DNA of 64,000 nucleotides from an uncultured Acidobacteriota bacterium. GTDB taxonomy: Bacteria > Acidobacteriota > CAIWXX01. The DNA lies in the NCBI GenBank assembly GCA_903916735.1, contig CAIWXX010000051.1, positions 1 through 64,000 on the forward strand, given 5' to 3'. Positions 1 through 64,000 of the stretch are shown here, piece by piece. Each line of letters opens with the position of its first letter. Position 1 is the first letter of the stretch. A model generated the notes under the pieces. That model searched no databases and was not told the DNA's origin. It saw only the letters and a program-made list of their open reading frames with translations. A program made the position numbers and the translations under genes.

Positions 1-358
1 GTGGATGTAGCGCGAACATTCAAGGAAGTACTCGCCTTCCTGGACGAGGATCGCCTTGTAGCGGGCCTGCCACAGATGGCCCACGCGCCGATGGCGTCGA
101 TTGAAAATCTGGGCATACTGGCCGTTGAGGTCCCGCATCATCCGGCCAAGGTCTCCTCCGGGCGTCTCACAGAGCATGTGATAGTGATTCGGCACGAGGC
201 AGAACGCGAACAAGATGCCCATCGCCGACCAAGGCCGCAAGAATGTCCAGGAACTCGATTCGATCGGAGTCGTCGACGAATACCGGCATGCGTGCAATTC
301 CGCGGGACATTACATGATACAGCGCACCATCAAACTCAATTTTTGTGGGCCGAGCCAT
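1..358 (-). pseudogene. Frameshifted RAYT/IS200-like transposase (Y1_Tnp), cut by window edge
   Basis: On the minus strand an ATG at 358 opens a reading frame starting MARPTKIEFDGALYHVMSRG, the usual N-terminus of REP-associated tyrosine transposases. That frame ends at 167. From about 225 downward a second frame continues the same protein: the HUH-type metal motif PNHYHML, then ETPGGDLGRMMRDLNGQY and RRVGHLWQARYKAI, open to position 1. Family members carry these parts in one frame, so the gene here is frameshifted (decay or sequencing error) and is also cut by the window edge. Such single-domain transposases process REP hairpins. Loss of activity is an inference from the frameshift. Confidence 0.85.
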
Positions 359-412
359 ACATCTATCCTATCTCACTGCTCCTCAACAACAACAAAAATG
401 AAAAGTGAAGAC

Positions 413-440
413 CTGGCCCCTTTTCTCTGGCCCCTTTTCT
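413..440. repeat. Tandem 14-bp direct repeat beside the RAYT fragment
   Basis: CTGGCCCCTTTTCT occurs twice back to back, at 413-426 and 427-440, with no mismatch. It lies just upstream of the RAYT fragment. I associate similar CCCCTTTT runs with RAYT flanks, but that is from memory and was not checked. Confidence 0.7.
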
Positions 441-467
441 GTGCTAACGTTTCGGGCGACAGTCGCT

Positions 468-492
468 GGCCGAACCGATTACTCGGTTGGCC
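468..492. repeat. Imperfect REP-like hairpin
   Basis: GGCCGAACCG (468-477) and CGGTTGGCC (484-492) form a stem with one bulged base around a six-base loop. An imperfect GC-rich palindrome close to a RAYT gene fits a REP element. It could also be a terminator or operator for the gene starting at 520. Confidence 0.45.
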
Positions 493-505
493 GGATCGCA
501 GAGTT

Positions 506-511
506 TACTCT
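506..511 (+). promoter_or_regulatory. Candidate -10 box next to methyltransferase start
   Basis: TACTCT is followed by eight bases and then the ATG at 520. No good -35 is visible. It is listed because the same arrangement recurs upstream of several other first genes in this window; alone it would be weak. Confidence 0.35.
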
Positions 512-519
512 AGTAAGTC

Positions 520-1539
520 ATGCAAGAATCTAGTCGGCAAGAATTCGTGGCATCGATGCTCCGCTGCCCTCAGTGTGGATCGACATTGCGATTCGCGTCG
601 AGCGAACAGCGTGTGTATTGCAACCACGAACGCGGAACATGCACAATTGACCGGGGGTTTCCACTGATCGCCGGCCGGCCGGCGTTGGTGGTCTTTGAGC
701 GGTCCGTGTTGGAAGAGGCATCGCTGGTCGCCCGCGTCGGCAACAGCCCGATCGCTCGTTCCAAGCCGGGCAATTGGTTTCGGCTTGCCATGCGGAAATT
801 GCTCGCCGCACTCACCGGTTCCAATCCCGTCGCTGAATCGAACGGCCGCCGCTTGCTCGAAGAATTGCAAAAACTTACGCCGCGGCCGGTCGTTTTAAAC
901 ATCGGTGGAGCGACCATCGGCTCAATTGCCGTCGCTTTGCGAAAAAACGCGGAGAATGTCTGCATCCTTTGTTTCGACATCTACGCCTCGCCCGAAACTG
1001 ACTTTATCGCCGATGCGCACGACATTCCGCTGCCCGACGCTTCCGTCGAAGGAGTTTGGATCCAAGCGGTTTTGGAGCATGTGATTCAGCCGGAGCGCGT
1101 GGTGGCCGAAATTCACCGCGTTCTCAAGCCCGGCGGACTCGTCTACGCGGAAATCCCGTTCATGCAAACCGTTCACGAAGAGGCTTACGATTTCACTCGC
1201 TTCTCCGATACCGGCATTCGCTGGCTGTTTCGCAGATTCAACCGAATTGAGTCAGGGGTGGTTCTTGGACCGGGCCGGGCGTTGCTTTGGTCGACCTGCG
1301 CCGCATTAGGCGGCGTGTTGCGCAGCAGAAAAATGGGCGACCTTTTCGGTACGCTTCTATTCTTTTGGGTGCGATTCCTCGACGCCTTCATTCCAACACC
1401 CTATGCCGTCGACGCCGCTTGCGGCCTCTATTTTTTCGGTCGAAAAGCGGATACGATAGTCTCGCAGAAAGAAGTGATTTGCAGTTTTCAGGGCGTGCTA
1501 ACGCGACCGCTCGCTGCACCGGGAGGCGACCACGGATAG
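520..1539 (+). CDS. SAM-dependent methyltransferase with N-terminal zinc ribbon
   Basis: The 339-residue protein begins with a Trm112-like zinc-ribbon segment (MLRCPQCGSTLRF, a second CxxxxC near residue 30). A class I methyltransferase domain of the Methyltransf_11 type follows. The SAM-binding loop is degenerate (VLNIGGATIG, residues ~126-135). The later motifs are clear: DAHDIPLPDASVEGV, then VLEHVIQPERVVAEIHRVLKPGG. Such proteins often sit in surface-polysaccharide loci, where they may methylate a sugar or lipid carrier; the substrate is unknown. It is the first gene of the polysaccharide locus and has no obvious Shine-Dalgarno sequence. The ATG at 556, directly before the zinc ribbon, is an alternative start. 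Confidence 0.8.
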   Translation: MQESSRQEFVASMLRCPQCGSTLRFASSEQRVYCNHERGTCTIDRGFPLIAGRPALVVFERSVLEEASLVARVGNSPIARSKPGNWFRLAMRKLLAALTGSNPVAESNGRRLLEELQKLTPRPVVLNIGGATIGSIAVALRKNAENVCILCFDIYASPETDFIADAHDIPLPDASVEGVWIQAVLEHVIQPERVVAEIHRVLKPGGLVYAEIPFMQTVHEEAYDFTRFSDTGIRWLFRRFNRIESGVVLGPGRALLWSTCAALGGVLRSRKMGDLFGTLLFFWVRFLDAFIPTPYAVDAACGLYFFGRKADTIVSQKEVICSFQGVLTRPLAAPGGDHG

Positions 1540-1636
1540 CGAGAAGGAGGTTGATCGGCGGCACTCCGGGCTGTGCATCTCGCAGGGCGATGACGAACCC
1601 GCGGACGTAGCCGATCAGGGATCGTCCGACCTGACC

Positions 1637-2794
1637 GTGACGAGTATCACGTCGAACGAGGACTTCTCCTCCCTACGCCTAGAGTGGAATGCTCTCCTTT
1701 CCGCCAGCTCCAGCGACACGATCTGCCTCACCTGGGAATGGCTGTGGAACTGGTGGCATGTGTTTGGCCGGGACCGGCAGCTCACACTGCTCATGGTCCG
1801 CGGCTCCAGGGGAGACCTGGCTGGAATTGCGCCGTTCGCCATCAGACGCGCAACGCATGCGGGTGTGCTGCCGATTAGACGGTTGGAGCTGCTGGGTACG
1901 GGCGAACCGGCGGAGGACGCGATCTGGTCGGAGTATCTCGACATCATCGTGAGACGGGGCCGGGAGGCAGAGGTCATAGAGGCGGTGGCTGATTATCTCG
2001 CCACGAAACTGTGTTCGGACTGGGACGAAATCCACTTCTCGAACACGCTTGATGGTTCTCTCGCAACCGCGGTGGGCGAGGCGCTGAGTGCCAGGGGCTT
2101 CAGGATTGCGCGGGTTGAGAAGGCGCCCAGTCTCTTCCTTCGCCTCCCCACTGATCCCGATGCCGTACCCGAGCTACTCCACGCACGCAAGAGGAGGAAG
2201 CTCCGCTACTACCTTCGCAAGCTCGACGCTGCCGGCGGGGTCGAGCTCGAGGCATGCACGAGCAAGACCGACCTCACAAGCTGGATGGAGCAGTTGGTGG
2301 AACTCCATCAGCGCAGGTGGATGGCGCGAGGGCAGCGAGGCGTATTCGCCAGCGCCGACTTCAGTGCATTTCACCAAAAACTCGCGCCGGTCCTGCTTGA
2401 ACAAGACAAGCTGGCCCTCTATGTGCTGAACCTGCGAGGCCTCAAGGTGGCGGCGGTCTACGGCTTCAGGCATGGCAAGACGATATCCGGCTACCAAAGC
2501 GGGTTCGACCTCGATTTGGACCGGAAGATCAGCCTCGGCCTCATCACCTTTTCCCTGTGTCTCCGCGATGCCGTGAACACGGGCATGACGGAATGGGACT
2601 TTCTTCGCGGTGATGAACCATACAAGAGGCTATGGCCCATCATCTCGCGCAAGTACATCGACACCTACATCTGGAATACGGGAATGAGAACGGCACTTGC
2701 CCGCTGCTCCTTCTTGGCTCTGCGCTGCGCAAAGGCCGCCATCAGGCCGGCCCTGGTCCGTCTTGGGCTGCGCTCGAAAGAATCGCACGCATGA
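1637..2794 (+). CDS. GNAT/FemAB-like acyltransferase (CelD/BcsL type)
   Basis: The 385-residue protein has the layout of the Acetyltransf_6 (CelD/BcsL) family, two tandem GNAT folds related to FemAB. Characteristic segments are the basic stretch HARKRRKLRYYLRKLDAAGG (~175-195), the hydrophobic block LALYVLNLRGLKVAAVYGF, and FLRGDEPYKRLW near the end. These enzymes transfer an acyl or aminoacyl group and are frequent in exopolysaccharide clusters; the acceptor here is not predictable. The start is GTG with no strong Shine-Dalgarno sequence, and the frame is open upstream, so the true start is uncertain. Its stop overlaps the next start by four bases (ATGA), implying translational coupling to the flippase. 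Confidence 0.8.
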   Translation: MTSITSNEDFSSLRLEWNALLSASSSDTICLTWEWLWNWWHVFGRDRQLTLLMVRGSRGDLAGIAPFAIRRATHAGVLPIRRLELLGTGEPAEDAIWSEYLDIIVRRGREAEVIEAVADYLATKLCSDWDEIHFSNTLDGSLATAVGEALSARGFRIARVEKAPSLFLRLPTDPDAVPELLHARKRRKLRYYLRKLDAAGGVELEACTSKTDLTSWMEQLVELHQRRWMARGQRGVFASADFSAFHQKLAPVLLEQDKLALYVLNLRGLKVAAVYGFRHGKTISGYQSGFDLDLDRKISLGLITFSLCLRDAVNTGMTEWDFLRGDEPYKRLWPIISRKYIDTYIWNTGMRTALARCSFLALRCAKAAIRPALVRLGLRSKESHA

Positions 2795-4155
2795 ACTTGA
2801 GACGCGTTCGTGAGCTCATTCCGCTGTTCGATCGCTCGCGGCTCCGCGACGCCGTGTCCACGACAGGCCTGAGCCTGGCAGGCAAGTCCGCGGGCTTCCT
2901 CGTTCCGTTCTTCATTGCTTCGTGGTTCGGTGTGAGCCCTGCTACCGACGCCTTCTTTTTCGCCTACGGGGCCATTCTGTTCCTGGCAGGGATTTTCGGC
3001 CCGGTGCTGGAGGTTATCGTCCCATACATAGCCGAGTCGCGCCGCCGCGGTGACAACCTGGCGGGCTTCATGAGCCGGCTGCTCGGTACCGGCACGGTGA
3101 TCTTCGGATCGGGGATGGCATGTTTTCTCCTCGCCGCCACGCTGCTGGTCCCGCACATAACGCAGTTTTCCGTCGAAGGCACAGCCTTGACATGCCGGCT
3201 GCTGTTCGAGGTCTCGCCGCTGGCCGTTTTGCTGTTCTGGACCAGCATCCTCTCTGGGTACCTCAACGCGCACAAGCGGTTCGCCCTGCCCGCGCTGTCC
3301 CCTGCAGTCAGGGCGTCGGTCAATTTGTGCTTCATCTTCCTCCTCAAGGCCCGCTTTGGCGTCCACGCCCTCGTCCTCGGCTACATCGCGGGCGAGTCCG
3401 TCCGTCTGTTTGTGCTGGCTCTGGCTGTTGCCATCAATTCCCCATTTCGGTTCCGCCCCGCACTGCGACTCGATCAGCGGCTCCGTGAGTTCTATCGGAC
3501 ATCGTTCTACTCGGTGATCGCAATGATCTGGGTGCTTGCGAACCAGCTAGTGGACAACACAATGGCTTCCTGGCTCGTGCCGGGCAGCGTCAGTGTCCTT
3601 CAGTACGCCGGCAATCTCTACATGATCCCGCTGAGTCTGTTCTCGGGAGGCATCGTGACGGTGTTGCTGGCGCACTGGAGCGAGAGCTATTGCGGGTCCT
3701 GCGGGGCGGAGTTCCAGCGGGATGTCGGCCGCAGCGTGTGGAGTGCGTTCTGGCTGACGTTGCCGGCTACGATAATACTCATTCTCCTCAGCCAGCCGGC
3801 AAGCCGGTTGCTCCTGGGTCACGGGGTCTTCGAGCAAACCAACATCGACATGGTCGCGAGGGTTTGGACCGGATACCTGGTCGGATTTCCCCTGCAGGCG
3901 ATGGCGCTGCTCTACGTCAAGGCGCTGCTGGTCCTGAAAAGGACAAAGGTCCTCATGTGGGGAGCCTTCTACGCGGTCTTCCTCAACGTGCTCGGAAATG
4001 CGTTGCTGATGCAATGGTTCGGCGCAGTCGGCATTGCGTTGGCGACGTCCGGCACGGCAGCTTTCTCCACTTTCTACTTCTGGCGATCTTTGCGGTCTGC
4101 GTTCGCAGAACAAGCGGGAAGCCCGGGAGGAAACGATGGCAATCCCATGCGTTGA
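2791..4155 (+). CDS. MurJ/MviN-like polysaccharide or lipid-linked oligosaccharide flippase
   Basis: This is a 454-residue multi-pass inner-membrane protein of the MurJ/MviN branch of the MOP superfamily. Roughly twelve hydrophobic segments are visible. Its N-terminal part (SLAGKSAGFLVPFFIASWFG, then TDAFFFAYGAILFLAG) resembles MurJ. It probably flips undecaprenyl-linked repeat units across the membrane as the Wzx-type step of the locus. The start at 2791 is preferred because it forms an ATGA overlap with the upstream acyltransferase; the frame is open further up inside that gene. The 3' end overlaps the next gene by 20 bases. Confidence 0.85.
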   Translation: MNLRRVRELIPLFDRSRLRDAVSTTGLSLAGKSAGFLVPFFIASWFGVSPATDAFFFAYGAILFLAGIFGPVLEVIVPYIAESRRRGDNLAGFMSRLLGTGTVIFGSGMACFLLAATLLVPHITQFSVEGTALTCRLLFEVSPLAVLLFWTSILSGYLNAHKRFALPALSPAVRASVNLCFIFLLKARFGVHALVLGYIAGESVRLFVLALAVAINSPFRFRPALRLDQRLREFYRTSFYSVIAMIWVLANQLVDNTMASWLVPGSVSVLQYAGNLYMIPLSLFSGGIVTVLLAHWSESYCGSCGAEFQRDVGRSVWSAFWLTLPATIILILLSQPASRLLLGHGVFEQTNIDMVARVWTGYLVGFPLQAMALLYVKALLVLKRTKVLMWGAFYAVFLNVLGNALLMQWFGAVGIALATSGTAAFSTFYFWRSLRSAFAEQAGSPGGNDGNPMR

Positions 4156-5302
4156 ACTCGGCCGGCCGGTCAAGGTCGTACATGTGATCAATGGCGAGAG
4201 CTTTGGTGGGATCGAGCGTGCCGTGACAACACTGGTCCAGCACCACCGCGGTGTTCACCCTGCGATCATATGCCTGATGGATGGTGACATGACTCGGTTC
4301 GGCGCATCCACTGCCGACTGCAGGATCGACCTCATCCGGATGCACAGCCGCCTTGACCCGACCGCGGCCATAGGGCTTGCACGCTACGTTCGTGCGCATC
4401 ATATCGATCTCATCCATGCTCACACCCTGAGGGCAAACCTTGTGGGGGCGATGGCCGCCCACTTCGCGCATGTGCCGGTGGTGGCAACGATCCACAGCCC
4501 TATCGCGAGGGATACTGAGGATCTCACGAGGAATCGGCGGAACTTCTGGCTGCAGCGAAAACTTTTCCGCTGGACCGCAAGATATGTTGCCGTGAGTGAG
4601 GGGCTGAGGCGCGAGGCGATCGCCTCCGGCCTCCCTCCCGCGCGCGTCGTCGTGATCCGCAACGGCATCGATGCTGTCAGGTACGGCCTTGGGGACGGGA
4701 CCGCTTTGCGCCGATCGCTTGCGGGCGTGGATGCGGACACTCCTCTGGTCGGCACACTCGCATTGCTGCGGCCGCGCAAGGGGATTGACGTGTTGCTAAG
4801 CGCCATTCCCATTGTCGCACGCTCGATTCCTCCTGCACGCGTCATCATTGCCGGCAAGGCGGAGCTGCCCGCCTACGAGCAGGAGTTGCGACGACTGGCC
4901 CGGAGCCTCGGCATCGCCGACCGTGTTCACTTTCTTGGATTCCGGAGCGATGTCCCCGATCTCCTCGCGGCACTCGACGCTTTCGTCATACCGTCATTGT
5001 TCGGGGAGGGCGCCCCGTTTGCCCTTTTGGAAGCTATGGCTGCGTCTCGCGCCGTCATCGCCACACGCACGGAGGGCAATGATGAAATCATCCTGGCAGG
5101 CTCGACCGGTGTGCTTGTCGACCCTCACGATCCGGAATCCCTCGCGAGCGCCATCGTCAATGTGCTGGCCAGTGCCGAGCACCGGCGAGAGCTCGGAGCC
5201 CGGGCGCGGCAAGCGGTGGTCGAGCGTTTCAGTGCCACGAGGATGGCCGCAGAGACAGAAGCGTTCTACTCGCGAGTCCTTGCCGCAAGAAGCTCACGGT
5301 AG
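4136..5302 (+). CDS. Glycosyltransferase family 4
   Basis: The 388-residue protein is a two-domain GT-B fold. The N-terminal half starts VVHVINGESFGGIERAV with the glycine-rich acceptor loop. The C-terminal half carries GTLALLRPRKGIDVLL, then VHFLGFRSDVPDLLAALD, and the nucleotide-sugar EX7E motif in EGAPFALLEAMAASRAV. GT4 enzymes are retaining cytoplasmic transferases using sugar nucleotides. The ATG at 4136 is chosen because GGGAGG lies six bases upstream and the conserved N-terminus follows directly. The gene begins inside the flippase end and converges with the next gene, the two coding ends overlapping by 37 bases. Confidence 0.88.
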   Translation: MAIPCVELGRPVKVVHVINGESFGGIERAVTTLVQHHRGVHPAIICLMDGDMTRFGASTADCRIDLIRMHSRLDPTAAIGLARYVRAHHIDLIHAHTLRANLVGAMAAHFAHVPVVATIHSPIARDTEDLTRNRRNFWLQRKLFRWTARYVAVSEGLRREAIASGLPPARVVVIRNGIDAVRYGLGDGTALRRSLAGVDADTPLVGTLALLRPRKGIDVLLSAIPIVARSIPPARVIIAGKAELPAYEQELRRLARSLGIADRVHFLGFRSDVPDLLAALDAFVIPSLFGEGAPFALLEAMAASRAVIATRTEGNDEIILAGSTGVLVDPHDPESLASAIVNVLASAEHRRELGARARQAVVERFSATRMAAETEAFYSRVLAARSSR

Positions 5303-6459
5303 AGGCCGGCGTATTCCTCGCGTTGTGCAACGGCACCGTATTTCAACAGCGCATGCGCCTGTGCCGCGCGTCCCATGGCCTGTGCTGCATCGGGATGCGC
5401 AAGGATGTACATCAACGCCCCGGCCAGGGCGACGGCATCTCCCGGCTCGACGAGCAGACCTGTCTGATCGTGTTCGATGATCTCCCGGTTCGCTGCGAGG
5501 TTGGATGCAATAACCGCCTTGCCTGCCGACATCGCCTCGAGCAATGCCAGAGACATGCCCTCCTGTCGAGATGGCAGGCAGAACACGTCCGCTGCAGCGA
5601 GGAGATCCGCAACATCGTCCCTCGCTCCGAGGAAGCGGACCCGCTTCGTGATGCCGGCGCCTTCGGCCAGGGCCTTCAGTGCGGCTTCTGCTGGTCCGCT
5701 CCCGGCAACCAGGAACACCGCATCTGGGATGCCTGCCAAGACGATCGGCGCGGCATCGATCAGGTAATCGCATCCCTTCACCGCCGCGAGCCGACCGATG
5801 AATAAAATCACACCGGCGCCGCGGGGCACGCCAAGCTCGGCGCGCACGTCGTCGCGTGGGCGTGCGCCGGCGTACTTCCGCGGGCTCGGCGCGTTTGCGA
5901 TGACAAAAATCTTCTCGTCCACTCGGCCGATTTCGGCGATCACCACCCGGCGGATGTCCTCGGAGACGCACACGATGGCATCCACCTGAGCGGCCGTGGC
6001 GCGGTACATCCAGCGACAGGCGATTTTCCTCGCCCACAGAGTCGGCCCGCGCCGCGCAGGCAGGAAGTCAGGACCGTGAAACGTCCAGATGACCGTGGGT
6101 CCATGCGGCGCACGCCGCAGGCGGATGACCACGAGGTCGAGGAAATTGAGCAGATGCGTCTGGATCACGTCGATCCTATGGCGCTCCACGAGCTTTGCGA
6201 GCTGAGCCCCGATGCGCTTTAGCTCCGCTCGGTAGCTAAAAGCGCGCGAGAACTTACAGGAAGGCCTGCGAACGATCTCCACCGAGGCGCCGGCCGCTTC
6301 CAGCCTCGCCCGCAATGGACCGTCCGCAAGGGCGCATACGAGGAACCCGCCCCCGACCGTGTTGTTTGCTTCGGCCAGCACGCACAGAGTCTCCTGGGCG
6401 CCGCCGTGATCGAGATCGAGGATGACGTGCATTACGCGGGGATCAACAGGGCCGCTCAT
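5266..6459 (-). CDS. Glycosyltransferase family 4
   Basis: This second GT4 enzyme of about 397 residues is transcribed toward the first. It shows HVILDLDHGGAQETL at the N-terminus, FIGRLAAVKGCDYLIDA at the start of the donor domain, and the EX7E motif in EGMSLALLEAMSAGKAV. Its role is to add one sugar to the lipid-linked repeat unit in the cytoplasm. I place the start at the ATG at 6459 because GGAG lies four bases upstream; a GTG at 6471 is in frame. It overlaps the upstream O-antigen ligase by 17 bases. Strongly GC-rich codon use (42 of 60 bases in 5941-6000) sets it apart from the core genes. Confidence 0.88.
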   Translation of the reverse strand: MSGPVDPRVMHVILDLDHGGAQETLCVLAEANNTVGGGFLVCALADGPLRARLEAAGASVEIVRRPSCKFSRAFSYRAELKRIGAQLAKLVERHRIDVIQTHLLNFLDLVVIRLRRAPHGPTVIWTFHGPDFLPARRGPTLWARKIACRWMYRATAAQVDAIVCVSEDIRRVVIAEIGRVDEKIFVIANAPSPRKYAGARPRDDVRAELGVPRGAGVILFIGRLAAVKGCDYLIDAAPIVLAGIPDAVFLVAGSGPAEAALKALAEGAGITKRVRFLGARDDVADLLAAADVFCLPSRQEGMSLALLEAMSAGKAVIASNLAANREIIEHDQTGLLVEPGDAVALAGALMYILAHPDAAQAMGRAAQAHALLKYGAVAQREEYAGLYRELLAARTRE

Positions 6460-7780
6460 GTCGCTCCACACGGACGGCTACGAGCCCGAGGATGAGCCAC
6501 GCCAGTCCCGACGTACAGGCCAGGAATCGCAGGTCAATCGACATGCTGATGACCACGAGGAAGGCCATATTGGCCCAGAGTGTGATGAGGAGGCGGTCGA
6601 CTTTGGAGTACCATAAAGCTCTGGCTGATCGGACCAGAACCCATGCCAGCGGGAAGGCGAGGCATGCGTAGCCGACTATGCCCAGCTCCGCCAGGATCGA
6701 GATGTGACTGTTGTGAGACGCTGCTTGGTATCGGTCCCAGTCGGATGGTACAAAAGGCCCGGTTCTCTCGATAAAGCCCCTGGCGTGGCGGTCGTAAGAG
6801 CCGAAGCCCCAACCTAGCAACGGCTTGTCCAGGAACATTTTCACGCCGGCGGCGCCGAGGACGACGCGATCGGCGACCGTCTGCGAGTTGCCCAGACGCT
6901 CGATCGCGTAGCTCTTCCTGTCGACCTGCGTGGATTGAGACGGCGCGGTGGTGCCCGCTCCGCTCGATCCCGGCCCCACCCGGACGCGAGCCGCACCAGT
7001 CGGCAGATGCGAGAGCAAGACCACTGCCGGAACGATAGCCATGACCGGGATGGCGAGCCGCCTCCGGTAGGCCGTAGCAAGCAGACCCAAGGCCACGGCA
7101 CTGCCAATCCAACTTGCGCGAGAGAAGCTGACGAAGCCGGCGGAGAAACCGATGACAAGCAATCCACTGCCAAACGCCCTGGCGGGCAGGCCGGGCTTGG
7201 ACGAGAGGAAGTGAAAACAGAAGGTTGCGGCCAAGACGAGCATGGCGACATAGCCATCGGGATGTGTCATGGTGCCGGTGACCCTCAGGCCACCCATCTC
7301 GATCACTACCCCTGGCCAGAAGCGCGGGAGCGCGGTGGGCAGGAGCAGGCCGAGAGCCCCAGTGACCGCCTCCAGGATGCACAGCCCCGCCAGGATCGGC
7401 ACCCATGCCGCCAATTGCGGCTCCTCGATCCTGGAAACCCGGACCAGCCAAAACGCGGCGAACGGTACGAGGAACACGCGGTCGAGCTCGGTCAGGTTCT
7501 TGAGCGTCGTCACGTGCGACTCGCCCTCGAACAGGATCGATGCCAGCGCACCGGCCACGAACAGCACCATGGCGAGGTCGCCCAGACCGGGTCGGAACGC
7601 AGGCAGATCGTTACTCCTTTTGAGCCGCAGCAGCAGGAGCAGCAGAAGCGCGAGGGGGAGTAAGGCGTATGTGTTGAACAGGTAGAGCGGCCTCAGCATT
7701 GACAGCCGAGGAATCAATGCCCCGAGAACCACCCAGGCGATTAGGATGTGTGGGGTTTGCCGACCGATGCCCTGGTTCAT
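6443..7780 (-). CDS. O-antigen ligase / Wzy-like polymerase (multi-pass membrane protein)
   Basis: The 445-residue protein has about ten to twelve hydrophobic segments. A large periplasmic loop near residues 255-350 carries the O-antigen ligase (Wzy_C) signature GWGFGSYDRHARGFIE and ASHNSHISILAELGIVG. Members either ligate O-antigen to lipid A-core (WaaL) or polymerise repeat units (Wzy), and sequence alone does not separate them. Two glycosyltransferases, a flippase and a phosphoglycosyltransferase nearby support a Wzx/Wzy-type pathway. It is divergent from the WecG fusion gene. TAGAAT lies nine bases before its ATG, suggesting a leaderless or very short-leader mRNA. Confidence 0.85.
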   Translation of the reverse strand: MNQGIGRQTPHILIAWVVLGALIPRLSMLRPLYLFNTYALLPLALLLLLLLRLKRSNDLPAFRPGLGDLAMVLFVAGALASILFEGESHVTTLKNLTELDRVFLVPFAAFWLVRVSRIEEPQLAAWVPILAGLCILEAVTGALGLLLPTALPRFWPGVVIEMGGLRVTGTMTHPDGYVAMLVLAATFCFHFLSSKPGLPARAFGSGLLVIGFSAGFVSFSRASWIGSAVALGLLATAYRRRLAIPVMAIVPAVVLLSHLPTGAARVRVGPGSSGAGTTAPSQSTQVDRKSYAIERLGNSQTVADRVVLGAAGVKMFLDKPLLGWGFGSYDRHARGFIERTGPFVPSDWDRYQAASHNSHISILAELGIVGYACLAFPLAWVLVRSARALWYSKVDRLLITLWANMAFLVVISMSIDLRFLACTSGLAWLILGLVAVRVERHERPC

Positions 7781-7789
7781 AAGCGGGCG

Positions 7790-7823
7790 ATTCTACTCCA
7801 TAGGCATTCACCTATGCTATTAT
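7790..7823. promoter_or_regulatory. Divergent promoter region with central inverted repeat
   Basis: Between the divergent starts at 7780 (minus) and 7833 (plus) lie two -10-like boxes. TAGAAT on the minus strand is at 7790-7795. TATTAT on the plus strand is at 7818-7823, preceded by TGC (an extended -10). Each ends nine bases from its start codon. Between them CATAGG (7799-7804) and CCTATG (7811-7816) form an inverted repeat with a six-base spacer, placed to let one regulator act on both promoters. No convincing -35 boxes are seen. Confidence 0.45.
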
Positions 7824-7832
7824 GCGGCGAAC

Positions 7833-9254
7833 TTGGAGGTACGCATTCTCACCGACGACCCGCTGATCGAGCGTGCTGCCGAACCCGCCATTCGCCAGGC
7901 AGCACCGGAAACCGAGCGCATTCCAAAGAGGAGTTTCCTGGGGATAGATATCTCTGTCACGAGCCGCGCCGATGTGATCCGCTTCATCACTCAGACTGCC
8001 CGCTCGCGCGGCAAAGCACTGGTCAACAACGTCAACGCTCAAGCGATGAACATCGCTCATCGTGACGCGCGCTTCGCTGCCATCCTCAACGACTCTGACA
8101 TCGTCTTCTGCGATGGCTTCGGTGTGAAGGCGCTGGCGCGCCTTGCCGGCATCCGCATCGGGGAGAGGATGACCCCTCGCGAGTGGGTTGATGAATTGCT
8201 CGATCGCTGCGTGCAAGAACGGCTCTCCCTATACTTTCTGGGGTGCGAAGAAGAGGTGGTGCAAGCGTTTGCGGACGAGGTCGCGCGGCGCCACCCGCGC
8301 GCGATTATCGCCGGGTGTAACCATGGGTACTTCGACGTGCGGGGCGAGGACAACCGAAGCGTGATCACAGCCATCAACAATTCCGGAGCCGATGTCGTCC
8401 TGGTTGGGATGGGCATGCCACGGCAGGAGATTTGGGCTCACGATGCCTTGCCGGAGCTCGACCGAGGTGTTGTCGTCGCCGTCGGTGCGCTGTTCAAAGT
8501 CTATGCTGGAATCGAGAAGCCCTGCCCTGAGTGGATGAGCCGGTGCGGATTCGAGTGGCTTTGGCGATTGGTCCACGAACCCCTCCGACTCGGCCGCCGA
8601 TACTTCGCCGGCAACCCGGCGTTGTTCCTGCGGGTCTGCTACGCGGCATTCGTCAAGCGGCTCATCGAATTCTTCCTGGCCAGTATGCTTTTCGCTCTCT
8701 GCACGCCGGTGCTCGCACTGTTCTGTGCGCTCATCCGGCTGGAGACGCAGGGGTCTGCGCTATTCCGGCAGAAACGGGTGGGCAAGAACGGTGAACGATT
8801 CTGGATATACAAGCTCCGCACATTGAAACCTGACTTCCCGCCATACGCTTCGAAACGCCATGTCTCATCTGAGAGCGCCACCCGCCTCGGCCGTTTCCTG
8901 AGGCGTTCGACGATTGATGAGCTTCCTCAACTCATCAACGTCATCCGTGGCGATATGGCACTCATTGGGCCGCGGCCGGAGATGCCGTTCATCGCCGACA
9001 GCTATCGGGGTGTCGAGACGCTTCGCCTCTCCGTCAAGCCGGGGCTCACTGGACTCTGGCAGATCGCGCGACTGCGGGGAGAGACCGACGGACGCGAGAT
9101 CCACGAGGACATTACGTACGACCTCAACTACGTCCGGCGGGTAGGGATTTTCCTCGACATGAGGATCTTCGTGCAAACCGTGTTCTATCTCGCTGCCATG
9201 CCGTTCAGGGGGCTTTTCGGCGGACGCGAGAAAGCCTCGCGCGACCTCGCCTGA
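7833..9254 (+). CDS. WecG/TagA/CpsF glycosyltransferase fused to a bacterial sugar transferase (PGT)
   Basis: The N-terminal ~240 residues are a GT26 domain: FLGIDISVTSR, LVNNVNAQAMN, SDIVFCDGFGV, LYFLGCEEEVV, VVLVGMGMPRQEIWAHD and VVAVGALFKVYAG. One hydrophobic re-entrant segment (LIEFFLASMLFALCTPVLAL) follows. Then comes a monotopic phosphoglycosyltransferase domain with FRQKRVGKNGERFWIYKLRT, STIDELPQLINVIRGDMALI, GPRPEMP and LSVKPGLTGLWQI. PGTs attach the first sugar phosphate to undecaprenyl phosphate, and GT26 enzymes add a sugar to such a lipid carrier, so one chain could perform two early steps. The TTG start avoids overlapping the divergent gene; ATG 7746 is in frame. The 3' end overlaps the next gene by 70 bases. 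Confidence 0.85.
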   Translation: MEVRILTDDPLIERAAEPAIRQAAPETERIPKRSFLGIDISVTSRADVIRFITQTARSRGKALVNNVNAQAMNIAHRDARFAAILNDSDIVFCDGFGVKALARLAGIRIGERMTPREWVDELLDRCVQERLSLYFLGCEEEVVQAFADEVARRHPRAIIAGCNHGYFDVRGEDNRSVITAINNSGADVVLVGMGMPRQEIWAHDALPELDRGVVVAVGALFKVYAGIEKPCPEWMSRCGFEWLWRLVHEPLRLGRRYFAGNPALFLRVCYAAFVKRLIEFFLASMLFALCTPVLALFCALIRLETQGSALFRQKRVGKNGERFWIYKLRTLKPDFPPYASKRHVSSESATRLGRFLRRSTIDELPQLINVIRGDMALIGPRPEMPFIADSYRGVETLRLSVKPGLTGLWQIARLRGETDGREIHEDITYDLNYVRRVGIFLDMRIFVQTVFYLAAMPFRGLFGGREKASRDLA

Positions 9255-10891
9255 AGCACGATCCCGGCGACCTTCAGCAGACATCGCTCCTCGACCGGGC
9301 GGAATCCGGCCTTCTCAATGGCACGTCGGGACGCCGTGTTGCTCCGCGACGCCGCGATCACCATGCGCATGCCCGGATGGGCGATACACACCTGGCTGAG
9401 CAGGTGTGGATAGAGGTTCCGGCCGCGCCACTCGGGAACGGTGAGCCCGTCAAAGATGTACACTGTCCCAGGACCGATGTCGACGACGCACTCGACCTCG
9501 GGGATGAAGACACACGGCCCCTTGTCGACCCAGGAATAGGACACGACCTTCTCTCCGTGCTTGATGGTGAAACACTTCATCCCCTTGTCGAGTCGCCGAG
9601 CTGCGGTGTCACGGAAAGAGCTCTGCTCGTTGCGGTCCAACCGGCAGGCGAAGGCGTCGAGGTCTGAGCGAGATGCCGGCGCGAAAGAAAGCCCCCGGCC
9701 GCGCGCGGTGACGGCCATGTGAGGCTCCGTCGGTTCCCTCTCGAAGATGATGATCGTCTGGTGCTTGAAGAGAACCTCGCGCATCCAGCGTCGCAGGGGC
9801 CTCAGGTAAGACCTCCACCGCTTGGTGCCCGACAGCGCCCGCCCCAGAAGGCTCGCACCGGCCCGCTCTGTGAACCCCGATGTTCTCAGCCGGAACCTGC
9901 ACATGGAGAGGCCCGCCTCCACCACGATCCGTTTGAGCGCGAAGAGGTCATCGGCAGCAGCATTGAGCCCGCTGATCGTTGTTACGCCGCAGCTGAAGCC
10001 GCTGTTCCGAATGAGCTCCTTGAGGCTGTCGTCGAAGTCCCCGAGTTGGCCGTTCGGATAGGCGAACGGCACGCTCTGGACGCTCAGGAGTTGCTGGAAC
10101 CTCGCCATCGAATTGCAGACTTCGTGTGATCGAGATTCACGATCGAGTCGCGTGAGTATCTCATGATGGTGCGCGTGGGCTCCGACACTAAGCCAGCCGG
10201 ATTGAGTGATCTCCTCCAGCTCCGCGGCTGTGAGCGTGGCGAATGTCTCGCGGTTGTCGCTTGTCGCGGGTTGAGCTTCGAGGCGGTGCAGGATCGACGC
10301 CAGGACGTCAGCCTTCTCGAAAGCAGGCAGCGTCTTCAGGAACTGGGCGATCGCCGGCAGCGCCCCCTGGGCGAGGCCGTGGGTCCCGAGAACGTATCGC
10401 CCTCCGCCGTCGTCGCCGAGGTCCAGCTCTGTGACGGCGCTGCGCGCGAGCGCCAGGTAGAGTTGGTCGTGCCAAAGGAGCTCGGGAGAGTCGAATGAAC
10501 TCGTGACCAGGAACACCGTGGCTGGGACACGCAAGCATTGGAGGAGGGGCAATGCTCGCTGCCGGACCGAAGCGTATCCATCGTCGAAGGTCAGAACCAC
10601 CACCCGATCCGGCAGCGGTTGGCCATCCCGCAACCGTGCCACGACATCATCGAGCCGCATGACCTGATAACGATTCACCAGCCATTTCAGCTGCCTGGCG
10701 AGTTCCGCTTCGACGACCATCCATGGGCAGGGAGGATCAAGCGGCATCTCCACCACACCGTGATACGCAAGGATCAGGATTTTGCGTCGGTTGATTGCTC
10801 TGAAGAGAATGTCGACCCCCAAGGCGCAGAGCACCTGGCTTACGACTTCCTTGGCAAATGATGCAGATCGAAGTACGTTTTTGTCGATCAT
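9185..10891 (-). CDS. Polysaccharide deacetylase (NodB) fused to a GNAT-like domain
   Basis: The 568-residue protein has an N-terminal carbohydrate esterase 4/NodB domain. It shows ILAYHGV, then VVLTFDDGYASV with the catalytic Asp and metal-binding Asp, GAHAHHHEILTRL with the metal His residues, and VPFAYPNGQLGDFDD. After ~residue 375 a second domain of ~180 residues follows (KCFTIKHGEKVVSYSW, TVYIFDGLTVPEWRGRNLYPHLL, ASRSNTASRRAIEKAGFRPV), typical of a GNAT acetyltransferase. Deacetylation plus acyl transfer on one chain suggests replacing one N-substituent of an amino sugar by another; this is inference. No signal peptide is apparent. It converges with and overlaps the WecG fusion gene. Confidence 0.82.
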   Translation of the reverse strand: MIDKNVLRSASFAKEVVSQVLCALGVDILFRAINRRKILILAYHGVVEMPLDPPCPWMVVEAELARQLKWLVNRYQVMRLDDVVARLRDGQPLPDRVVVLTFDDGYASVRQRALPLLQCLRVPATVFLVTSSFDSPELLWHDQLYLALARSAVTELDLGDDGGGRYVLGTHGLAQGALPAIAQFLKTLPAFEKADVLASILHRLEAQPATSDNRETFATLTAAELEEITQSGWLSVGAHAHHHEILTRLDRESRSHEVCNSMARFQQLLSVQSVPFAYPNGQLGDFDDSLKELIRNSGFSCGVTTISGLNAAADDLFALKRIVVEAGLSMCRFRLRTSGFTERAGASLLGRALSGTKRWRSYLRPLRRWMREVLFKHQTIIIFEREPTEPHMAVTARGRGLSFAPASRSDLDAFACRLDRNEQSSFRDTAARRLDKGMKCFTIKHGEKVVSYSWVDKGPCVFIPEVECVVDIGPGTVYIFDGLTVPEWRGRNLYPHLLSQVCIAHPGMRMVIAASRSNTASRRAIEKAGFRPVEERCLLKVAGIVLQARSREAFSRPPKSPLNGMAAR

Positions 10892-10971
10892 ATAAACAAA
10901 TGAAGAACCTTCATACCAGCTCTTTGTCGTCTATTATGCACAACTATTTTTCAACCTATCGCAATCAGGAG

Positions 10972-11496
10972 CTATTCAGAGGGTGCCAGATTTGGAAAAC
11001 GCATTTCGCTCATCAGCACACCAAGATCGCGGTCATCGTCACTCAAGCCGATTTTTTTAGGATTAAATGTCCTGTTGACCTCTGTTCGTATGTGTATCCA
11101 CCGACCCCGCATTCCCTGCACATGAAGCACAACGGTCTTTGCACTGCTTTGTTCCAAGCTTGATGTTTCCATGAGTTTATCGTCGACATATACTTTTAGG
11201 ATCAATTCTTTCTGGCTTGGCCTCCTGAAGGACAGATCAAGCGCATCGAAGCTTAAATATAGAATGATGATCACCGAGTAGGCATCGTAGCGTCGAGGGA
11301 CAACTTCCCATCTATTTCGAGTGGATGCGCAAGGAGCAACAGTCGCGGCCTTGCTCACCGCCGCGAGTATGGCCATGCACAGAAGCAGCACAAGCCCAAG
11401 CCATTCAACATGGTAATCAATTCTTAAAACAGAGTTAAAAATGCCAAACGAAAGTAAGAATATGGCGTTCAGAAAAGCGTAAATAAAATATAGCAT
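10972..11496 (-). CDS. Hypothetical two-helix membrane protein
   Basis: I do not recognise this ~174-residue protein. It opens with two hydrophobic segments (MLYFIYAFLNAIFLLSFGIF and LGLVLLLCMAILAA), then a soluble domain of ~110 residues. That domain contains VLHVQGMRGRWIHIRTEVNR and NPKKIGLSDDDRDLGVLMS. The last motif resembles one I have seen at the ends of membrane glycosyltransferases, so a sugar-binding role is possible but unproven. The ATG at 11496 is preferred to an in-frame TTG at 11532. The region is visibly AT-richer than the polysaccharide genes. A promoter with a perfect TATAAT lies 235 bases upstream. Confidence 0.6.
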   Translation of the reverse strand: MLYFIYAFLNAIFLLSFGIFNSVLRIDYHVEWLGLVLLLCMAILAAVSKAATVAPCASTRNRWEVVPRRYDAYSVIIILYLSFDALDLSFRRPSQKELILKVYVDDKLMETSSLEQSSAKTVVLHVQGMRGRWIHIRTEVNRTFNPKKIGLSDDDRDLGVLMSEMRFPNLAPSE

Positions 11497-11730
11497 TCGG
11501 GTTAGTTTTCGACAATAAGCACATATTTTCAAGATCCCACTCTGGGAGATGAAGCCTTTTGAGGATCATCCAGGTGAAGACCTCTCGCTAGGGAAGGGGA
11601 ACTGAGATCTCGATGGGGAGGCCGATCCACGCCGCCGCGGTCCTAATAGCTCTTCGGATCGAAGTCGCACTTACACCACTTGTCCGGGCTCTCTCACCGG
11701 TGATTGCCCCGGAGAAGAGGCCCAGCTGTT

Positions 11731-11760
11731 ATTATAGTCGACGTGCGTCGAGGGACTCAA
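11731..11760 (-). promoter_or_regulatory. Sigma-70-type promoter with palindrome in the spacer
   Basis: Reading the minus strand, TTGAGT (11760-11755), an 18-base spacer and a perfect TATAAT (11736-11731) form a strong-looking promoter toward the membrane protein. The spacer contains CGACG-TG-CGTCG (11739-11750), a five-base-arm palindrome well placed for an operator. Confidence 0.5.
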
Positions 11761-11841
11761 ATCAACCGCATTGAAGCTGCGCGCATGGCCCGCGAAAAGG
11801 GATGGCTCTGAAGGCGTGGGTTTTCGGGGCGATGTGCCGCC

Positions 11842-11870
11842 TTGATTCTCGACGAGAATCCGGATATTTT
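11842..11870 (+). promoter_or_regulatory. Promoter of the DUF4412 gene with overlapping 17-bp palindrome
   Basis: TTGATT (11842-11847), a 17-base spacer and TATTTT (11865-11870) precede the DUF4412 gene, giving a leader of about 45 bases with AAGGAG near the start. The perfect palindrome GATTCTCG-A-CGAGAATC (11844-11860) covers the -35 and most of the spacer, as expected of a repressor operator. I cannot name the regulator. Confidence 0.55.
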
Positions 11871-11922
11871 AATAAAGGCATTCAGTCAACATTGAATAAC
11901 GACATTCTACAAGGAGAAAACA

Positions 11923-12693
11923 ATGAAATACCTTTTCACAATCCTGGGATCTCTCACATTGTCATTAGCACCTCTGGTCGCCGACGTCACCATTACCAGC
12001 AAAATTGATATGCCCGGTGGCATGGGAAGCGGTCCGAGCGTCATGTACATCAAGGGCCAGAAAATGCGTGTTGAACATGGCGCACTCGCAAACAGCATGG
12101 TGATGATCATTGATGCCGGCACTCGCCAGATGATCAGCCTCCACCTAAGCCAACATACAGCGGATATCTATGACCTCGCCAAGCTTGGAGAAACAGTTGC
12201 AAAGAAAATCTCTACGGATGACATCAAAGTATCCGTCACACCGAATAGCCAGACAAAGACGATCCTTGGAAAGGCATGCGTTGGGTACAATATCGCCATG
12301 ACGGTGCCCATGACCATGGGGACAATGACCATGACGATGGAAATGGCGGGTCAGAACTGGATAGCCAAGGGTGTTCCAGGAACAGCCGACATCACGGCTT
12401 TCTGGAAAACCTCTGCTCAAAACGGCATTTTTTTCGGTGACCCTCAACAGCTGAAAACGGCCCCAGCCCAGGCCAAAGGGATGACCGAGATGTTCAAGGC
12501 CCTTTCAGAACTAGGTGGCATCTCCTATGGCTCGACAATGCAAATGAAGATGTCCGGCACCGGCCCGATGGCGGAGGTCATGAGCCAACGAGGTGGTATG
12601 ACAATTAACACGGAGGTCACCGCTATCACGACAACGCCCATTGCGGATTCGATGTTTCAGATCCCAGCCGACTTTACAACAATGCAGAAGTAG
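11923..12693 (+). CDS. Secreted DUF4412 domain protein
   Basis: The 256-residue protein begins with a typical signal peptide (MKYLFTILGSLTLSLAPLVA), so it should be exported. The mature part fits DUF4412: MYIKGQKMRVEH, IDAGTRQMISLHLSQHTADIYDL, KTILGKACVGYNI, and an end reading ADSMFQIPADF. The middle is strikingly rich in methionine and threonine (PMTMGTMTMTMEMAG). Function is unknown for the family; a lipid- or ligand-binding beta fold related to outer-membrane carriers has been suggested. AAGGAG lies seven bases before the ATG, one of the clearest ribosome-binding sites in the window. It is transcribed alone and ends at a hairpin facing the cupin gene. Confidence 0.75.
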   Translation: MKYLFTILGSLTLSLAPLVADVTITSKIDMPGGMGSGPSVMYIKGQKMRVEHGALANSMVMIIDAGTRQMISLHLSQHTADIYDLAKLGETVAKKISTDDIKVSVTPNSQTKTILGKACVGYNIAMTVPMTMGTMTMTMEMAGQNWIAKGVPGTADITAFWKTSAQNGIFFGDPQQLKTAPAQAKGMTEMFKALSELGGISYGSTMQMKMSGTGPMAEVMSQRGGMTINTEVTAITTTPIADSMFQIPADFTTMQK

Positions 12694-12789
12694 TCATCTC
12701 ACACCGGCCGGGCACCCGATTTCGAGCCCACATACCGGGAGAAAAAATCGGACGTCAACGGCATCTCATTACGGATGAGCAGATGAGCG

Positions 12790-12809
12790 GAGGCTCTTAA
12801 AAGAGCCTC
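12790..12809. terminator. Hairpin between convergent genes
   Basis: GAGGCTCTT (12790-12798) and AAGAGCCTC (12801-12809) are perfect inverted arms. The site lies between the ends of the convergent DUF4412 and cupin genes and could end transcription both ways. No T-run follows on either strand, so it is not a classical intrinsic terminator. Confidence 0.45.
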
Positions 12810-12878
12810 TGCCCTTCGGCTCTGCATCCCTTGTGGATTCGTCTGTACGAACCTTGAATTGGAATCAGCGGCTGTTCA

Positions 12879-13310
12879 TCAAGTCCGGCCGTATAGATCC
12901 TGGAGGCGTACGACATCATCCAATTCGGGGGTCGACACTTCAAAAATCGTGCAGTCCTCGACTGCTCGCATTCGATGCTTGACTCCCGGACGAATATGAT
13001 ACGGATTCCCCGGCCCGAGCTTGCGGGTTTTCATACCGCCATCTTCTTCCACTTCAAAATCCATCGCGCCGGAAACGACATAAATCGTTTCATCCTTGAT
13101 CTTGTGATACTGGAGACTGAGGCTATGTCCTGATCGTATAAAGAGGATCTTGCCGACATACCGTTCAGTCCAGGCAATGATGATTTCGTAGCCCCATGGT
13201 TTCTCAACCTTGATAGGTAGTGTTGTCGTTTTCTCTTCCACTCGACTGATACTCCTTATGGCCTCAGTTTTCGTTAATGAGAAGCGTCGATTGTCATCAA
13301 ATTCGCCCAT
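12879..13310 (-). CDS. Cupin protein, mannose-6-phosphate isomerase/ManC C-terminal type
   Basis: The 143-residue protein is a single cupin barrel. The metal-binding motif is seen as SLQYHKIKDETIYVVSG and later PGVKHRMRAVEDC. The segment VEKPWGYEIIIAWTERYVGK is typical of the type II phosphomannose isomerase domain. Members bind a metal and may isomerise or epimerise sugar phosphates; stand-alone copies are often uncharacterised. It starts 17 bases after ptsI and is the last gene of the long recJ-ptsI run. Its location hints at a link between mannose-type sugar phosphate metabolism and the regulatory PTS, but this is inference. Confidence 0.8.
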   Translation of the reverse strand: MGEFDDNRRFSLTKTEAIRSISRVEEKTTTLPIKVEKPWGYEIIIAWTERYVGKILFIRSGHSLSLQYHKIKDETIYVVSGAMDFEVEEDGGMKTRKLGPGNPYHIRPGVKHRMRAVEDCTIFEVSTPELDDVVRLQDLYGRT

Positions 13311-13327
13311 CCGCTACATGTCAAAAC

Positions 13328-15109
13328 CTAGACGTCTCCCTTGAAGCCTCCCGGCATGCTCATCATCGCTTCTGGGAACCGTGTCACAAGCTTTTCCAGA
13401 AGATACTCTTCAACTTCCTGTGCCGTTGGCCGCAGGAGAGCTTGGACTGCGATGTCATTCAAGTCTTCGGCTCGAACCGATCGAATCACCCTCTTGATAA
13501 CCGGTATAAAAGCCGGGTTCATAGAAAATTCTCTCAAACCGAGTCCAAGCATGATCAAAGCGAAAAGTGGGTCCGCGGCTGCTTCACCGCAAAGGCTGAC
13601 CGGGATGCCGGCATTCGCAGCGGCCCGTAGAACTTCCCGGAGCGATCGCAGTATCGCCGGATGCATCGGTTCGTAAAGATAGGATATCGCGTCGTTATCG
13701 CGATCGATGGCCAGTGTATGTTGAATGAGGTCATTGGTCCCAATGCTGAAGAAGTCAACTTCCTGCGCAAGGAGGTCGGCCACTGTCACAGCCGATGGCA
13801 CTTCAATCATGATGCCAAGAGGAATCGCATCGTTGAAATGTGTGCCCTCGCTCTTAAGCTCCTCGCTGCACTCCTGAAAGATCTGCTTGACCTGCCGGAC
13901 TTCCCCGACTCCCGATATCATGGGCACCATGATACGCAAATCGCCGTGGGTGCCAGCCCGCAACAGAGCCCGAATCTGACGTTTGAAAAAATCCTTGCGT
14001 TTCAGGCAAAGCCTGACGGCGCGAAGGCCGAGGATTGGATTGTTTTCGCGAACATGCGAGCCCGGATCCCCCAACTTATCGCCGCCCAGATCCGCCGTGC
14101 GGATGATGGCCGTGTAAGGGGCGACACCGCGAACAACAGCAGAATAGGCTTCGTACTGCTCTTCCTCGCTCGGATCGCAGTGCGCACTACAGAGCATCAA
14201 ATACTCAGTTCTGAAAAGACCGATTCCTTCCGCCCCGCTCTGAGATAGAAGCGGGATGTCCGATACAGCTTCGACATTGGCCTGGACAAGAACAGAAACG
14301 CCATCGAGTGTGACAGCCGGGAGAAGCGCACATCGTATGAGTTCTTTCTGAAAATCCTCGTACTTTTGCTTCTTGAAGAGATACTCGCGGACGAGCGTTG
14401 GAGATGGATTCAGTACGACCTCGCCTTCGGTACCATCCACGAGGACACGATCGTTGTGGCGAACCTTGAAGTAGAAATCGTGGAGGCCGATGACGGCTGG
14501 GATCTTCAGAGAGCGGGCGAGAATAATGGCATGAGACGTTCGGCTTGAGGTGTCGATCGCAAAACCCAGCACCCTGTTCTTTTCAATCTGAACTGCCTGT
14601 GAAGGCGTCAGGTCTCGGGCCACCAGCACGATATTCTCATCAAGGCCTTCCATGGTTTCCACCTGTTGGTGCCCGAGATTGATCTGAACACGGCCGATTG
14701 CGTCGCCGACATCAGTGCCTCGGTCGGCGATATAGGCATCATCAATGTCCCGAAAGAGGCTCTCCAGATGGTGTCGAACCTCCTGCAAGGCCCATTCGAC
14801 GTTGATTTTCTCCCCCCGTATCTTTTCGATTGTCGGTTGGATGAGGATGTCGTCCTGGAGTATCAGAATTTGAGCGTCGAAAATATAGGAATGTTCTTCT
14901 CCAACCTCTTTTCGGACACGTTCTTTCAAGGCGACTAGCTGATCGCGGCTCTTCGCCAGGGCATCATGAAATCGCCGAACCTCATCCTCGATTTCAGCAT
15001 CCGCGATTGAGATTTTGACAGGAGTGATCTCCTTACGTTCGAGTATGAAGACTCGACCCAAGGCGATACCGGAAGAGACGCCCTGCCCCTTCAGCCTGAG
15101 TTGTCTCAC
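13328..15109 (-). CDS. ptsI: Phosphoenolpyruvate-protein phosphotransferase (PTS enzyme I)
   Basis: The 593-residue protein matches the usual enzyme I length (~570-590). The N-terminal swivelling domain has the phospho-accepting His near residue 193 in SSRTSHAIILARSLKIPAV. The C-terminal PEP-binding barrel shows GIGLFRTEYLML, IPLGIMIEVPSAVTVADLL, FFSIGTNDLIQHTLAIDRDN and the catalytic-loop Cys in PVSLCGEAAADP. It transfers phosphate from PEP to HPr in the cytoplasm. Its start overlaps the end of ptsH by four bases. No EIIB or EIIC sugar permease is present here, so the chain probably has a regulatory role. Confidence 0.96.
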   Translation of the reverse strand: MRQLRLKGQGVSSGIALGRVFILERKEITPVKISIADAEIEDEVRRFHDALAKSRDQLVALKERVRKEVGEEHSYIFDAQILILQDDILIQPTIEKIRGEKINVEWALQEVRHHLESLFRDIDDAYIADRGTDVGDAIGRVQINLGHQQVETMEGLDENIVLVARDLTPSQAVQIEKNRVLGFAIDTSSRTSHAIILARSLKIPAVIGLHDFYFKVRHNDRVLVDGTEGEVVLNPSPTLVREYLFKKQKYEDFQKELIRCALLPAVTLDGVSVLVQANVEAVSDIPLLSQSGAEGIGLFRTEYLMLCSAHCDPSEEEQYEAYSAVVRGVAPYTAIIRTADLGGDKLGDPGSHVRENNPILGLRAVRLCLKRKDFFKRQIRALLRAGTHGDLRIMVPMISGVGEVRQVKQIFQECSEELKSEGTHFNDAIPLGIMIEVPSAVTVADLLAQEVDFFSIGTNDLIQHTLAIDRDNDAISYLYEPMHPAILRSLREVLRAAANAGIPVSLCGEAAADPLFALIMLGLGLREFSMNPAFIPVIKRVIRSVRAEDLNDIAVQALLRPTAQEVEEYLLEKLVTRFPEAMMSMPGGFKGDV

Positions 15110-15375
15110 TCTCTCTCCCCAAACCGGCTGGCGATCAAAGCTTCGACGGCATCGATGGCTGCTTTCTCATCCTGCCCATTGACACGCAGAATGATATATG
15201 TCCCCCTTGATGCCACCAGCATCAGGATGCCCAGGATCGACTTGCCGTCGACTTCAATCCCATTTTTCTGCACAATAATCTTGGACGTGAATGCACTCGT
15301 GGTGCGGACAAATTTGGCAGCAGCGCGAGCGTGAAGGCCCAACTTGTTGACGATCTGAACCCGTCGTTCAATCAT
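15106..15375 (-). CDS. ptsH: Phosphocarrier protein HPr
   Basis: The 89-residue protein is standard HPr. The active His is in KLGLHARAAAKFV (residue 15) and the regulatory Ser in DGKSILGILMLVASRGT (residue ~46). It relays phosphate from enzyme I to EIIA. Because HPr kinase is encoded three genes upstream, the Ser site is probably used for control by energy state. The stop overlaps the ptsI start. It follows the EIIA gene after a 76-base gap. Confidence 0.96.
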   Translation of the reverse strand: MIERRVQIVNKLGLHARAAAKFVRTTSAFTSKIIVQKNGIEVDGKSILGILMLVASRGTYIILRVNGQDEKAAIDAVEALIASRFGERE

Positions 15376-15451
15376 ATGAAAACGATCCCCTGGAGGTCTG
15401 TTCCTGCTAGGTCTGTGATGCTCATCGATGTCGGTGTCCGGTTTCCAGAGA

Positions 15452-15850
15452 TTATTTCGTTTTTAAAATTTCACCAGCTACCGAGATGGAACGTTTTCCT
15501 TGTTCCTTGATCTTCTGCGCGGCTTGGCCGAGATCTTCGTCGCGCATCCCAAGAAATTTAATCAACATCGGCAGATTCACGCCGGTCACAACCTCGACAT
15601 GATGCTCTTCGAGGAAGCTGAGACAAAGGTTCGACGGCGTCCCTCCAAACATGTCGGTCATGACCAAAACTCCTGCGCCGGTATCGACCTTTTTGATGGC
15701 ATTTCTGATCTGTTGCTTTGCATCCTCGACATCCTCATGCCATCCGATGGAGACGGAGATGACATGATTGGGCGTGCCGACAATCATGGACGCAACGTTG
15801 AGAAGCTCTTTGGCCAGGTTTTCATGGGTGACAACAACCCCACCAATCAT
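15452..15850 (-). CDS. PTS EIIA component, mannose family
   Basis: This 132-residue protein is a stand-alone mannose-family EIIA. The phosphorylated His is at residue 9 (GGVVVTHENLAKELL) and the second family block is GAGVLVMTDMFGGTPSN. In transport systems it passes phosphate to EIIB, but none is encoded in this window. Single EIIA(Man) genes next to hprK, rapZ and ptsH usually act as regulators through their phosphorylation state. Its targets cannot be told from sequence. It begins 62 bases after rapZ in the same operon-like run. Confidence 0.92.
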   Translation of the reverse strand: MIGGVVVTHENLAKELLNVASMIVGTPNHVISVSIGWHEDVEDAKQQIRNAIKKVDTGAGVLVMTDMFGGTPSNLCLSFLEEHHVEVVTGVNLPMLIKFLGMRDEDLGQAAQKIKEQGKRSISVAGEILKTK

Positions 15851-15912
15851 TTGTGATCCCTCTGCAACTCTCGCCGGCGCCGGCCAAACTTCTTCATAGA
15901 AACACCAATTCT

Positions 15913-16833
15913 TTATTCCGCATGAATATCCCGGTGATTTACCGTCACCTCGAAACCGTCCGTTGCCAGCACTCGGCTAATCTCCTGCGCCATGAACACC
16001 GAGCGATGTTTGCCACCGGTGCAACCAAAAGAAATCGTGAGGTAGCTCTTGCCCTCCTCGACATAGAGCGGCAGCAGGAAACGTAGAAAATCCAGGGTCT
16101 TCTCGAGCACCCGGTGTGTCTCCCCATAAGAACGAAGAAATCGTATCACACTTCCATCGAGTCCGGTTCGCACTTTCAAACGCGGATTGAAAAAGGGGTT
16201 GGGGAGAATGCGCACATCGACGACAAGATCGCTTTCCGGCGGAATCCCGAAACGGTAGCCGAAACTGATAATTGACAGCAGGCAGCTCTGACGCCGGCCA
16301 TATTTCTCAAAAATGAGTTTCCGCAGCTGGTGAACCGTGTGCCGTGATGTATTGATGACATCATCGGCAACGTTGCGAACGCCCTGGAGCAACTTGCGCT
16401 CACGTGCGATGGATGATCGGAGCAACTCCCCTGCTCGAGCCAGCGGGTGCGGCCGGCGCGTCTCACTGAACCGTCGAATCAGGACGGCATCATCGGATTC
16501 CAGAAAAAGCAGATGCGGATCAACGCCCAATTGCTGCAATTCGGCGTAGATTCTTCCAAAATCCTTCCAAAAGCTCTTTTCGCGAACATCCAAAATAAGA
16601 GCCGTCCGGCTCTGCTTCTGTCGTTTCCAGAGACGTCCCCATTCCGGGACGAGCCCCAGAGGAAGATTATCAATGCAAAAATAGCCGAGATCCTCCAAAC
16701 ACTTCTGCACCTGAGACTTACCGGAACCCGAGAGTCCAGTAACGACTATGAACCGCGGGTTTTCAAGCACATCTTTTTGAGACTTCCGAGAATGAGAGGA
16801 TTGCTTCTGATTAGGTGACGCGGCCTTCGGCAT
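15913..16833 (-). CDS. rapZ: RNase adapter protein RapZ / nucleotide-binding protein
   Basis: The ~306-residue protein has an N-terminal P-loop domain with Walker A in VVTGLSGSGKSQVQKCLEDL, followed by GYFCIDNLP. It also has the conserved RRPHPL and, at the C-terminus, FGCTGGKHRSVFMAQ, the usual RapZ/YvcJ signature. In enterobacteria RapZ binds an amino-sugar phosphate and guides RNase E to small RNAs; in other phyla the role is less clear. The ATG at 16833 has GAGG six bases upstream. An in-frame TTG at 16839 would overlap the hprK stop. A variable Ser/Lys-rich tail of ~25 residues precedes the P-loop. Confidence 0.93.
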   Translation of the reverse strand: MPKAASPNQKQSSHSRKSQKDVLENPRFIVVTGLSGSGKSQVQKCLEDLGYFCIDNLPLGLVPEWGRLWKRQKQSRTALILDVREKSFWKDFGRIYAELQQLGVDPHLLFLESDDAVLIRRFSETRRPHPLARAGELLRSSIARERKLLQGVRNVADDVINTSRHTVHQLRKLIFEKYGRRQSCLLSIISFGYRFGIPPESDLVVDVRILPNPFFNPRLKVRTGLDGSVIRFLRSYGETHRVLEKTLDFLRFLLPLYVEEGKSYLTISFGCTGGKHRSVFMAQEISRVLATDGFEVTVNHRDIHAE

Positions 16834-16835
16834 GA

Positions 16836-17822
16836 TCAACCTCGTCCCGCAAGTCGTCTCTGCAACGTCCGGTTGAAGCGCTTAGCGGGGTGATATCCTT
16901 GTTTTTTTAAAAGCTGGTTTCGCGCTGCCACCTCGATGAGGATCGTTAAGTTCCTCCCTGGCGCCACGGGCATCCGAATCAGAGGCAGATCGACATCGAA
17001 AATCCGATGTGTTCTTTCGTCAAGCCCCAACCGATCGTATGCTTTGCCCTCAACCCAACTCTCGAGGCTGACCACCATATCCACAGTTTTCATTGGAGTG
17101 ATGGCGGAAATTCCAAACATGTCGCGGATATTGATGAGTCCGATTCCGCGCAATTCCATATGGTATTGGATGAGTTCCGGAGAGAACCCGATGAGTTGTC
17201 CCGACTGATCGCGCCTGATTTCAACAATATCATCAGCGACCAGCCGATGCCCGCGAACAACAAGATCCAGAGCACATTCACTCTTGCCGATTCCACTATC
17301 TCCGATGATCATCACTCCCAGGCCGAAGATATCGAGAAGATCCCCATGAACCGACTTGATAGGGGCTAGTTTGTGGTTGAGGAAGGTCATCACTTTTTCG
17401 ATGCACTGAGAGCTGGTTAAGGGGCACCCAAAAAGCGGCATTTCGCGGTCGCGGCATCCACGGAAGAGCTCATCTGGAGGCCGCTGGCTTGCCGTCACAA
17501 TAATGCACGACATCTCGCCGCGAAGAAGACTCGCGATCGCCCGCTTCCGTTGGACGGCGCCTAATCCTTGAAGAAATGCTATTTCACTGACGCCGAGAAT
17601 TTGGACACGTCCTGGATGGATGTACTCGGTGTAGCCGGCGAGCGCAAGGCCCGGCTTTTGGATGCGGGGGCCTGTGATCTGATTCTGGAGCCCTTGGGAG
17701 CCCGTTAGCAGGCGGAGTTTCAGGCCGCCGGCTTCATGCGAAAGAAGTTCGCTGACAGGAATCAAGGGTGCAGATTCAGGCCATGAGACAATCGGCCTTT
17801 TCTCGGCTTTCGTTCGCCGCAC
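16836..17822 (-). CDS. hprK: HPr kinase/phosphorylase
   Basis: The 328-residue protein has the family layout. An N-terminal domain (SELLSHEAGGLKLRLLTGS) is followed by a catalytic domain with SVHGDLLDIFGLGVMIIG, Walker A GDSGIGKSECALDL, RGHRLVADD, and the HprK signature MELRGIGLINIRDMFG. It phosphorylates the regulatory Ser of HPr and can reverse the reaction. In diderms it is commonly found with a PTS lacking permeases, as here. The start is GTG, three bases after the hpf stop. Confidence 0.95.
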   Translation of the reverse strand: MRRTKAEKRPIVSWPESAPLIPVSELLSHEAGGLKLRLLTGSQGLQNQITGPRIQKPGLALAGYTEYIHPGRVQILGVSEIAFLQGLGAVQRKRAIASLLRGEMSCIIVTASQRPPDELFRGCRDREMPLFGCPLTSSQCIEKVMTFLNHKLAPIKSVHGDLLDIFGLGVMIIGDSGIGKSECALDLVVRGHRLVADDIVEIRRDQSGQLIGFSPELIQYHMELRGIGLINIRDMFGISAITPMKTVDMVVSLESWVEGKAYDRLGLDERTHRIFDVDLPLIRMPVAPGRNLTILIEVAARNQLLKKQGYHPAKRFNRTLQRRLAGRG

Positions 17823-17825
17823 GCT

Positions 17826-18353
17826 TTATATCTCGGGTTCAATCAGCCCGACATTCCCGTCCTTGCGCCGGTAAACGACTGCAATGCGATCGGTTGTCGT
17901 GCTTCGAAACACGATAAAATCGCTCTTGTCCGAGCCCATCTTCAAAGCAGCATCCTCGATGGACATGGGTTTTAAGTCGAAGTTGTTGACCCGGACAACT
18001 CTTCCAACCGGCACAGCCTCGTTGGCCGATTCATCCACAGTCACTCGCTTCTCCACTCCCTTGCGCTTTCCAGCGCTGCGCTTTTCCTTGAGCCGTTTTG
18101 CCTGTGTGTCAAGCTTGTTGAAGACAGCCGTGAGCGAGCTGTACATGTCGGCACTCACCGTCGTCGATGCCAGCTTGCTGCGACGGGTATGCACATTGAC
18201 TTCGGCTCTGTGGCGATACTTCTCAACAGTCAAAAACGCGTGTACCTCGATGATGTCATCGAGATACTTGCCAATTTTTTCAACTCTTTCGCTGACGAAG
18301 CTCTTGATCGATGGAGTTACCTCGAACCCTCTGCCGGTGAATAGCACTTTCAT
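17826..18353 (-). CDS. hpf: Long-form ribosome hibernation promoting factor
   Basis: The 175-residue protein has the N-terminal S30AE/RaiA fold (VTPSIKSFVSERVEKIGKYL, HRAEVNVHTRRSKLASTTVSADMYSSLTAV, split here by the family's short loops). A linker and the C-terminal domain of long HPF follow (VRVNNFDLKPMSIEDAALKM). Long HPF dimerises 70S ribosomes into inactive 100S particles on starvation. Its start overlaps the rpoN stop by four bases (ATGA), so the two are probably translated together. The rpoN-hpf pair is a common arrangement. Confidence 0.93.
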   Translation of the reverse strand: MKVLFTGRGFEVTPSIKSFVSERVEKIGKYLDDIIEVHAFLTVEKYRHRAEVNVHTRRSKLASTTVSADMYSSLTAVFNKLDTQAKRLKEKRSAGKRKGVEKRVTVDESANEAVPVGRVVRVNNFDLKPMSIEDAALKMGSDKSDFIVFRSTTTDRIAVVYRRKDGNVGLIEPEI

Positions 18354-19960
18354 GATTTGTCTTCACTCCTCGGTAGATTCGGTAGATTAGTCCCTTCCAA
18401 AATCTGGGGCGGCGTCACAGTCCCGCCGGATCGCCTCAGATGTGAAGGCGGTATTTTCAATTCGTCCCTGTATTTGGCGACAGTCCTCCGCGCAATCCGC
18501 AGTTTGTCATTCCGCAGTAGGGCGGCAATTGCCGAATCGGATAATGGCCCATCATGCGCTTCGGTACTGACGAGATCGCGAATCCTCTGTTTGACATTGA
18601 TCGTAGAAATGGATTCCCCTCGATCGTTGCTCAACCCCCGATTAAAGAAGAACTTCATGGCCAGGGTTCCCTGAGGTGTCTGCATGTACTTGTTGGCAAC
18701 GACGCGTCCGACCGTCGATTCATGCACTCCGATATCATCGGCGACATCATGAAGAACCATCGGCCGCAAATGGCCTTTTCCTTTTTCCAGGAAATCGCGT
18801 TGATGACGCACGATGGATTCACTGACTTTGTAAATCGTTCTCTGGCGTTGATCAAGGCTCTTAATCAGCCAGAGGGCGGATTTGAATCTCTCACGGATAT
18901 ACTTCCGGCTTTCCTGATCGTCCTGCAAGGCCTTACTCGCCAGCATTCGCGAGTAGACAGGGCTGATGCGTAGCCGGGGAAGCCCTTCTTCGTTCAAAAT
19001 CACGACGAAATCGTTTTCGACCTTCACCACGTAGACATCAGGCACCACGTAATACGGCTTGGTGGCGGAGTACTTCAGCCCCGGCTGAGGATCCAGATGT
19101 CGAATGATGTCGAGATGATGTTGGAGATCCTCTTGTGAACAGGCCAACCTCTGGCAAATGGCCGTGTCATCGCGTGCTTCGACGAGGTCCAGGTTATCGA
19201 GGAGCAGGTTTTCCGTCACCGTGCCAGAAAGGCCGATGTGATGCAGTTGAATGCGAAGGCATTCACTCAGGCTCCGGGCGGCCACCCCTGGCGGATCAAA
19301 CTGCTGGACCAGCGCCAGAGCCTCTTCGACCTCAGCGAGCGTGTAGTCACCCATGGCGACAATCTCGTCGAGCTCAACCCGCAGGTAGCCATCTTCGTCG
19401 AGATTTCCGATGATGGCGATCCCAATATCTTTGATATGGTCGGTACAGGGCGTGCAATCAAGCTGCCAGAGAAGATGATCGGAGAGTGTCATCTGGACGC
19501 TCAGCGTGTTCTCGAAGGAGGGCAAATCTGAAACATCCATTGGCAGTGGCGGCCTCCACGGCTCATCCTGATAATCGCTGAAGAAATTCTCGATGTCGAA
19601 ATCATCGAACTCGTCGGCAGGATGCTCGGGCTTTGTATCGAGCTCTTTGACAGCTCCGTCGGCTGATTCTGCGGCTTCTACACGGGCCTCATCATCCGAT
19701 GATGCTTCACCCGTATCGCCGGCAGTCTGAACCTCCGGGACGGCAGCTTCCTCGCCCTCCGCGGCAGCCCCTTCTTGCTCTTCTTCCGGCTCCTGCATTT
19801 CAAGAGCCTCTTCCAGAACCGGGTTTTCGGCCAGTTCGACATTGACCGTTTCCTGCAGCTCAAGTTTGGTCATTGGCAGAAGCTTGATGGCATACTGCAG
19901 AGAAGGCGTCATGACGAGCTTGTGCGTCAGCCTGAGTTGAATCGTTGCTTTCTGTGCCAT
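18350..19960 (-). CDS. rpoN: RNA polymerase sigma-54 factor
   Basis: The 536-residue protein has all three sigma-54 regions. Region I reads LRLTHKLVMTPSLQYAIKLL and ends in LAENPVLEE. A long acidic linker (~55-135) follows, then the core-binding domain. Near the C-terminus are the helix-turn-helix (LHDVADDIGVHESTVGRVV) and the RpoN box ARRTVAKYRDELKIP. It directs transcription from -24/-12 promoters with an enhancer-binding ATPase. No such activator is encoded in this window. It sits 24 bases after lptB and overlaps hpf. Confidence 0.96.
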   Translation of the reverse strand: MAQKATIQLRLTHKLVMTPSLQYAIKLLPMTKLELQETVNVELAENPVLEEALEMQEPEEEQEGAAAEGEEAAVPEVQTAGDTGEASSDDEARVEAAESADGAVKELDTKPEHPADEFDDFDIENFFSDYQDEPWRPPLPMDVSDLPSFENTLSVQMTLSDHLLWQLDCTPCTDHIKDIGIAIIGNLDEDGYLRVELDEIVAMGDYTLAEVEEALALVQQFDPPGVAARSLSECLRIQLHHIGLSGTVTENLLLDNLDLVEARDDTAICQRLACSQEDLQHHLDIIRHLDPQPGLKYSATKPYYVVPDVYVVKVENDFVVILNEEGLPRLRISPVYSRMLASKALQDDQESRKYIRERFKSALWLIKSLDQRQRTIYKVSESIVRHQRDFLEKGKGHLRPMVLHDVADDIGVHESTVGRVVANKYMQTPQGTLAMKFFFNRGLSNDRGESISTINVKQRIRDLVSTEAHDGPLSDSAIAALLRNDKLRIARRTVAKYRDELKIPPSHLRRSGGTVTPPQILEGTNLPNLPRSEDKS

Positions 19961-19984
19961 TGTCCTTGACGATTCTACCTCATT

Positions 19985-20746
19985 TCACATCCAGAAGTTC
20001 TCTCCAAGATATATCTTCCGAACGTCGGCATCATCCGCCAATTCCCGTGGGCGCCCATGCCGGAATATCCGGCCATCATTGATGATATAAGCACGATCAG
20101 TAATCAGGAGCGTCTCACGGACGTTATGATCGGTCAGGACGATGCCGATTCCACGTTTCTGCAAATGCATAATGATCTTCTTGATCTCGATCACGGCCAA
20201 CGGATCGATCCCGGCGAACGGTTCATCCAGAAGAATGAAGGAAGGGGAAACCACCAGACTTCTCGTGATCTCGGTACGACGTCTTTCGCCGCCGGAAAGG
20301 CTGAAAGCGCGAGCTTTCGCCAAAGGCGTCAGCTGGAGCTCAGCCAGCAGCGCACTCAGTCGCTGCTGACGCTCAGCAGAACTCAAATCCAGTGTTTCCA
20401 GAATCGCAAGCAAGTTCTCCTCAACCGTCAGGCCTCTGAAAATCGATGGCTCCTGCGGCAGATACCCGATGCCGCTTCGGGCGCGCATATACATCGGATC
20501 TTCGGTGATCTCTTCGCCGTTCAGGAAGACATGCCCATCATCAGGAGTCGTCAGGCCGAGTATCATGGAGAACGTGGTCGTTTTGCCTGCGCCGTTTGGC
20601 CCCAGCAAGCCAACGATTTCTCCACGGCGAACAACGACGCTGACGTCATCGACCACCTTGCGCCCTTTAAAGGATTTTACAAGGCCACGGGCTTCAAGTG
20701 TTTCATTGATCGCCTGACCGGCAGAATTCGAGTATTCCAGGTCCAT
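19985..20746 (-). CDS. lptB: LPS export ABC transporter ATPase LptB
   Basis: The 253-residue ATPase shows Walker [18 protein letters not shown], the ABC signature [15 protein letters not shown], Walker [14 protein letters not shown] and the H-loop [26 protein letters not shown] is typical of LptB rather than other ABC ATPases. With LptF/LptG (not in this window) it drives LPS from the inner membrane into the LptC/LptA bridge. The ATG overlaps the stop of the LptC/A fusion (TAATG), which supports co-translation of the export components. Confidence 0.95.
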
Positions 20747-22800
20747 TAGTGTTTGCTGAGATCTGGTTGGTAGATGGTTGTTGTTCGCCCCTCCATCTTC
20801 CCATCTAAAATGATCTTACCGTCCTGGAAAAAGTATGTCAATAATTTGCCCTGGCTCGTTCCGCGAACGATGTCGATGACTTTGGGTTTCCCGGTGAGCA
20901 TCACCATATCTTTGAAAAGATCATAATCGGCTGTCTGACCGAAGATTTGTTTACCAGGCTGCGTGATGACAACATTTCCAGTCGATTGCATCCGATCAAT
21001 GTCATTGGCATTTTTCTGGAAGAAGACTTCGCACTTGTCGGACTTCATATCGGCCTCTTCGCGATGGAGGACGACATTCGTTGTGTAGGTCATACTTCGA
21101 GTTTTTTCAGTATACAATAGCTGTTCGCTCGTCACCGTGATGGGAACGCGTTCCTTCGCATTCGTGCCTTCCTTCTCACCTTTTTTCGGAACAGAAGAAA
21201 AGAGCACCGACTTGACGCCGGTCGATGCCGAGAAAGTGTTCTGCCCCTGGTCGACATTGATCTGTGCGGCTGTGATAATATTATCTCCCTGCCAGGCACG
21301 TCCGTCGCCAGTAAAAATGGCCAGGCCTTTTGTCGGATCATATGTCATGGATGTTGCGCTTAAGGAGACTGGATCGTCTGCATTTCCAAAAAAGGAAATT
21401 TCCCCGGATCGCTTAAGGTAATTTGTTCTGACGTCGTTTGTCGCCTTCAGGATGCCCGAAGTCTCGTTGATTTCGATCTTTTGCGCGCTGACGGTGTTGC
21501 CTTCTCGCTCGACTCGCGGGTTGCCTTCGGTGATTGTGAGCAGTCGCAGTTTTCCGTCGTATGTTCCTTTTTCGCCATAGGCCTTGCTGTCCTGATCTTC
21601 GAATCGAACTTTTCCCGTGAACAGCATCTGTGATGCTTCTTCTGTTACGGGATCAAAAGACGCGGTCATCGCATCACAATACACTCGCTTTAGAACCCTG
21701 TCTTTGCGGGTCTTTCCTTCCTGCACAATTTCCACAGCAACATCGCCGTTCGCTTCGCATTTCTCGATCCCGTCTTTGTTCGCGAAAAAAACGAAGTGAA
21801 TTTTATCCCCGGCGATGCGCCGCCGCGAAATAATTTTTTCATCCTTCTGGCGACGCGTTTCGATGACGGCATGTCCCTGAGCCACGGCGTCGGCAATTCG
21901 TTTTCCATCGTCGGCATAGGTCAGGTGAGCCATTTCCGCCGTGAGCGTTTTCTGGCCGGGGCTGTTAGCCATTGAAGAGAGGCACCGCTCATCTTCTTCC
22001 CTCCGGATCGTCCCTCGTGCCGAACTGGCAAAGTCGGCTTGCACACCGAAGCGAGCTTCCATGTCCTTGATGTGGCTGCCATCATCGACGAGAGTGAATT
22101 CCACCTCCTCGGAACGGAGGAACGAATCGGCATTTGTGACTTCCACTCCCTGTTGAAAGATCCCAACCTTGGCGCGATCATCGTAATGCATGTAACGACT
22201 CAGAATCTGGGTATCCGCGGGAAGGTCCGAGCGCAAATTCCGGACGTTGAATTCAACTCTATGTATGAACTCAACAATCTTCGATGTAACATCGATGGTG
22301 AGACCCACTCCGTGCCCGGCAATATTACCACGCTCAAACCGGACGGCATCACTGCTTCGAATAAGATCCTTATCCTTGATATACCTCAGAGAATCAGTCA
22401 CAAGCTTCAACCCGGTCTCCAATTTGGCTATTACATCGCCTTCCAGATACAAGCCCAGAAAATTACCGTCGTAGTGGCCCCTCTCCGCACTGATCACAGC
22501 GCTGTCTCCGGCGTTTTTCCCGAAAATCTTGATCTCGATCCCCCCCTGCAGCTGGTAGATGCCCTTGTCATCAAGGAAATGCTTCTTGGCCTTCACTTCG
22601 AAGATTTTACGATTGCCTTCCGTTCTGACGACATCAAGTCCTTCGAGGACAGCCGTGTTTTTTGTCTTTTCCCCCGGGGCAATTATTATGTTCGTTCCGG
22701 GTGTCCGCTGTCGATAGATGAAGAAAAAGATCGTCCCGGCAAAGAGAAGCAGCACCACAGCCAGTATGGCCCGGGCTATTTTCTGGCGCTTAAACCCCAT
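20746..22800 (-). CDS. lptC: LptC-LptA (OstA-like) fusion, LPS transport bridge
   Basis: The protein is ~684 residues; E. coli LptC and LptA are ~190 each. An N-terminal membrane anchor ([20 protein letters not shown]) leads into an LptC-like domain to ~190 ([20 protein letters not shown]). Several OstA/LptA-type beta-jellyroll repeats follow. One covers ~280-400 ([20 protein letters not shown]), one or two lie in ~400-540, and a canonical LptA-like end covers ~545-684 ([37 protein letters not shown]). This suggests a preassembled covalent bridge across the periplasm. ATG 22800 has GAGG nine bases upstream; TTG 22815 is in frame. The start overlaps recJ. Confidence 0.85.
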
Positions 22801-24493
22801 TGCGGAAATCCTCAACCTGGAATTGTACTTCTTTCAGGCCCTGATGCTCGTGGATTTGCAATCTGGCAACGATGTCAATCGGAAGCCCGACAGGGATCTG
22901 CCAATCCGGTTTCCGCCATGCCACGCCTGTGAAGTTCCGTTCGCCAGCTCGAACCTGAAATCGTACGCCCTTTCGCCCGAGGATCCGAGGCGCATGAAGA
23001 AGACGAACCGATCGGAAGAGAAAAAGAGGTTCGGGATTCCCTCGACCGAACGGCTCCAAGCCGGCAAGGTCCTGTATGGCTTCGAACAGAGACTGAGATG
23101 GATCGACAGTGGCATCCACGTGAAGTTCCGGGATGAAAGCCATGTTCAGTTCACTGATCGTTATTTCCAAGCGATTCCGAAACAACGAAATTTGATCCTC
23201 AGGAAGCGTAAATCCGGCCGCCAGTTCATGCCCTCCGAAAGTAGCCAGAATTTCTCTGCATGAACGCAGACATTCGACGATATTCACTCCTGGAACCGAA
23301 CGTGCTGACCCAAACGCCATACCGCCCTGTCGGGACATCATCAGGACCGGCCGATGGAAGCGTTCCACCAACCGACTCGCGACGATACCGATAACGCCGC
23401 GATCCCAGCCTTCACCATCCAGCACGATAGCGGGACTGGCTGGATCGACCAGATCGGATGCAGCAGTAAGGATGCCCTCTTCGATCTCTTGACGGCGCCT
23501 GTTGAGTTGTTCGATCTCATCGAGTGATGAAAAAAGCCGACCCGGATCTTTCTCAAAGAAGAGCTCAAATGCCTTGGTTGCATCATCGAGACGTCCAGCG
23601 GCGTTGAGACGGGGTCCGATCTGATAAGCGATATTGGAGGCTCGGACATGATTGGGATCAATCCGGGCCTTTTGAATCAATCCGAGAAGTCCCGGGTTAT
23701 CGCATTCTCTCAACGCCTGAAGTCCCCGGCGTACGATTTGCCGGTTTTCACCGCGAAGAGGGGCAACATCTGCAACCGTGCCGATGGCTGCCATCGCATG
23801 GATCAACGGAGTGGCGCGCTCGCCGGCTGTCTCAAGTAGATAAAGTGCTAGAAGATACGCGACTCCGGCGGCCGCCAGATCACGATCAAGCCAGCGGCTG
23901 CCGGGCTTGACTGGGTTGAGCACCGCAACAGCATGGCGTAAAGGCGCCTCTTGTACGTGATGATCTGTGACGATGGCATCACAACCGGCGTTTTTTAGAC
24001 GATCGAAAACATCATCCGATGATGATCCACAGTCAGCCGTGAGAAAAAGCTTAGCGCCTGATTCCAGCGCCCGCATCACCCCTCGCTCAGATACTCCATA
24101 TCCGTCCCGGATCCGATGAGGGAGAAACACTTCCGTTTGTGCCCCGAGGATTTCCAGAGCGCAGCGCAAAATGACGGCTGACGTAATCCCGTCGACGTCA
24201 TAATCTCCGTGGATGAAAATTTTTTCGTGGTCTGCAACAGCCCTCTCGATGCGCACCCGCGCATGATCGAGGTCCTCCTGATCGGCAACAAAGCGCTCAA
24301 CATGGCCATAGAGAAAATGAGCAGCACTGTCGCCATCAATACCCCGTGAAAGCAAAACCCGCGCCGTTAGAGGCGAACACTTGAGGAAAGCAGACAATTT
24401 TTCAGCGCGATCCTCAGAAACATGCCGAAGGACCCATCTTTTTTCATGCCCTTGCAGGATGATGTCATCCTGAGAGCATGGACTGCTACTCAT
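22790..24493 (-). CDS. recJ: Single-stranded-DNA-specific exonuclease RecJ
   Basis: The ~567-residue protein has the DHH phosphoesterase core: IHGDYDVDGITSAVILRCAL (motif I), LFLTADCGSSSDD, and VTDHHVQ (motif III). DHHA1 (GWDRGVIGIVASRLVERFH, FGGHELAAGFTL) and a C-terminal OB-like RecJ domain follow. RecJ degrades single-stranded DNA 5' to 3' in recombination and repair. ATG 24493 has GGGAG four bases upstream; ATG 24508 is also in frame. It heads the long minus-strand run to ptsI; I found no convincing promoter in front of it. Confidence 0.94.
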   Translation of the reverse strand: MSSSPCSQDDIILQGHEKRWVLRHVSEDRAEKLSAFLKCSPLTARVLLSRGIDGDSAAHFLYGHVERFVADQEDLDHARVRIERAVADHEKIFIHGDYDVDGITSAVILRCALEILGAQTEVFLPHRIRDGYGVSERGVMRALESGAKLFLTADCGSSSDDVFDRLKNAGCDAIVTDHHVQEAPLRHAVAVLNPVKPGSRWLDRDLAAAGVAYLLALYLLETAGERATPLIHAMAAIGTVADVAPLRGENRQIVRRGLQALRECDNPGLLGLIQKARIDPNHVRASNIAYQIGPRLNAAGRLDDATKAFELFFEKDPGRLFSSLDEIEQLNRRRQEIEEGILTAASDLVDPASPAIVLDGEGWDRGVIGIVASRLVERFHRPVLMMSRQGGMAFGSARSVPGVNIVECLRSCREILATFGGHELAAGFTLPEDQISLFRNRLEITISELNMAFIPELHVDATVDPSQSLFEAIQDLAGLEPFGRGNPEPLFLFRSVRLLHAPRILGRKGVRFQVRAGERNFTGVAWRKPDWQIPVGLPIDIVARLQIHEHQGLKEVQFQVEDFRNGV

Positions 24494-24859
24494 AGAACTC
24501 CCACACATGGCGACGAGGGAATCGGGAGAGAAAAGGACTTTCAGCGAAAATGAACCTCGTGATCCTCATCCGACGCGCCCGAAGCACTGTGCATCTCTTC
24601 ATTATGCTTCGCCATTCCTCCCGTTTTCGCAACATCCGAAACCTATACTTAACATAGAGAGCGAGGCGAAGGAAAGCTCCAAAAGGATAAAGAGACGCCA
24701 CCGAAGAGAGCGAGGAAAAAATACTAATAAATTGAATATGTTCCATTAATGCCGCTACGACCAAAACGTTCGGGGTGTGAAACCCGGTACAAAGTGAGTC
24801 TCTTCCGACTCGCCAATGCTGCGAATGGTTTCAGGTCCGAATTTCAAACGGCCTGCGAC
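24494..24859. other. Non-coding interval upstream of recJ
   Basis: This stretch lies between the end of the pseudokinase-TonB gene and recJ, both on the minus strand. A 92-codon minus frame (24486-24764) covers part of it, but it has no recognisable motif and I do not call it. No clear promoter, terminator or RNA structure stands out. Confidence 0.4.
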
Positions 24860-26896
24860 TCACCTGCCGGGCTTGAAAGTGAACGTCGGCAAGGTGAACC
24901 AGACTTTCACATGTTTGCCGGCTTTAACTGGTATTGTAAACTTGTATTTACGAGCAGCTTCCACAGCCGATTCATCAAATCCGAATTTTGATTTACTTGA
25001 TTTAACAATTTTGGTATCGATGACCTCCCCGGTTTCAGAGACGAGGACGCTGACGGACACAGTTCCGCTGGCGTTTATTCTCTGAGCAATGAGCGGGTAC
25101 AATGGATTGGCCGATCTGGTGATGGTCGGCTTTGTGTCGAGGGAATCCATGGGGCAGATCTGTCCTTCCTTGATCTGGCTGAGCTGTTGTTCACTTTCTT
25201 TTTGAGCTTGAAGTTCGGCCGCTTTCTTGGCAGCTTCGTCATCCGCTTTCTTCTTCTCTTCAGCGATCCTCGCGGCATCAGCGGCTGCCTGGGCCGCGGC
25301 GTCCTCTTGTCCCTTCTTCAGTGTCTCCTGTTCGGCCTGTCGCTGCCGGTCGGCTTCCTCCTGTTTCTTCTTCTCCTCCATCTTTTTTGCCAACTCGGTT
25401 GCCAGGCGATCCTGTTCTGCCTTAGATGCCGCCTTTTTCAGCGCATCCTCCTGCTGCTTCTTCAGGCTATCGAGCTCGGCGCCAATCCTGGCCTTATCTT
25501 CCTCCGCCTTTTTCGCCTGCTCTTCGAGCTCCTTCAGTCGTTTCTGTTGATCAGAAGACTGCTGCTGGTTGGCAGCAGCTGTCTGAGCGGCTCCAGTCCA
25601 TTTGGGCTTAAAGTACAGGAAATATGAACCGGCTGCCACCAGGATCGCAATGGCAGCAATGACGGCGATGAGTACCATCGGACTCTTTTTCTTTGGCTCC
25701 GCATAATCCTGCAAGAAGGTGATACTCGCTGAAGCCGAATCCGTTGCAGGACGAGCAGAGGGCCGATGTGATGGAGTGGGCATCGCTGAGGAGTCAGTCA
25801 CCGGAGATTTGGTTTCGATTTTTTCCTTTTCAGGATGAGTTTCTTTCTGCAAGACCTGTGTAATTGCCGTATCGAGAGGGCTCTTGGCGGGCGGCGGCGT
25901 GGCCGGCGCACTTGCCGGTTCCACAATATACTCCAGGAAGTTGATTTTTTTCTCCTCCTGAAGCTGCTTCATTTCATTCTCGATCTCTGTCCGGAAGGCC
26001 GTGTGCATGAAAAAGGCCAGATTGAAGGTGGACGGCGCGAAATCGCCTGAGAGCAAAAGGGCTTCGACCGCCTGTCGGACATCCTTGATGGTCGGAAACC
26101 TTCCAGCAGGACTCGGATTCAGGCATCTGAGGATGAAATCCGAAATGTTCGCCGGAATACGATCCTCATCTTGATAAGGCACCATCAAGCGGGAATCTTC
26201 CAGTCTCTGTTTGAAATCGATATCGCGATTTCCAGTGAAGAATGGATCACCGGTGAGCATACGAAAGAAGACCAGACCGAGAGCATAGATGTCGCTTCGT
26301 CTTTCAGGAGGCTTTCCATCGAGGAACTCGGGACTGAGATACGTTTCGATTTTCTTATACGCTTCTTTTCGCTCGTTCTGATATTTGCTGAGAACATTCG
26401 CGACGCTGAAGTTTTTAACTTTGACATCCCCTTCATATGTCAGCAGGATATCCACCGGCGAAAGAGCACCATGAATGAGCGGTCGATCGTCAATTTTGGC
26501 TGCATGTGCCGTTTCAAGAGCCGCGATGATCCGGCTGAGAATGTACAAGCTCTGATCCAGCGCCAGCGGGAAACCATCGCCCATCCGCGTGAAGACAATC
26601 CCCAGATCCTTGCCTTCGACAAATTCCCATGAAATAAAGTAGGCCCCCTCGATTTTCCCGCATCCATAGACACGAGTGATATTGGGGCTGTTCAGGTGAG
26701 CACAAGCCTTGAGCTCTTCGATGAGGCTTTTCACGAGACCAGTGTCATGTGTAATGTTGGGATTGATTTTGTTGAGGTAGACGAGTTTCTCGAAGCCGGC
26801 CTGACCCAACTTGGCGGCTCGATAAATCCTTCCCAGATAATCGCCGGAAACTTCTTCAAGCAGCACAAAAGAACCGAACTTTTCGAGCTTAGACAT
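24860..26896 (-). CDS. Membrane-bound pseudokinase with coiled coil and C-terminal TonB domain
   Basis: The 678-residue protein has a Hanks-kinase-like domain (~7-285), one transmembrane helix (407-428), an Ala/Lys/Glu-rich coiled coil (~450-580) and a TonB-type C-terminal domain (600-678: GTVSVSVLVSETGEV, DESAVEAARKYKF). All three catalytic landmarks are lost. The VAIK lysine position reads YLNKI (Asn 42), the HRD motif reads HGALSPVDIL (142-144), and DFG reads NFS (162-164). The fold landmarks PERRSDIYALGLVFFRMLTG remain. The protein should sense something inside the cell and reach the periplasm. No ExbB/ExbD or TonB-dependent receptor lies nearby. A consensus promoter precedes it. Confidence 0.88.
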   Translation of the reverse strand: MSKLEKFGSFVLLEEVSGDYLGRIYRAAKLGQAGFEKLVYLNKINPNITHDTGLVKSLIEELKACAHLNSPNITRVYGCGKIEGAYFISWEFVEGKDLGIVFTRMGDGFPLALDQSLYILSRIIAALETAHAAKIDDRPLIHGALSPVDILLTYEGDVKVKNFSVANVLSKYQNERKEAYKKIETYLSPEFLDGKPPERRSDIYALGLVFFRMLTGDPFFTGNRDIDFKQRLEDSRLMVPYQDEDRIPANISDFILRCLNPSPAGRFPTIKDVRQAVEALLLSGDFAPSTFNLAFFMHTAFRTEIENEMKQLQEEKKINFLEYIVEPASAPATPPPAKSPLDTAITQVLQKETHPEKEKIETKSPVTDSSAMPTPSHRPSARPATDSASASITFLQDYAEPKKKSPMVLIAVIAAIAILVAAGSYFLYFKPKWTGAAQTAAANQQQSSDQQKRLKELEEQAKKAEEDKARIGAELDSLKKQQEDALKKAASKAEQDRLATELAKKMEEKKKQEEADRQRQAEQETLKKGQEDAAAQAAADAARIAEEKKKADDEAAKKAAELQAQKESEQQLSQIKEGQICPMDSLDTKPTITRSANPLYPLIAQRINASGTVSVSVLVSETGEVIDTKIVKSSKSKFGFDESAVEAARKYKFTIPVKAGKHVKVWFTLPTFTFKPGR

Positions 26897-26925
26897 GTCG
26901 TTAAGACTCCAGAAACTTTTCGAGC

Positions 26926-26954
26926 TTTATAACATCCAGCCAGACCCATGTCAA
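26926..26954 (-). promoter_or_regulatory. Consensus sigma-70 promoter of the pseudokinase-TonB gene
   Basis: On the minus strand TTGACA (26954-26949), a 17-base spacer and TATAAA (26931-26926) match the consensus almost perfectly. The predicted start is ~23 bases before the ATG at 26896, leaving room for the GGAG Shine-Dalgarno sequence. The rest of 26897-27104 shows no gene. Confidence 0.7.
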
Positions 26955-27104
26955 GGAAGAGAGGATCATAGGCCGTACTGCACTAAGACGAATTCGATCC
27001 TGCAATGAGGGCGCATCCTTTTTCCATGTGAGAGATCTTCGCCTTTCGATTTCATCAGGCTCTCGTCCCCGTCCAGGCTCATTTTCGAAGGGAAGCAAAC
27101 CTTC

Positions 27105-27453
27105 TCATGCGCCAAAGGCCATCGGTTTGGACCTCCTCATCCTCATGTCAGCATACACTACAACAGCAATCAGGGCCAGAAATAAAACCCATGTCTGTTC
27201 CAGATCGTTTCGTTTTCGAGCCAACCGCATAGCGTTCTGTCCGGCACTCGCCGCATCGGTATATCGACCTTGCCGGCTTCTCAGCCGGGTCAGTCCCTGA
27301 TAAATCCGCACGAGGTTCCATTCATCAAGAGTCTTTGAAAAGTTTAACGATTCCCTGTTGCTCGAGCGAAAGAGCTGCTGAGAGAGCGGCCGAAACCAGG
27401 AGGACCCAGACAGGCAGGAATCCTCTGATGGCCGTCGTCCTCTCTCCGGTCAC
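27105..27453 (-). pseudogene. Small membrane protein gene with a frameshift, coupled to the GH57 gene
   Basis: A GTG at 27453 overlaps the GH57 stop (GTGA). It opens a frame with a convincing signal or anchor segment (GFLPVWVLLVSAALSAALSL) that stops at 27325. The next frame continues without a gap as a TPR-like helix pair (DEWNLVRIYQGLTRLRSRQG, then YTDAASAGQNAMRLARKRND) and ends with a transmembrane helix (TWVLFLALIAVVVYADMRMRR region). One base at about 27330 separates the halves. Joined, they make a ~115-residue protein with a helix at each end. This is either one sequencing error or a fresh mutation. The function is unknown. Confidence 0.6.
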
Positions 27454-29618
27454 ACTTCCCAATACTGGCTTTCGAAGGCTTCGTCGGGCACTGCTAGAGT
27501 TATGGACGAGCCGTCAGGCTGAGCGTCGAATACTTCTCTTCCCCGTTGCCATGAAATATAGAATTCCAGCTGATCACCACTCCGTAATCCGAGTTCCCGA
27601 AATGGAATCATCGCCTCGATGACCGTGTCCACCGCAAAGCAGCATGTTGAAACGGGCTGGTCTTCTCTGTAAAGCCGGGCTTCGGCCTCACCCGTCAATC
27701 GGCAGATCAGCTGATAACGGGCAGGGGCGAGAAAAATAAGATGCATTTCCATGCCGCTGGCGAAATATGAAGAGGCCCGGCTGACAGTATCGACTCTGAT
27801 GTAAAGATCTTCGAGATTGAATCCAAATCCAATGGACTGAGTGATGGCTCTGGTCTTGTGCATCGATGTGCCCCGCGTGACAACGCGGTACTCGCCTGCT
27901 CCCAGCCACTCGAAGTAACTTGTGATGCGCCCGTCAATTTTCGGCGTTATGAAACGAGTCGGAGCGGAGAGCGACGGCCCGCCCTTTCTCTTACGACCCG
28001 CAATGATGGAAACATGCAGATCGGGTGGAGCGGTCTCGCCTAAAATGGAATAAACATTCAGCAGATGCTTCCTGAAAAGCTGGTCAAATTCCCAATCATT
28101 TTCCGAACTGTGATCTTCTCCATACCACCAGAACCAGTCGCTGCCTTCTGCGATGTAAATCTCCTCCCAGGCGGCAGTGAGCCGGTGTTCGGGATCGCGT
28201 TCGGCCAGAAGGTCACGCGCGAGAGAAAGCATCTCCCAGGCCCGGCGGTCCTCTTCATGTCCGATCCAAATGTCGAAGTTATGATAGATCCATGAGCCGG
28301 GAGAGATCCGTTCAAGTGCCGCGCCAGGCATCTGTTCAACCGCCTGAGTGCAGGTGGCCGTGACTATCACTTTGGATTGCTGAATACCATCACAGATCCG
28401 TCTCAGGAACTCGCGGCCCCCTTTTTCGTAATATTCCCATGCATTTTCTCCATCCAGAATGATGGAAATCACCGGAGGCTGATTGCCCGTCCATGACTGC
28501 CCGATTGCTTCAATGCGGTTTTGGAAGTCGCGAGCGGCTTCTTTGGGACCCATCTTGCTGTAAGTAAATCCAAAAAGATCAGAAAGGATATGATCACGGA
28601 ACAGCAGGCCGATCGATTTATCAGCAAACTGCATCCGATAGGGTTTGTATAAAAGCCCGGGGTTGCCGAGTGAACCGTCGGGGCCGCGGCCAAGAGAGAT
28701 GCCCAGGCTTTGTTCCAAAATTTCCTCATCCGTTGCGGCCCACTTATAGCCTTCATCGGCCGCCATTTTGAGCGTATCCATGGATACGGAGCCCTCACTC
28801 GGCCAAAGACCTGTCGGGCTCCAGCCGAAGACTTTTTCGAAAAGCAATCGCCCTTCTCTCAACTGATGGACTGCATCTTCAGGATGACGGAAGGGGTCCT
28901 TGAGGAGCTTGGTACGATAGTTCGCTTCATGCGCGACGGTACTATCAATGAGAAGCGGAAGTATCGGGTGATAATAGGGCGTTGTGGATAGCTCCATCTG
29001 CCCTCGAGCAGCGGCATCCCGGTATGCTGGAATGATCTTTCCCAAAATTTCCCGCTCGACATCGGCGAGCTGCTTTTTATCTGCTTCAGAAAAGTTCTTT
29101 CCTCTCTGGATTAGATCGATAATTCGGGCATCTCCCTCGATATACTCTTCGTCCACCCATGCGAGTTTCTGCAAAACCTGCAGATCCAGAAAATCCTGTT
29201 TCGAAAAAATCCGCGCTGCTCGGCGAAGATGATCCTCCTCGACATTGAACCCTCGCTTCTCGAGAAGCGCATCGTATCTGGGATATCGTGAGATCATCGT
29301 CAACCGATTGGCCATGAAAAAATTTTTTAGAATATAGATACGGTCTTCCTCGGTGAGCTCCTCTGAGGACTTCAATGAGAGCGACTGAAATTTTTCATTC
29401 GCCGTTCCATGCTCGTAATCAAGCAGTTGCTGGATGAGGGATGGCACCAAGTTGAAGGTCATTTTGATATCGGGGAATTCCTTGAGCAGAGATGCCATGC
29501 CATAATAATCCTTCAGACCGTGCAGTCGAACCCATGGAAGCAGATAGCTTTTCTCGAAATGATCTAGATAAAGCGGTTGATGCATATGCCATAGGAAGAC
29601 AATAGTGATTTGACTCAT
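27450..29618 (-). CDS. Glycoside hydrolase family 57 (alpha-amylase/alpha-mannosidase superfamily)
   Basis: The 722-residue protein starts with the GH57 signature LWHMHQPLY (residues 9-17). Further family blocks are TFNLVPSLIQQLLDY, LWPSEGSVSMDTLKMAADEG with the likely catalytic Glu, and ISIILDGENAWEYYEKGGREF with the likely acid/base Asp. The C-terminal ~200 residues form a beta-rich domain seen in long GH57 proteins. The family includes 4-alpha-glucanotransferases, amylopullulanases and branching enzymes, so a role in cytoplasmic glycogen or alpha-glucan metabolism is likely. No signal peptide is seen. A small membrane-protein gene is coupled to its stop codon. Confidence 0.88.
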   Translation of the reverse strand: MSQITIVFLWHMHQPLYLDHFEKSYLLPWVRLHGLKDYYGMASLLKEFPDIKMTFNLVPSLIQQLLDYEHGTANEKFQSLSLKSSEELTEEDRIYILKNFFMANRLTMISRYPRYDALLEKRGFNVEEDHLRRAARIFSKQDFLDLQVLQKLAWVDEEYIEGDARIIDLIQRGKNFSEADKKQLADVEREILGKIIPAYRDAAARGQMELSTTPYYHPILPLLIDSTVAHEANYRTKLLKDPFRHPEDAVHQLREGRLLFEKVFGWSPTGLWPSEGSVSMDTLKMAADEGYKWAATDEEILEQSLGISLGRGPDGSLGNPGLLYKPYRMQFADKSIGLLFRDHILSDLFGFTYSKMGPKEAARDFQNRIEAIGQSWTGNQPPVISIILDGENAWEYYEKGGREFLRRICDGIQQSKVIVTATCTQAVEQMPGAALERISPGSWIYHNFDIWIGHEEDRRAWEMLSLARDLLAERDPEHRLTAAWEEIYIAEGSDWFWWYGEDHSSENDWEFDQLFRKHLLNVYSILGETAPPDLHVSIIAGRKRKGGPSLSAPTRFITPKIDGRITSYFEWLGAGEYRVVTRGTSMHKTRAITQSIGFGFNLEDLYIRVDTVSRASSYFASGMEMHLIFLAPARYQLICRLTGEAEARLYREDQPVSTCCFAVDTVIEAMIPFRELGLRSGDQLEFYISWQRGREVFDAQPDGSSITLAVPDEAFESQYWEV

Positions 29619-29741
29619 CTTGTCCGATCCCCAATCAGATCCATGATCAGTGCGTTTTTTAGATGCTTTTTAATGAACATTCCCTTTTTCTACCAGATTC
29701 CATCAAACCAGTCCAGAGCCAGGACAGTGACCCGGCATCCG

Positions 29742-29772
29742 ATCTGTGTTCATCTCTGTCCATCTGTGGGTT
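29742..29772. repeat. ATCTGTG-type 10-bp-period intergenic repeat
   Basis: Three ten-base units follow each other, beginning ATCTGTG, ATCTCTG and ATCTGTG. Repeats of this kind, with ATCTGTG units, recur in intergenic DNA of many uncultured bacteria as I recall. A related copy in the opposite sense lies at 37489-37508. Confidence 0.55.
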
Positions 29773-29830
29773 CAAAGTTATTTCCCTGCCATCAACAATT
29801 TTTTCGCCTACCCGAGGGTGTCTGGGATAC

Positions 29831-30057
29831 TTGACATCGGTCCGTATCCTTTTTTATCCCGGACATGGTTATAGTTGGATGCTGATACGGAGTCATTGTC
29901 TTATCTATGCTTCAATCCTATGGAACCTCACCATGAGGAGATTGAAGTCGAAAGAACAGGCATTAAATCCCTGGAAAAGGGGCAAGCTGTCGAATCCGAC
30001 ATCGAGAGCGGCCCCAAGGGACCGACCGCACGAAAAGCCACCATTCTACCTGAATAA
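29831..30057 (+). pseudogene. Decayed cold-shock protein (CspA family)
   Basis: From 29875 one frame ends with RTGIKSLEKGQAVESDIESG followed by PKGPTARKATILPE and a stop. This is the C-terminal half of a cold-shock domain (compare GFKSLxEGQxVxF, GPKGPxAxNV). Just upstream, in another frame, VRILFYPGHGYSWM (from 29840) matches VKWFNPxKGYGFI. The RNA-binding motifs are damaged: RNP1 reads HGYSW and RNP2 reads LSYLCF. A frameshift separates the halves. The layout is that of a 66-70-residue Csp gene that has decayed. Confidence 0.65.
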
Positions 30058-30341
30058 AATCCACTCGATTTCATCATTCGCGGCCTCCCCAGGGCTCTGC
30101 ATCCGACGGAGTCAGGTGGCAAGACGTCCGTGGTGCTTATCTGGAAATATGCCATTCGCAGCGAGGAGCATTGCGATGGAGCTCATTGTTTTCCGCCACT
30201 CCCTCTGAGAAGAGAACTCGTCCGGATCTCGATGACGTGAAGTCCGTTGCATGGAAAAGTGCAAGAGCGAGAGATTCAAGCGCACTATCTTGGTCCGGTT
30301 ATCTGGGGTTTCCAGAATTATCGATGAATCGGATGGATTTC

Positions 30342-30944
30342 TTACTTTCGCCCAACCGGCTTGGCTGTGAGTTGAACCTTGCCATCCTTGACTCCGAGGC
30401 GGAACTCGATATCGCCAGGCCCATATTTTGATGCAATTTTTTCATATTGTCCCTGAATCAGGTTCTGAAAGGATGGGAGAGAGAGTTTCGCAGCACCTTC
30501 GCCGGTCTGCGAGCGCATTTCGATGAACCGTTCGAAGAGCGCTCCCACGAGGCTGGTCTCGTTAGCAGATTGCAGAATACATCGGGAGCGGTCCGGGGCA
30601 GCCACTGGCGGCTCGGTCTTCCGGGCTGCCGCTTGTGGTCGATGAACAGGAGCGCCACCTGCAGCCAGCACGAGCCCCTCCTCCTTTGCCCTAAGAAGCC
30701 TTGCCCAAAGCTCGCAATAAGTATGAAACCGCGACATGAGTGTCTGGAAATAGAATCTCTGTCCTGAATTCAGCATGACCATATCGTTGAGTTGTCTGAT
30801 CAGAACCGCAATACGCTCTCGTTCGCGTTCAGGATTGAACTCCTTGGTAATTTTCACGACTCCAGCCAGAAATCGCTCATAGTCCAGCTTCAGCTTCGCT
30901 ATCGACTGGTTGAGATCGGTAAGAGCTTTTTCAATATCCAGCAT
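30342..30944 (-). CDS. Conserved hypothetical coiled-coil protein (MXAN_5187 C-terminal-like)
   Basis: The 200-residue soluble protein starts with a helical, charged segment (LNQSIAKLKLDYERFLAGVV, KEFNPERERERIAVLIRQL). It then has RFYFQTLMSRFHTYCELWAR, which resembles the conserved helix of proteins annotated MXAN_5187 C-terminal domain in myxobacteria. After a Pro/Ala-rich linker a second small domain follows (LPSFQNLIQGQYEKIASKYG, FRLGVKDGKVQLTAKPVG). No catalytic motif is seen. The assignment rests on memory of the family. It lies 58 bases downstream of the next gene on the same strand and is probably cotranscribed with it. Confidence 0.65.
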   Translation of the reverse strand: MLDIEKALTDLNQSIAKLKLDYERFLAGVVKITKEFNPERERERIAVLIRQLNDMVMLNSGQRFYFQTLMSRFHTYCELWARLLRAKEEGLVLAAGGAPVHRPQAAARKTEPPVAAPDRSRCILQSANETSLVGALFERFIEMRSQTGEGAAKLSLPSFQNLIQGQYEKIASKYGPGDIEFRLGVKDGKVQLTAKPVGRK

Positions 30945-31002
30945 ATCTCAAGATCGTTAGCCAAGCGATTCGGGTTTCCGAGTTCACCATCAGGGAGGCG
31001 TG

Positions 31003-31437
31003 CTATCGATGGAACCAGAACAGTGGCAACCAGAGATCCCGGGCGTAAGGGAGTGGGAGATCGTAAATGAGGACCTCGCTTTCGGGTAATGCGCCGGCGA
31101 TCTGGTAAAGATTAAAAAGCTCGGCTGCGTGCTCGATCTCGTATCGAGCATAATGCCGAAGATATCTCCCATTACCTTCCGCCCAGTACGTCGGAGCCGT
31201 TTGTGCGATAGTAACCGCCTTCTCATATCGTTCGAGGATATCCGGATCGGGCTTCGTTTCGCCATGGCTTTGTGGTGGACCGAAGACGAGCGTGGCACAC
31301 GGCCGAAGCTGAACCTGATCAGGATGGAGAATAAACGCGACCTTCTGCCCGAGAGTACGAATCTCGTCCTGGATTTCGCGCCGGATTTTTTCGCGATTCT
31401 CTGCCTCCGAACCATTCAATGCCTTTTCCTTCAGCAT
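31003..31437 (-). CDS. Hypothetical soluble protein
   Basis: I do not recognise this 144-residue protein. It begins with a charged helix (AENREKIRREIQDEIRTLGQ) and continues with mixed alpha/beta sequence (VAFILHPDQVQLRPCATLVF). It ends in a hydrophobic aromatic tail (YARDLWLPLFWFHR). No signal peptide or membrane helix is evident. Its support as a gene comes from a consensus promoter ending six bases before the ATG and from the colinear gene downstream. Confidence 0.6.
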   Translation of the reverse strand: MLKEKALNGSEAENREKIRREIQDEIRTLGQKVAFILHPDQVQLRPCATLVFGPPQSHGETKPDPDILERYEKAVTIAQTAPTYWAEGNGRYLRHYARYEIEHAAELFNLYQIAGALPESEVLIYDLPLPYARDLWLPLFWFHR

Positions 31438-31443
31438 GTTCGA

Positions 31444-31472
31444 AGAATAGTGAAATCAGCTCGGACTGTCAA
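31444..31472 (-). promoter_or_regulatory. Consensus promoter giving a leaderless mRNA
   Basis: On the minus strand a perfect TTGACA (31472-31467), a 17-base spacer and TATTCT (31449-31444) are followed by six bases and then the ATG at 31437. Transcription should begin at or next to the start codon. No Shine-Dalgarno sequence could fit. This is the clearest leaderless arrangement in the window. Confidence 0.7.
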
Positions 31473-31635
31473 TGTCGCTGGGACTCCGGTTTCAGCGCAA
31501 TAGGTTTGAAATTGAGCAAGCGTGTTGCATTGACAAAGAGTTCATGGGTTTTCGCTCCGAGGCGCCGATGCGAATCTCTCAAACACCTGCCCCGAACAAT
31601 CAATTTCGACACGTGGGATCCTTTCTGGTCAACGA

Positions 31636-32391
31636 CTACTTCTTCGCCGGCAGAGGATCCATCACACAGCGGAATCCGACCCAGTAGATCATGGAAAAAG
31701 GCTTTGTTGTTCCGCGCTGGGTCAGGCGACATCCTTTGCTCTCGGTCATATAAGAGCCACCTCGGAGCATCACTCGATCACGCCGATCCAGGGGGAGCAC
31801 GGACTGGTCGACGGTTTTGTCCAAGGGGTATGGGTTGAACGGCGATGCTGTGAGCTCTGTGACATTGCCGGCCATATCAAAAACCCCATAAGGACTGACA
31901 TCCTCAGGATAGAATCCGACAACCGTCGTCGCTTTCCGATCTTCTTCGATGGAATTGCATTTTTTGGGTTGAAATGCCGGGCCCCATGGGTAACGAAGTT
32001 CTTTGGAACTGCGAGCGGCTTTTTCCCATTCAGCTTCAGTCGGGAGGCGCTTGCCTGCCCATTTCGCATAAGCCGTGCAGTCAAAATAAGTGAGAGATTG
32101 AACAGGGTGGTTTTCGAGACCGGCTCCAGCGTATTTCTGCCAGTCGCCATTCGCTTTATACCCGGTGGCTTTTACGAACTGGTCGTAAAGTGCGTTCGTC
32201 ACTTCATATTTATCGATGTAGTAAGCGGGCAGATTCAGTTCATGGATCGGCTGTTCCACCTTAAAATCATCGCTTCCCATACGAAAAGCCCCGGCCGGTA
32301 CGAGAACCATTTGTGCTCCATCAATGGGACTGATGATTGTCGTCGGCAAGCCGCTTGACGAGATGAAAAGAAACAGGAACGCCAAGATCAT
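31636..32391 (-). CDS. Exported formylglycine-generating-enzyme-like (SUMF1/EgtB/PvdO) protein
   Basis: The 251-residue protein has a short signal peptide (MILAFLFLFISSSGLP). It is then almost entirely an FGE-sulfatase domain: MVLVPAGAFRMGS, YYIDKYEVTNALYDQFV, CTAYAKWAGKRLPTEAEWEK, GVFDMAGNVTEL, VMLRGGSYM and GFRCVMD. Most members with this short form are not true formylglycine-generating enzymes but C-type-lectin-like modules with varied roles, so no reaction is claimed. Its start overlaps the pfkA stop by four bases, implying translational coupling to a metabolically unrelated gene. Confidence 0.85.
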   Translation of the reverse strand: MILAFLFLFISSSGLPTTIISPIDGAQMVLVPAGAFRMGSDDFKVEQPIHELNLPAYYIDKYEVTNALYDQFVKATGYKANGDWQKYAGAGLENHPVQSLTYFDCTAYAKWAGKRLPTEAEWEKAARSSKELRYPWGPAFQPKKCNSIEEDRKATTVVGFYPEDVSPYGVFDMAGNVTELTASPFNPYPLDKTVDQSVLPLDRRDRVMLRGGSYMTESKGCRLTQRGTTKPFSMIYWVGFRCVMDPLPAKK

Positions 32392-33497
32392 ATTTCGTCT
32401 CCAAAAACTGCCCCCATGGCACGTGCCGTTGCAACATATTCGCCATCGGGCGGCACATTTCGAGGCTTCGAGACGGCCAATTCGAGTGGAACGCTCACAA
32501 TTTTCGGCGTCTGCAGGCTGACCATTTGTCCGAACTTTCCTTCCATGAGGAAACGGACAGCGGCGCTTCCGAATCGAGTGGCGAGGATTCTGTCGAAGGG
32601 AGATGGAGACCCGCCACGCAACGTGTGGCCCAGCACGACGGCTCTTGTCTCCTTGCAGGTGGCTTCCTCGATTTCGGCTGCGATTTTGAATGCCACGCCA
32701 CCGAGCCGAACGGGATCGTAAGAACCTTCGATACGCTTCGCCACGGTGACATCGCCTCCAACCGGCTTCGCGCCTTCTGCCACGACGACGATTGTAAAAG
32801 CCTTCCCTTCCTCGCGCTCCTTTCGCAAAATCTCACTGCAGACAACATCCATTCGATATGGAATTTCAGGGATCAGGATGACATCTGCACCTGCTGCCAG
32901 GCCGGACTGCAGGGCGATCCACCCAGCATAGCGCCCCATCACTTCGACGACCATGACGCGGTGGTGCGACGCCGCCGTCGAATAGAGTTTGTCAATCGAC
33001 GCAACCGCCGTCTGAAGGGCAGAGTCGAAACCGAAGGTAATATCGGTGGCTGAGAGGTCGTTATCAATCGTTTTCGGAACCCCCACGACAGGGACTCCAA
33101 GCTTGCACAGCTCACTCGCGATCGACAAAGTCCCATCGCCGCCGATGATGACAAGTGCATCCAGGTCATTGTATTCGATGGTTCGCATGACCTTCTCTGA
33201 CACATCCACATGAGTCAGCTGACCATTCACAATGATCGGATGGCGAAAGGGATTATCTCGGTTGTTGGTTCCGAGTATCGTTCCACCCTGTTTCAGAATT
33301 CCAGAAACCCGTTGAGGGGGAAGCGGCACTATCTTTTTCTCGATCAAACCCGTGAACCCATCTTCGATACCAAATACTTCAACTCCGTGCTGATACCACG
33401 CTGTCTTCACAACCGCCCTTATGACGGCGTTCAATCCCGGGCAATCTCCGCCTCCGGTTAGAACCCCAATGCGTTTGATCGGCTTCTTCTCAGTCAT
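32388..33497 (-). CDS. pfkA: 6-phosphofructokinase
   Basis: The 369-residue protein is a PfkA-family enzyme with GVLTGGGDCPGLNAVIRAVV, VIIGGDGTLSIA, GVPKTIDNDLSATDITFGFD and VVEVMGRYAGWIAL. It phosphorylates fructose 6-phosphate in glycolysis. At the two donor-deciding sites (E. coli numbering 104 and 124) it has Gly (GGDG) and Lys (PKTIDND). ATP enzymes of the E. coli type have Gly/Gly and PPi enzymes Asp/Lys, so this is the mixed type and the donor is uncertain. GAGGTGA lies a few bases before the ATG. The FGE-like gene is coupled to its end. Confidence 0.93.
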   Translation of the reverse strand: MTEKKPIKRIGVLTGGGDCPGLNAVIRAVVKTAWYQHGVEVFGIEDGFTGLIEKKIVPLPPQRVSGILKQGGTILGTNNRDNPFRHPIIVNGQLTHVDVSEKVMRTIEYNDLDALVIIGGDGTLSIASELCKLGVPVVGVPKTIDNDLSATDITFGFDSALQTAVASIDKLYSTAASHHRVMVVEVMGRYAGWIALQSGLAAGADVILIPEIPYRMDVVCSEILRKEREEGKAFTIVVVAEGAKPVGGDVTVAKRIEGSYDPVRLGGVAFKIAAEIEEATCKETRAVVLGHTLRGGSPSPFDRILATRFGSAAVRFLMEGKFGQMVSLQTPKIVSVPLELAVSKPRNVPPDGEYVATARAMGAVFGDEI

Positions 33498-33593
33498 AGT
33501 CGGTCACCTCAATTACCCACAAATATGGGCCAACTTGAACTCCGAGTCAATCCATAATCAATCAGGCATCAACCCTTGGTGGATCCCTGACAA

Positions 33594-35849
33594 TCATCGT
33601 TCAATTGTCATCGCCAGCACGCAAATGGAAATTCGTGATGCCGGCCGGAGATTGAGCAGACGGATTGAAATGATTGGGATATGCGAATGGGAGAGCATGA
33701 AAGTTGAGTGGATGAGAACGTCGGCATCCTTCGACTCACCCCTATAAACCAGGGTGTCCGGCACGAGCCCTCCTCGAAAATCCGGCCGGTAGTCATAGAC
33801 ATCGATGTTGAGACGAATTGGAATCGTTTCCTTCGTCCCGTCATTGTATTGGATTTCCCATCGCGCGGGAACAGTGGTCTGGCCGGAACGCTTGGTTTGG
33901 TCGATTGCCAGGAGCGCGTGAAGCCGGGTGCCTATCTGGCCCGCCAGCGATATTTCCTGGGTTTGAATCCCCTTTCCCACGCTCAACACATTGAGAGTGC
34001 CGCGTTGGCCGAAGTGGAATAGAGCGGTAGGCGTATTCTGAATCGCCGGATCGATTCTCGGAAAATAGGCAATGGATTCATCACCAGAGCCTGAAGATGC
34101 AAATGGATTGCGATCATATCGTGCATTGGCAATCGAATTGAGATCGATGCGGTACCATTTGCCCGGCTCGCCGACAATCTCCTCTCCTGGTTTCTGATAT
34201 GGACGTGTCTCCAGTCTCCAGTCCGGTATCCAGGCTGCCGCCAGTTGCCCATTTCGCCACGACCAGAGCATTTCCGAATGTTCCTCGACGTTGATCAATC
34301 CATTCCACCGGTACACAACCGGCCGATAAACCCCGAGAAACTGCGTCAATGCTGACCATGCCAGGCAGAGAAAAAAGATCGGCTTCAACCAAATTTTGCT
34401 CCTCCACTCCGACCAGAAAGGCAGTGTCAGAAGGGCGAAGAAGGGGCCAGCTTCGGTCATCAAGCGAGGCCCGATGCTGTGGCCACCCCACCATTTTTCA
34501 TAGAGCGAAGCGACGAAATAAGCCGCCAAGACAACCACCCAGGCTCCCCAAAACCAGCGGCGCTGCATGCGATCATCCCGGGTCACACAGTACGCAAAAG
34601 GCGTCAAGAGAAGATATGGAAAATAGACGATGAACCCGCGGCCGGGGCTCAGGAGATTTCCAACCAATCCAGGCAATGGATGTGTCGACCACATGTTGGA
34701 ATTGACGAGTCCGTATGCGCCGAGAGGATGTCCATAAAGCCACTGATGAAAACATGCACAAAGCCCTACAACAAGACCAGCCGAGATAACGAAGGATGTA
34801 CTGGCTCTTTTATCCGTCAAAAACAGAATTCCGGCAAGGACGCACAGGATGATCACAGCCGTCGGCCGGCAAAACACCGCCCCTCCGATTGCAATCCCAC
34901 CGAGAATGCAACTCCATGACCTCTTCATCGAAGGCATCACGAAATACAACGCCAAGGTGATGAAAAATACTTCGCCACTGAAAGACCAAAGGCCCTGGCT
35001 TCCGGTCGTGAATTCCGTCGTGCAAACTCCAAAGACAAAAGCTGTTCCAGCTGCCGGCCAATTGCCGGAATCCTTTCGGAGCGCGAAAAAAAGCAGACAG
35101 ACGGTAGCAACGGCCAGGAGTGCAGCAAAGTGCTTTTCCCATCGATCGACAAGCAGGGCGTTGACTCTGCCGCCGGATACCGTCAGAGCAAAGGCAGAGT
35201 ATGGAATGGCGAGAAATCCCGTGCCGAGAGGAAATGTCGGCAAAATGCGATTGCCCACCTTGAACCCGGAATAATGCACATCGGATCCTCGATAGGGTTG
35301 CAAACCCGAAAGGTCAATCGTTCGTTGTTTGAGGACAAGCCACGGGAGGTTTTTCGTCGCAAGATTATCGCCGCTCGAATAAAGCAGGCCATTTGCCGTG
35401 TAGAGGAGGTAAAGGGAAAACGCGCCAAAGACCAGGAAGCAAGAGACAGGCGACGGTTCATGCGCAGGCCCACAGCGCCTTCTTTGGATATAGGTCTCAA
35501 GCAGAAGAGCGCCTATTAGTATGCCAATATGACTCCAATAGAACGACCCGATCATGGTCTTGGGAAAAGGTCTCAAGGGGTTGGCGAAGAGCGGCAGAAT
35601 GACAATCGTGGCGGCGAGAATGACAAGAATGAGCCAGACAACTCGAAGCAGAGAGCCCGAGAAAACAGCTGGTCGTGGTTGCCGGAGACGAATGATCGCT
35701 AGGAATATATATGCAATCAAAGGAGGCAGGATCATCAATCCCGGCGAAAAAAAACGGGGGATCACGGCGATGGGGATGCCTCCAAGCGCCGTCAATGCCA
35801 ACAGGCTCAAGACAGCGGCCGAAAGCCGGCCTCCCCATCGTTGCATCAT
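33594..35849 (-). CDS. Multi-pass membrane protein, GT-C-like, with beta-rich C-terminal domain
   Basis: The ~751-residue protein has about twelve to fourteen hydrophobic segments in the first ~510 residues and a soluble C-terminal domain of ~220. The layout (LLYSSGDNLATKNLPWLVLK with the acidic residue in the first large loop, later GEVFFITLALYFV and WWGGHSIGPRLMTEAGPFFA) resembles GT-C membrane glycosyltransferases that use lipid-linked sugars. The tail (LHALLAIDQTKRSGQTTVPA, then WEIQYNDGTKETIPIRLN) resembles a carbohydrate-binding beta sandwich. The substrate is unknown. ATG 35849 avoids overlap with the DUF362 gene; a frame start at 35918 is possible. Confidence 0.7.
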   Translation of the reverse strand: MMQRWGGRLSAAVLSLLALTALGGIPIAVIPRFFSPGLMILPPLIAYIFLAIIRLRQPRPAVFSGSLLRVVWLILVILAATIVILPLFANPLRPFPKTMIGSFYWSHIGILIGALLLETYIQRRRCGPAHEPSPVSCFLVFGAFSLYLLYTANGLLYSSGDNLATKNLPWLVLKQRTIDLSGLQPYRGSDVHYSGFKVGNRILPTFPLGTGFLAIPYSAFALTVSGGRVNALLVDRWEKHFAALLAVATVCLLFFALRKDSGNWPAAGTAFVFGVCTTEFTTGSQGLWSFSGEVFFITLALYFVMPSMKRSWSCILGGIAIGGAVFCRPTAVIILCVLAGILFLTDKRASTSFVISAGLVVGLCACFHQWLYGHPLGAYGLVNSNMWSTHPLPGLVGNLLSPGRGFIVYFPYLLLTPFAYCVTRDDRMQRRWFWGAWVVVLAAYFVASLYEKWWGGHSIGPRLMTEAGPFFALLTLPFWSEWRSKIWLKPIFFLCLAWSALTQFLGVYRPVVYRWNGLINVEEHSEMLWSWRNGQLAAAWIPDWRLETRPYQKPGEEIVGEPGKWYRIDLNSIANARYDRNPFASSGSGDESIAYFPRIDPAIQNTPTALFHFGQRGTLNVLSVGKGIQTQEISLAGQIGTRLHALLAIDQTKRSGQTTVPARWEIQYNDGTKETIPIRLNIDVYDYRPDFRGGLVPDTLVYRGESKDADVLIHSTFMLSHSHIPIISIRLLNLRPASRISICVLAMTIER

Positions 35850-35860
35850 ATGGATCGATG

Positions 35861-37147
35861 CTATTGTGAAGTGGAACGGCGTTTGCGAGCCGCCAATTCG
35901 GGCGCTTCTCTGATGCATGTGCCCAGAACCCGGAAGGATTGCGCGAGGAGTTTGAGACTCTCTCGCCGCATTTCCAAGTGCTCGTCACCGACTTCTTTCC
36001 ATCCCTCCGTTTCGAGATCATCCGGTTGGATAGCGACTTTCTCCCAGTTCTGAAACAGGCGCCCCCAGTCGCTTCGGAGCAATTCGTGGACGCGCTTCTG
36101 ATGCAGCGGGTACCAAAATGAATCGTGGTACAGGACGCTGGCGATGTATGCCCATGGCGCCAGTACGGTCTTGAGAGACCATTCAACGGGCTTCTTGAGG
36201 GGGCCCCAATAGATTTGATGCTGCATACGGCTTGCGAACGTCATTTTCTTGAAAGGCCCGACAAAATGCCAGTTCTCATCTGCTGCATCAACATCCCCGA
36301 CGATTTCAATATCCATGGGGTCACCGCACCCAAGCTGCAGTTCGTGGGCGAGCCGAATAAATTTTATATCGGAAAGGGGGTTGAATCCCATGATCTTAGC
36401 CGCGACAGCATCGATCGCAACCTGATCTGATGAGGCCAAAATGACATTCTTGACATAAGGGATCATGCACCGGGGTCCCGGGCCGTCACCGGCGAATGTG
36501 CCGTCCATGACGGCAAAAACCCCTGTGTGGATTTTTTTTTGGATCATGAGAAGATCAACGAGCGTCTCGTGAATGACGGGATGAGTCCAATGACGGTGCT
36601 CATTGAGGAGCCCGCCAAAGGCATTTTTCATGGCGCCGGTCGTCGTCGTAAAAACATGAGTCTTGATGGTCGGCAGATGGATGATGTTCTCACCGATAAA
36701 ACGCTTTGGAATCATGAACCCTTTTGGATAGACCTGGTTCAGGCACAAAAAATGATCCGCCAAATCGCCGACGGCCTCGCGGATATGAATCCAGTCGCTG
36801 TTCTCATAGAGGTGCACATTGGACAATCCATGCTCCTTGATCACAGGAAGCTGCTTGTTTTCGACTTCGCCCAGGTGAGCGTCGATGACAACGGTTCTAT
36901 TATGGCAACCATGAATCAGTTTGGAAGCGTAGCCGTCTTTCTTAAGAGCACGGATGACGCCATCCAACTGCCAGGGGGTCGTCGAGCTCCCAGGAAAGAA
37001 GAAATGCCAGCTGATGTTGATCTTGAGAGCCGTATCCCGATCTTTGGGCAGGATATCCTGATAGCCGGCGAGATTCATCAATCGGTGATAATCCCGAATC
37101 ACCGTCGCCGGAGATGTCCTGAGAATAGCAACCTTCGATTTTTTCAT
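35861..37147 (-). CDS. DUF362 domain protein
   Basis: The ~428-residue protein fits DUF362: VAILRTSPATVIRDYHRLM, LKINISWHFFFPGSSTTPW, then FIGENIIHLPTIKTHVFTTT, GAMKNAFGGLLNEHRHWTHP, VFAVMDGTFAGDGPGPR and SSDQVAIDAVAAKIMGFNPL. The family lacks an agreed activity; some members are fused to ferredoxin domains, but there are no Cys clusters here. It is cytoplasmic by appearance. ATG 37147 is preferred because GGGGGA lies five bases upstream; an in-frame TTG at 37159 exists. It leads a two-gene unit with the GT-C-like membrane protein. Confidence 0.85.
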   Translation of the reverse strand: MKKSKVAILRTSPATVIRDYHRLMNLAGYQDILPKDRDTALKINISWHFFFPGSSTTPWQLDGVIRALKKDGYASKLIHGCHNRTVVIDAHLGEVENKQLPVIKEHGLSNVHLYENSDWIHIREAVGDLADHFLCLNQVYPKGFMIPKRFIGENIIHLPTIKTHVFTTTTGAMKNAFGGLLNEHRHWTHPVIHETLVDLLMIQKKIHTGVFAVMDGTFAGDGPGPRCMIPYVKNVILASSDQVAIDAVAAKIMGFNPLSDIKFIRLAHELQLGCGDPMDIEIVGDVDAADENWHFVGPFKKMTFASRMQHQIYWGPLKKPVEWSLKTVLAPWAYIASVLYHDSFWYPLHQKRVHELLRSDWGRLFQNWEKVAIQPDDLETEGWKEVGDEHLEMRRESLKLLAQSFRVLGTCIREAPELAARKRRSTSQ

Positions 37148-37168
37148 TGTTTCCCCCAAGAATCCGCT

Positions 37169-37197
37169 ATTCTGCTCGCCGGGTAGGGCATTGTCAA
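37169..37197 (-). promoter_or_regulatory. Promoter of the DUF362 gene
   Basis: A perfect TTGACA (37197-37192 on the minus strand), a 17-base spacer and CAGAAT (37174-37169) lie before the DUF362 gene. A start about 15 bases before ATG 37147 keeps the GGGGGA ribosome-binding site in the leader. Confidence 0.6.
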
Positions 37198-37510
37198 AGT
37201 CCTCACTCTCTGGAAAAAAACTAAGATCATTAATGCTGCATTATTCACGTGAAGATAAGGAATGGATGAAATACCCCAATCACATCGAGCCCATCATCCC
37301 CAGCCCCTTTCTCCTAACACGGCATAGCCGCAACCATTCAAGATGGCTTCGACAACCATTAAAGAAAACAGGAACGGATTTTTATTTCAAACAGCAATGG
37401 TTTCATAAGTCATTCCTGTATTCCTTGCTTCCTGGCTTCCTGAGAGGAATTCACAATCCTGCCATATCCCAACTTTCGCCATTTTGTGCACAGATTTCAC
37501 CGATCAGATA
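37198..37510. other. Non-coding interval between minus-strand genes
   Basis: No gene is supported. The stretch is AT-rich, contains a pyrimidine-rich run with repeated CTTCCTG-like words near 37410-37445, and ends with a short copy of the ATCTGTG-type repeat. A 107-codon plus frame across it shows no motif. Confidence 0.45.
37489..37508. repeat. Short inverse copy of the ATCTGTG-type repeat
   Basis: CACAGATTTCACCGATCAGA read on the other strand contains ATCTGTG-like ten-base units, related to those at 29742-29772. It sits three bases from the stop of the next gene. Confidence 0.4.
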
Positions 37511-38191
37511 CTAAAGCAGGGTCAGAAGCGGCAACGGATATTGCTCACGGAGAAAATGACCGGCCATTTTCTCGACATAACCTTGGAAGCCGGCATGAGA
37601 TGCATAGCCCTGCAATTCGCGGTGGGCACGTTCGAGAGCCTTTTCCACGACGTCCTCGGACAGGGATCTTTTCAATATTCGATCGCTTTCGTCAGATGCA
37701 GACTCCAGCCATTCTTCAATATCGAAAATGGATTCGGTCATTGGATGCAAATCCAACCGTGAGCGAACAGTCTCCAGGTGAGCCGCCAGCTCTGCATGCC
37801 CGCGATCTTGAGCGAGTCGGAGCGATTCGGCAATGGCTTCCAGCAGGCGATCCAGCTTCTGCTCCTTTTTCTTTCGACGTCGACCGGGATCGAGTGGAGC
37901 ACGGGCTCCGACCTGGAGCTCCCTATAATCCTCCCAGGCTTTCTCTATTTGTCGGCGAGCAAAGGCGAGCGAGCGAGGTGGCCTGTTGCGGGAACGGGCA
38001 CTGCGAAGCCGAGTGAGGAAGGCCGAGTCCAGACCTGTCAGAACAACACGAGCGGGCACGCCCTTTTCCCAGAGCTCTCGGATCAACTCAAAATCCCTCG
38101 ACGAGAGAAAGAGCCTGTGGCATCCATAGCGGAGAAAGCGAGTTGCCAGCAGCTGGATATATCGTTCCCGCTCCTCTGAATCCGCCCCCAT
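37511..38191 (-). CDS. Hypothetical helical protein
   Basis: I do not recognise this ~226-residue protein. It starts with ADSEERERYIQLLATRFLRY and continues helical and highly charged (ELWEKGVPARVVLTGLDSAF, DPGRRRKKKEQKLDRLLEAI). It ends with a region typical of helical bundles (YVEKMAGHFLREQYPLPLLT). No signal peptide or membrane segment is present. The frame is open to 38296, but the ATG at 38191 leaves a 32-base gap after the BatD-like gene instead of an overlap. It is third in a colinear set with DUF58 and BatD-like genes, so a membrane-maintenance role is possible by context only. Confidence 0.65.
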   Translation of the reverse strand: MGADSEERERYIQLLATRFLRYGCHRLFLSSRDFELIRELWEKGVPARVVLTGLDSAFLTRLRSARSRNRPPRSLAFARRQIEKAWEDYRELQVGARAPLDPGRRRKKKEQKLDRLLEAIAESLRLAQDRGHAELAAHLETVRSRLDLHPMTESIFDIEEWLESASDESDRILKRSLSEDVVEKALERAHRELQGYASHAGFQGYVEKMAGHFLREQYPLPLLTLL

Positions 38192-38223
38192 GACCACCGA
38201 TGCATTCTCCGGTGAGATCGAGC

Positions 38224-39165
38224 TCAATGCGCCGCTGATGCTTCGACAGCCGCTTCGGCTTGAGGCCTGGAGATCTCTATCATACGGAAAGCCCATTTCA
38301 TCATTTCCCTGATCTCTTCCGATGTCGGCTGATACTTGGCGAACTTGACCAGATCACCTCGATCAAGAAAATCACGGAGAATTTTGTAGACATTAACCGG
38401 AAGTGATTTGGCCGAATCGATCATGATCTCCATCGTCGTTCGTTCTTCGACCGGTACGCCGTGCCTGCGAAAAACATAGTGCTTGAGGATCTCTGTGAGT
38501 CTGACACAAAATTCCTTGAATTCGTTTCGCCTTAGCAGACCCGCGGCTTCCAAGCGCTTCAATGCTTCCATCGCTTCCTCTTCGGGAGAAAGCAGTATCT
38601 GAACCGGCGAGGGTCGACCACCCTCTTCCTCTCGGCTTCGACGCCGTTTCCAAAACCACCACAAAAGAACGAGTACCGCCACCAGGCCCAGGACCACTGC
38701 CAGCCACAGCCACGGCACTTCAAATGGGATTGCCATTGGCCCTTTGATATCTTCGATCCCTTTCTCCTGACCTGTCAGAACAGTGGAGATATCGATTTCG
38801 CCGGGGGCGCTGCGGAAAATCCGGGAGATGGGGGTGAGTTGCTTGATTTCAATTGGTGGAACCGTGAATTTTCCTGTCTTGTACACGGCAAGATCGAAAG
38901 AGATGGATCTCTTGAGGGTGCCGTCGGGCTGTTTCTCGGGAATTCCCTGATTGACCGCCAGCACTTCCAAATCACCGATCTTCCAGCTTGTGGACGGGAT
39001 TTCGAATGTCGCTCCTTGCGAATACTGGAGCGTCACGGTGAGATGAATCGGATCGCCGACATGCACCGATTTGGGCTGAATATCGGTTGGGAGCTCATCA
39101 GACGCAATAAGCGTGTGAGAAAAGTGCGGAATAAAAATGAGAAGCAGGGCGAGCACTCGCCTCAT
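38224..39165 (-). CDS. BatD/DUF4381-like membrane-anchored protein
   Basis: The 313-residue protein has a signal peptide (RVLALLLIFIPHFSHTLIA) and a periplasmic beta-sandwich of ~120 residues (KSVHVGDPIHLTVTLQYSQG, FDLAVYKTGKFTVPPIEI). A transmembrane helix follows (WLWLAVVLGLVAVLVLLWWF, ~150-172), then a cytoplasmic helical tail (RNEFKEFCVRLTEILKHYVF, PVEERTTMEIM). This layout is shared by BatD and DUF4381 proteins of MoxR/Bat operons. The gene overlaps the DUF58 stop by four bases. These systems usually work with a MoxR AAA+ ATPase, which is not adjacent here. Confidence 0.8.
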   Translation of the reverse strand: MRRVLALLLIFIPHFSHTLIASDELPTDIQPKSVHVGDPIHLTVTLQYSQGATFEIPSTSWKIGDLEVLAVNQGIPEKQPDGTLKRSISFDLAVYKTGKFTVPPIEIKQLTPISRIFRSAPGEIDISTVLTGQEKGIEDIKGPMAIPFEVPWLWLAVVLGLVAVLVLLWWFWKRRRSREEEGGRPSPVQILLSPEEEAMEALKRLEAAGLLRRNEFKEFCVRLTEILKHYVFRRHGVPVEERTTMEIMIDSAKSLPVNVYKILRDFLDRGDLVKFAKYQPTSEEIREMMKWAFRMIEISRPQAEAAVEASAAH

Positions 39166-40040
39166 CTGAGTCTCCGCACTCGGGTTGCAAAGAATTTCCG
39201 GAGTCGCGCTTCATACGAAGCATGAGTCGACAGATCTATTTTATCTACACCTGTAGAAAGAAAGAGTTTCGAAAAATTCTCGCGCCGTCGGCGCATGGCG
39301 TATTCGATGTGCTTGCGCACCCGGGGGGAGCTCGTGTCTACGAGCTCCTCTCGACCCGTTTCAGCGTCCCGCAGGCTGATCAGTCCGACATCCGGCACTC
39401 CGTACTCGCGATCATCCTCGGGCACAACGGCGATGAGATCGTATTTCCGCGCCGCCACCCTGAAAATCTTTTCGTATCCCTCATCCAAAAAATCCGACAG
39501 GATGAAGACGACGGCCGTTTTCTTTTGGATGTTGATGAGATACCGGAGGGCTGTGTTGATCGATGTGCCTCTCTCCTTCGGCTCGTAGTAAAGCACATCC
39601 CGGATGATACTCAGGGCATGTATCCTCCCCTTTTTCGGCGGAATGAACTTTTCAACCCGATTCGTAAAAATGATCATCCCGACGCGGTCGTTGTTCAGCA
39701 CAGCCGAAAATGCAAGAGCCGCGGCAATCTCGGCTTGCAATTCACGCTTCGTCCGGAGGCGGGTTCCGAAGAGTGAAGAACCGCTGGCATCAAGGAGAAG
39801 CATGACCGTCAACTCGCGCTCCTCCATGAATTGCTTGACGAACAGATGTCCCATACGCGAGGAGACATTCCAATCGATCAGCCGAATATCATCGCCTGGA
39901 ACATATTCACGTACTTCCGCGAATTCCATCCCGCGGCCCTTGAAGATCGAGTGGTATTCCCCGGCGAAGGTATCCTCGACCAGTTTGCGGGTACGGATCT
40001 CCAGTCGCCGGATCTTTTTCAAAAACTCACGCGGTATCAC
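39162..40040 (-). CDS. DUF58 domain protein (von Willebrand-A-like)
   Basis: The 292-residue protein carries the DUF58 hallmark EVREYVPGDDIRLIDWNVSS (~40-60) and a von Willebrand-A-like core whose MIDAS motif is seen as LLLDASGSS. Further blocks are RVGMIIFTNRVEKFIPPKKG and FILSDFLDEGYEKIFRVAAR. Such proteins partner with MoxR ATPases and Bat proteins in envelope or stress functions. The start is GTG. On the minus strand TTGACG, 16 bases, TGTACT and nine bases precede it, another possible short-leader promoter. It is divergent from the TamB-TamA gene. Confidence 0.88.
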   Translation of the reverse strand: MIPREFLKKIRRLEIRTRKLVEDTFAGEYHSIFKGRGMEFAEVREYVPGDDIRLIDWNVSSRMGHLFVKQFMEERELTVMLLLDASGSSLFGTRLRTKRELQAEIAAALAFSAVLNNDRVGMIIFTNRVEKFIPPKKGRIHALSIIRDVLYYEPKERGTSINTALRYLINIQKKTAVVFILSDFLDEGYEKIFRVAARKYDLIAVVPEDDREYGVPDVGLISLRDAETGREELVDTSSPRVRKHIEYAMRRRRENFSKLFLSTGVDKIDLSTHASYEARLRKFFATRVRRLR

Positions 40041-40231
40041 AAGAGGTTAAGTACAATAAATGGAGAGGCGCCGTCAATCCACCAGGCAAGTCTCCATTTT
40101 GGTGTTCTAAAAATGGCGTTGCAAATTCGATTGATTTCCGTCTGATCGCTTGATCGTCATCGATGGATCCGCTAAAGCAAGAAGCATCCATGACGTCATT
40201 AAATGAATGTGTTCAATGTGAACGTTTTGGC

Positions 40232-40240
40232 TGATATACT
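40232..40240 (+). promoter_or_regulatory. Extended -10 promoter of the TamB-TamA gene
   Basis: TGA-TATACT (40232-40240) is an extended -10 element ending ten bases before the GTG at 40251. The -35 position (TTCAAT, 40212-40217, 17-base spacing) is weak, which extended -10 promoters tolerate. It lies inside the longer possible reading frame from ATG 40203, arguing for the GTG as true start. Confidence 0.5.
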
Positions 40241-40250
40241 ATCGCCTATT

Positions 40251-43200
40251 GTGAATCCAGGCAGGAAGCTCGTTCGATTCGTCAAGTGGCTTGGTGTTGC
40301 CCTGCTGTCTTTCATCGCGTTCGGCGCTGTCGCTCTTTTCGTCCTTCTGGCGGTCGTGCCGCGATACATCCTGCCGGATCTTCTAAATTCAGCCGGGATC
40401 GGCTTCTCCTACGATCGAGCCGATTTCGACCCCATTTCCCTCCGAATGGATTTCGCACAAGTGCGTGTCAGCTATCGGGGACAGAATGTTCTTATTTCGC
40501 AGCACATTCTTTTTGACATCGGGCTTTCGATGCATGGTGCTACGTTGGATATCAATTTCATCAGGCCGATATTCACGGTTCTCCGTAGTGAGGCAGGCTC
40601 ATTTGTCCTGCCATTCCCAGAAACGACTCATAAAACTGCGCATAACCTGATGGTGTTGCGATCGATAAAAGTCGATCAGGGAACCATCACTTATCAGGAT
40701 CGTCGGACGGGATTGACCATCGACATCCGGAATTTCCAGCTCGATATGACATCCGGTCCCCCCTCGATCCTCACGCTGCGATCCCCAACCTGCCGGATCA
40801 CATATGGCCGGCGGGCGATCGAATCAAAGGTGCGCTTGCAAGCCATTCTGGACGATCCGGTCCGAATCCAGCTCATGGAATGGATGAGTGATGGATTGAC
40901 ACTCAGCATGAAAAACCAGGTCCTCAACACCAAGGCGCTTGCCTTCGATGTCGACGGCCGTCTGGATGCGGCGAAATTTCTCCAGGCGACTGGGATCAGA
41001 TCTTTGGTGGATGCACAAGTCGACTTCACCGCGGATTTTGATCTGCCGGCACGACGAATGCGTGTCACCGCTCATTCCAACCGGCTGCGAACGGCATCGA
41101 TTCAGATGGATGACATCAACGGGGAATGTGCCATCGCCGCGGATGGCACTTCTGATGCACACATCACAACCCGCATCGCTGGGGGTCGCGCCGGCTTGCA
41201 GATGGCAACCGATCACGGGAAAACAAGAGCCGATATTCAATTGGAACAAGTGGATCCACGCCAACTTCCTCCTGTATCAAAAAGGCTGCCGATCACCCCT
41301 GCAACAACCATCTCCGGAAAGGTCCGGCTGGATTGGAGAGGTTTGCTGCAACCAGTGGATCTGCGAGGCCACACAGAACTTGTGCTCAATTCCTCGCATG
41401 CAGCGAAGGGCGAAATGCCTCTCACGGGACAGTTCAGCGCCGACTACGAAAAAGGTGCTCTTCAGATAAGACCTTCCCGCGTTCATGTTGGATCGGCGGC
41501 GGCGGTTGATTTTGAGGGCTCTCTCGCACCAAAGGCGATCGATCTCCAATTTAGTGCCGGCGTTGTTGAGATCAAACAGTTTCTAAAGGACACGATCGGC
41601 GACAGAATCGCCTTGCCGGAAAAATTGAGCGGGACCGCATCGCTCGTCGGCAGGCTCAGCGGAGATGGATCATCTCTGGCCGCCCGATTCGAATCACCAC
41701 TCATCCATCTCGGCGGAAAAGAAATATCGAACATCAGCAGTTCAATTGATGTGGCGGGACGAACTATTGAGATATCCGATTTTCAATGCCGCACTCTCGG
41801 TGGAACCCTTTCAGGGCATGGGTCGATCCGCGAGAAGGATTATTCCGCCTATCTCAGGGGAGAATCGCTCCATCTCAGCACTCTCTCACCGATCTTCACG
41901 GAAGGCATCTGCGGCTTCACAGCGAGCGGCAACGGACCACTGGGAGATCTGAGCATTGCTGGGCAGTTGGCGGTGGATGGCGCCGCTACATCCATGACCA
42001 TTCCAGAATCATTCGGTGGTACCTTCGAGTTGAACAAGCGTCGATTACTCGCTGAATTCCAAAGCTCCGATGAAAACCTCGGCGGATCCTTTCAGATGGA
42101 TCTGGCCACTCCATATCCAGTTCATCTGATGACCAGTTTCATTAACATTCCAGCAGCAGAGATACTGACACGCTACAAGGGCAAAACCGATTTTCAAGCC
42201 ACAGCTACAGGGTTTCTAGATATATCGGCTGAGCTCCTGGCTCCACACTGCCTCGAAGGGCGCATTGTGCTGAACGATGTCGACCTCCGATTCGATGAAT
42301 TTGGGCTTAATAACAAGGACGATATTGTCGTGAGCCTCTCTCCGGATTTTGTCGATTTTCATCACTTGACCATGGAAGGAATGCGAAAGCATTTTAGTGT
42401 CAGGGGTGTCCTGCCTCTTGCAGAAGGACAGCCGGCTGATTTCCATCTGGAAGGGCTTCTCGATCTCGAAGTTCTGGAGATCCTCATTCCAGGGATGCGA
42501 GCCTCAGGGACCCTGGGAGGCGAAGCCTCGTTCATCGGAGTCAGGCCGGCCATTGAAACCTCAGGACTCCTTTTTCTTGACCATGTCTCTCTGACTTATC
42601 CGCGCATTCCTTTCTCCACGAAAGAGGTCACTGGGAATCTGGTGTTGAAGGGTAATGAGGTTCATTTGCAAGAAATCCATGGAATCCTGGACCAGGGTCA
42701 ATTTTCTGTTTCGGGTGTGATTCCACTGGATGCCCTTCCCATTACATCCACTCGCTCACCCCGCAACATCGATCTTCACTTAACGGTCCAGTCCTTCGGC
42801 ACGAGCAACTTCACGCGGCTGATTCCAGAAAAACTGCGTCGTGCGTTCAGTGCAACCGCTGATGCCGATGTCACATTCGGAGGGAACTTTCGATCTCTCA
42901 ACACTGTGACTATCGATGGCGCCATCACCAACACCAAGATCACTCTCCTCGGAAAGCCCTTTCCTGGTCAGTCGGCACCTTACCGGATCATAAAACGCGG
43001 CGATTCCATCGAGCTCACCGATGTGCATCTCGCAGGTGGAGGAATCGACATCTCCGGAACAGCCCGCCTGAACTTCGGCGAGGGAAAGCCACCCTACATT
43101 CACAGCTCTGTGAAGGCCGATATTCAAAACCAATTCCTGCAATCTTACCTGCCCATGGCGAAATTCGGCGGCAGCACTTCACTGAGTGTCAACGTCGAAG

Positions 43201-45770
43201 GTGTTCTGGCAAAGCCCGCTATCGAAGGAACGCTGATGGTGAAAGACAGCTCGGCCGGCTTTTCCATGCAGCGCATCGATTTGACCGCGGCCAATGGAAA
43301 GATCGACTTTACCGGGCGAACTGCGCACGCGACAGGCGTCGCTATGCTTAATGGAGGCGCTGTTGAGCTGGATGGCAGCGCCACAATCGACGGTATCAAA
43401 TTAACCGGCCTTTTAGTCGATACCTCGTTTAACGGCTGTGGGACATTTATTCCGGACGGCCTGCAAGGCAAGTTTGAAGGGCGGACAACTCTCAGCCTCC
43501 TGCGAAATGGGAGATACCTTCTCGATGGCGATCTCTGGCTTCGCGATGGCATATTTCGCAGGAATTTCCGGCTCGGACAAGAGCTACTCGCCAGCTTCCC
43601 GTCCAAACAAGGGAAGCCGACTGCACGTCCCTTTCCCGATCTAATGTTGGATCTACGCCTCTCACCGGTTGATCTGATCAACGTCAAAAACAATATCGCC
43701 GATATTCGTCTGAAGGGAGACGTGGCGCTCCGGGGAACTGTCGGGAAACCCCGTCTCTATGGTCAGATCGATGCATCACCAAATGGCATTTTTCGATTTC
43801 AGGGGCGCGATTACAAGGTCGAAACGTGTACGCTCAGTTTTGAAGGCAATGAGGGATTCGATCCTCACCTGAATATTCAGGCGACAGTCAACGTCACGGT
43901 CAATCTCCAACGGCGGAACGCATTTGCCTCCAGCTCGGGAACCTCCCATGTCATCAAAGCAACACTAACAGGAAAACTCTCCAATACGAATCTCAACCTT
44001 CAAGATATTCAGGGGCAACCACCGCTCTCGGAAATTGAAGCGGCGTCGCTGTTGCTGACAGGGCAGATCGTCGGAGAAGGATCGACGACCAGCAAGGATG
44101 CTCTTAAGAACCAAATGGCCCGCTTTATAGGTGGGAGTGTCGGGAATACTTTCCTGCCGGTCATCGGCCGCAAGCTCGGCATCGACCAGTTCGACATTCA
44201 ACCAAATTACATCTCCAATGAAACGGATACTCCGACAGCCCGTGCCATCATCGGTAAGGATCTCGGCGGTGGTTTCTTTTTCACCTACTCTCCTGACCTG
44301 TCCAACTCTCAACGCTATCTGTGGATGCTCGACTATCAGATGGGAAGAAACGTGGCGCTCCGAGCCGGACGGCAGGATGATGCCTCCTACCAAGGACGCG
44401 TCTCGCACAATTTGAGTTTTAATCTCTTTGCAGGCCGTAAGCTTGAGCCGGCGATCTCACTCAAAAGTGCACCGCCACAAAGAATGGAAACCGGGAAGCA
44501 ATACATCACAGAGATCACAATCGATGGTTTGAAAGCCACTGATCCCGGCATTGTCCTCCGGCAACTCACTTTCAAAGCCGGAGATGTGCTCGACTATAAC
44601 CAGATTTTTCAATCACAACGACTTCTCTATGGTCTTAATCTTTTTCGAAGCGTGCGGATTTATCCGGAGAGAATACCCGGGCACGATGGCCTCGTCATTA
44701 TTCGCGTCGCTCTTATGGAGCAAAACGTTTACCAGTTCTTCTACGGACTGAGGTATAACACCGAAGGGAAAATTGCCGGCGTTGTCAACACTCAGAATCC
44801 GGAAGGGTTCGATGGGGAGCTGGAAGTGCATAACATCAATGTCCTGGGCAAGGGAATCGATGCAGGCCTCTACACCAGACAGAGCAAGCCGGAGCGGAAT
44901 TATCGATTGACAATGGCATTCCCATATTTCTCCAAGCGCAAAATCAGTACGACCGTTCTCGTGTATAAGAAAGATCTGACACAAGAGTTACCGATTGGCA
45001 CTTTCCTCTCTCACATCCCTGGCGCCAGCCTGCTTGTGGAAAGGAACTTGACCAAGAAGATATCTCTTCAGTATTTCATGAATTATAAAAGAACGACCTA
45101 CATCGAAATCAATCCAATTAATCATCTGCCAGTTTCGCAATATACTTTTACGCGCGATCGGCTGGGAATGACCCTCGTTGGGGATTTTCGTGATGATCGG
45201 CTCAATGCCAAAAAAGGCATTTTTTGCAGCACAACACTGGAATATCAGCCTCGGCTGCTGGGAGCAGATCTAAGGTTATTTAAGACTTTTAGCCAGGTCA
45301 GATTTTATTATACGCTATTCAATAAACTGACCTTGGCCGCGAGCAGCGGCATCGGGGTTATTGATACATTTGGGCAAGCACTGTATGACGGCGATGCATT
45401 TTTTGTTGGCGGGAGCTCCTCAGTGCGGAGTTACCAAGAAGACAACCTCGGTCCTCGTGACCCCTATAGCCTAGATCCTAATCAACCATGGGGAGGACGT
45501 GCGGTTGTTGTTTACAACCAGGAAGCACGATTCCCACTCCACTCGATCACGAAGAGAATCAAGCTTGGTGGAGTTCTTTTTCACGATGCAGGCAACGTTT
45601 TCCGGGATATTGCAGATTTCAAGCCATTTGACGTCAGACATGCTGTCGGATTCGGGCTTCGATTCGACACGCCGTACTCCCTCTTCCGCCTGGATTTTGG
45701 CGTCACCGTCAAACCTCACCCGGGCGAAGATCGACAGCGGCTCACATTCGGTATCGGGCAGATGTTCTGA
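40251..45770 (+). CDS. tamB: TamB-TamA fusion: TamB beta-taco joined to POTRA and Omp85 barrel
   Basis: One open frame encodes ~1839 residues. An N-terminal inner-membrane helix (WLGVALLSFIAFGAVALFVL) starts an AsmA/TamB-like chain of beta repeats filling the periplasm. It closes near 1400 with the TamB C-terminal block (GGGFFFTYSPDLSNSQRYLW). One POTRA domain follows (~1415-1490: ITEITIDGLKATDPGIVLRQ), then an Omp85 barrel (~1495-1839). The barrel has VGGSSSVRSY (1719-1728, the VRGF/Y loop), VLFHDAGNVF (1775-1784) and a terminal beta-signal ending in Phe (LTFGIGQMF). In E. coli TamB and TamA are separate partners that move lipid or protein to the outer membrane. ATG 40203 is an alternative start. 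Confidence 0.93.
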   Translation: MNPGRKLVRFVKWLGVALLSFIAFGAVALFVLLAVVPRYILPDLLNSAGIGFSYDRADFDPISLRMDFAQVRVSYRGQNVLISQHILFDIGLSMHGATLDINFIRPIFTVLRSEAGSFVLPFPETTHKTAHNLMVLRSIKVDQGTITYQDRRTGLTIDIRNFQLDMTSGPPSILTLRSPTCRITYGRRAIESKVRLQAILDDPVRIQLMEWMSDGLTLSMKNQVLNTKALAFDVDGRLDAAKFLQATGIRSLVDAQVDFTADFDLPARRMRVTAHSNRLRTASIQMDDINGECAIAADGTSDAHITTRIAGGRAGLQMATDHGKTRADIQLEQVDPRQLPPVSKRLPITPATTISGKVRLDWRGLLQPVDLRGHTELVLNSSHAAKGEMPLTGQFSADYEKGALQIRPSRVHVGSAAAVDFEGSLAPKAIDLQFSAGVVEIKQFLKDTIGDRIALPEKLSGTASLVGRLSGDGSSLAARFESPLIHLGGKEISNISSSIDVAGRTIEISDFQCRTLGGTLSGHGSIREKDYSAYLRGESLHLSTLSPIFTEGICGFTASGNGPLGDLSIAGQLAVDGAATSMTIPESFGGTFELNKRRLLAEFQSSDENLGGSFQMDLATPYPVHLMTSFINIPAAEILTRYKGKTDFQATATGFLDISAELLAPHCLEGRIVLNDVDLRFDEFGLNNKDDIVVSLSPDFVDFHHLTMEGMRKHFSVRGVLPLAEGQPADFHLEGLLDLEVLEILIPGMRASGTLGGEASFIGVRPAIETSGLLFLDHVSLTYPRIPFSTKEVTGNLVLKGNEVHLQEIHGILDQGQFSVSGVIPLDALPITSTRSPRNIDLHLTVQSFGTSNFTRLIPEKLRRAFSATADADVTFGGNFRSLNTVTIDGAITNTKITLLGKPFPGQSAPYRIIKRGDSIELTDVHLAGGGIDISGTARLNFGEGKPPYIHSSVKADIQNQFLQSYLPMAKFGGSTSLSVNVEGVLAKPAIEGTLMVKDSSAGFSMQRIDLTAANGKIDFTGRTAHATGVAMLNGGAVELDGSATIDGIKLTGLLVDTSFNGCGTFIPDGLQGKFEGRTTLSLLRNGRYLLDGDLWLRDGIFRRNFRLGQELLASFPSKQGKPTARPFPDLMLDLRLSPVDLINVKNNIADIRLKGDVALRGTVGKPRLYGQIDASPNGIFRFQGRDYKVETCTLSFEGNEGFDPHLNIQATVNVTVNLQRRNAFASSSGTSHVIKATLTGKLSNTNLNLQDIQGQPPLSEIEAASLLLTGQIVGEGSTTSKDALKNQMARFIGGSVGNTFLPVIGRKLGIDQFDIQPNYISNETDTPTARAIIGKDLGGGFFFTYSPDLSNSQRYLWMLDYQMGRNVALRAGRQDDASYQGRVSHNLSFNLFAGRKLEPAISLKSAPPQRMETGKQYITEITIDGLKATDPGIVLRQLTFKAGDVLDYNQIFQSQRLLYGLNLFRSVRIYPERIPGHDGLVIIRVALMEQNVYQFFYGLRYNTEGKIAGVVNTQNPEGFDGELEVHNINVLGKGIDAGLYTRQSKPERNYRLTMAFPYFSKRKISTTVLVYKKDLTQELPIGTFLSHIPGASLLVERNLTKKISLQYFMNYKRTTYIEINPINHLPVSQYTFTRDRLGMTLVGDFRDDRLNAKKGIFCSTTLEYQPRLLGADLRLFKTFSQVRFYYTLFNKLTLAASSGIGVIDTFGQALYDGDAFFVGGSSSVRSYQEDNLGPRDPYSLDPNQPWGGRAVVVYNQEARFPLHSITKRIKLGGVLFHDAGNVFRDIADFKPFDVRHAVGFGLRFDTPYSLFRLDFGVTVKPHPGEDRQRLTFGIGQMF

Positions 45771-45793
45771 TTACAAAAGTTCCAATAATAAAG

Positions 45794-46735
45794 CTATTGC
45801 TTTTCTCCGCAGTGATTGCACTTGATGGCGCGCGGGGGGAGCGGCTTGCGGCAGTTCCAGCAGAGGCTCTTGCGAGATGCCTCATCGCGAGCTCGAAGGC
45901 GCGACCGAATGTCCTCCATTTGACTCTCTTTCCGGGTAATGCCGAGTGCCGCTTCCATTTCACGGAGAAGTTCGCCGGCGTTCGGGTAGCGGGCTTTGAC
46001 ATCGGTGGCGAGCGCTTTTGAACAGATGTCACTGATGGCGCGAGGCACCGATGAGTTCTTGAGTTTGAGAGGAGATATTTTGCCTTGGAGTGCGAGCTTC
46101 TCCATCATCGCCGGATTGGGATGAAAAAGCGGCGGTGAGCCTGCCATCATTTCGTAGAAAATGCAACCCAAAGAATAAATATCCGACGCAAGCACAGCCT
46201 TGCCCAGGAATTGCTCCGGGGCCATATAAGGAGGCGACCCGATGCGAGTCTGAGCAAATCCCTTCGTCTCCAGAAATGTCGATGTCCCGAAATCCGTGAT
46301 CTTGACTGTTCCTAATTCTGAAACCAATAAATTCGAAGGTCGAAGATCGCGGTGGAGAACGTGATTCTGGTGAGCGTGCATGAGGCCGGCGCAAGCCTGG
46401 CGCAGGTAGTCAGTCGCGCGTTTGAGATCAATTGTCTTTTCACGATCGAGAATTGCTTCAAGCGACTCGCCTTTCACGTACTCCATGACCATGAAAAAGA
46501 CATCGTCTGTTTTCTCGGCGGTAATCAGGCGGACGATGTTCGGGTGATTGAGCGCCGAGTGAAGACGTGGTTCTTTGAGCAGTTGGAAAAGATCATCGGT
46601 CTGGCGATGAGGCACCTTGAGAGCGACCTTTTTATCAAGCCAGGTGTCGACTGCCAGATAAACCGCTCCGAATCCTCCCACACCGAGTGTATCCTCGATG
46701 TGGTATTTCCCGACCTGCTGTCCCTTCAGAAACAT
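45794..46735 (-). CDS. Serine/threonine protein kinase with C-terminal zinc ribbon
   Basis: The 313-residue protein is a complete Hanks-type kinase: glycine loop LGVGGFGAVY (17-26), VALK lysine 40, HRDLRPSNLL (128-137), DFG (148-150) and PYMAPEQF in the activation segment. The C-terminus holds a double CxxC zinc ribbon (CWNCRKPLPPRAIKCNHCGE). No transmembrane helix is seen, so it is soluble. Unlike the kinase-like protein at 24860-26896 it retains every catalytic residue. It converges with the TamB-TamA gene, 23 bases apart. Its substrates are unknown. A promoter with TATCAT ten bases from the ATG precedes it. Confidence 0.92.
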   Translation of the reverse strand: MFLKGQQVGKYHIEDTLGVGGFGAVYLAVDTWLDKKVALKVPHRQTDDLFQLLKEPRLHSALNHPNIVRLITAEKTDDVFFMVMEYVKGESLEAILDREKTIDLKRATDYLRQACAGLMHAHQNHVLHRDLRPSNLLVSELGTVKITDFGTSTFLETKGFAQTRIGSPPYMAPEQFLGKAVLASDIYSLGCIFYEMMAGSPPLFHPNPAMMEKLALQGKISPLKLKNSSVPRAISDICSKALATDVKARYPNAGELLREMEAALGITRKESQMEDIRSRLRARDEASRKSLCWNCRKPLPPRAIKCNHCGEKQ

Positions 46736-46745
46736 TTTTCAGGTG

Positions 46746-46774
46746 ATGATAGCCTGTGCAGCGGCGTCTGTAAA
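46746..46774 (-). promoter_or_regulatory. Short-leader promoter of the Ser/Thr kinase gene
   Basis: On the minus strand TTTACA (46774-46769), a 17-base spacer and TATCAT (46751-46746) end ten bases before the ATG at 46735. The expected leader is about three bases. Confidence 0.6.
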
Positions 46775-46893
46775 GCGCGCTCAGGCGGAAAACGTCCGCA
46801 TCGAGATTGATGGGGTTTGAATCAGTCGTATGCAGATTCGGGGTCTTTTTAAATATCCTTGTTGCATCCCTCCTTTTTCCGTCGAGGATGGGA

Positions 46894-46899
46894 TATATT
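46894..46899 (+). promoter_or_regulatory. Candidate -10 box of the YkgJ-family gene
   Basis: TATATT is followed by seven bases and then the ATG at 46907, so transcription would begin at or beside the start codon. No clear -35 is seen, and there is no close Shine-Dalgarno sequence. Confidence 0.4.
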
Positions 46900-46906
46900 T
46901 GATTAC

Positions 46907-47566
46907 ATGAATGAGGACAGTCATACCGAGGCAACTCCGGCAACTTCGCGCGAATGGGATCTCTGGCAAGCCGACAAGAAATTGCTTGCCATCATCGACG
47001 GCGCTCTATTTGAATCAAGCCGGCTCTCCGGCGATTGGCTCGCCTGCTCGCCCGGCTGCTCCGACTGTTGCATCGGACCATTCGCCATCACACCTCTCGA
47101 TGCCGACCGCTTACGGCGCGGCTTAATGGAATTGGCCTTACGAGATCCTGATCGCGCACAGAAACTGCGGTCACGAGCCATGGCGGTTACGACCATCATG
47201 AGTGAGCAATTCCCTGGAAATCTAGCTCTTGGAATTCTTAACGACGATAACAAAGCGGAAGATCGCTTCTGCGATCGCTTTGCTTCCCTCCACTGCCCCT
47301 CACTCGATCCTGGAACAGGATTATGCGATCTCTATCTCTTCAGGCCGCTTTCCTGCCGTATGTGCGGTCCGCCGATACAGATCGGGGAATACTCGCTGCC
47401 ACCCTGCCACCGATGTTTCGTGGACGCGCCGGAACACGAGATTGAAAAGTGCCGAGTAATCCCAGACCCTGCCGGATTGGAAGATATGATACTCGGGCGA
47501 CTTGGAAAAAACGGCCATCTAAGAGGTTCGACCGTTGTGGCCTTCGCACTGGCCACGCATTTATGA
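46907..47566 (+). CDS. YkgJ family cysteine-cluster protein
   Basis: The ~219-residue protein matches the zinc- or iron-chelating CxxCxxCC family. The first cluster is CSPGCSDCCIGPFAITPLDA. Further conserved Cys residues lie in CDRFASLHCPSLDPGTGLC, LFRPLSCRMCGPP and PPCHRC. Members are thought to bind metal; the biochemical role is unsettled. ATG 46907 is preferred to an in-frame start at 46859, because a -10-like TATATT ends seven bases before it and the conserved part follows. It is divergent from the Ser/Thr kinase gene. Confidence 0.82.
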   Translation: MNEDSHTEATPATSREWDLWQADKKLLAIIDGALFESSRLSGDWLACSPGCSDCCIGPFAITPLDADRLRRGLMELALRDPDRAQKLRSRAMAVTTIMSEQFPGNLALGILNDDNKAEDRFCDRFASLHCPSLDPGTGLCDLYLFRPLSCRMCGPPIQIGEYSLPPCHRCFVDAPEHEIEKCRVIPDPAGLEDMILGRLGKNGHLRGSTVVAFALATHL

Positions 47567-47637
47567 AAAAAGCACTCGATTTCCAATATCGATGATCACA
47601 CATGTGAAGCTTTTTTCCGGAAGACGCGTCGTGAAAA

Positions 47638-48039
47638 TTATTGTGCTGACGTAGCACATGCAGCCGTCTTCACAATCTGCATGATGGCATCATCGATCTC
47701 TTGAGCTAGTTTCTCGATTCCGGCGTCGGGAAAGAAATCCACGAGAGCACTCGGCCGCATGGTGCTGATCTTTGTCTGGCTGCCTTGGACATAGACGGCA
47801 ATCGGACACGGAAGCATGAGCGCGATCCTGACATCGGCCAGCAAGACCTGGCTGGCATACCGTGCATTGCAAACTTCGATTATTTTTAGCGGATCCCGCA
47901 AAAATCCCTTCTCCGCCAATGTAGCTTGGACATCGTGAATATGGAGAACGCGAAAGCCGCCGGCAGCGGATGCTTCTTCAACAGCCCTGACGGCCACATC
48001 GAAGCTCTTTGACGTTGCTATCGTGAACTCAAAATCCAT
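47638..48039 (-). CDS. DUF302 domain protein
   Basis: The ~133-residue protein fits DUF302: FTIATSKSFDVAVRAVEEAS, GGFRVLHIHDVQATLAEKGF, the conserved IIEVCNARYASQVL with its Cys, then LPCPIAVYVQGSQTKISTMR and a helical end (AQEIDDAIMQIVKTAA). The family folds as a small alpha/beta domain of unknown function. ATG 48039 begins the domain; upstream codons to 48093 look non-conserved. It stands alone on the minus strand. Confidence 0.82.
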   Translation of the reverse strand: MDFEFTIATSKSFDVAVRAVEEASAAGGFRVLHIHDVQATLAEKGFLRDPLKIIEVCNARYASQVLLADVRIALMLPCPIAVYVQGSQTKISTMRPSALVDFFPDAGIEKLAQEIDDAIMQIVKTAACATSAQ

Positions 48040-48249
48040 AATGCCATCCGTCCGTGAGCGCGGATGATTGCTACCATCATCAGCTGGCGACATCGATAGT
48101 CAATCTGTCAGCGCAGTAGTTAAACGGGGGCTCTCCGCCAAACGCGATGGCGAATATTAGCCCCCGTCCGCCGTGATCCTAAATTTCGAGAGCCCGTCTC
48201 GCTGCCTGAACGACCGACAGCCAGATGAGCGTCTTCCTCGAATGAAAAC

Positions 48250-48642
48250 TCACTTGAACATTTCGGCGATCTTGCATATTCCGGGCATTTCCCATTTCTG
48301 CCCGCCGAAGGCTTTGATCCACCCCATGATAGCGCCACCGAGGCCGACCACCATGAGACAAAGCCATAGCAAGCAGCTTAAAATGCCGCCCAGAATTGGT
48401 ACTGCTGAGGAAACAACGAAACTGAAGATCATTAGGACAAACCACAGCACGATCACCACGATTGAGAGCGCCAAGCCCTGACGGCCATGCCAGTAGACAA
48501 ATTCTTTTTGAGGGTCTGATCGCTTATCCTTGAACATCAAGAAAGGGATCAGGGAGAGAATCCCGAAGTATGCGAGGAAGAGGTGTACCTTGTCGTCGTC
48601 GTGATAAGGTTTTGCAGCTACCGGGGTTTCGGTTGTACTCAT
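48250..48642 (-). CDS. Small membrane protein, DUF4870/Tic20-like
   Basis: The ~130-residue protein has three hydrophobic segments (VHLFLAYFGILSLIPFLMF, ALSIVVIVLWFVLMIFSFVV, GGILSCLLWLCLMVVGLGGA) and the motif WHGRQGLAL between the first two, as in DUF4870 proteins. It ends with FGGQKWEMPGICKIAEMFK, a tail also typical of the family. The function is unknown. AAGGAGG lies six bases before ATG 48642, a strong ribosome-binding site that settles the start over the longer frame to 48669. Confidence 0.82.
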   Translation of the reverse strand: MSTTETPVAAKPYHDDDKVHLFLAYFGILSLIPFLMFKDKRSDPQKEFVYWHGRQGLALSIVVIVLWFVLMIFSFVVSSAVPILGGILSCLLWLCLMVVGLGGAIMGWIKAFGGQKWEMPGICKIAEMFK

Positions 48643-48979
48643 GGAAGCCTCCTTGCTTAGCTTGAACAATAGTATACAAGGGCCGGAGAAGTCAAGAATA
48701 TTGAATCCAAATGTGAGTCAATGTCGATGCGAGAAAGGTGTTTTTCGAACTATCGGAAACGGAGAAAAAATCACGACGAGCCTCTTTGTGATTGCCAACA
48801 TTCTATGCGAGAATCCGCTCCTGAGCGTCTCGAATATTCTGTTATTAGAGTCATGAGGCTGTGCCTGCGAACAGTGCTGGGTCGAAGTTGGATCAAGGAC
48901 AAGGGTCGACGACTCGGCTGTTCCGACTCCGAGTACTTGTCTCGACACTCAGTTGTGTTATTGCGAGCGAGGTCCTCAT
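48643..48979. other. Non-coding interval between divergent small membrane-protein genes
   Basis: No gene is supported. It must hold the promoters of the divergent DUF4870-like and DUF2752 genes. On the minus strand TTGACT and TACTAT occur with a short 15-base spacing before the DUF4870-like gene. Nothing else stands out. Confidence 0.35.
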
Positions 48980-49393
48980 ATGAGATTTCTCTTCGATTCT
49001 TCACACAAGATTCCGAGTCCAGCCTGGCCATGGATCGGCGTCGGTGTGGGAGTGCTGATCATCGGAGGCCTTATGGTTCAGCTTCTGCCACAGCACGGCA
49101 TCCCGATCTGTGGATTTTACCGCGTGACCGGACATCCCTGCCCGGCATGTGGGGTGACGCGAGCGGGATTTCTGCTGCTTCATGGGAAATATCCAGAGGC
49201 GTTCGCCATGCATCCGCTATTCATCTTACTCATCAGCCTCATGACCGCATGGTTTTCAACCGGCCTCTTCGCACATTTGTTTCGTCGCGATTTCATTATC
49301 GAGGTTTTGCCGGGAGATGCTCGTTTGTGGTGGGCGGTTTTCATCGCCTGCATCCTTCTCAACTGGCTCTACCTGTGGATTCACGTCGGATAG
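48980..49393 (+). CDS. DUF2752 membrane protein
   Basis: The ~137-residue protein has three hydrophobic segments and the DUF2752 signature CGFYRVTGHPCPACGVTRAG, followed by the helix with HPLFILLISLMTAWF. The conserved Cys residues suggest metal or disulfide chemistry, but no function is established. ATG 48980 is chosen since GAGG lies upstream and the longer frame to 48953 adds unlikely residues. It precedes mutS by 166 bases. Confidence 0.82.
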   Translation: MRFLFDSSHKIPSPAWPWIGVGVGVLIIGGLMVQLLPQHGIPICGFYRVTGHPCPACGVTRAGFLLLHGKYPEAFAMHPLFILLISLMTAWFSTGLFAHLFRRDFIIEVLPGDARLWWAVFIACILLNWLYLWIHVG

Positions 49394-49521
49394 CCGGGCA
49401 AGGACGGGGGACATCTGCATCCCAACCATGATTTGTCTACGGGGAGTTCCGACAGGGAGTGACCATGCAATTGGCGACGATGAGACAGTCTAAAAGGTGG
49501 CTCTGCAAAGTGAGGAGCTTT

Positions 49522-49550
49522 TTCACACACAACGATCTTGCTGCTACAAT
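49522..49550 (+). promoter_or_regulatory. Strong promoter of mutS with near-zero leader
   Basis: TTCACA (49522-49527), a 17-base spacer and TACAAT (49545-49550) preceded by TGC (extended -10) end nine bases before the mutS ATG at 49560. Transcription should start at about 49557, leaving no room for a Shine-Dalgarno sequence. Confidence 0.65.
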
Positions 49551-49559
49551 AGGTCCCTC

Positions 49560-52205
49560 ATGAGCAATACTCAGATCAACACGCCGATGATGGACCAGTA
49601 TCGTCGCATCAAGCGTGAATACCCCGACGCCATCCTCTTTTATCGGCTTGGTGATTTCTATGAGATGTTTTTTGAAGACGCTTTTATCGCGTCAAAAATC
49701 CTCGACATCGCCCTCACATCACGAAACCGCGGGGCTCCTGAAGAAGTTCCCATGTGCGGTGTCCCCTATCACGCCGCTGACGGCTATGTCGCCAAGCTTC
49801 TGCGCGCCGGGCATCGAGTCGCCATCTGCGAACAGCTTGAGGATGCGCGTTTCGCGAAAGGGGTCGTCAAGCGCGATGTTCAGAAAGTACTGACACCGGC
49901 AACATCAATCGAGACAGCGCCCGAAGCCGCCGGAGAAGCTTGCTATGCCGCCGGTATCATCGCGGATGAGAACGGCGCCGCCATTGCTCTAGCTGATCTT
50001 GGAACGGGGGATTTTCGAGTTGCGCAGTTCTTTGGTCCTGCATCTGTTGACCAACTGGCCGAAGAGATTGATCGTCGGCAGGTGCGTGAGTTGGTTCACC
50101 CGGAGGAGTGTCTATCGCTCGACAATTTGCTCGCGTCGCCGATTTTCAAATCACCTGTCGAAACCGTCCGCTTCACCCTGACGGCGGCTGAACAGGAGCT
50201 TCGTGATCATTTCGCGGTCAGCGAGCTCGACGGCCTTATTCCCGGTGAATGGCATCTGGCTCGTCGAGCCGCCGGCGGGTTGCTCTACTATTTCCGCACT
50301 CTCCGCAAGACATCGCTCATCCACCTGCGCCGTCTCTCCTGCTACAACCCAACGGATCGACTCGTCCTGGATCCAGGGACGCTTCGCAATTTGGAGATTT
50401 TCCGCAACAACCGCGATTCGACATCTTCACTCACACTCATCGATGTCCTCGACAAGACACTGACACCGATGGGATCACGTTTTTTGCGTGCGACTCTGGC
50501 ATCTCCTCTTCGCGAAATCACAGCGATCAACGAGAGGCTGGACGCGATCAGTGAGCTTCTTGACGAGCAAGCGCCACGACTTCGGCTCCGAGAGACACTG
50601 AGACCCGTCGGCGATATCGAGCGGCTTGTCTCGCGCATCACCTTGGGCGTTGCAATGCCGCGGGATCTGCTTCAACTGGCGCGCTCAATCGAACCGGCAG
50701 CTGAATGCCGGCATCTGCTGAGCGCCCTTCGAGTATCCTTTTTCTCGCATGCGATGGCGGGATGGGATTCGTGCACCGATCTTGCAGAACTGATACAGAA
50801 AAGCATCCTGCCTTCTCCATCACCCATCATCAAAGAAGGCGGCATCATCCAAGAAGCGTGGAACCGGGAGCTGGATGAGCTGCGGGCACTCAGCCACGAC
50901 TCGAAATCAACAATTCAGCAGATGGAAGGACGCGAGCGTGAGCGGACGGGCATCACATCGCTCAAGGTCAAATACAACCGCGTCTTTGGGTATTATATCG
51001 AAGTCTCAAAGCCGAACCTGCGATTCGTCCCGGCTGCATACATGCGCAAACAGACTCTGGCGAATGCAGAACGGTTCACAACGCCGGAGCTCGCCGAATA
51101 CGAAGCCAAGGTGCTCGGCGCCGAAGAAAAAATTTGCGAACTTGAAGAACGCCTCTTTATCGAGATTCGCAATCGGCTCGCCAAAGAATTCGCCCGTTTG
51201 CAGGATCTCGCGGCACGCTTTTCCCAGGTTGATTTCATCCTGGCGTTGGCAGAGCAATCATCGGAAGGGCGCTATTGCCGGCCGCAGGTGCATACCGGCA
51301 GTGAGCTCCGGCTGATCGACAGCCGCCACCCCGTCATCGAACGAGTGACTCCGACACCCTTCGTTCCCAACGACTGTTTCCTGGATGACGCAGCGCGTCA
51401 GATCCTCATCGTCACCGGCCCCAACATGGGGGGGAAATCGACCTACCTTCGACAAGTCGCTCTCTGTGCGATCATGGCGCAAATCGGCTCTTTCGTGCCG
51501 GCTAAAGAGGCATCTCTTCCGCTCTTCGATCGCGTTTTCACGCGAGTCGGAGCGTCCGACAACCTGGCCCTTGGCCAATCCACTTTCATGGTTGAGATGG
51601 TCGAAACGGCCCAGATCCTTAATTCTGCGACATCTTCCAGCCTCATCATCCTCGATGAAATCGGAAGGGGCACAGGCACATTCGATGGGCTGTCTCTCGC
51701 ATGGTCGATCGTCGAATACATCCACAATCAACCGGGGTTGCGCGCGAAGACTTTGTTTGCTACGCATTACTTCGAGCTCACGGAACTGGAATTGCTCTGC
51801 GAACGCGTCAAGAATTGCCACATCACGGTGCGGGAAGCCAAGGATAAAATCATCTTCCTCCGAAAGATCAAGGACGGCCGGGCCGACAAGAGCTATGGCA
51901 TACACGTGGCGGCGCTCGCCGGCCTCCCTCCCGACGTCATCGAACGCGCTCGCGAGATCCTGACAAACCTCGAGAGCAACGAACTGGATCCGGTCGGGAA
52001 ACCGCGACTGGCGCGAAGTCGTCGAGCCATCGATGGACGCCAGCTGGTTCTCTTCGAGCCGGCGGTTTCGAGCGAGCTGATCGATTTGAAAGATGAGATC
52101 GGCCATATTAAGATCGACCAGATGACCCCGCTAGATGCACTTAACCTGCTCCACCAGATTCAGAAAAAGGTGGGTGCAGCGGGTGGCATGGGAGGAGACA
52201 AATGA
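49560..52205 (+). CDS. mutS: DNA mismatch repair protein MutS
   Basis: The 881-residue protein is full-length MutS. The mismatch-binding F-x-E motif is in RLGDFYEMFFEDA, followed by the MutS signature MCGVPYHAADGYVAKLL. The ATPase has Walker A TGPNMGGKSTYLRQVAL, SQ-loop LGQSTFMVEM, Walker B LIILDEIGRGTGTFDG and ATHYFEL. It recognises mispairs and recruits MutL (not in this window). ATG 49560 is preferred over a frame start at 49497 because the conserved N-terminus and the promoter both fit. Its stop overlaps the next gene by four bases. Confidence 0.97.
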   Translation: MSNTQINTPMMDQYRRIKREYPDAILFYRLGDFYEMFFEDAFIASKILDIALTSRNRGAPEEVPMCGVPYHAADGYVAKLLRAGHRVAICEQLEDARFAKGVVKRDVQKVLTPATSIETAPEAAGEACYAAGIIADENGAAIALADLGTGDFRVAQFFGPASVDQLAEEIDRRQVRELVHPEECLSLDNLLASPIFKSPVETVRFTLTAAEQELRDHFAVSELDGLIPGEWHLARRAAGGLLYYFRTLRKTSLIHLRRLSCYNPTDRLVLDPGTLRNLEIFRNNRDSTSSLTLIDVLDKTLTPMGSRFLRATLASPLREITAINERLDAISELLDEQAPRLRLRETLRPVGDIERLVSRITLGVAMPRDLLQLARSIEPAAECRHLLSALRVSFFSHAMAGWDSCTDLAELIQKSILPSPSPIIKEGGIIQEAWNRELDELRALSHDSKSTIQQMEGRERERTGITSLKVKYNRVFGYYIEVSKPNLRFVPAAYMRKQTLANAERFTTPELAEYEAKVLGAEEKICELEERLFIEIRNRLAKEFARLQDLAARFSQVDFILALAEQSSEGRYCRPQVHTGSELRLIDSRHPVIERVTPTPFVPNDCFLDDAARQILIVTGPNMGGKSTYLRQVALCAIMAQIGSFVPAKEASLPLFDRVFTRVGASDNLALGQSTFMVEMVETAQILNSATSSSLIILDEIGRGTGTFDGLSLAWSIVEYIHNQPGLRAKTLFATHYFELTELELLCERVKNCHITVREAKDKIIFLRKIKDGRADKSYGIHVAALAGLPPDVIERAREILTNLESNELDPVGKPRLARSRRAIDGRQLVLFEPAVSSELIDLKDEIGHIKIDQMTPLDALNLLHQIQKKVGAAGGMGGDK

Positions 52206-53284
52206 AATCTGCAGAGAACAACCCCGGCATTTTGCTTTTCGTGGGCATTGAAGGCCCGCAGCTTTCGCGTGAAGAAAGGAGATTTATTGCGAAATCCCAG
52301 CCTGGCGGATTCATTCTTTTTGCGCGTAATTTGGAGACGCCGCGTCAGACGAACGAGTTGCTGCGATCAGTGCAGGCGCTCGCCCAGGAACCCTGCTTTT
52401 TTTCAATTGACCAGGAAGGCGGGAGAGTCGATCGTCTGAAGAAATATTTCCCTCCGACACCAAATCTTCTGCGATCAGCTTCAAATGGCTTAACAGCCGT
52501 CAAGCAGCACGCACGGCTGACGGCTCGCGCCTTGAAAGCCATCGGTTTCAATATGAACTTTGCTCCGGTGCTGGATCTGCTGGCTCCTTTTCACAATGGG
52601 ATTGAAGATCGCTGTTTCGATTCGAACCCCCGGAAGGTCGCGGCTTTCGGAGTCGCCTACCTCAAGGAATCCCGGCGCCTTGGGATTCCCGGGACGCTCA
52701 AGCATTTCCCAGGCATCGGGCGCGGAGAATGTGACAGCCACGTGGATCTGCCGGTCATTCCGCTTCACCGGAAAACACTTCACCTAGAAGATCTCCTGCC
52801 CTTCAAACGATGTTTCAAATATTCACCGTTTGTGATGATCGCACATGCGTTCTACCCCGATCTGGAGGACTGCTATGAACGGCCCATGCCGGCATCGCTT
52901 TCACGAAACATCGTCATGGATCTTCTGAGGGACGATCTCGGCTTCAGAGGCCTTGCGCTCACCGATGATCTTCTGATGGGCGCGCTGAAGGGATTCGGAG
53001 ACATGGAGAAGCTCTGCGAGCACGCTGTGCTCGCGGGCGAGGATATGCTCCTCATCTGCCGTGGCCTCGAAAGCATGGAATTGGCCTACCGTTTTTTGGC
53101 GAGCAAAAGGAAATCGATTTCGATCAAAAAGCGAATTGTGGAAAGCCAAGGGCGGATCCGTTGCATCAAGAAAGAACTCGGGCTCCGCACTGCCGTCCCA
53201 TCCCTCGACGAGACGGCCCTCGCACAGGCTGCCAGTGGGATGGAGAAATTCGCCGCATCGGTTCTGGCCGGTGGTTCGTCATAA
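52202..53284 (+). CDS. Glycoside hydrolase family 3 beta-N-acetylhexosaminidase (NagZ-like)
   Basis: The 360-residue protein is a single-domain GH3 enzyme like NagZ. It shows IDQEGGRVDRLK, MNFAPVLDLL, KHFPGIGRGECDSHVDLPVI with the acid/base Asp-Ser-His loop, and the nucleophile Asp in GLALTDDLLMGALKG. NagZ removes GlcNAc from muropeptides during cell-wall recycling. The single-domain length favours NagZ over two-domain beta-glucosidases. No signal peptide is seen, which fits a cytoplasmic role. It overlaps the mutS stop (ATGA) and is probably cotranscribed with it. Confidence 0.88.
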   Translation: MKSAENNPGILLFVGIEGPQLSREERRFIAKSQPGGFILFARNLETPRQTNELLRSVQALAQEPCFFSIDQEGGRVDRLKKYFPPTPNLLRSASNGLTAVKQHARLTARALKAIGFNMNFAPVLDLLAPFHNGIEDRCFDSNPRKVAAFGVAYLKESRRLGIPGTLKHFPGIGRGECDSHVDLPVIPLHRKTLHLEDLLPFKRCFKYSPFVMIAHAFYPDLEDCYERPMPASLSRNIVMDLLRDDLGFRGLALTDDLLMGALKGFGDMEKLCEHAVLAGEDMLLICRGLESMELAYRFLASKRKSISIKKRIVESQGRIRCIKKELGLRTAVPSLDETALAQAASGMEKFAASVLAGGSS

Positions 53285-53446
53285 ATCTGATCATGGCAAC
53301 AGCTGTTGATCAGGAAATTATTCAATGTCCCGGAAATACCATCAAAAGAGAGAGGGAGATTCTTTTCGCTATGATGGATCCGGCACGCGTGTGGGGTCGA
53401 GGGCCGGAAAACATCATCTCTCGGAGCAAGCAAAGCGAGCCTCACC

Positions 53447-53953
53447 ATGACAATGCCTGAGCCCAAAATTGTGTGCAAAGTTTGCGGCCGTGGCCAAGCG
53501 GGCGAAACCGGTTTCTGTAACTGGTGTGGAGCGAAGCTGGTCGCGCTCACCGACAAGTCCGGCCGAGCTCCCATGGACCCCTCTGCCGGCCGGAACAAGG
53601 AGGGCATCGGAATCATACTCTTCCTGCTGAATCTGATCACCTATAACTATTATTCGCATTACTGGGGTGTGGTGGCGATGGCTTTTTCTTCTCTCATATG
53701 GGTCTGGGGCCGCTCGGAAAATTGGTCCAAAAATCGTGTGCGCCCGACGGATTCTCCTGAAATCGTCACCGCCAAACGCATCCTGCGGATCAAGCTGACA
53801 CAACAAGGCACCGGATTCATTCTTTTCTTAGCGGGAGCGTTTATCTTTTATAAATATCACAGAATCGTGGGAAGTCTCGTCTCCGCAATCGGAATCCTCA
53901 TTGGGTATTATGACTTCTGGAACAATATTCTGCATCGAGCCGGTCGAAAGTGA
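53447..53953 (+). CDS. Zinc-ribbon membrane protein
   Basis: The 168-residue protein has an N-terminal double CxxC ribbon (CKVCGRGQAGETGFCNWCG). Two pairs of hydrophobic segments follow (IGIILFLLNLITYNYYSHYW, VVAMAFSSLIWVWG; GFILFLAGAFIFYKY, IVGSLVSAIGILIGYYDF). I know no specific family function. The stop overlaps the M1 peptidase start (GTGA), so the two are likely made together. The ATG at 53453 is an alternative start. Confidence 0.7.
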   Translation: MTMPEPKIVCKVCGRGQAGETGFCNWCGAKLVALTDKSGRAPMDPSAGRNKEGIGIILFLLNLITYNYYSHYWGVVAMAFSSLIWVWGRSENWSKNRVRPTDSPEIVTAKRILRIKLTQQGTGFILFLAGAFIFYKYHRIVGSLVSAIGILIGYYDFWNNILHRAGRK

Positions 53954-55860
53954 ATCCCGCCACTCATCAACGGCTGCTGATTGAAGGCGCTCTTCCAATG
54001 TTGTTGACGGCGCTCGCTCTCCTGTTCTTTGTTTTCCCCGGGGTCATCTTTGCATCATGGCCCCAAGCGCCGGAAATCGCCTCCTACCAGATCGATGCAT
54101 CTCTCGATACGATCGCGCGAGCTCTGACTGGACACTGCACTATCCACTGGTCCAATACAACGACTCTGCCGACCTCTGAGTTGCGATTTCATCTCTACAT
54201 GAACGCCTTTAAGAGCTCACAGACAACATACGCCAAAGAAGACCCCGCTCTCTTCTCGAATTTCCATGACTGGGGGTCCATCGAAATCAAGTCACTCACG
54301 GTGGATGAGCGGCCCATCAAATGGGAATTCATGGCGCCGGATGATCACAATTCAAACGATCAGACGGTCGCTCGCATCGCTCTTCCTGAACCCGTTCACC
54401 CCGGTGCCGGAATTAAAATAGATATGTCATTTCTGACGAAGCTGCCGCGCTGCCTCTCTCGCGCCGGCTATGCGCACGACTTCTTCATGCTGGCGCAGTG
54501 GTATCCGAAAATCGGAGTGTTGGAAGGGACGGGTCGATGGAATTGTCATCAATATCACGCCAACAGCGAATTTTTTGCGGACTTCGGTTGTTATGATGTG
54601 ACAATCCGTCTTCCGGCCGGTTTTATCACGGCCGCAACCGGCGAGGAGATCTCGCGAACCATCCAAAATTCCACGCAAGTAGTGAAATATCACGCCATCG
54701 GCGTCACAGATTTCGCCGTCGCAGCGCAACTCGATGCCCTTCTCCTGCGACGGACATGGACAAGCCCTGCCGGGCGGGCAGTTGCTGTTCACCTTTTCAT
54801 GCAACCCGAACATATCCGATATGCCAATAGGCACTGGCGCGCCGTACAGGAGACATTGCGTTTTCTCGACGACTGGTGTGGGCCATATCCGTTCCCGGTG
54901 CTGACTCTCGTGGATCCTCCCTTCGAGGCATCCACAACAGCCGGAGGAATGGAATATCCTTTGCTGTTCCTCACAGACACTCCACTTTACGAATCGGATC
55001 ACTGCTTGACTCCAATTGAAGGGACGACGGTCCACGAGACGACTCACCAGTATTTCCAGCACATGATCGCAAGTGACGAGCCTGAGGAGCCATGGCTGGA
55101 CGAGGGAATCACCAGCTACATCAGTGGAAAGATCATTGATTCACATTATGGGCCGTCAATGCCTGATGTGAGAATATTCCGCTTGCCGATCAGCTGGTTT
55201 CTTCGGCTTCCGACGATGACATGCTGGCAGGGAGCCAAGCTTGCCTGGTTGGAAAATCCCGAAAGCGATCCGGCGAATTTGATGAGTTGGGCGTACCCGG
55301 ACATCGGTCGCTATGACGGCCAGGTTTATGATCGAACACATCTGGTGCTACGTGGACTTGAAAATGCTCTCGGCCAGAGCGCCATGAAGGAAATATTCCG
55401 GCGATACTTCGCTAGGTTCTCATTCGCCCATCCGCGCGGAACCGACTTCATAAAAATTGTCTCGGGTGTGGCTGGCCGGGACATGCAGAATGACTTCGAT
55501 CAACTGCTCTCTCAAGCCACGGCGCCGGATTTTTATGTCGGGAGCGTCCGGGAGGTGCCGGGAAATCCGACGCGCTGGAGGGTCATGATTGGCCGCCATT
55601 CCAGAATTGTTCTGCCGGTCGATCTCTCGGTCCAATTCGCCGATGGAACAAGAGAATGCCACCGATGGGACGGAACCGGCCGATTGATTGCATTCGATTT
55701 TAAGAAGCCGGTGATTTCGGCGATCATCGACCCTGCGCATAAAATCCTCACCGATCGTAACGACATCAATAATTCCTGGACCAGCCGGCCGGACCGAAGC
55801 ATCGTCTGGGGTTTTTCTAATCTTTGTTCCGCACTCGTCCAATTTCTGATTTCTCCATGA
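53950..55860 (+). CDS. M1 family metallopeptidase
   Basis: The 636-residue protein begins with a hydrophobic export segment (LLTALALLFFVFPGVIFASW), so it is probably periplasmic or outer-membrane associated. The M1 catalytic core is intact: exopeptidase motif GGMEYP, zinc site HETTH in TVHETTHQYFQHM, and the third ligand Glu in WLDEGITSY. The N-terminal beta domain (YQIDASLDTIARALTGHCTI) is typical. The family removes N-terminal residues from peptides. The GTG start overlaps the previous stop, and its own stop overlaps the following membrane-protein start. Confidence 0.9.
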   Translation: MNPATHQRLLIEGALPMLLTALALLFFVFPGVIFASWPQAPEIASYQIDASLDTIARALTGHCTIHWSNTTTLPTSELRFHLYMNAFKSSQTTYAKEDPALFSNFHDWGSIEIKSLTVDERPIKWEFMAPDDHNSNDQTVARIALPEPVHPGAGIKIDMSFLTKLPRCLSRAGYAHDFFMLAQWYPKIGVLEGTGRWNCHQYHANSEFFADFGCYDVTIRLPAGFITAATGEEISRTIQNSTQVVKYHAIGVTDFAVAAQLDALLLRRTWTSPAGRAVAVHLFMQPEHIRYANRHWRAVQETLRFLDDWCGPYPFPVLTLVDPPFEASTTAGGMEYPLLFLTDTPLYESDHCLTPIEGTTVHETTHQYFQHMIASDEPEEPWLDEGITSYISGKIIDSHYGPSMPDVRIFRLPISWFLRLPTMTCWQGAKLAWLENPESDPANLMSWAYPDIGRYDGQVYDRTHLVLRGLENALGQSAMKEIFRRYFARFSFAHPRGTDFIKIVSGVAGRDMQNDFDQLLSQATAPDFYVGSVREVPGNPTRWRVMIGRHSRIVLPVDLSVQFADGTRECHRWDGTGRLIAFDFKKPVISAIIDPAHKILTDRNDINNSWTSRPDRSIVWGFSNLCSALVQFLISP

Positions 55861-56759
55861 AAAAATCCCTTTTCAGACGTGCAGCCGATGATCTCTCACG
55901 ATGCAGTGGACTCCTGCCCTTCCTCTATATCACAGGGTTGGCATGGGGAATCATATCGGCGATCCCAGCCGGCCGCGCTTCGATCGCCGGACTCGGCCAG
56001 AGCCTTGCAGGCGACATTATCTCCCGGAAACTGGATCTTCTGCTGATCTCTGAAGTCGTGCATTCTCACCAGAAGCTCTTTGATGAAGCTGGAACATATC
56101 TCATCATCATGCTGGCGATTGGAAGCCTCATCCGGGTCTTCTTTACAGGCGGAGTGTTGGATCTAATTTCTGTACCGAATTCATTCGATTCCAAACGTTT
56201 TTTTTCCAGGTCGATCCGCCTCTTTCCTCGGCTTCTTGCACTCTTCATTTTACAAGTCCTGGCACTGGCGAGCCTCGTGGCCATTTGGCAAGGGAACATC
56301 CCTGAATTGCTTTTCACTAGGAGCTTCACCGAACGGCCGCTTTTTATCGCCGAGCTCACTCTGGGAATCGTGCTGGCAGCAATTTGCTACATCATGACCT
56401 TGATTCTTAAATATGTCAGAATTTTTCTCGTTGAACGAACACAATGCGATATCGGATCGGCCTTGAGCTATGGGTTTTCATTTTTTACGAACAACACCTT
56501 CGCCATTTTTGCCATTTCATTGTATACGCCAGGTGTGCTCGTCATCGGGATTTCGGCCAAGTGGGTCTGGACAGCCCTGTTCCACAGCCTGGATTTTCTT
56601 CGCTTCCCGACGGCTATTCTGACGACTCAACTGCTGATACTGCTGTACCAACATCTCCGGAATCTGAGTCTCGCCGCATCCATCCGGCTTGTTCGAGAAC
56701 GCACCACGGCACAAAAAATCCTCGCGGACACACCAAACGACATGCCGATCACTTTATGA
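55857..56759 (+). CDS. Hypothetical six-helix membrane protein
   Basis: The ~300-residue protein has about six hydrophobic segments, among them LLPFLYITGLAWGIISAIPA, AGTYLIIMLAIGSLIRVFFT, LLALFILQVLALASLVAIW and FIAELTLGIVLAAICYIMTL. A YVRIFLVERTQCDIGSALSYG loop follows. I recognise no family with certainty. The overlap of its ATG with the M1 stop (ATGA) makes it part of the zinc-ribbon/M1 unit, so a role in export or membrane anchoring of that system is possible by context only. Confidence 0.7.
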   Translation: MKKSLFRRAADDLSRCSGLLPFLYITGLAWGIISAIPAGRASIAGLGQSLAGDIISRKLDLLLISEVVHSHQKLFDEAGTYLIIMLAIGSLIRVFFTGGVLDLISVPNSFDSKRFFSRSIRLFPRLLALFILQVLALASLVAIWQGNIPELLFTRSFTERPLFIAELTLGIVLAAICYIMTLILKYVRIFLVERTQCDIGSALSYGFSFFTNNTFAIFAISLYTPGVLVIGISAKWVWTALFHSLDFLRFPTAILTTQLLILLYQHLRNLSLAASIRLVRERTTAQKILADTPNDMPITL

Positions 56760-56935
56760 TCCGAGCGGGCATCGGATCACTCGGAATCGATGATGCCATC
56801 ATTTCCTGCTGCTTGAAGCCTCGTCATCTGATAAAATAAATATGATTTGGAAATGATATCCGGGGGCCGGCTATACACTCTCGAGGGATGAGCCGGAATC
56901 CACCGCAACATGGCTTCGGAACAAGGCAGGTATCG

Positions 56936-57301
56936 ATGAAGAGAATCAAATTCATCAAACACCATGACCGGCGAATCTGTTTCATCAATTTTTCCGATGC
57001 CGAAGCCAAAGAGGTCATTAAGATTATTGGTGTTGCCCGCAAGCTCATAGCATCTCAAGAACCAAAATCAGTTCTGACTCTCACCGATGTGACGAACATG
57101 CACTACGACAAAACGATGCTCATGGCACTTAAGCAGTACACAACTCACAACAAGCCTTTCGTAAAAACCGGAGCCATCGTCGGAATTTCAGGGCCTCTGA
57201 TGAAAATGATCTATTCAGCAGTCCTGGCCTTCTCCAAGAGAAAAAACCTCAAAATTTTCGACAGCGTCGAAAAAGCGAAGGATTGGCTGGCGACGAGGTA
57301 G
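56936..57301 (+). CDS. STAS/SpoIIAA-like domain protein
   Basis: The ~121-residue protein matches the small SpoIIAA-like group: KRIKFIKHHDRRICFINFSD, VLTLTDVTNMHYDKTMLMAL, HNKPFVKTGAIVGISG, and the end KIFDSVEKAKDWLATR. The usual function is unknown; STAS domains often bind partners or lipids. ATG 56936 has an AGGCAGG ribosome-binding site. An upstream ATG at 56888 is in frame, with a -10-like TACACT ending eight bases before it, so a longer leaderless form cannot be excluded. Confidence 0.75.
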   Translation: MKRIKFIKHHDRRICFINFSDAEAKEVIKIIGVARKLIASQEPKSVLTLTDVTNMHYDKTMLMALKQYTTHNKPFVKTGAIVGISGPLMKMIYSAVLAFSKRKNLKIFDSVEKAKDWLATR

Positions 57302-57591
57302 AGGAAAAGAGATAGGGGGCCCGCTCCGGATAGAGAGAAAACAGGAGGGAGGCTTGCTTGCCGCCTAGGCGCGTTTATGCGCATTTCGACCGAAGTTGTT
57401 TACTTCTCCTGACTATACGGAGAACAATATGATCGACTCCCCTCTTCACAGACACTCGGAATTTATCAGTGACCACATCGAAAACGACACTTGTCCTATG
57501 ACGAGTGGATCCAAATAGCAGCTATTCAGCTATTCCCAAGTTGGATGCGCCAGGTAGTCTGGAGAAGGTGGATTTTGCAAACTGATCGGTT

Positions 57592-59922
57592 ATGAGATAT
57601 AAAATTCCAGGGTTATCTGGAATTGCAATTATGAATTGGAATATGCAAATTCGAAAAAAATACAACAGCATAGTAATTTTTTCTATCTATAGCATTCTTA
57701 CGATTGCACTGACATTTCCTCTTATTGGTAAGCTTACTAGCGTATTACCTTCTGATTTGGGTGATCCAGCCCTCAGTACATGGATACTCTGTTGGAATTC
57801 CAGAGCAATTCCGCTGACAGATCATTGGTGGAATGCGCCAATGTTTTTCCCAATTCATGGCACCATGACATTTTCGGAGAATTTTCTGGGTATTTCCTTG
57901 CTTACCAGTCCAATTCAATTGATTGGAGGAAGCCCTCAACTTGCATATAACATAGCCTTTCTGATCTCCTTTCCATTATCAGGACTGGCCGCTTATCTAT
58001 TATGCTTTTCGTTAACAAAATGTCATAGCGCATCATTTATCGCCGGGCTGGCTTATGCTTTTATTCCCTACCGATTCTCACATCTGCCGCATTTACAGGT
58101 ACTTTCTTCATATTGGATGCCGATCGCCCTGCTTGGCCTTCATCGATATATTGAAGAAAAGCGAAGTCGATGGCTCGTTCTTTTTGCCATCTCCTGGCTG
58201 CTTCAGGCATTGTGCAACGGCTATTACCTCTTTTATTTCTCAATTATTGTCATGTTTTGGATTATTTGGTTTCTACACGATCGGATAGCTTGGAATATTT
58301 CACTTCGAATATTCGGCACATGGATAATCGCATCCCTTCCACTTCTGCCAATACTTTGGAAATACCAAGAAATTCATCGAAGTCTTGGGTTTATTCGCCA
58401 AAATGAAGAGATTGAAGTTTTTTCCGGAGATGTAAGTTCGATTATAAGTGGAGATCCACTATTAGCATTTTGGAATCGATTATTACCTCCCCCATCAATT
58501 GAAGGGGCATCATTTCCTGGGTTGACCGTAATCATCCTGATTGCAATTGCATTTTTACTGACTCGACCTGTGTTGCCGCCTCCTTCAAAAGCTAAGACAT
58601 TAACATTAACAATCCTCGCCATCCTAATTCTAAGTTTCGTATTAGGTGCAGTGAGTGTCGTCATTTTTGGACCATGGCAATTTGACATCCTGGGCATCTC
58701 AATCTCAGCCAGCAGAGTTGCAAAGCATTTGTCCCCGGCTTTCACGCTATTGATCATTTCTCTCTTTTTCACGCAACTCATGAAATCCGCATTTTTAAAG
58801 AGATCTGTATGGGGTTTCTATGTTGGAGCAGCCGGGATCTGCTACCTGTTGAGTTTTGGACCGACTATCCGATTTCTCGGAATGCCGATATGGGAACATG
58901 CGCCATATTCCAAGCTAATGCTTCTCCCTGGATTTAATTCTCTCAGAGTCCCAACCAGAATCATTATGGTGGCTTGCCTTTGCCTATCGATTGCAGCCGG
59001 GCTTGCATTCAATCGTCTGCGGCACCTTAGCCAATGGTCTAATCCTCTAACTGCATGCGTCATAGCGGGTATTCTTCTCGATAGCTGGGTGGCGCATATG
59101 CCGCTTGCCACTCTCCCACCGCCGGCGGTTCGATTGCCGGAAGCATCAAGGATGATTCCTGTTTTAGAATTGCCGGTAGGCATCATTCTTCCGGATTGCT
59201 ATGCACTTTACCACTCCATGAGTCATCAGCATCCTCTCATAAACGGCTATAGCGGCTACGATCCTCCTCATTACTCTGTGCTTCGCTATGGGGTAAGACG
59301 TCGCGATCCGACGATACTGAGAGCGCTGGCCGAGCTCGCTCCAATGTATGTGATTATCAACAAATCGTTTGATCTGCATGGGGATTATGATCGCTTCGTT
59401 TCCGGATATTCCGGAATTCAGCGACTTGACGCCACAGAGTACCAAACTCTTTACTTCATGCCGCCAGGCCGGCCTTTTGCCGATATTGTTACTGGATCAC
59501 CTCTTGCTATTCTAAAAACCAACACCAATATACATCAGGATATGTTGACCAGGCTCACTGATAACAATCGCGACACGATCTGGACTTCCGAAAAACCTCA
59601 GGATGGGCACGAAGAAGTATTGATTGATTTCGGCACAATAAAAACGGTGGAATCTCTGCGGCTTTCATTAGGGCCGCGACCAACGGATTTCCCGCGGAAA
59701 TTGGTAATCGATGCTTCTCCGGATCGGAACACTTGGAAAAAAATTTGGACCGGAACAACAGCAGGAGCGGCATTTGCAGCAGCCATGAAGGATCAGATCC
59801 ACATTCCTCTTACGATTCAATTCCCCCCTGAAAACGCTCGATACTTGCGTCTTAAACAAGTGGGTCATGACTCCCTTTGTCCATGGTCCATCTCGGAGCT
59901 CCAGGCATTTGCACCGCGTTGA
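57592..59922 (+). CDS. GT-C-like membrane protein with C-terminal discoidin (F5/8 type C) domain
   Basis: The 776-residue protein has ~12 hydrophobic segments in its first ~500 residues with the loop acidic pair typical of GT-C folds (LPSDLGDPALSTWILCWNSR). A soluble part ends in an F5/8 type C domain (~640-776: HEEVLIDFGTIKTVESLRLS, FPPENARYLRLKQVGH, WSISELQAF). The predicted role is transfer of a sugar at the outer face of the membrane, with the discoidin domain binding glycan; both are inference. It is markedly AT-rich (19 GC of 60 bases at 57661-57720), unlike its neighbours. The start codon is uncertain; 57631 is an alternative. Confidence 0.75.
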   Translation: MRYKIPGLSGIAIMNWNMQIRKKYNSIVIFSIYSILTIALTFPLIGKLTSVLPSDLGDPALSTWILCWNSRAIPLTDHWWNAPMFFPIHGTMTFSENFLGISLLTSPIQLIGGSPQLAYNIAFLISFPLSGLAAYLLCFSLTKCHSASFIAGLAYAFIPYRFSHLPHLQVLSSYWMPIALLGLHRYIEEKRSRWLVLFAISWLLQALCNGYYLFYFSIIVMFWIIWFLHDRIAWNISLRIFGTWIIASLPLLPILWKYQEIHRSLGFIRQNEEIEVFSGDVSSIISGDPLLAFWNRLLPPPSIEGASFPGLTVIILIAIAFLLTRPVLPPPSKAKTLTLTILAILILSFVLGAVSVVIFGPWQFDILGISISASRVAKHLSPAFTLLIISLFFTQLMKSAFLKRSVWGFYVGAAGICYLLSFGPTIRFLGMPIWEHAPYSKLMLLPGFNSLRVPTRIIMVACLCLSIAAGLAFNRLRHLSQWSNPLTACVIAGILLDSWVAHMPLATLPPPAVRLPEASRMIPVLELPVGIILPDCYALYHSMSHQHPLINGYSGYDPPHYSVLRYGVRRRDPTILRALAELAPMYVIINKSFDLHGDYDRFVSGYSGIQRLDATEYQTLYFMPPGRPFADIVTGSPLAILKTNTNIHQDMLTRLTDNNRDTIWTSEKPQDGHEEVLIDFGTIKTVESLRLSLGPRPTDFPRKLVIDASPDRNTWKKIWTGTTAGAAFAAAMKDQIHIPLTIQFPPENARYLRLKQVGHDSLCPWSISELQAFAPR

Positions 59923-59993
59923 TCCTATTCGATTAGTAGACATCTGAACCGGACGGCAAAGAGTCTTGGTTTTCTATTTTGGTCCTTCCGGCA

Positions 59994-60136
59994 TTGGAGT
60001 GGCTGACCCCTACAGGTTGTGGTGCGAAAACGGCCGAAAATCTGAGAAACCCTCGATAAGGCCCATGCACCAGGGGGAAGCAGCGAAAGAAAGAAGAATC
60101 GCTCGAACCACAATACATGGGGGCTTGCCACTCCAA
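59994..60136. repeat. Long imperfect inverted repeat (MITE-like)
   Basis: The end TTGGAGTGGC (59994-60003) is exactly inverted at 60127-60136 as GCCACTCCAA. Pairing extends inward: in 34-base arms I count 25 matches, including an internal TTGTGGT/ACCACAA block. The core is about 75 bases. The element fills the gap between the AT-rich GT-C gene and the DUF1571 gene. It may be a small non-autonomous mobile element or a large hairpin. Confidence 0.6.
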
Positions 60137-60192
60137 CCCCTGAAGCGTCTTCTAATCAATCCGGCGCGTGATACGCTCAACCGCATGCGATG

Positions 60193-60201
60193 TGGTAAAA
60201 T
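60193..60201 (+). promoter_or_regulatory. Extended -10 promoter of the DUF1571 gene
   Basis: TGG-TAAAAT (60193-60201) is an extended -10 ending eight bases before the ATG at 60210. No -35 is seen. A leader of at most two bases is expected. Confidence 0.5.
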
Positions 60202-60209
60202 ACCCGGCC

Positions 60210-60899
60210 ATGAAGAGATGGTGTTTTCCACTATTGATGGTGTTCGGAATTCTCGTGTCGAAACCGGTCGCAGCTGAGCGATCTCCGGCCATTGCCAAAC
60301 TCATCGCCAATATGGACGCGCAATACGCAAAGGTGACCTCCTATGCGGCGACGCTCATACGCCAGGAACGATCCGGGGATGCTTTGGCTCCTGCTGAATC
60401 GATTGAATTCTCGTTTGAAAAACCCCAGAAAATGCATCTGCTCTGGAATGATGGCCCTCGGCGCGGTCAGGAAATCAGCCTCGCAAATGGGAAAATCCGC
60501 GGGCATCGCGGCGGGCTCCTGAGTTTTTTCGATTTTAGTATTGATCTTTCCGATCCCCGTGTTCTTAAAGAAAGCCGGCGTCCTCTCACCGACATCGGAA
60601 TCGGCGCCATCATCGATCTACTCAGAAAAAATATCTCACTCGGACTTGAGCGAAAAGAAGTGGCTGTCAAGATCGGCAATGAGGTATGGAATGAAAAACA
60701 TTGCATTCGAATCGATGCCGTCTTTGAAAAAGGGCAGCCGGATTATGATTGCATGAAATTCACCGCCTATGTTGATCCCGATCTGAAGCTTCCGATTGCA
60801 CTTCTGATCTATGATCAACCCGATGTCCTTTCCGAACAGTACGATTTTAAAGATCTGAAACTAAACGTACAGATTCCACGCGGAAGGTTCATCCTGTGA
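60210..60899 (+). CDS. Exported DUF1571 protein (LolA-like fold)
   Basis: The ~229-residue protein starts with a signal peptide (WCFPLLMVFGILVSKPVAA). The mature part fits DUF1571: YAKVTSYAATLIRQERSGDA, IEFSFEKPQKMHLLWNDGP, DPRVLKESRRPLTDIGIGAI, TAYVDPDLKLPIALLIYDQP and QYDFKDLKLNV. The pattern resembles LolA/LolB-type lipoprotein carriers, so binding of a lipid in the periplasm is plausible but unproven. ATG 60210 fits the extended -10 box just upstream. Its stop overlaps the next start (GTGA). Confidence 0.8.
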   Translation: MKRWCFPLLMVFGILVSKPVAAERSPAIAKLIANMDAQYAKVTSYAATLIRQERSGDALAPAESIEFSFEKPQKMHLLWNDGPRRGQEISLANGKIRGHRGGLLSFFDFSIDLSDPRVLKESRRPLTDIGIGAIIDLLRKNISLGLERKEVAVKIGNEVWNEKHCIRIDAVFEKGQPDYDCMKFTAYVDPDLKLPIALLIYDQPDVLSEQYDFKDLKLNVQIPRGRFIL

Positions 60900-61663
60900 C
60901 GGGCGTCCCCCATCTGGCCGCTGCAATCCTGTTGATGTCCGCTGCAGCGGGCGCTCAGGAGCGTCCGATGATACAAGTTGAACCGGCGACCCTGACGGCC
61001 CGCCGGGTCCTCGAAATTCAAACGGGATTCGACTATCGCAACCGATGCTTTCTTCCGGTTGCGGAAACACGGACGAATGAATTGATAGCTTTCGATTCGG
61101 GTATTTCCTATGGCATTGCTGAGACAGTTGAAGTCTCATTATTCTGGCCGATGGTGATTTGTGATACGAGCCGAGGCTATGTTGACACGGGCGACGTCAC
61201 CCTTTCGGCCAAGTTCCCTCTTCACCGGTTGTTAAATACCTCGGCAATGGCGTTCAGAACCGGCGTGAAGCTTCCTGAAACCGATGAGAAGCACGGCCTA
61301 GGCAACGATCAACTCGAATTCCGCGCCGATATCCTCGCCAGCTGGATCCGGACGAGCTATCAGCTTCACCTCAACGCCGGAATGCTCATTGAAGACGACC
61401 CGACCGCCTTTGCCCACCAGAATGATTATATGCGGTACGGATTTGCTTTTATCTACAATTGTAGAAAAATAACTCCGCTCATTGAGCTCTCCGGCAGGGT
61501 TGGCCCGGATAGCCCCGCCGCCGGCAATCAACACACTCTGCTCATCGGACTACGTCTGGCCCACGGCGTCCGCAGGTACGATTGCGGGTTGAGCGACACT
61601 CTGGCTCGAAATACTCACAGTATCGGAGTGACAGTCGGCATTTCATGGCAGAAACTGATTTAA
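60896..61663 (+). CDS. Predicted outer-membrane beta-barrel protein
   Basis: The 255-residue protein has a signal peptide (AAAILLMSAAAGAQ). The rest is alternating beta strands (RRVLEIQTGFDYRNRCFL, DVTLSAKFPLHRL, MAFRTGVKLPETDEKHGLG, GFAFIYNCRKITPLIELSGR, HSIGVTVGISWQ), as in outer-membrane barrels of the phenol-degradation MetA/transporter-like type. No substrate is predicted. It is coupled to the DUF1571 gene by a GTGA overlap, so carrier and barrel may act together. Its 3' end overlaps rlmD by 19 bases. Confidence 0.7.
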   Translation: MTGVPHLAAAILLMSAAAGAQERPMIQVEPATLTARRVLEIQTGFDYRNRCFLPVAETRTNELIAFDSGISYGIAETVEVSLFWPMVICDTSRGYVDTGDVTLSAKFPLHRLLNTSAMAFRTGVKLPETDEKHGLGNDQLEFRADILASWIRTSYQLHLNAGMLIEDDPTAFAHQNDYMRYGFAFIYNCRKITPLIELSGRVGPDSPAAGNQHTLLIGLRLAHGVRRYDCGLSDTLARNTHSIGVTVGISWQKLI

Positions 61664-62916
61664 GAAAAATCACGATTGAAAAGGTCGTTGCGGGCGGATA
61701 TGGACTCGCACGGCTTCAAGGCGAGACGCTTCTTGTTCCATACGTTTTGCCTGGTGAAGAGGTTGAAGTTGAGATCAGCGAACGCCGTCGTGGAGTTGCC
61801 TGGGGAATCCTCCGTTCCCTCATCAGTCCTCACTCTGAACGCCGGCAGCCACCATGCCCTTATTATGGAGAGTGCGGAGGGTGCAGCCTCCAACATGCAT
61901 CCTATCCCCTGCAGATCGAGATGAAGAAAGTGATTCTGAAAGAATCGCTTCTCCGACTCGGTGGAATCGATCGGCCGGTGGATATTGCTCCTTCAACGGA
62001 ATTCGGCTATCGCATGCGTATGCGGCTCAGAATGCAATGGGAAACTGACCGAGGACTCCTGGGGTTCTATCGCGCTCAAAGCCACCAAATCCGCCCTATC
62101 GAACGGTGTCTTCTTCTTCCACAGGCCGGCAATGAAGCGCTGCCGCAGCTCATCGACATCGCCTCCCGGCTGAAATACAAAGGTCTTTCGTCGATTGATC
62201 TTCTGACATTGCCTGACGGAGATGTCTATATCCGCCTGCTTTTTGAGAACCGCATTCCTGATTCCGCCGCTGAAGATTTTCTGGGTCTTCCTCATTGTTC
62301 AGGAATCTGGGCCCAGGAAAACAAGCACACGGGGTCTCACGGGCAACGAGCCGGCAAAGATCATGCTCAGCTATCCGTTCGGGGCATCCGGTATTTCGCC
62401 TCTCCTGAATGCTTTTTCCAGGTGAATTTGTTCATGCACGAGGTGCTTCTCGACGCGCTGGAAAGCGCTATCGGTTCACATGGGAATCTTGGAATGGATT
62501 TTTATTGCGGAGTCGGGTTTTTTTCCTTGCCGCTTTCACGGCACTTTCAAAAAATCATCGGCATCGAAGAAAACCCGGCAGCCATCCGGCTTGCTTATGC
62601 GTCCTCAGCAGCCGCGGGCATTGGCAATGTTCAATTTGTGGCCTCGGGAGTGGCTCCATACTCATCCAGCTACAAGGGCCAACAGATGCCGGATCTGCTC
62701 GTCGTCGATCCACCCCGCGCCGGGCTGTCGCCGGAGGTCATCGACTGCTTTGCACGGACGCCACGCGTGATCTATTTTTCATGTGATATCGCGACGCTGG
62801 CACGAGACCTGCGGCGCTTCATGAACGCCGGTCACGAGGTCGTCAATATCCGGGCCTTTGATCTCTTCCCACAAACTCCAGAAGTGGAGGTTATGGCTGA
62901 GCTGCGCCGGAAGTGA
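61645..62916 (+). CDS. rlmD: 23S rRNA (uracil-5-)-methyltransferase, RlmD/RumA family
   Basis: The 423-residue protein has an N-terminal TRAM domain (TIEKVVAGGYGLARLQGETL). An iron-sulfur Cys cluster follows (CPYYGECGGCSLQH). The methyltransferase domain shows DFYCGVGFFSLPLSRHF, GIEENPAAIRLAYA, VVDPPRAGLSPEVID and the catalytic Cys in YFSCDIATLARDL. It methylates U in 23S rRNA using SAM. RlmD and other RumA/TrmA members are hard to separate by sequence, so the exact site is uncertain. ATG 61645 is chosen since the TRAM domain begins there. Confidence 0.88.
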   Translation: MAETDLRKITIEKVVAGGYGLARLQGETLLVPYVLPGEEVEVEISERRRGVAWGILRSLISPHSERRQPPCPYYGECGGCSLQHASYPLQIEMKKVILKESLLRLGGIDRPVDIAPSTEFGYRMRMRLRMQWETDRGLLGFYRAQSHQIRPIERCLLLPQAGNEALPQLIDIASRLKYKGLSSIDLLTLPDGDVYIRLLFENRIPDSAAEDFLGLPHCSGIWAQENKHTGSHGQRAGKDHAQLSVRGIRYFASPECFFQVNLFMHEVLLDALESAIGSHGNLGMDFYCGVGFFSLPLSRHFQKIIGIEENPAAIRLAYASSAAAGIGNVQFVASGVAPYSSSYKGQQMPDLLVVDPPRAGLSPEVIDCFARTPRVIYFSCDIATLARDLRRFMNAGHEVVNIRAFDLFPQTPEVEVMAELRRK

Positions 62917-64000
62917 GATATCCACTTCTTCCGCCTGCCGTCGCACTCCTGGCTGGGACCTGCTTTCTGAATCTGAAGGCACCGGAATGGACGCTCGACG
63001 CCAGTTGTGGAGTGCTGCTAGCAGCGGCGTGGATCTGCTATGCACGCAGCAGATTTCGCATCGCGGCGCTGCTGGCCGGCCTCACTCTCTTTCCAGCAGG
63101 CGGATTGAATTGGAAGCTTCAGGAGGAGAAATACGCTTCCCATCTGCTTCCTCCGAAGCTCGTCGAGAGGGCCTCCGACTCTTATGCGGATCTTTCCGGC
63201 ACCGTCTTGAGGCTGCCACGATCGTTCGAAGACAGATACGAAATCGATGTAGCCGTGGACTCTCTGCACATCAACAACTCATCGATCGGTTTCACATTCA
63301 ACGCAAGAATTTCAATCGCCAGGGGCGAAACCAACGCACCTCTTCCGGCTTTTCTGCCGGGTGATCGCATCGAGATTGCAGCCAAAATTTTTGCGGTGCG
63401 CGGATTTCAAAACCCTGGAGCATTGGATCAGGTCGCCTATTTAAAATCAGAATCCATTCATCAGCGCGGCTATGCAAAGAGCCCGCTCCTTGTCCACAAA
63501 ATCGCGGATAGCACGTGGGGCCTCCGGCGGTTGGCTGGGTGGCTCAGGCGGGATTTCTCGGAGAAGCTCCGAGCCGCATCACCCGACGTGGAGAGCGGCG
63601 ATCTGGCATGTGCGCTGATTCTGGGCGAACGAGATCGGCTCACGCAGGGATTGCAGGAATCCATGCGCCGGTCAGGGCTTTACCATCTGCTCGCGATATC
63701 CGGCGGCAATTTCGCAATGTTCGCCTGGATGATGTTTATGCTGTTGAAATTCATTCGGGTACCCGAACGACCGACGCTCCTGATCGTGTTTGCGACAATG
63801 CTTCTTTATGCCGCGACGGTCGAGTTCGAGGCATCGGTGATGCGAGCTTTCTTCATGATCTCGGTCTATCTGACGGCTCGCTTTTTCGATCGCGACCATC
63901 AACTGCTCAACTCACTCGCCATCGCCATCCTGGTATCGGTGGCCTTCCAACCATGGATCGTCGACGACGCCGGCTTCCAGCTGACATTTTTAGCGACCGC
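62913..64000 (+). CDS. comEC: ComEC/Rec2 DNA-uptake channel protein (N-terminal part)
   Basis: A GTG at 62913 overlapping the rlmD stop (GTGA) opens a frame that stays open to the window edge, 362 codons. It starts with membrane segments (YPLLPPAVALLAGTCFLNLK) and an OB-fold DUF4131 domain containing PGDRIEIAAKIFAVRGFQNP. The Competence domain follows, with ALILGERDRLTQGLQESMRR, SGLYHLLAISGGNFAMFAWM, VEFEASVMRAFFMI and LAIAILVSVAFQPWIVDDAG. ComEC forms the inner-membrane channel for single-stranded DNA in natural transformation. The C-terminal metallo-beta-lactamase-like part would lie beyond the window. Confidence 0.9.
   Translation, partial: MRYPLLPPAVALLAGTCFLNLKAPEWTLDASCGVLLAAAWICYARSRFRIAALLAGLTLFPAGGLNWKLQEEKYASHLLPPKLVERASDSYADLSGTVLRLPRSFEDRYEIDVAVDSLHINNSSIGFTFNARISIARGETNAPLPAFLPGDRIEIAAKIFAVRGFQNPGALDQVAYLKSESIHQRGYAKSPLLVHKIADSTWGLRRLAGWLRRDFSEKLRAASPDVESGDLACALILGERDRLTQGLQESMRRSGLYHLLAISGGNFAMFAWMMFMLLKFIRVPERPTLLIVFATMLLYAATVEFEASVMRAFFMISVYLTARFFDRDHQLLNSLAIAILVSVAFQPWIVDDAGFQLTFLAT

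Follow-up and report, generated by a model that had tools for sequence, protein, structure and literature searches.

The stretch of DNA analyzed here, a 64,000-nucleotide piece of an acidobacterial genome that we call the window, contains at positions 40203-45770 of the plus strand one uninterrupted frame of 1,855 amino acids (aa). From its N-terminus, the encoded protein comprises an inner-membrane anchor, approximately 1,000 residues of predicted beta-groove, a TamB/DUF490 domain, a linker, one POTRA domain and a 16-stranded Omp85 barrel. The first ATG of the frame is at 40203, and the start at 40251 chosen in the initial annotation is an in-frame GTG; no obvious ribosome site precedes either position, and the exact start of the gene is thus ambiguous. 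The features of the gene are as follows.

40203..45770, plus strand: tamB-omp85 fusion gene (single open frame and Pfam domains; alternative in-frame start GTG at 40251)
40266..40391, plus strand: N-terminal inner-membrane signal anchor helix (aa 22-63, hydrophobic core aa 34-52; AlphaFold2 helix, Kyte-Doolittle value 2.88)
40398..43379, plus strand: predicted AsmA/TamB-type repeating beta-groove (aa 66-1059; AlphaFold2 pLDDT 87.1, weak DUF748 and YhdP matches)
43347..44381, plus strand: TamB/DUF490 domain, PF04357 (aa 1049-1393; hmmscan E 4e-29)
44187..44420, plus strand: six C-terminal TamB strands (aa 1329-1406; AlphaFold2 and alignment of fused and split TamB ends)
44421..44489, plus strand: linker that replaces the TamB stop codon and the barrel gene's signal peptide (aa 1407-1429; alignment and linker comparison)
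44502..44720, plus strand: single POTRA domain, equivalent to the last POTRA of relatives, the preceding ones being absent (aa 1434-1506; Pfam, AlphaFold2 and alignment)
44730..45767, plus strand: 16-stranded Omp85 outer-membrane barrel (aa 1510-1855; Pfam E 1e-39 over aa 1546-1855, 16 AlphaFold2 strands)
45423..45434, plus strand: VRSY motif in loop 6, of the Omp85 VRGF/Y type (aa 1741-1744; sequence, aligned with RGF/RGY of relatives)
45741..45767, plus strand: C-terminal strand LTFGIGQMF ending in Phe, an OMP-type beta-signal (sequence)

Directly upstream of the fusion gene and divergent from it lies a DUF58/VWA and BatD-like gene pair (38224-40040, minus strand). Downstream, at 45794-46735 on the minus strand, is a Ser/Thr kinase gene whose product has a C-terminal zinc-ribbon-like CxxC pair, and which is kept downstream of the fusion in a related genus (locus L047).

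Residues 34-52 form the only strong hydrophobic segment of the protein, with a Kyte-Doolittle value of 2.88 compared to at most 1.19 past residue 80. AlphaFold2, with an alignment of relatives as input, models residues 1-1059 as a membrane helix (residues 22-63) and then continuous beta-strands, interrupted by short helices approximately every 100 residues, at a mean pLDDT of 87. At the N-terminus, Pfam matched the AsmA-like DUF748 weakly, and the top Foldseek matches of the first half were lipid-carrying beta-sheet proteins, for example ApoB100 and LptD, with TamAB matched weakly; a search of a viral fold library returned no useful match. Features by which the TamB family is recognized (Heinz et al. 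2015) are present as a predicted N-terminal inner-membrane signal anchor, a long beta-structured body (aa 66-1059) and a DUF490 domain with OMP-like terminal strands, though the last is internal here, not at the protein C-terminus.

For residues 1000-1855, the AlphaFold2 model begins with the last part of the groove and continues through short helices, some of them at low confidence, and six strands to a POTRA and sixteen barrel strands (pLDDT 81, pTM 0.57). The claim in the initial annotation of one frame running from an inner-membrane helix through TamB to a POTRA and an Omp85 barrel is borne out by the intact frame, by these two structure predictions and by Pfam profiles (hmmscan; TamB E 4e-29, Omp85 E 1e-39), among which the POTRA at aa 1434-1488 scored 19.6 bits, slightly under the cut-off of 21.3, and 25.1 bits in a genome search. 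The POTRA is modeled with a beta-alpha-alpha-beta-beta fold, and the VRSY loop and terminal Phe that had been pointed out are both in place. Together, the POTRA, the 16-strand barrel (PF01103) and the loop-6 motif identify a member of the Omp85 superfamily. The further description of the barrel as TamA-like is less apt. The BamA model TIGR03303 scored 180.9 bits and the TamA equivalog NF047950 scored 47.2 bits, both under their cut-offs (297 and a curated 625, respectively), and the protein has one POTRA compared to five in BamA and three in TamA; Foldseek matched the second half of the protein to BamA (E 9e-24) and TamA (E 5e-20). We rejected a plain TamA label because of the NF047950 score and the single POTRA. 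By profile, the barrel is nearer to BamA than to TamA and belongs to the second, BamA/TamA-like class of Acidobacteria.

The joint between the two halves was located by aligning TamB ends. The last TamB strand of the window protein, YQGRVSHNLSF, corresponds in the alignment to the strand with which unfused TamBs end; there, a strand such as GLDFRFRRRF is followed directly by a stop codon. Because the fused proteins keep this strand and then continue into a linker, the whole of TamB is retained and the joint sits at the former stop codon. The source genome is a draft of 183 contigs, and the joined frame might stem from faulty assembly or sequencing, or belong to a gene in decay; the initial annotation had named a frameshift or false join near 44.4 kb as grounds for rejecting its reading. 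An ortholog in another genus of the same family (genome G001, contig JACPPM010000222.1, Acidobacteria) is 52-58% identical over the second half. Its N-terminal half lies at the end of a second contig that overlaps the first by exactly 141 bases, the k-mer size given in the contig name, and the two contigs very probably carry one gene. The ortholog has the same join in one frame. Over the last TamB strands and the linker, the differences at codon positions 1, 2 and 3 are 0.23, 0.12 and 0.67, and amino acid identity is 71%, compared to 40% for the rest of the C-terminal half of TamB and 59% for the barrel, so that no other part of the gene is as well conserved between the two as the junction. 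A Ser/Thr kinase gene and a DUF302 gene lie downstream of the fusion in both genomes. The same junction and synteny in an independently assembled genome, together with strong codon constraint, rule out an assembly artefact, and with dozens of fused homologues at hand we consider any form of artefact or decay extremely improbable.

We surveyed 139 near-complete Acidobacteriota genomes, 120 of which encode TamB, and found verified fused frames in 32 of the 120. When public relatives are included, verified fused frames number 44 in Acidobacteriota, among them Aminicenantes and Polarisedimenticola; the 80 loci retained for the analysis were nearly all from Acidobacteriota. The joined architecture that the initial annotation proposed to seek in relatives is therefore present in them, and its concern that homologues might always be two genes, with this one isolated, can be set aside: homologues are often fused, and the idea of an isolated oddity was rejected. 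Among unfused relatives, many have tamB immediately before its omp85 partner, often overlapping it, and in Bryobacterales and other Terriglobia the order of the unfused pair is reversed. Several genomes carry fused and unfused TamB side by side. One locus (L173, G060:C205) was left out of the fused count because it has a partial barrel in a different frame from TamB; it is apparently a fused gene that is broken or carries sequencing errors. Another locus (L104) lies on a contig whose title reads Clostridiales bacterium A05DMB-I-28, but both its TamB and its barrel cluster firmly with an acidobacterial genome, and the record is probably mislabelled.

Each of the two TamB genes in the source genome is fused to Omp85; no unfused TamB was found there. 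The second fusion (contig C10; G000:C10:79383-82745, minus strand; frame 4384-11346 of locus L045) encodes a long form of 2,321 aa with several POTRAs. A separate BamA with five POTRAs is encoded on contig C170, and BamD on contig C53. Given that BamA is the best family model for the fused barrel, and that some OMPs are assembled by the E. coli TAM too (PMC11341756, PMC12800296), the window protein could be chiefly a BamA-like OMP insertase, with the TamB part merely tethering or feeding it and lipid transport not its role. We regard this as quite unlikely: a complete BamA and BamD are already available in the genome, the window copy has lost all POTRAs except the last, and a groove of approximately 1,000 residues would be superfluous for a tether. 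Two further, weaker Omp85-like barrels occur in the genome, at G000:C92:1029-1418 and C164:63924-64496 (loci L006 and L007, frames of 415 and 781 aa). In addition, an MlaD-like protein of 470 aa (L192:427-1839, minus strand; G000:C165) has an MCE domain, a long helical stretch and a C-terminal strand-rich region; it resembles the barrel-bearing MlaD of Veillonella, and a Mla-type ATPase gene adjoins it. Single-chain lipid bridges of two different kinds may be present in the organism.

Trees of TamB and barrel (73 rows) bear on how often the genes were joined. Placing all fused genes in a single clade was rejected (AU test, p 7.8e-6), ruling out one event for every fused gene, and a clade of 41 of the 44 fused frames, the window gene included, is a slightly better fit than the unconstrained tree (p 0.67). 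The remaining three (L058, L061 and L063) fall among unfused genes, in two genera of family f24 and one genome of family f9; the two f24 fusions (L058 and L061) have six to seven POTRAs. Because these three lie among unfused genes, the trees fit one old fusion, represented by the 41 frames, and at least two later ones, which would give at least three origins in the phylum, barring reversals. When the TamB half and the barrel half of the window protein were analyzed separately, both fell within the same fused group. A separate re-fusion is consequently not favored for the window gene, which most likely descends from the old tamB-omp85 fusion in Acidobacteriota.

The POTRA region is where the window protein departs from most of its relatives. 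In 42 other fused proteins this region spans 410-650 residues, and the window protein has a single POTRA. In the window protein and its ortholog, the corresponding distance is 146 residues, and the last POTRA alone is left. As both halves of the window protein lie in the same fused group, these two proteins are most simply a derived short form, that is, a fused gene that has lost its other POTRAs.

The gene encodes an anchored TamB chain whose terminal OMP-like strands are joined, through a short linker and in one conserved frame, to a POTRA-barrel. We propose, with a probability of about 0.68, that it acts as a one-piece translocation and assembly module, in which an anchored beta-groove carries phospholipid outward and the terminal TamB strands sit at the lateral gate of the barrel on the same chain. 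The Sec machinery would place the N-terminal anchor in the inner membrane, BamA and BamD would fold the C-terminal barrel into the outer membrane, and the hydrophobic groove would cross the periplasm, so that phospholipid could travel along it from the inner to the outer membrane. Outward transport of phospholipid is probable, by analogy, because E. coli TamB binds phospholipid (PMC12800296). From sequence and model, the window protein should reach from the inner to the outer membrane as a single chain; of the membrane-spanning molecule envisaged in the initial annotation, the covalent fusion thus stands, and the span is a prediction. The difficulty it saw in inserting such a molecule is real, but not unusual, given a signal-anchor N-terminus, BamA and BamD encoded elsewhere in the genome, and the same problem facing Veillonella MlaD (PMC10665443). 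Its conclusion of direct delivery from TamB into the barrel is not warranted. Fusion shows a fixed pairing and a 1:1 stoichiometry, and is evidence of an obligate TamB/Omp85 partnership, not of cargo delivery into the barrel.

A fixed 1:1 ratio might also be the whole purpose of the fusion, if the linker were cut after export to yield an ordinary two-protein TAM. In the long fused relatives, most linkers measure 12-31 residues, with A/G/P/R/S/K/E making up approximately 75%, an exposed, protease-accessible type, and sister lineages have unfused pairs. However, no cleavage motif common to the linkers was visible among the fused relatives, the flanks of the window linker are well conserved with the ortholog, and a cut short-form barrel would be missing the POTRAs by which TamB is held in E. 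coli (PMC12800296), leaving little for docking. We therefore think cleavage unlikely. In the E. coli TAM, cryo-EM shows a C-terminal TamB domain of two helices and six strands. The last strand of TamB is paired with beta1 of TamA, strands of TamB reach into the barrel, and POTRAs 1-3 contact TamB, with deletion of POTRA2 being lethal (PMC12800296). In the one-piece module, the terminal TamB strands would engage the lateral gate of their own barrel, as in this hybrid barrel, and the covalent link would take over the docking done by POTRA1-3, such that all but the last POTRA could be lost; this fits the loss seen in the short form. The geometry is permissive. Barrel beta1 begins on the periplasmic side beside the last POTRA, so an antiparallel partner strand would end there, and about 22 linker residues could easily connect the end of TamB to the last POTRA. 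In the long fused forms, the link joins TamB to the first POTRA, a long way from the barrel, and a cis arrangement is thus natural for the short form only. More tentatively, and as a possibility that we would not yet favor, the short form may hold its terminal TamB strands in cis at its own gate, with the hybrid barrel a lipid port and no general OMP insertase, and with the joining of the genes having made POTRA docking dispensable.

A fusion of TamB with Omp85 is not mentioned by Heinz et al. 2015 (PMC4494059) and was not found by a word search of a 2014 Omp85 survey (PMC4104836), and we found no description of one among the open-access papers that we searched. One gene that fixes the pairing of TamB with an Omp85 barrel provides independent evolutionary support for such a partnership outside Proteobacteria. 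The POTRA-poor fused module offers a simple one-protein system for asking whether and where TamB hands over lipid and whether a hybrid barrel works. Repeated fusion, and the presence of fused and unfused copies in the same genomes, would allow the division of labor between parallel envelope bridges to be compared.

Related partnerships are known from several envelopes. In chloroplasts, the TamB homologue Tic236 and the Omp85 channel Toc75 act across two membranes as separate proteins in protein import. The TAM of Proteobacteria (PMC12800296) shares with the window protein an inner-membrane-anchored beta-groove TamB with six C-terminal strands and an Omp85 barrel with POTRA; unlike the window protein, it consists of two polypeptides and has three POTRAs, whereas here there is one chain with one POTRA, a barrel nearer to BamA by profile and a linker after the last TamB strand. 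Heinz et al. 2015 (PMC4494059) described for Acidobacteria a second BamA that groups with TamA and a BamA-TamB operon, from which they proposed that the TAM arose. That operon comes from the same phylum and likewise ties a second BamA-type Omp85 to TamB, but its genes are separate and in the order BamA-TamB, compared to TamB-Omp85 in the fused forms; it is probably the unfused state of the same system. The TamL-TamB system of Bacteroidota also gives TamB a dedicated Omp85 partner, though TamL is a separate lipoprotein (PMC12045153). The barrel-bearing MlaD of Veillonella parvula (PMC10665443) is another single chain proposed to run from the inner membrane to its own outer-membrane barrel in phospholipid traffic, but it is an MCE hexamer of unrelated fold with a 10-strand barrel and a proposed retrograde direction. 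The components are thus known and a single-chain envelope bridge has a precedent in this MlaD; we regard the joined TamB-Omp85 form as a new variant of the TAM.
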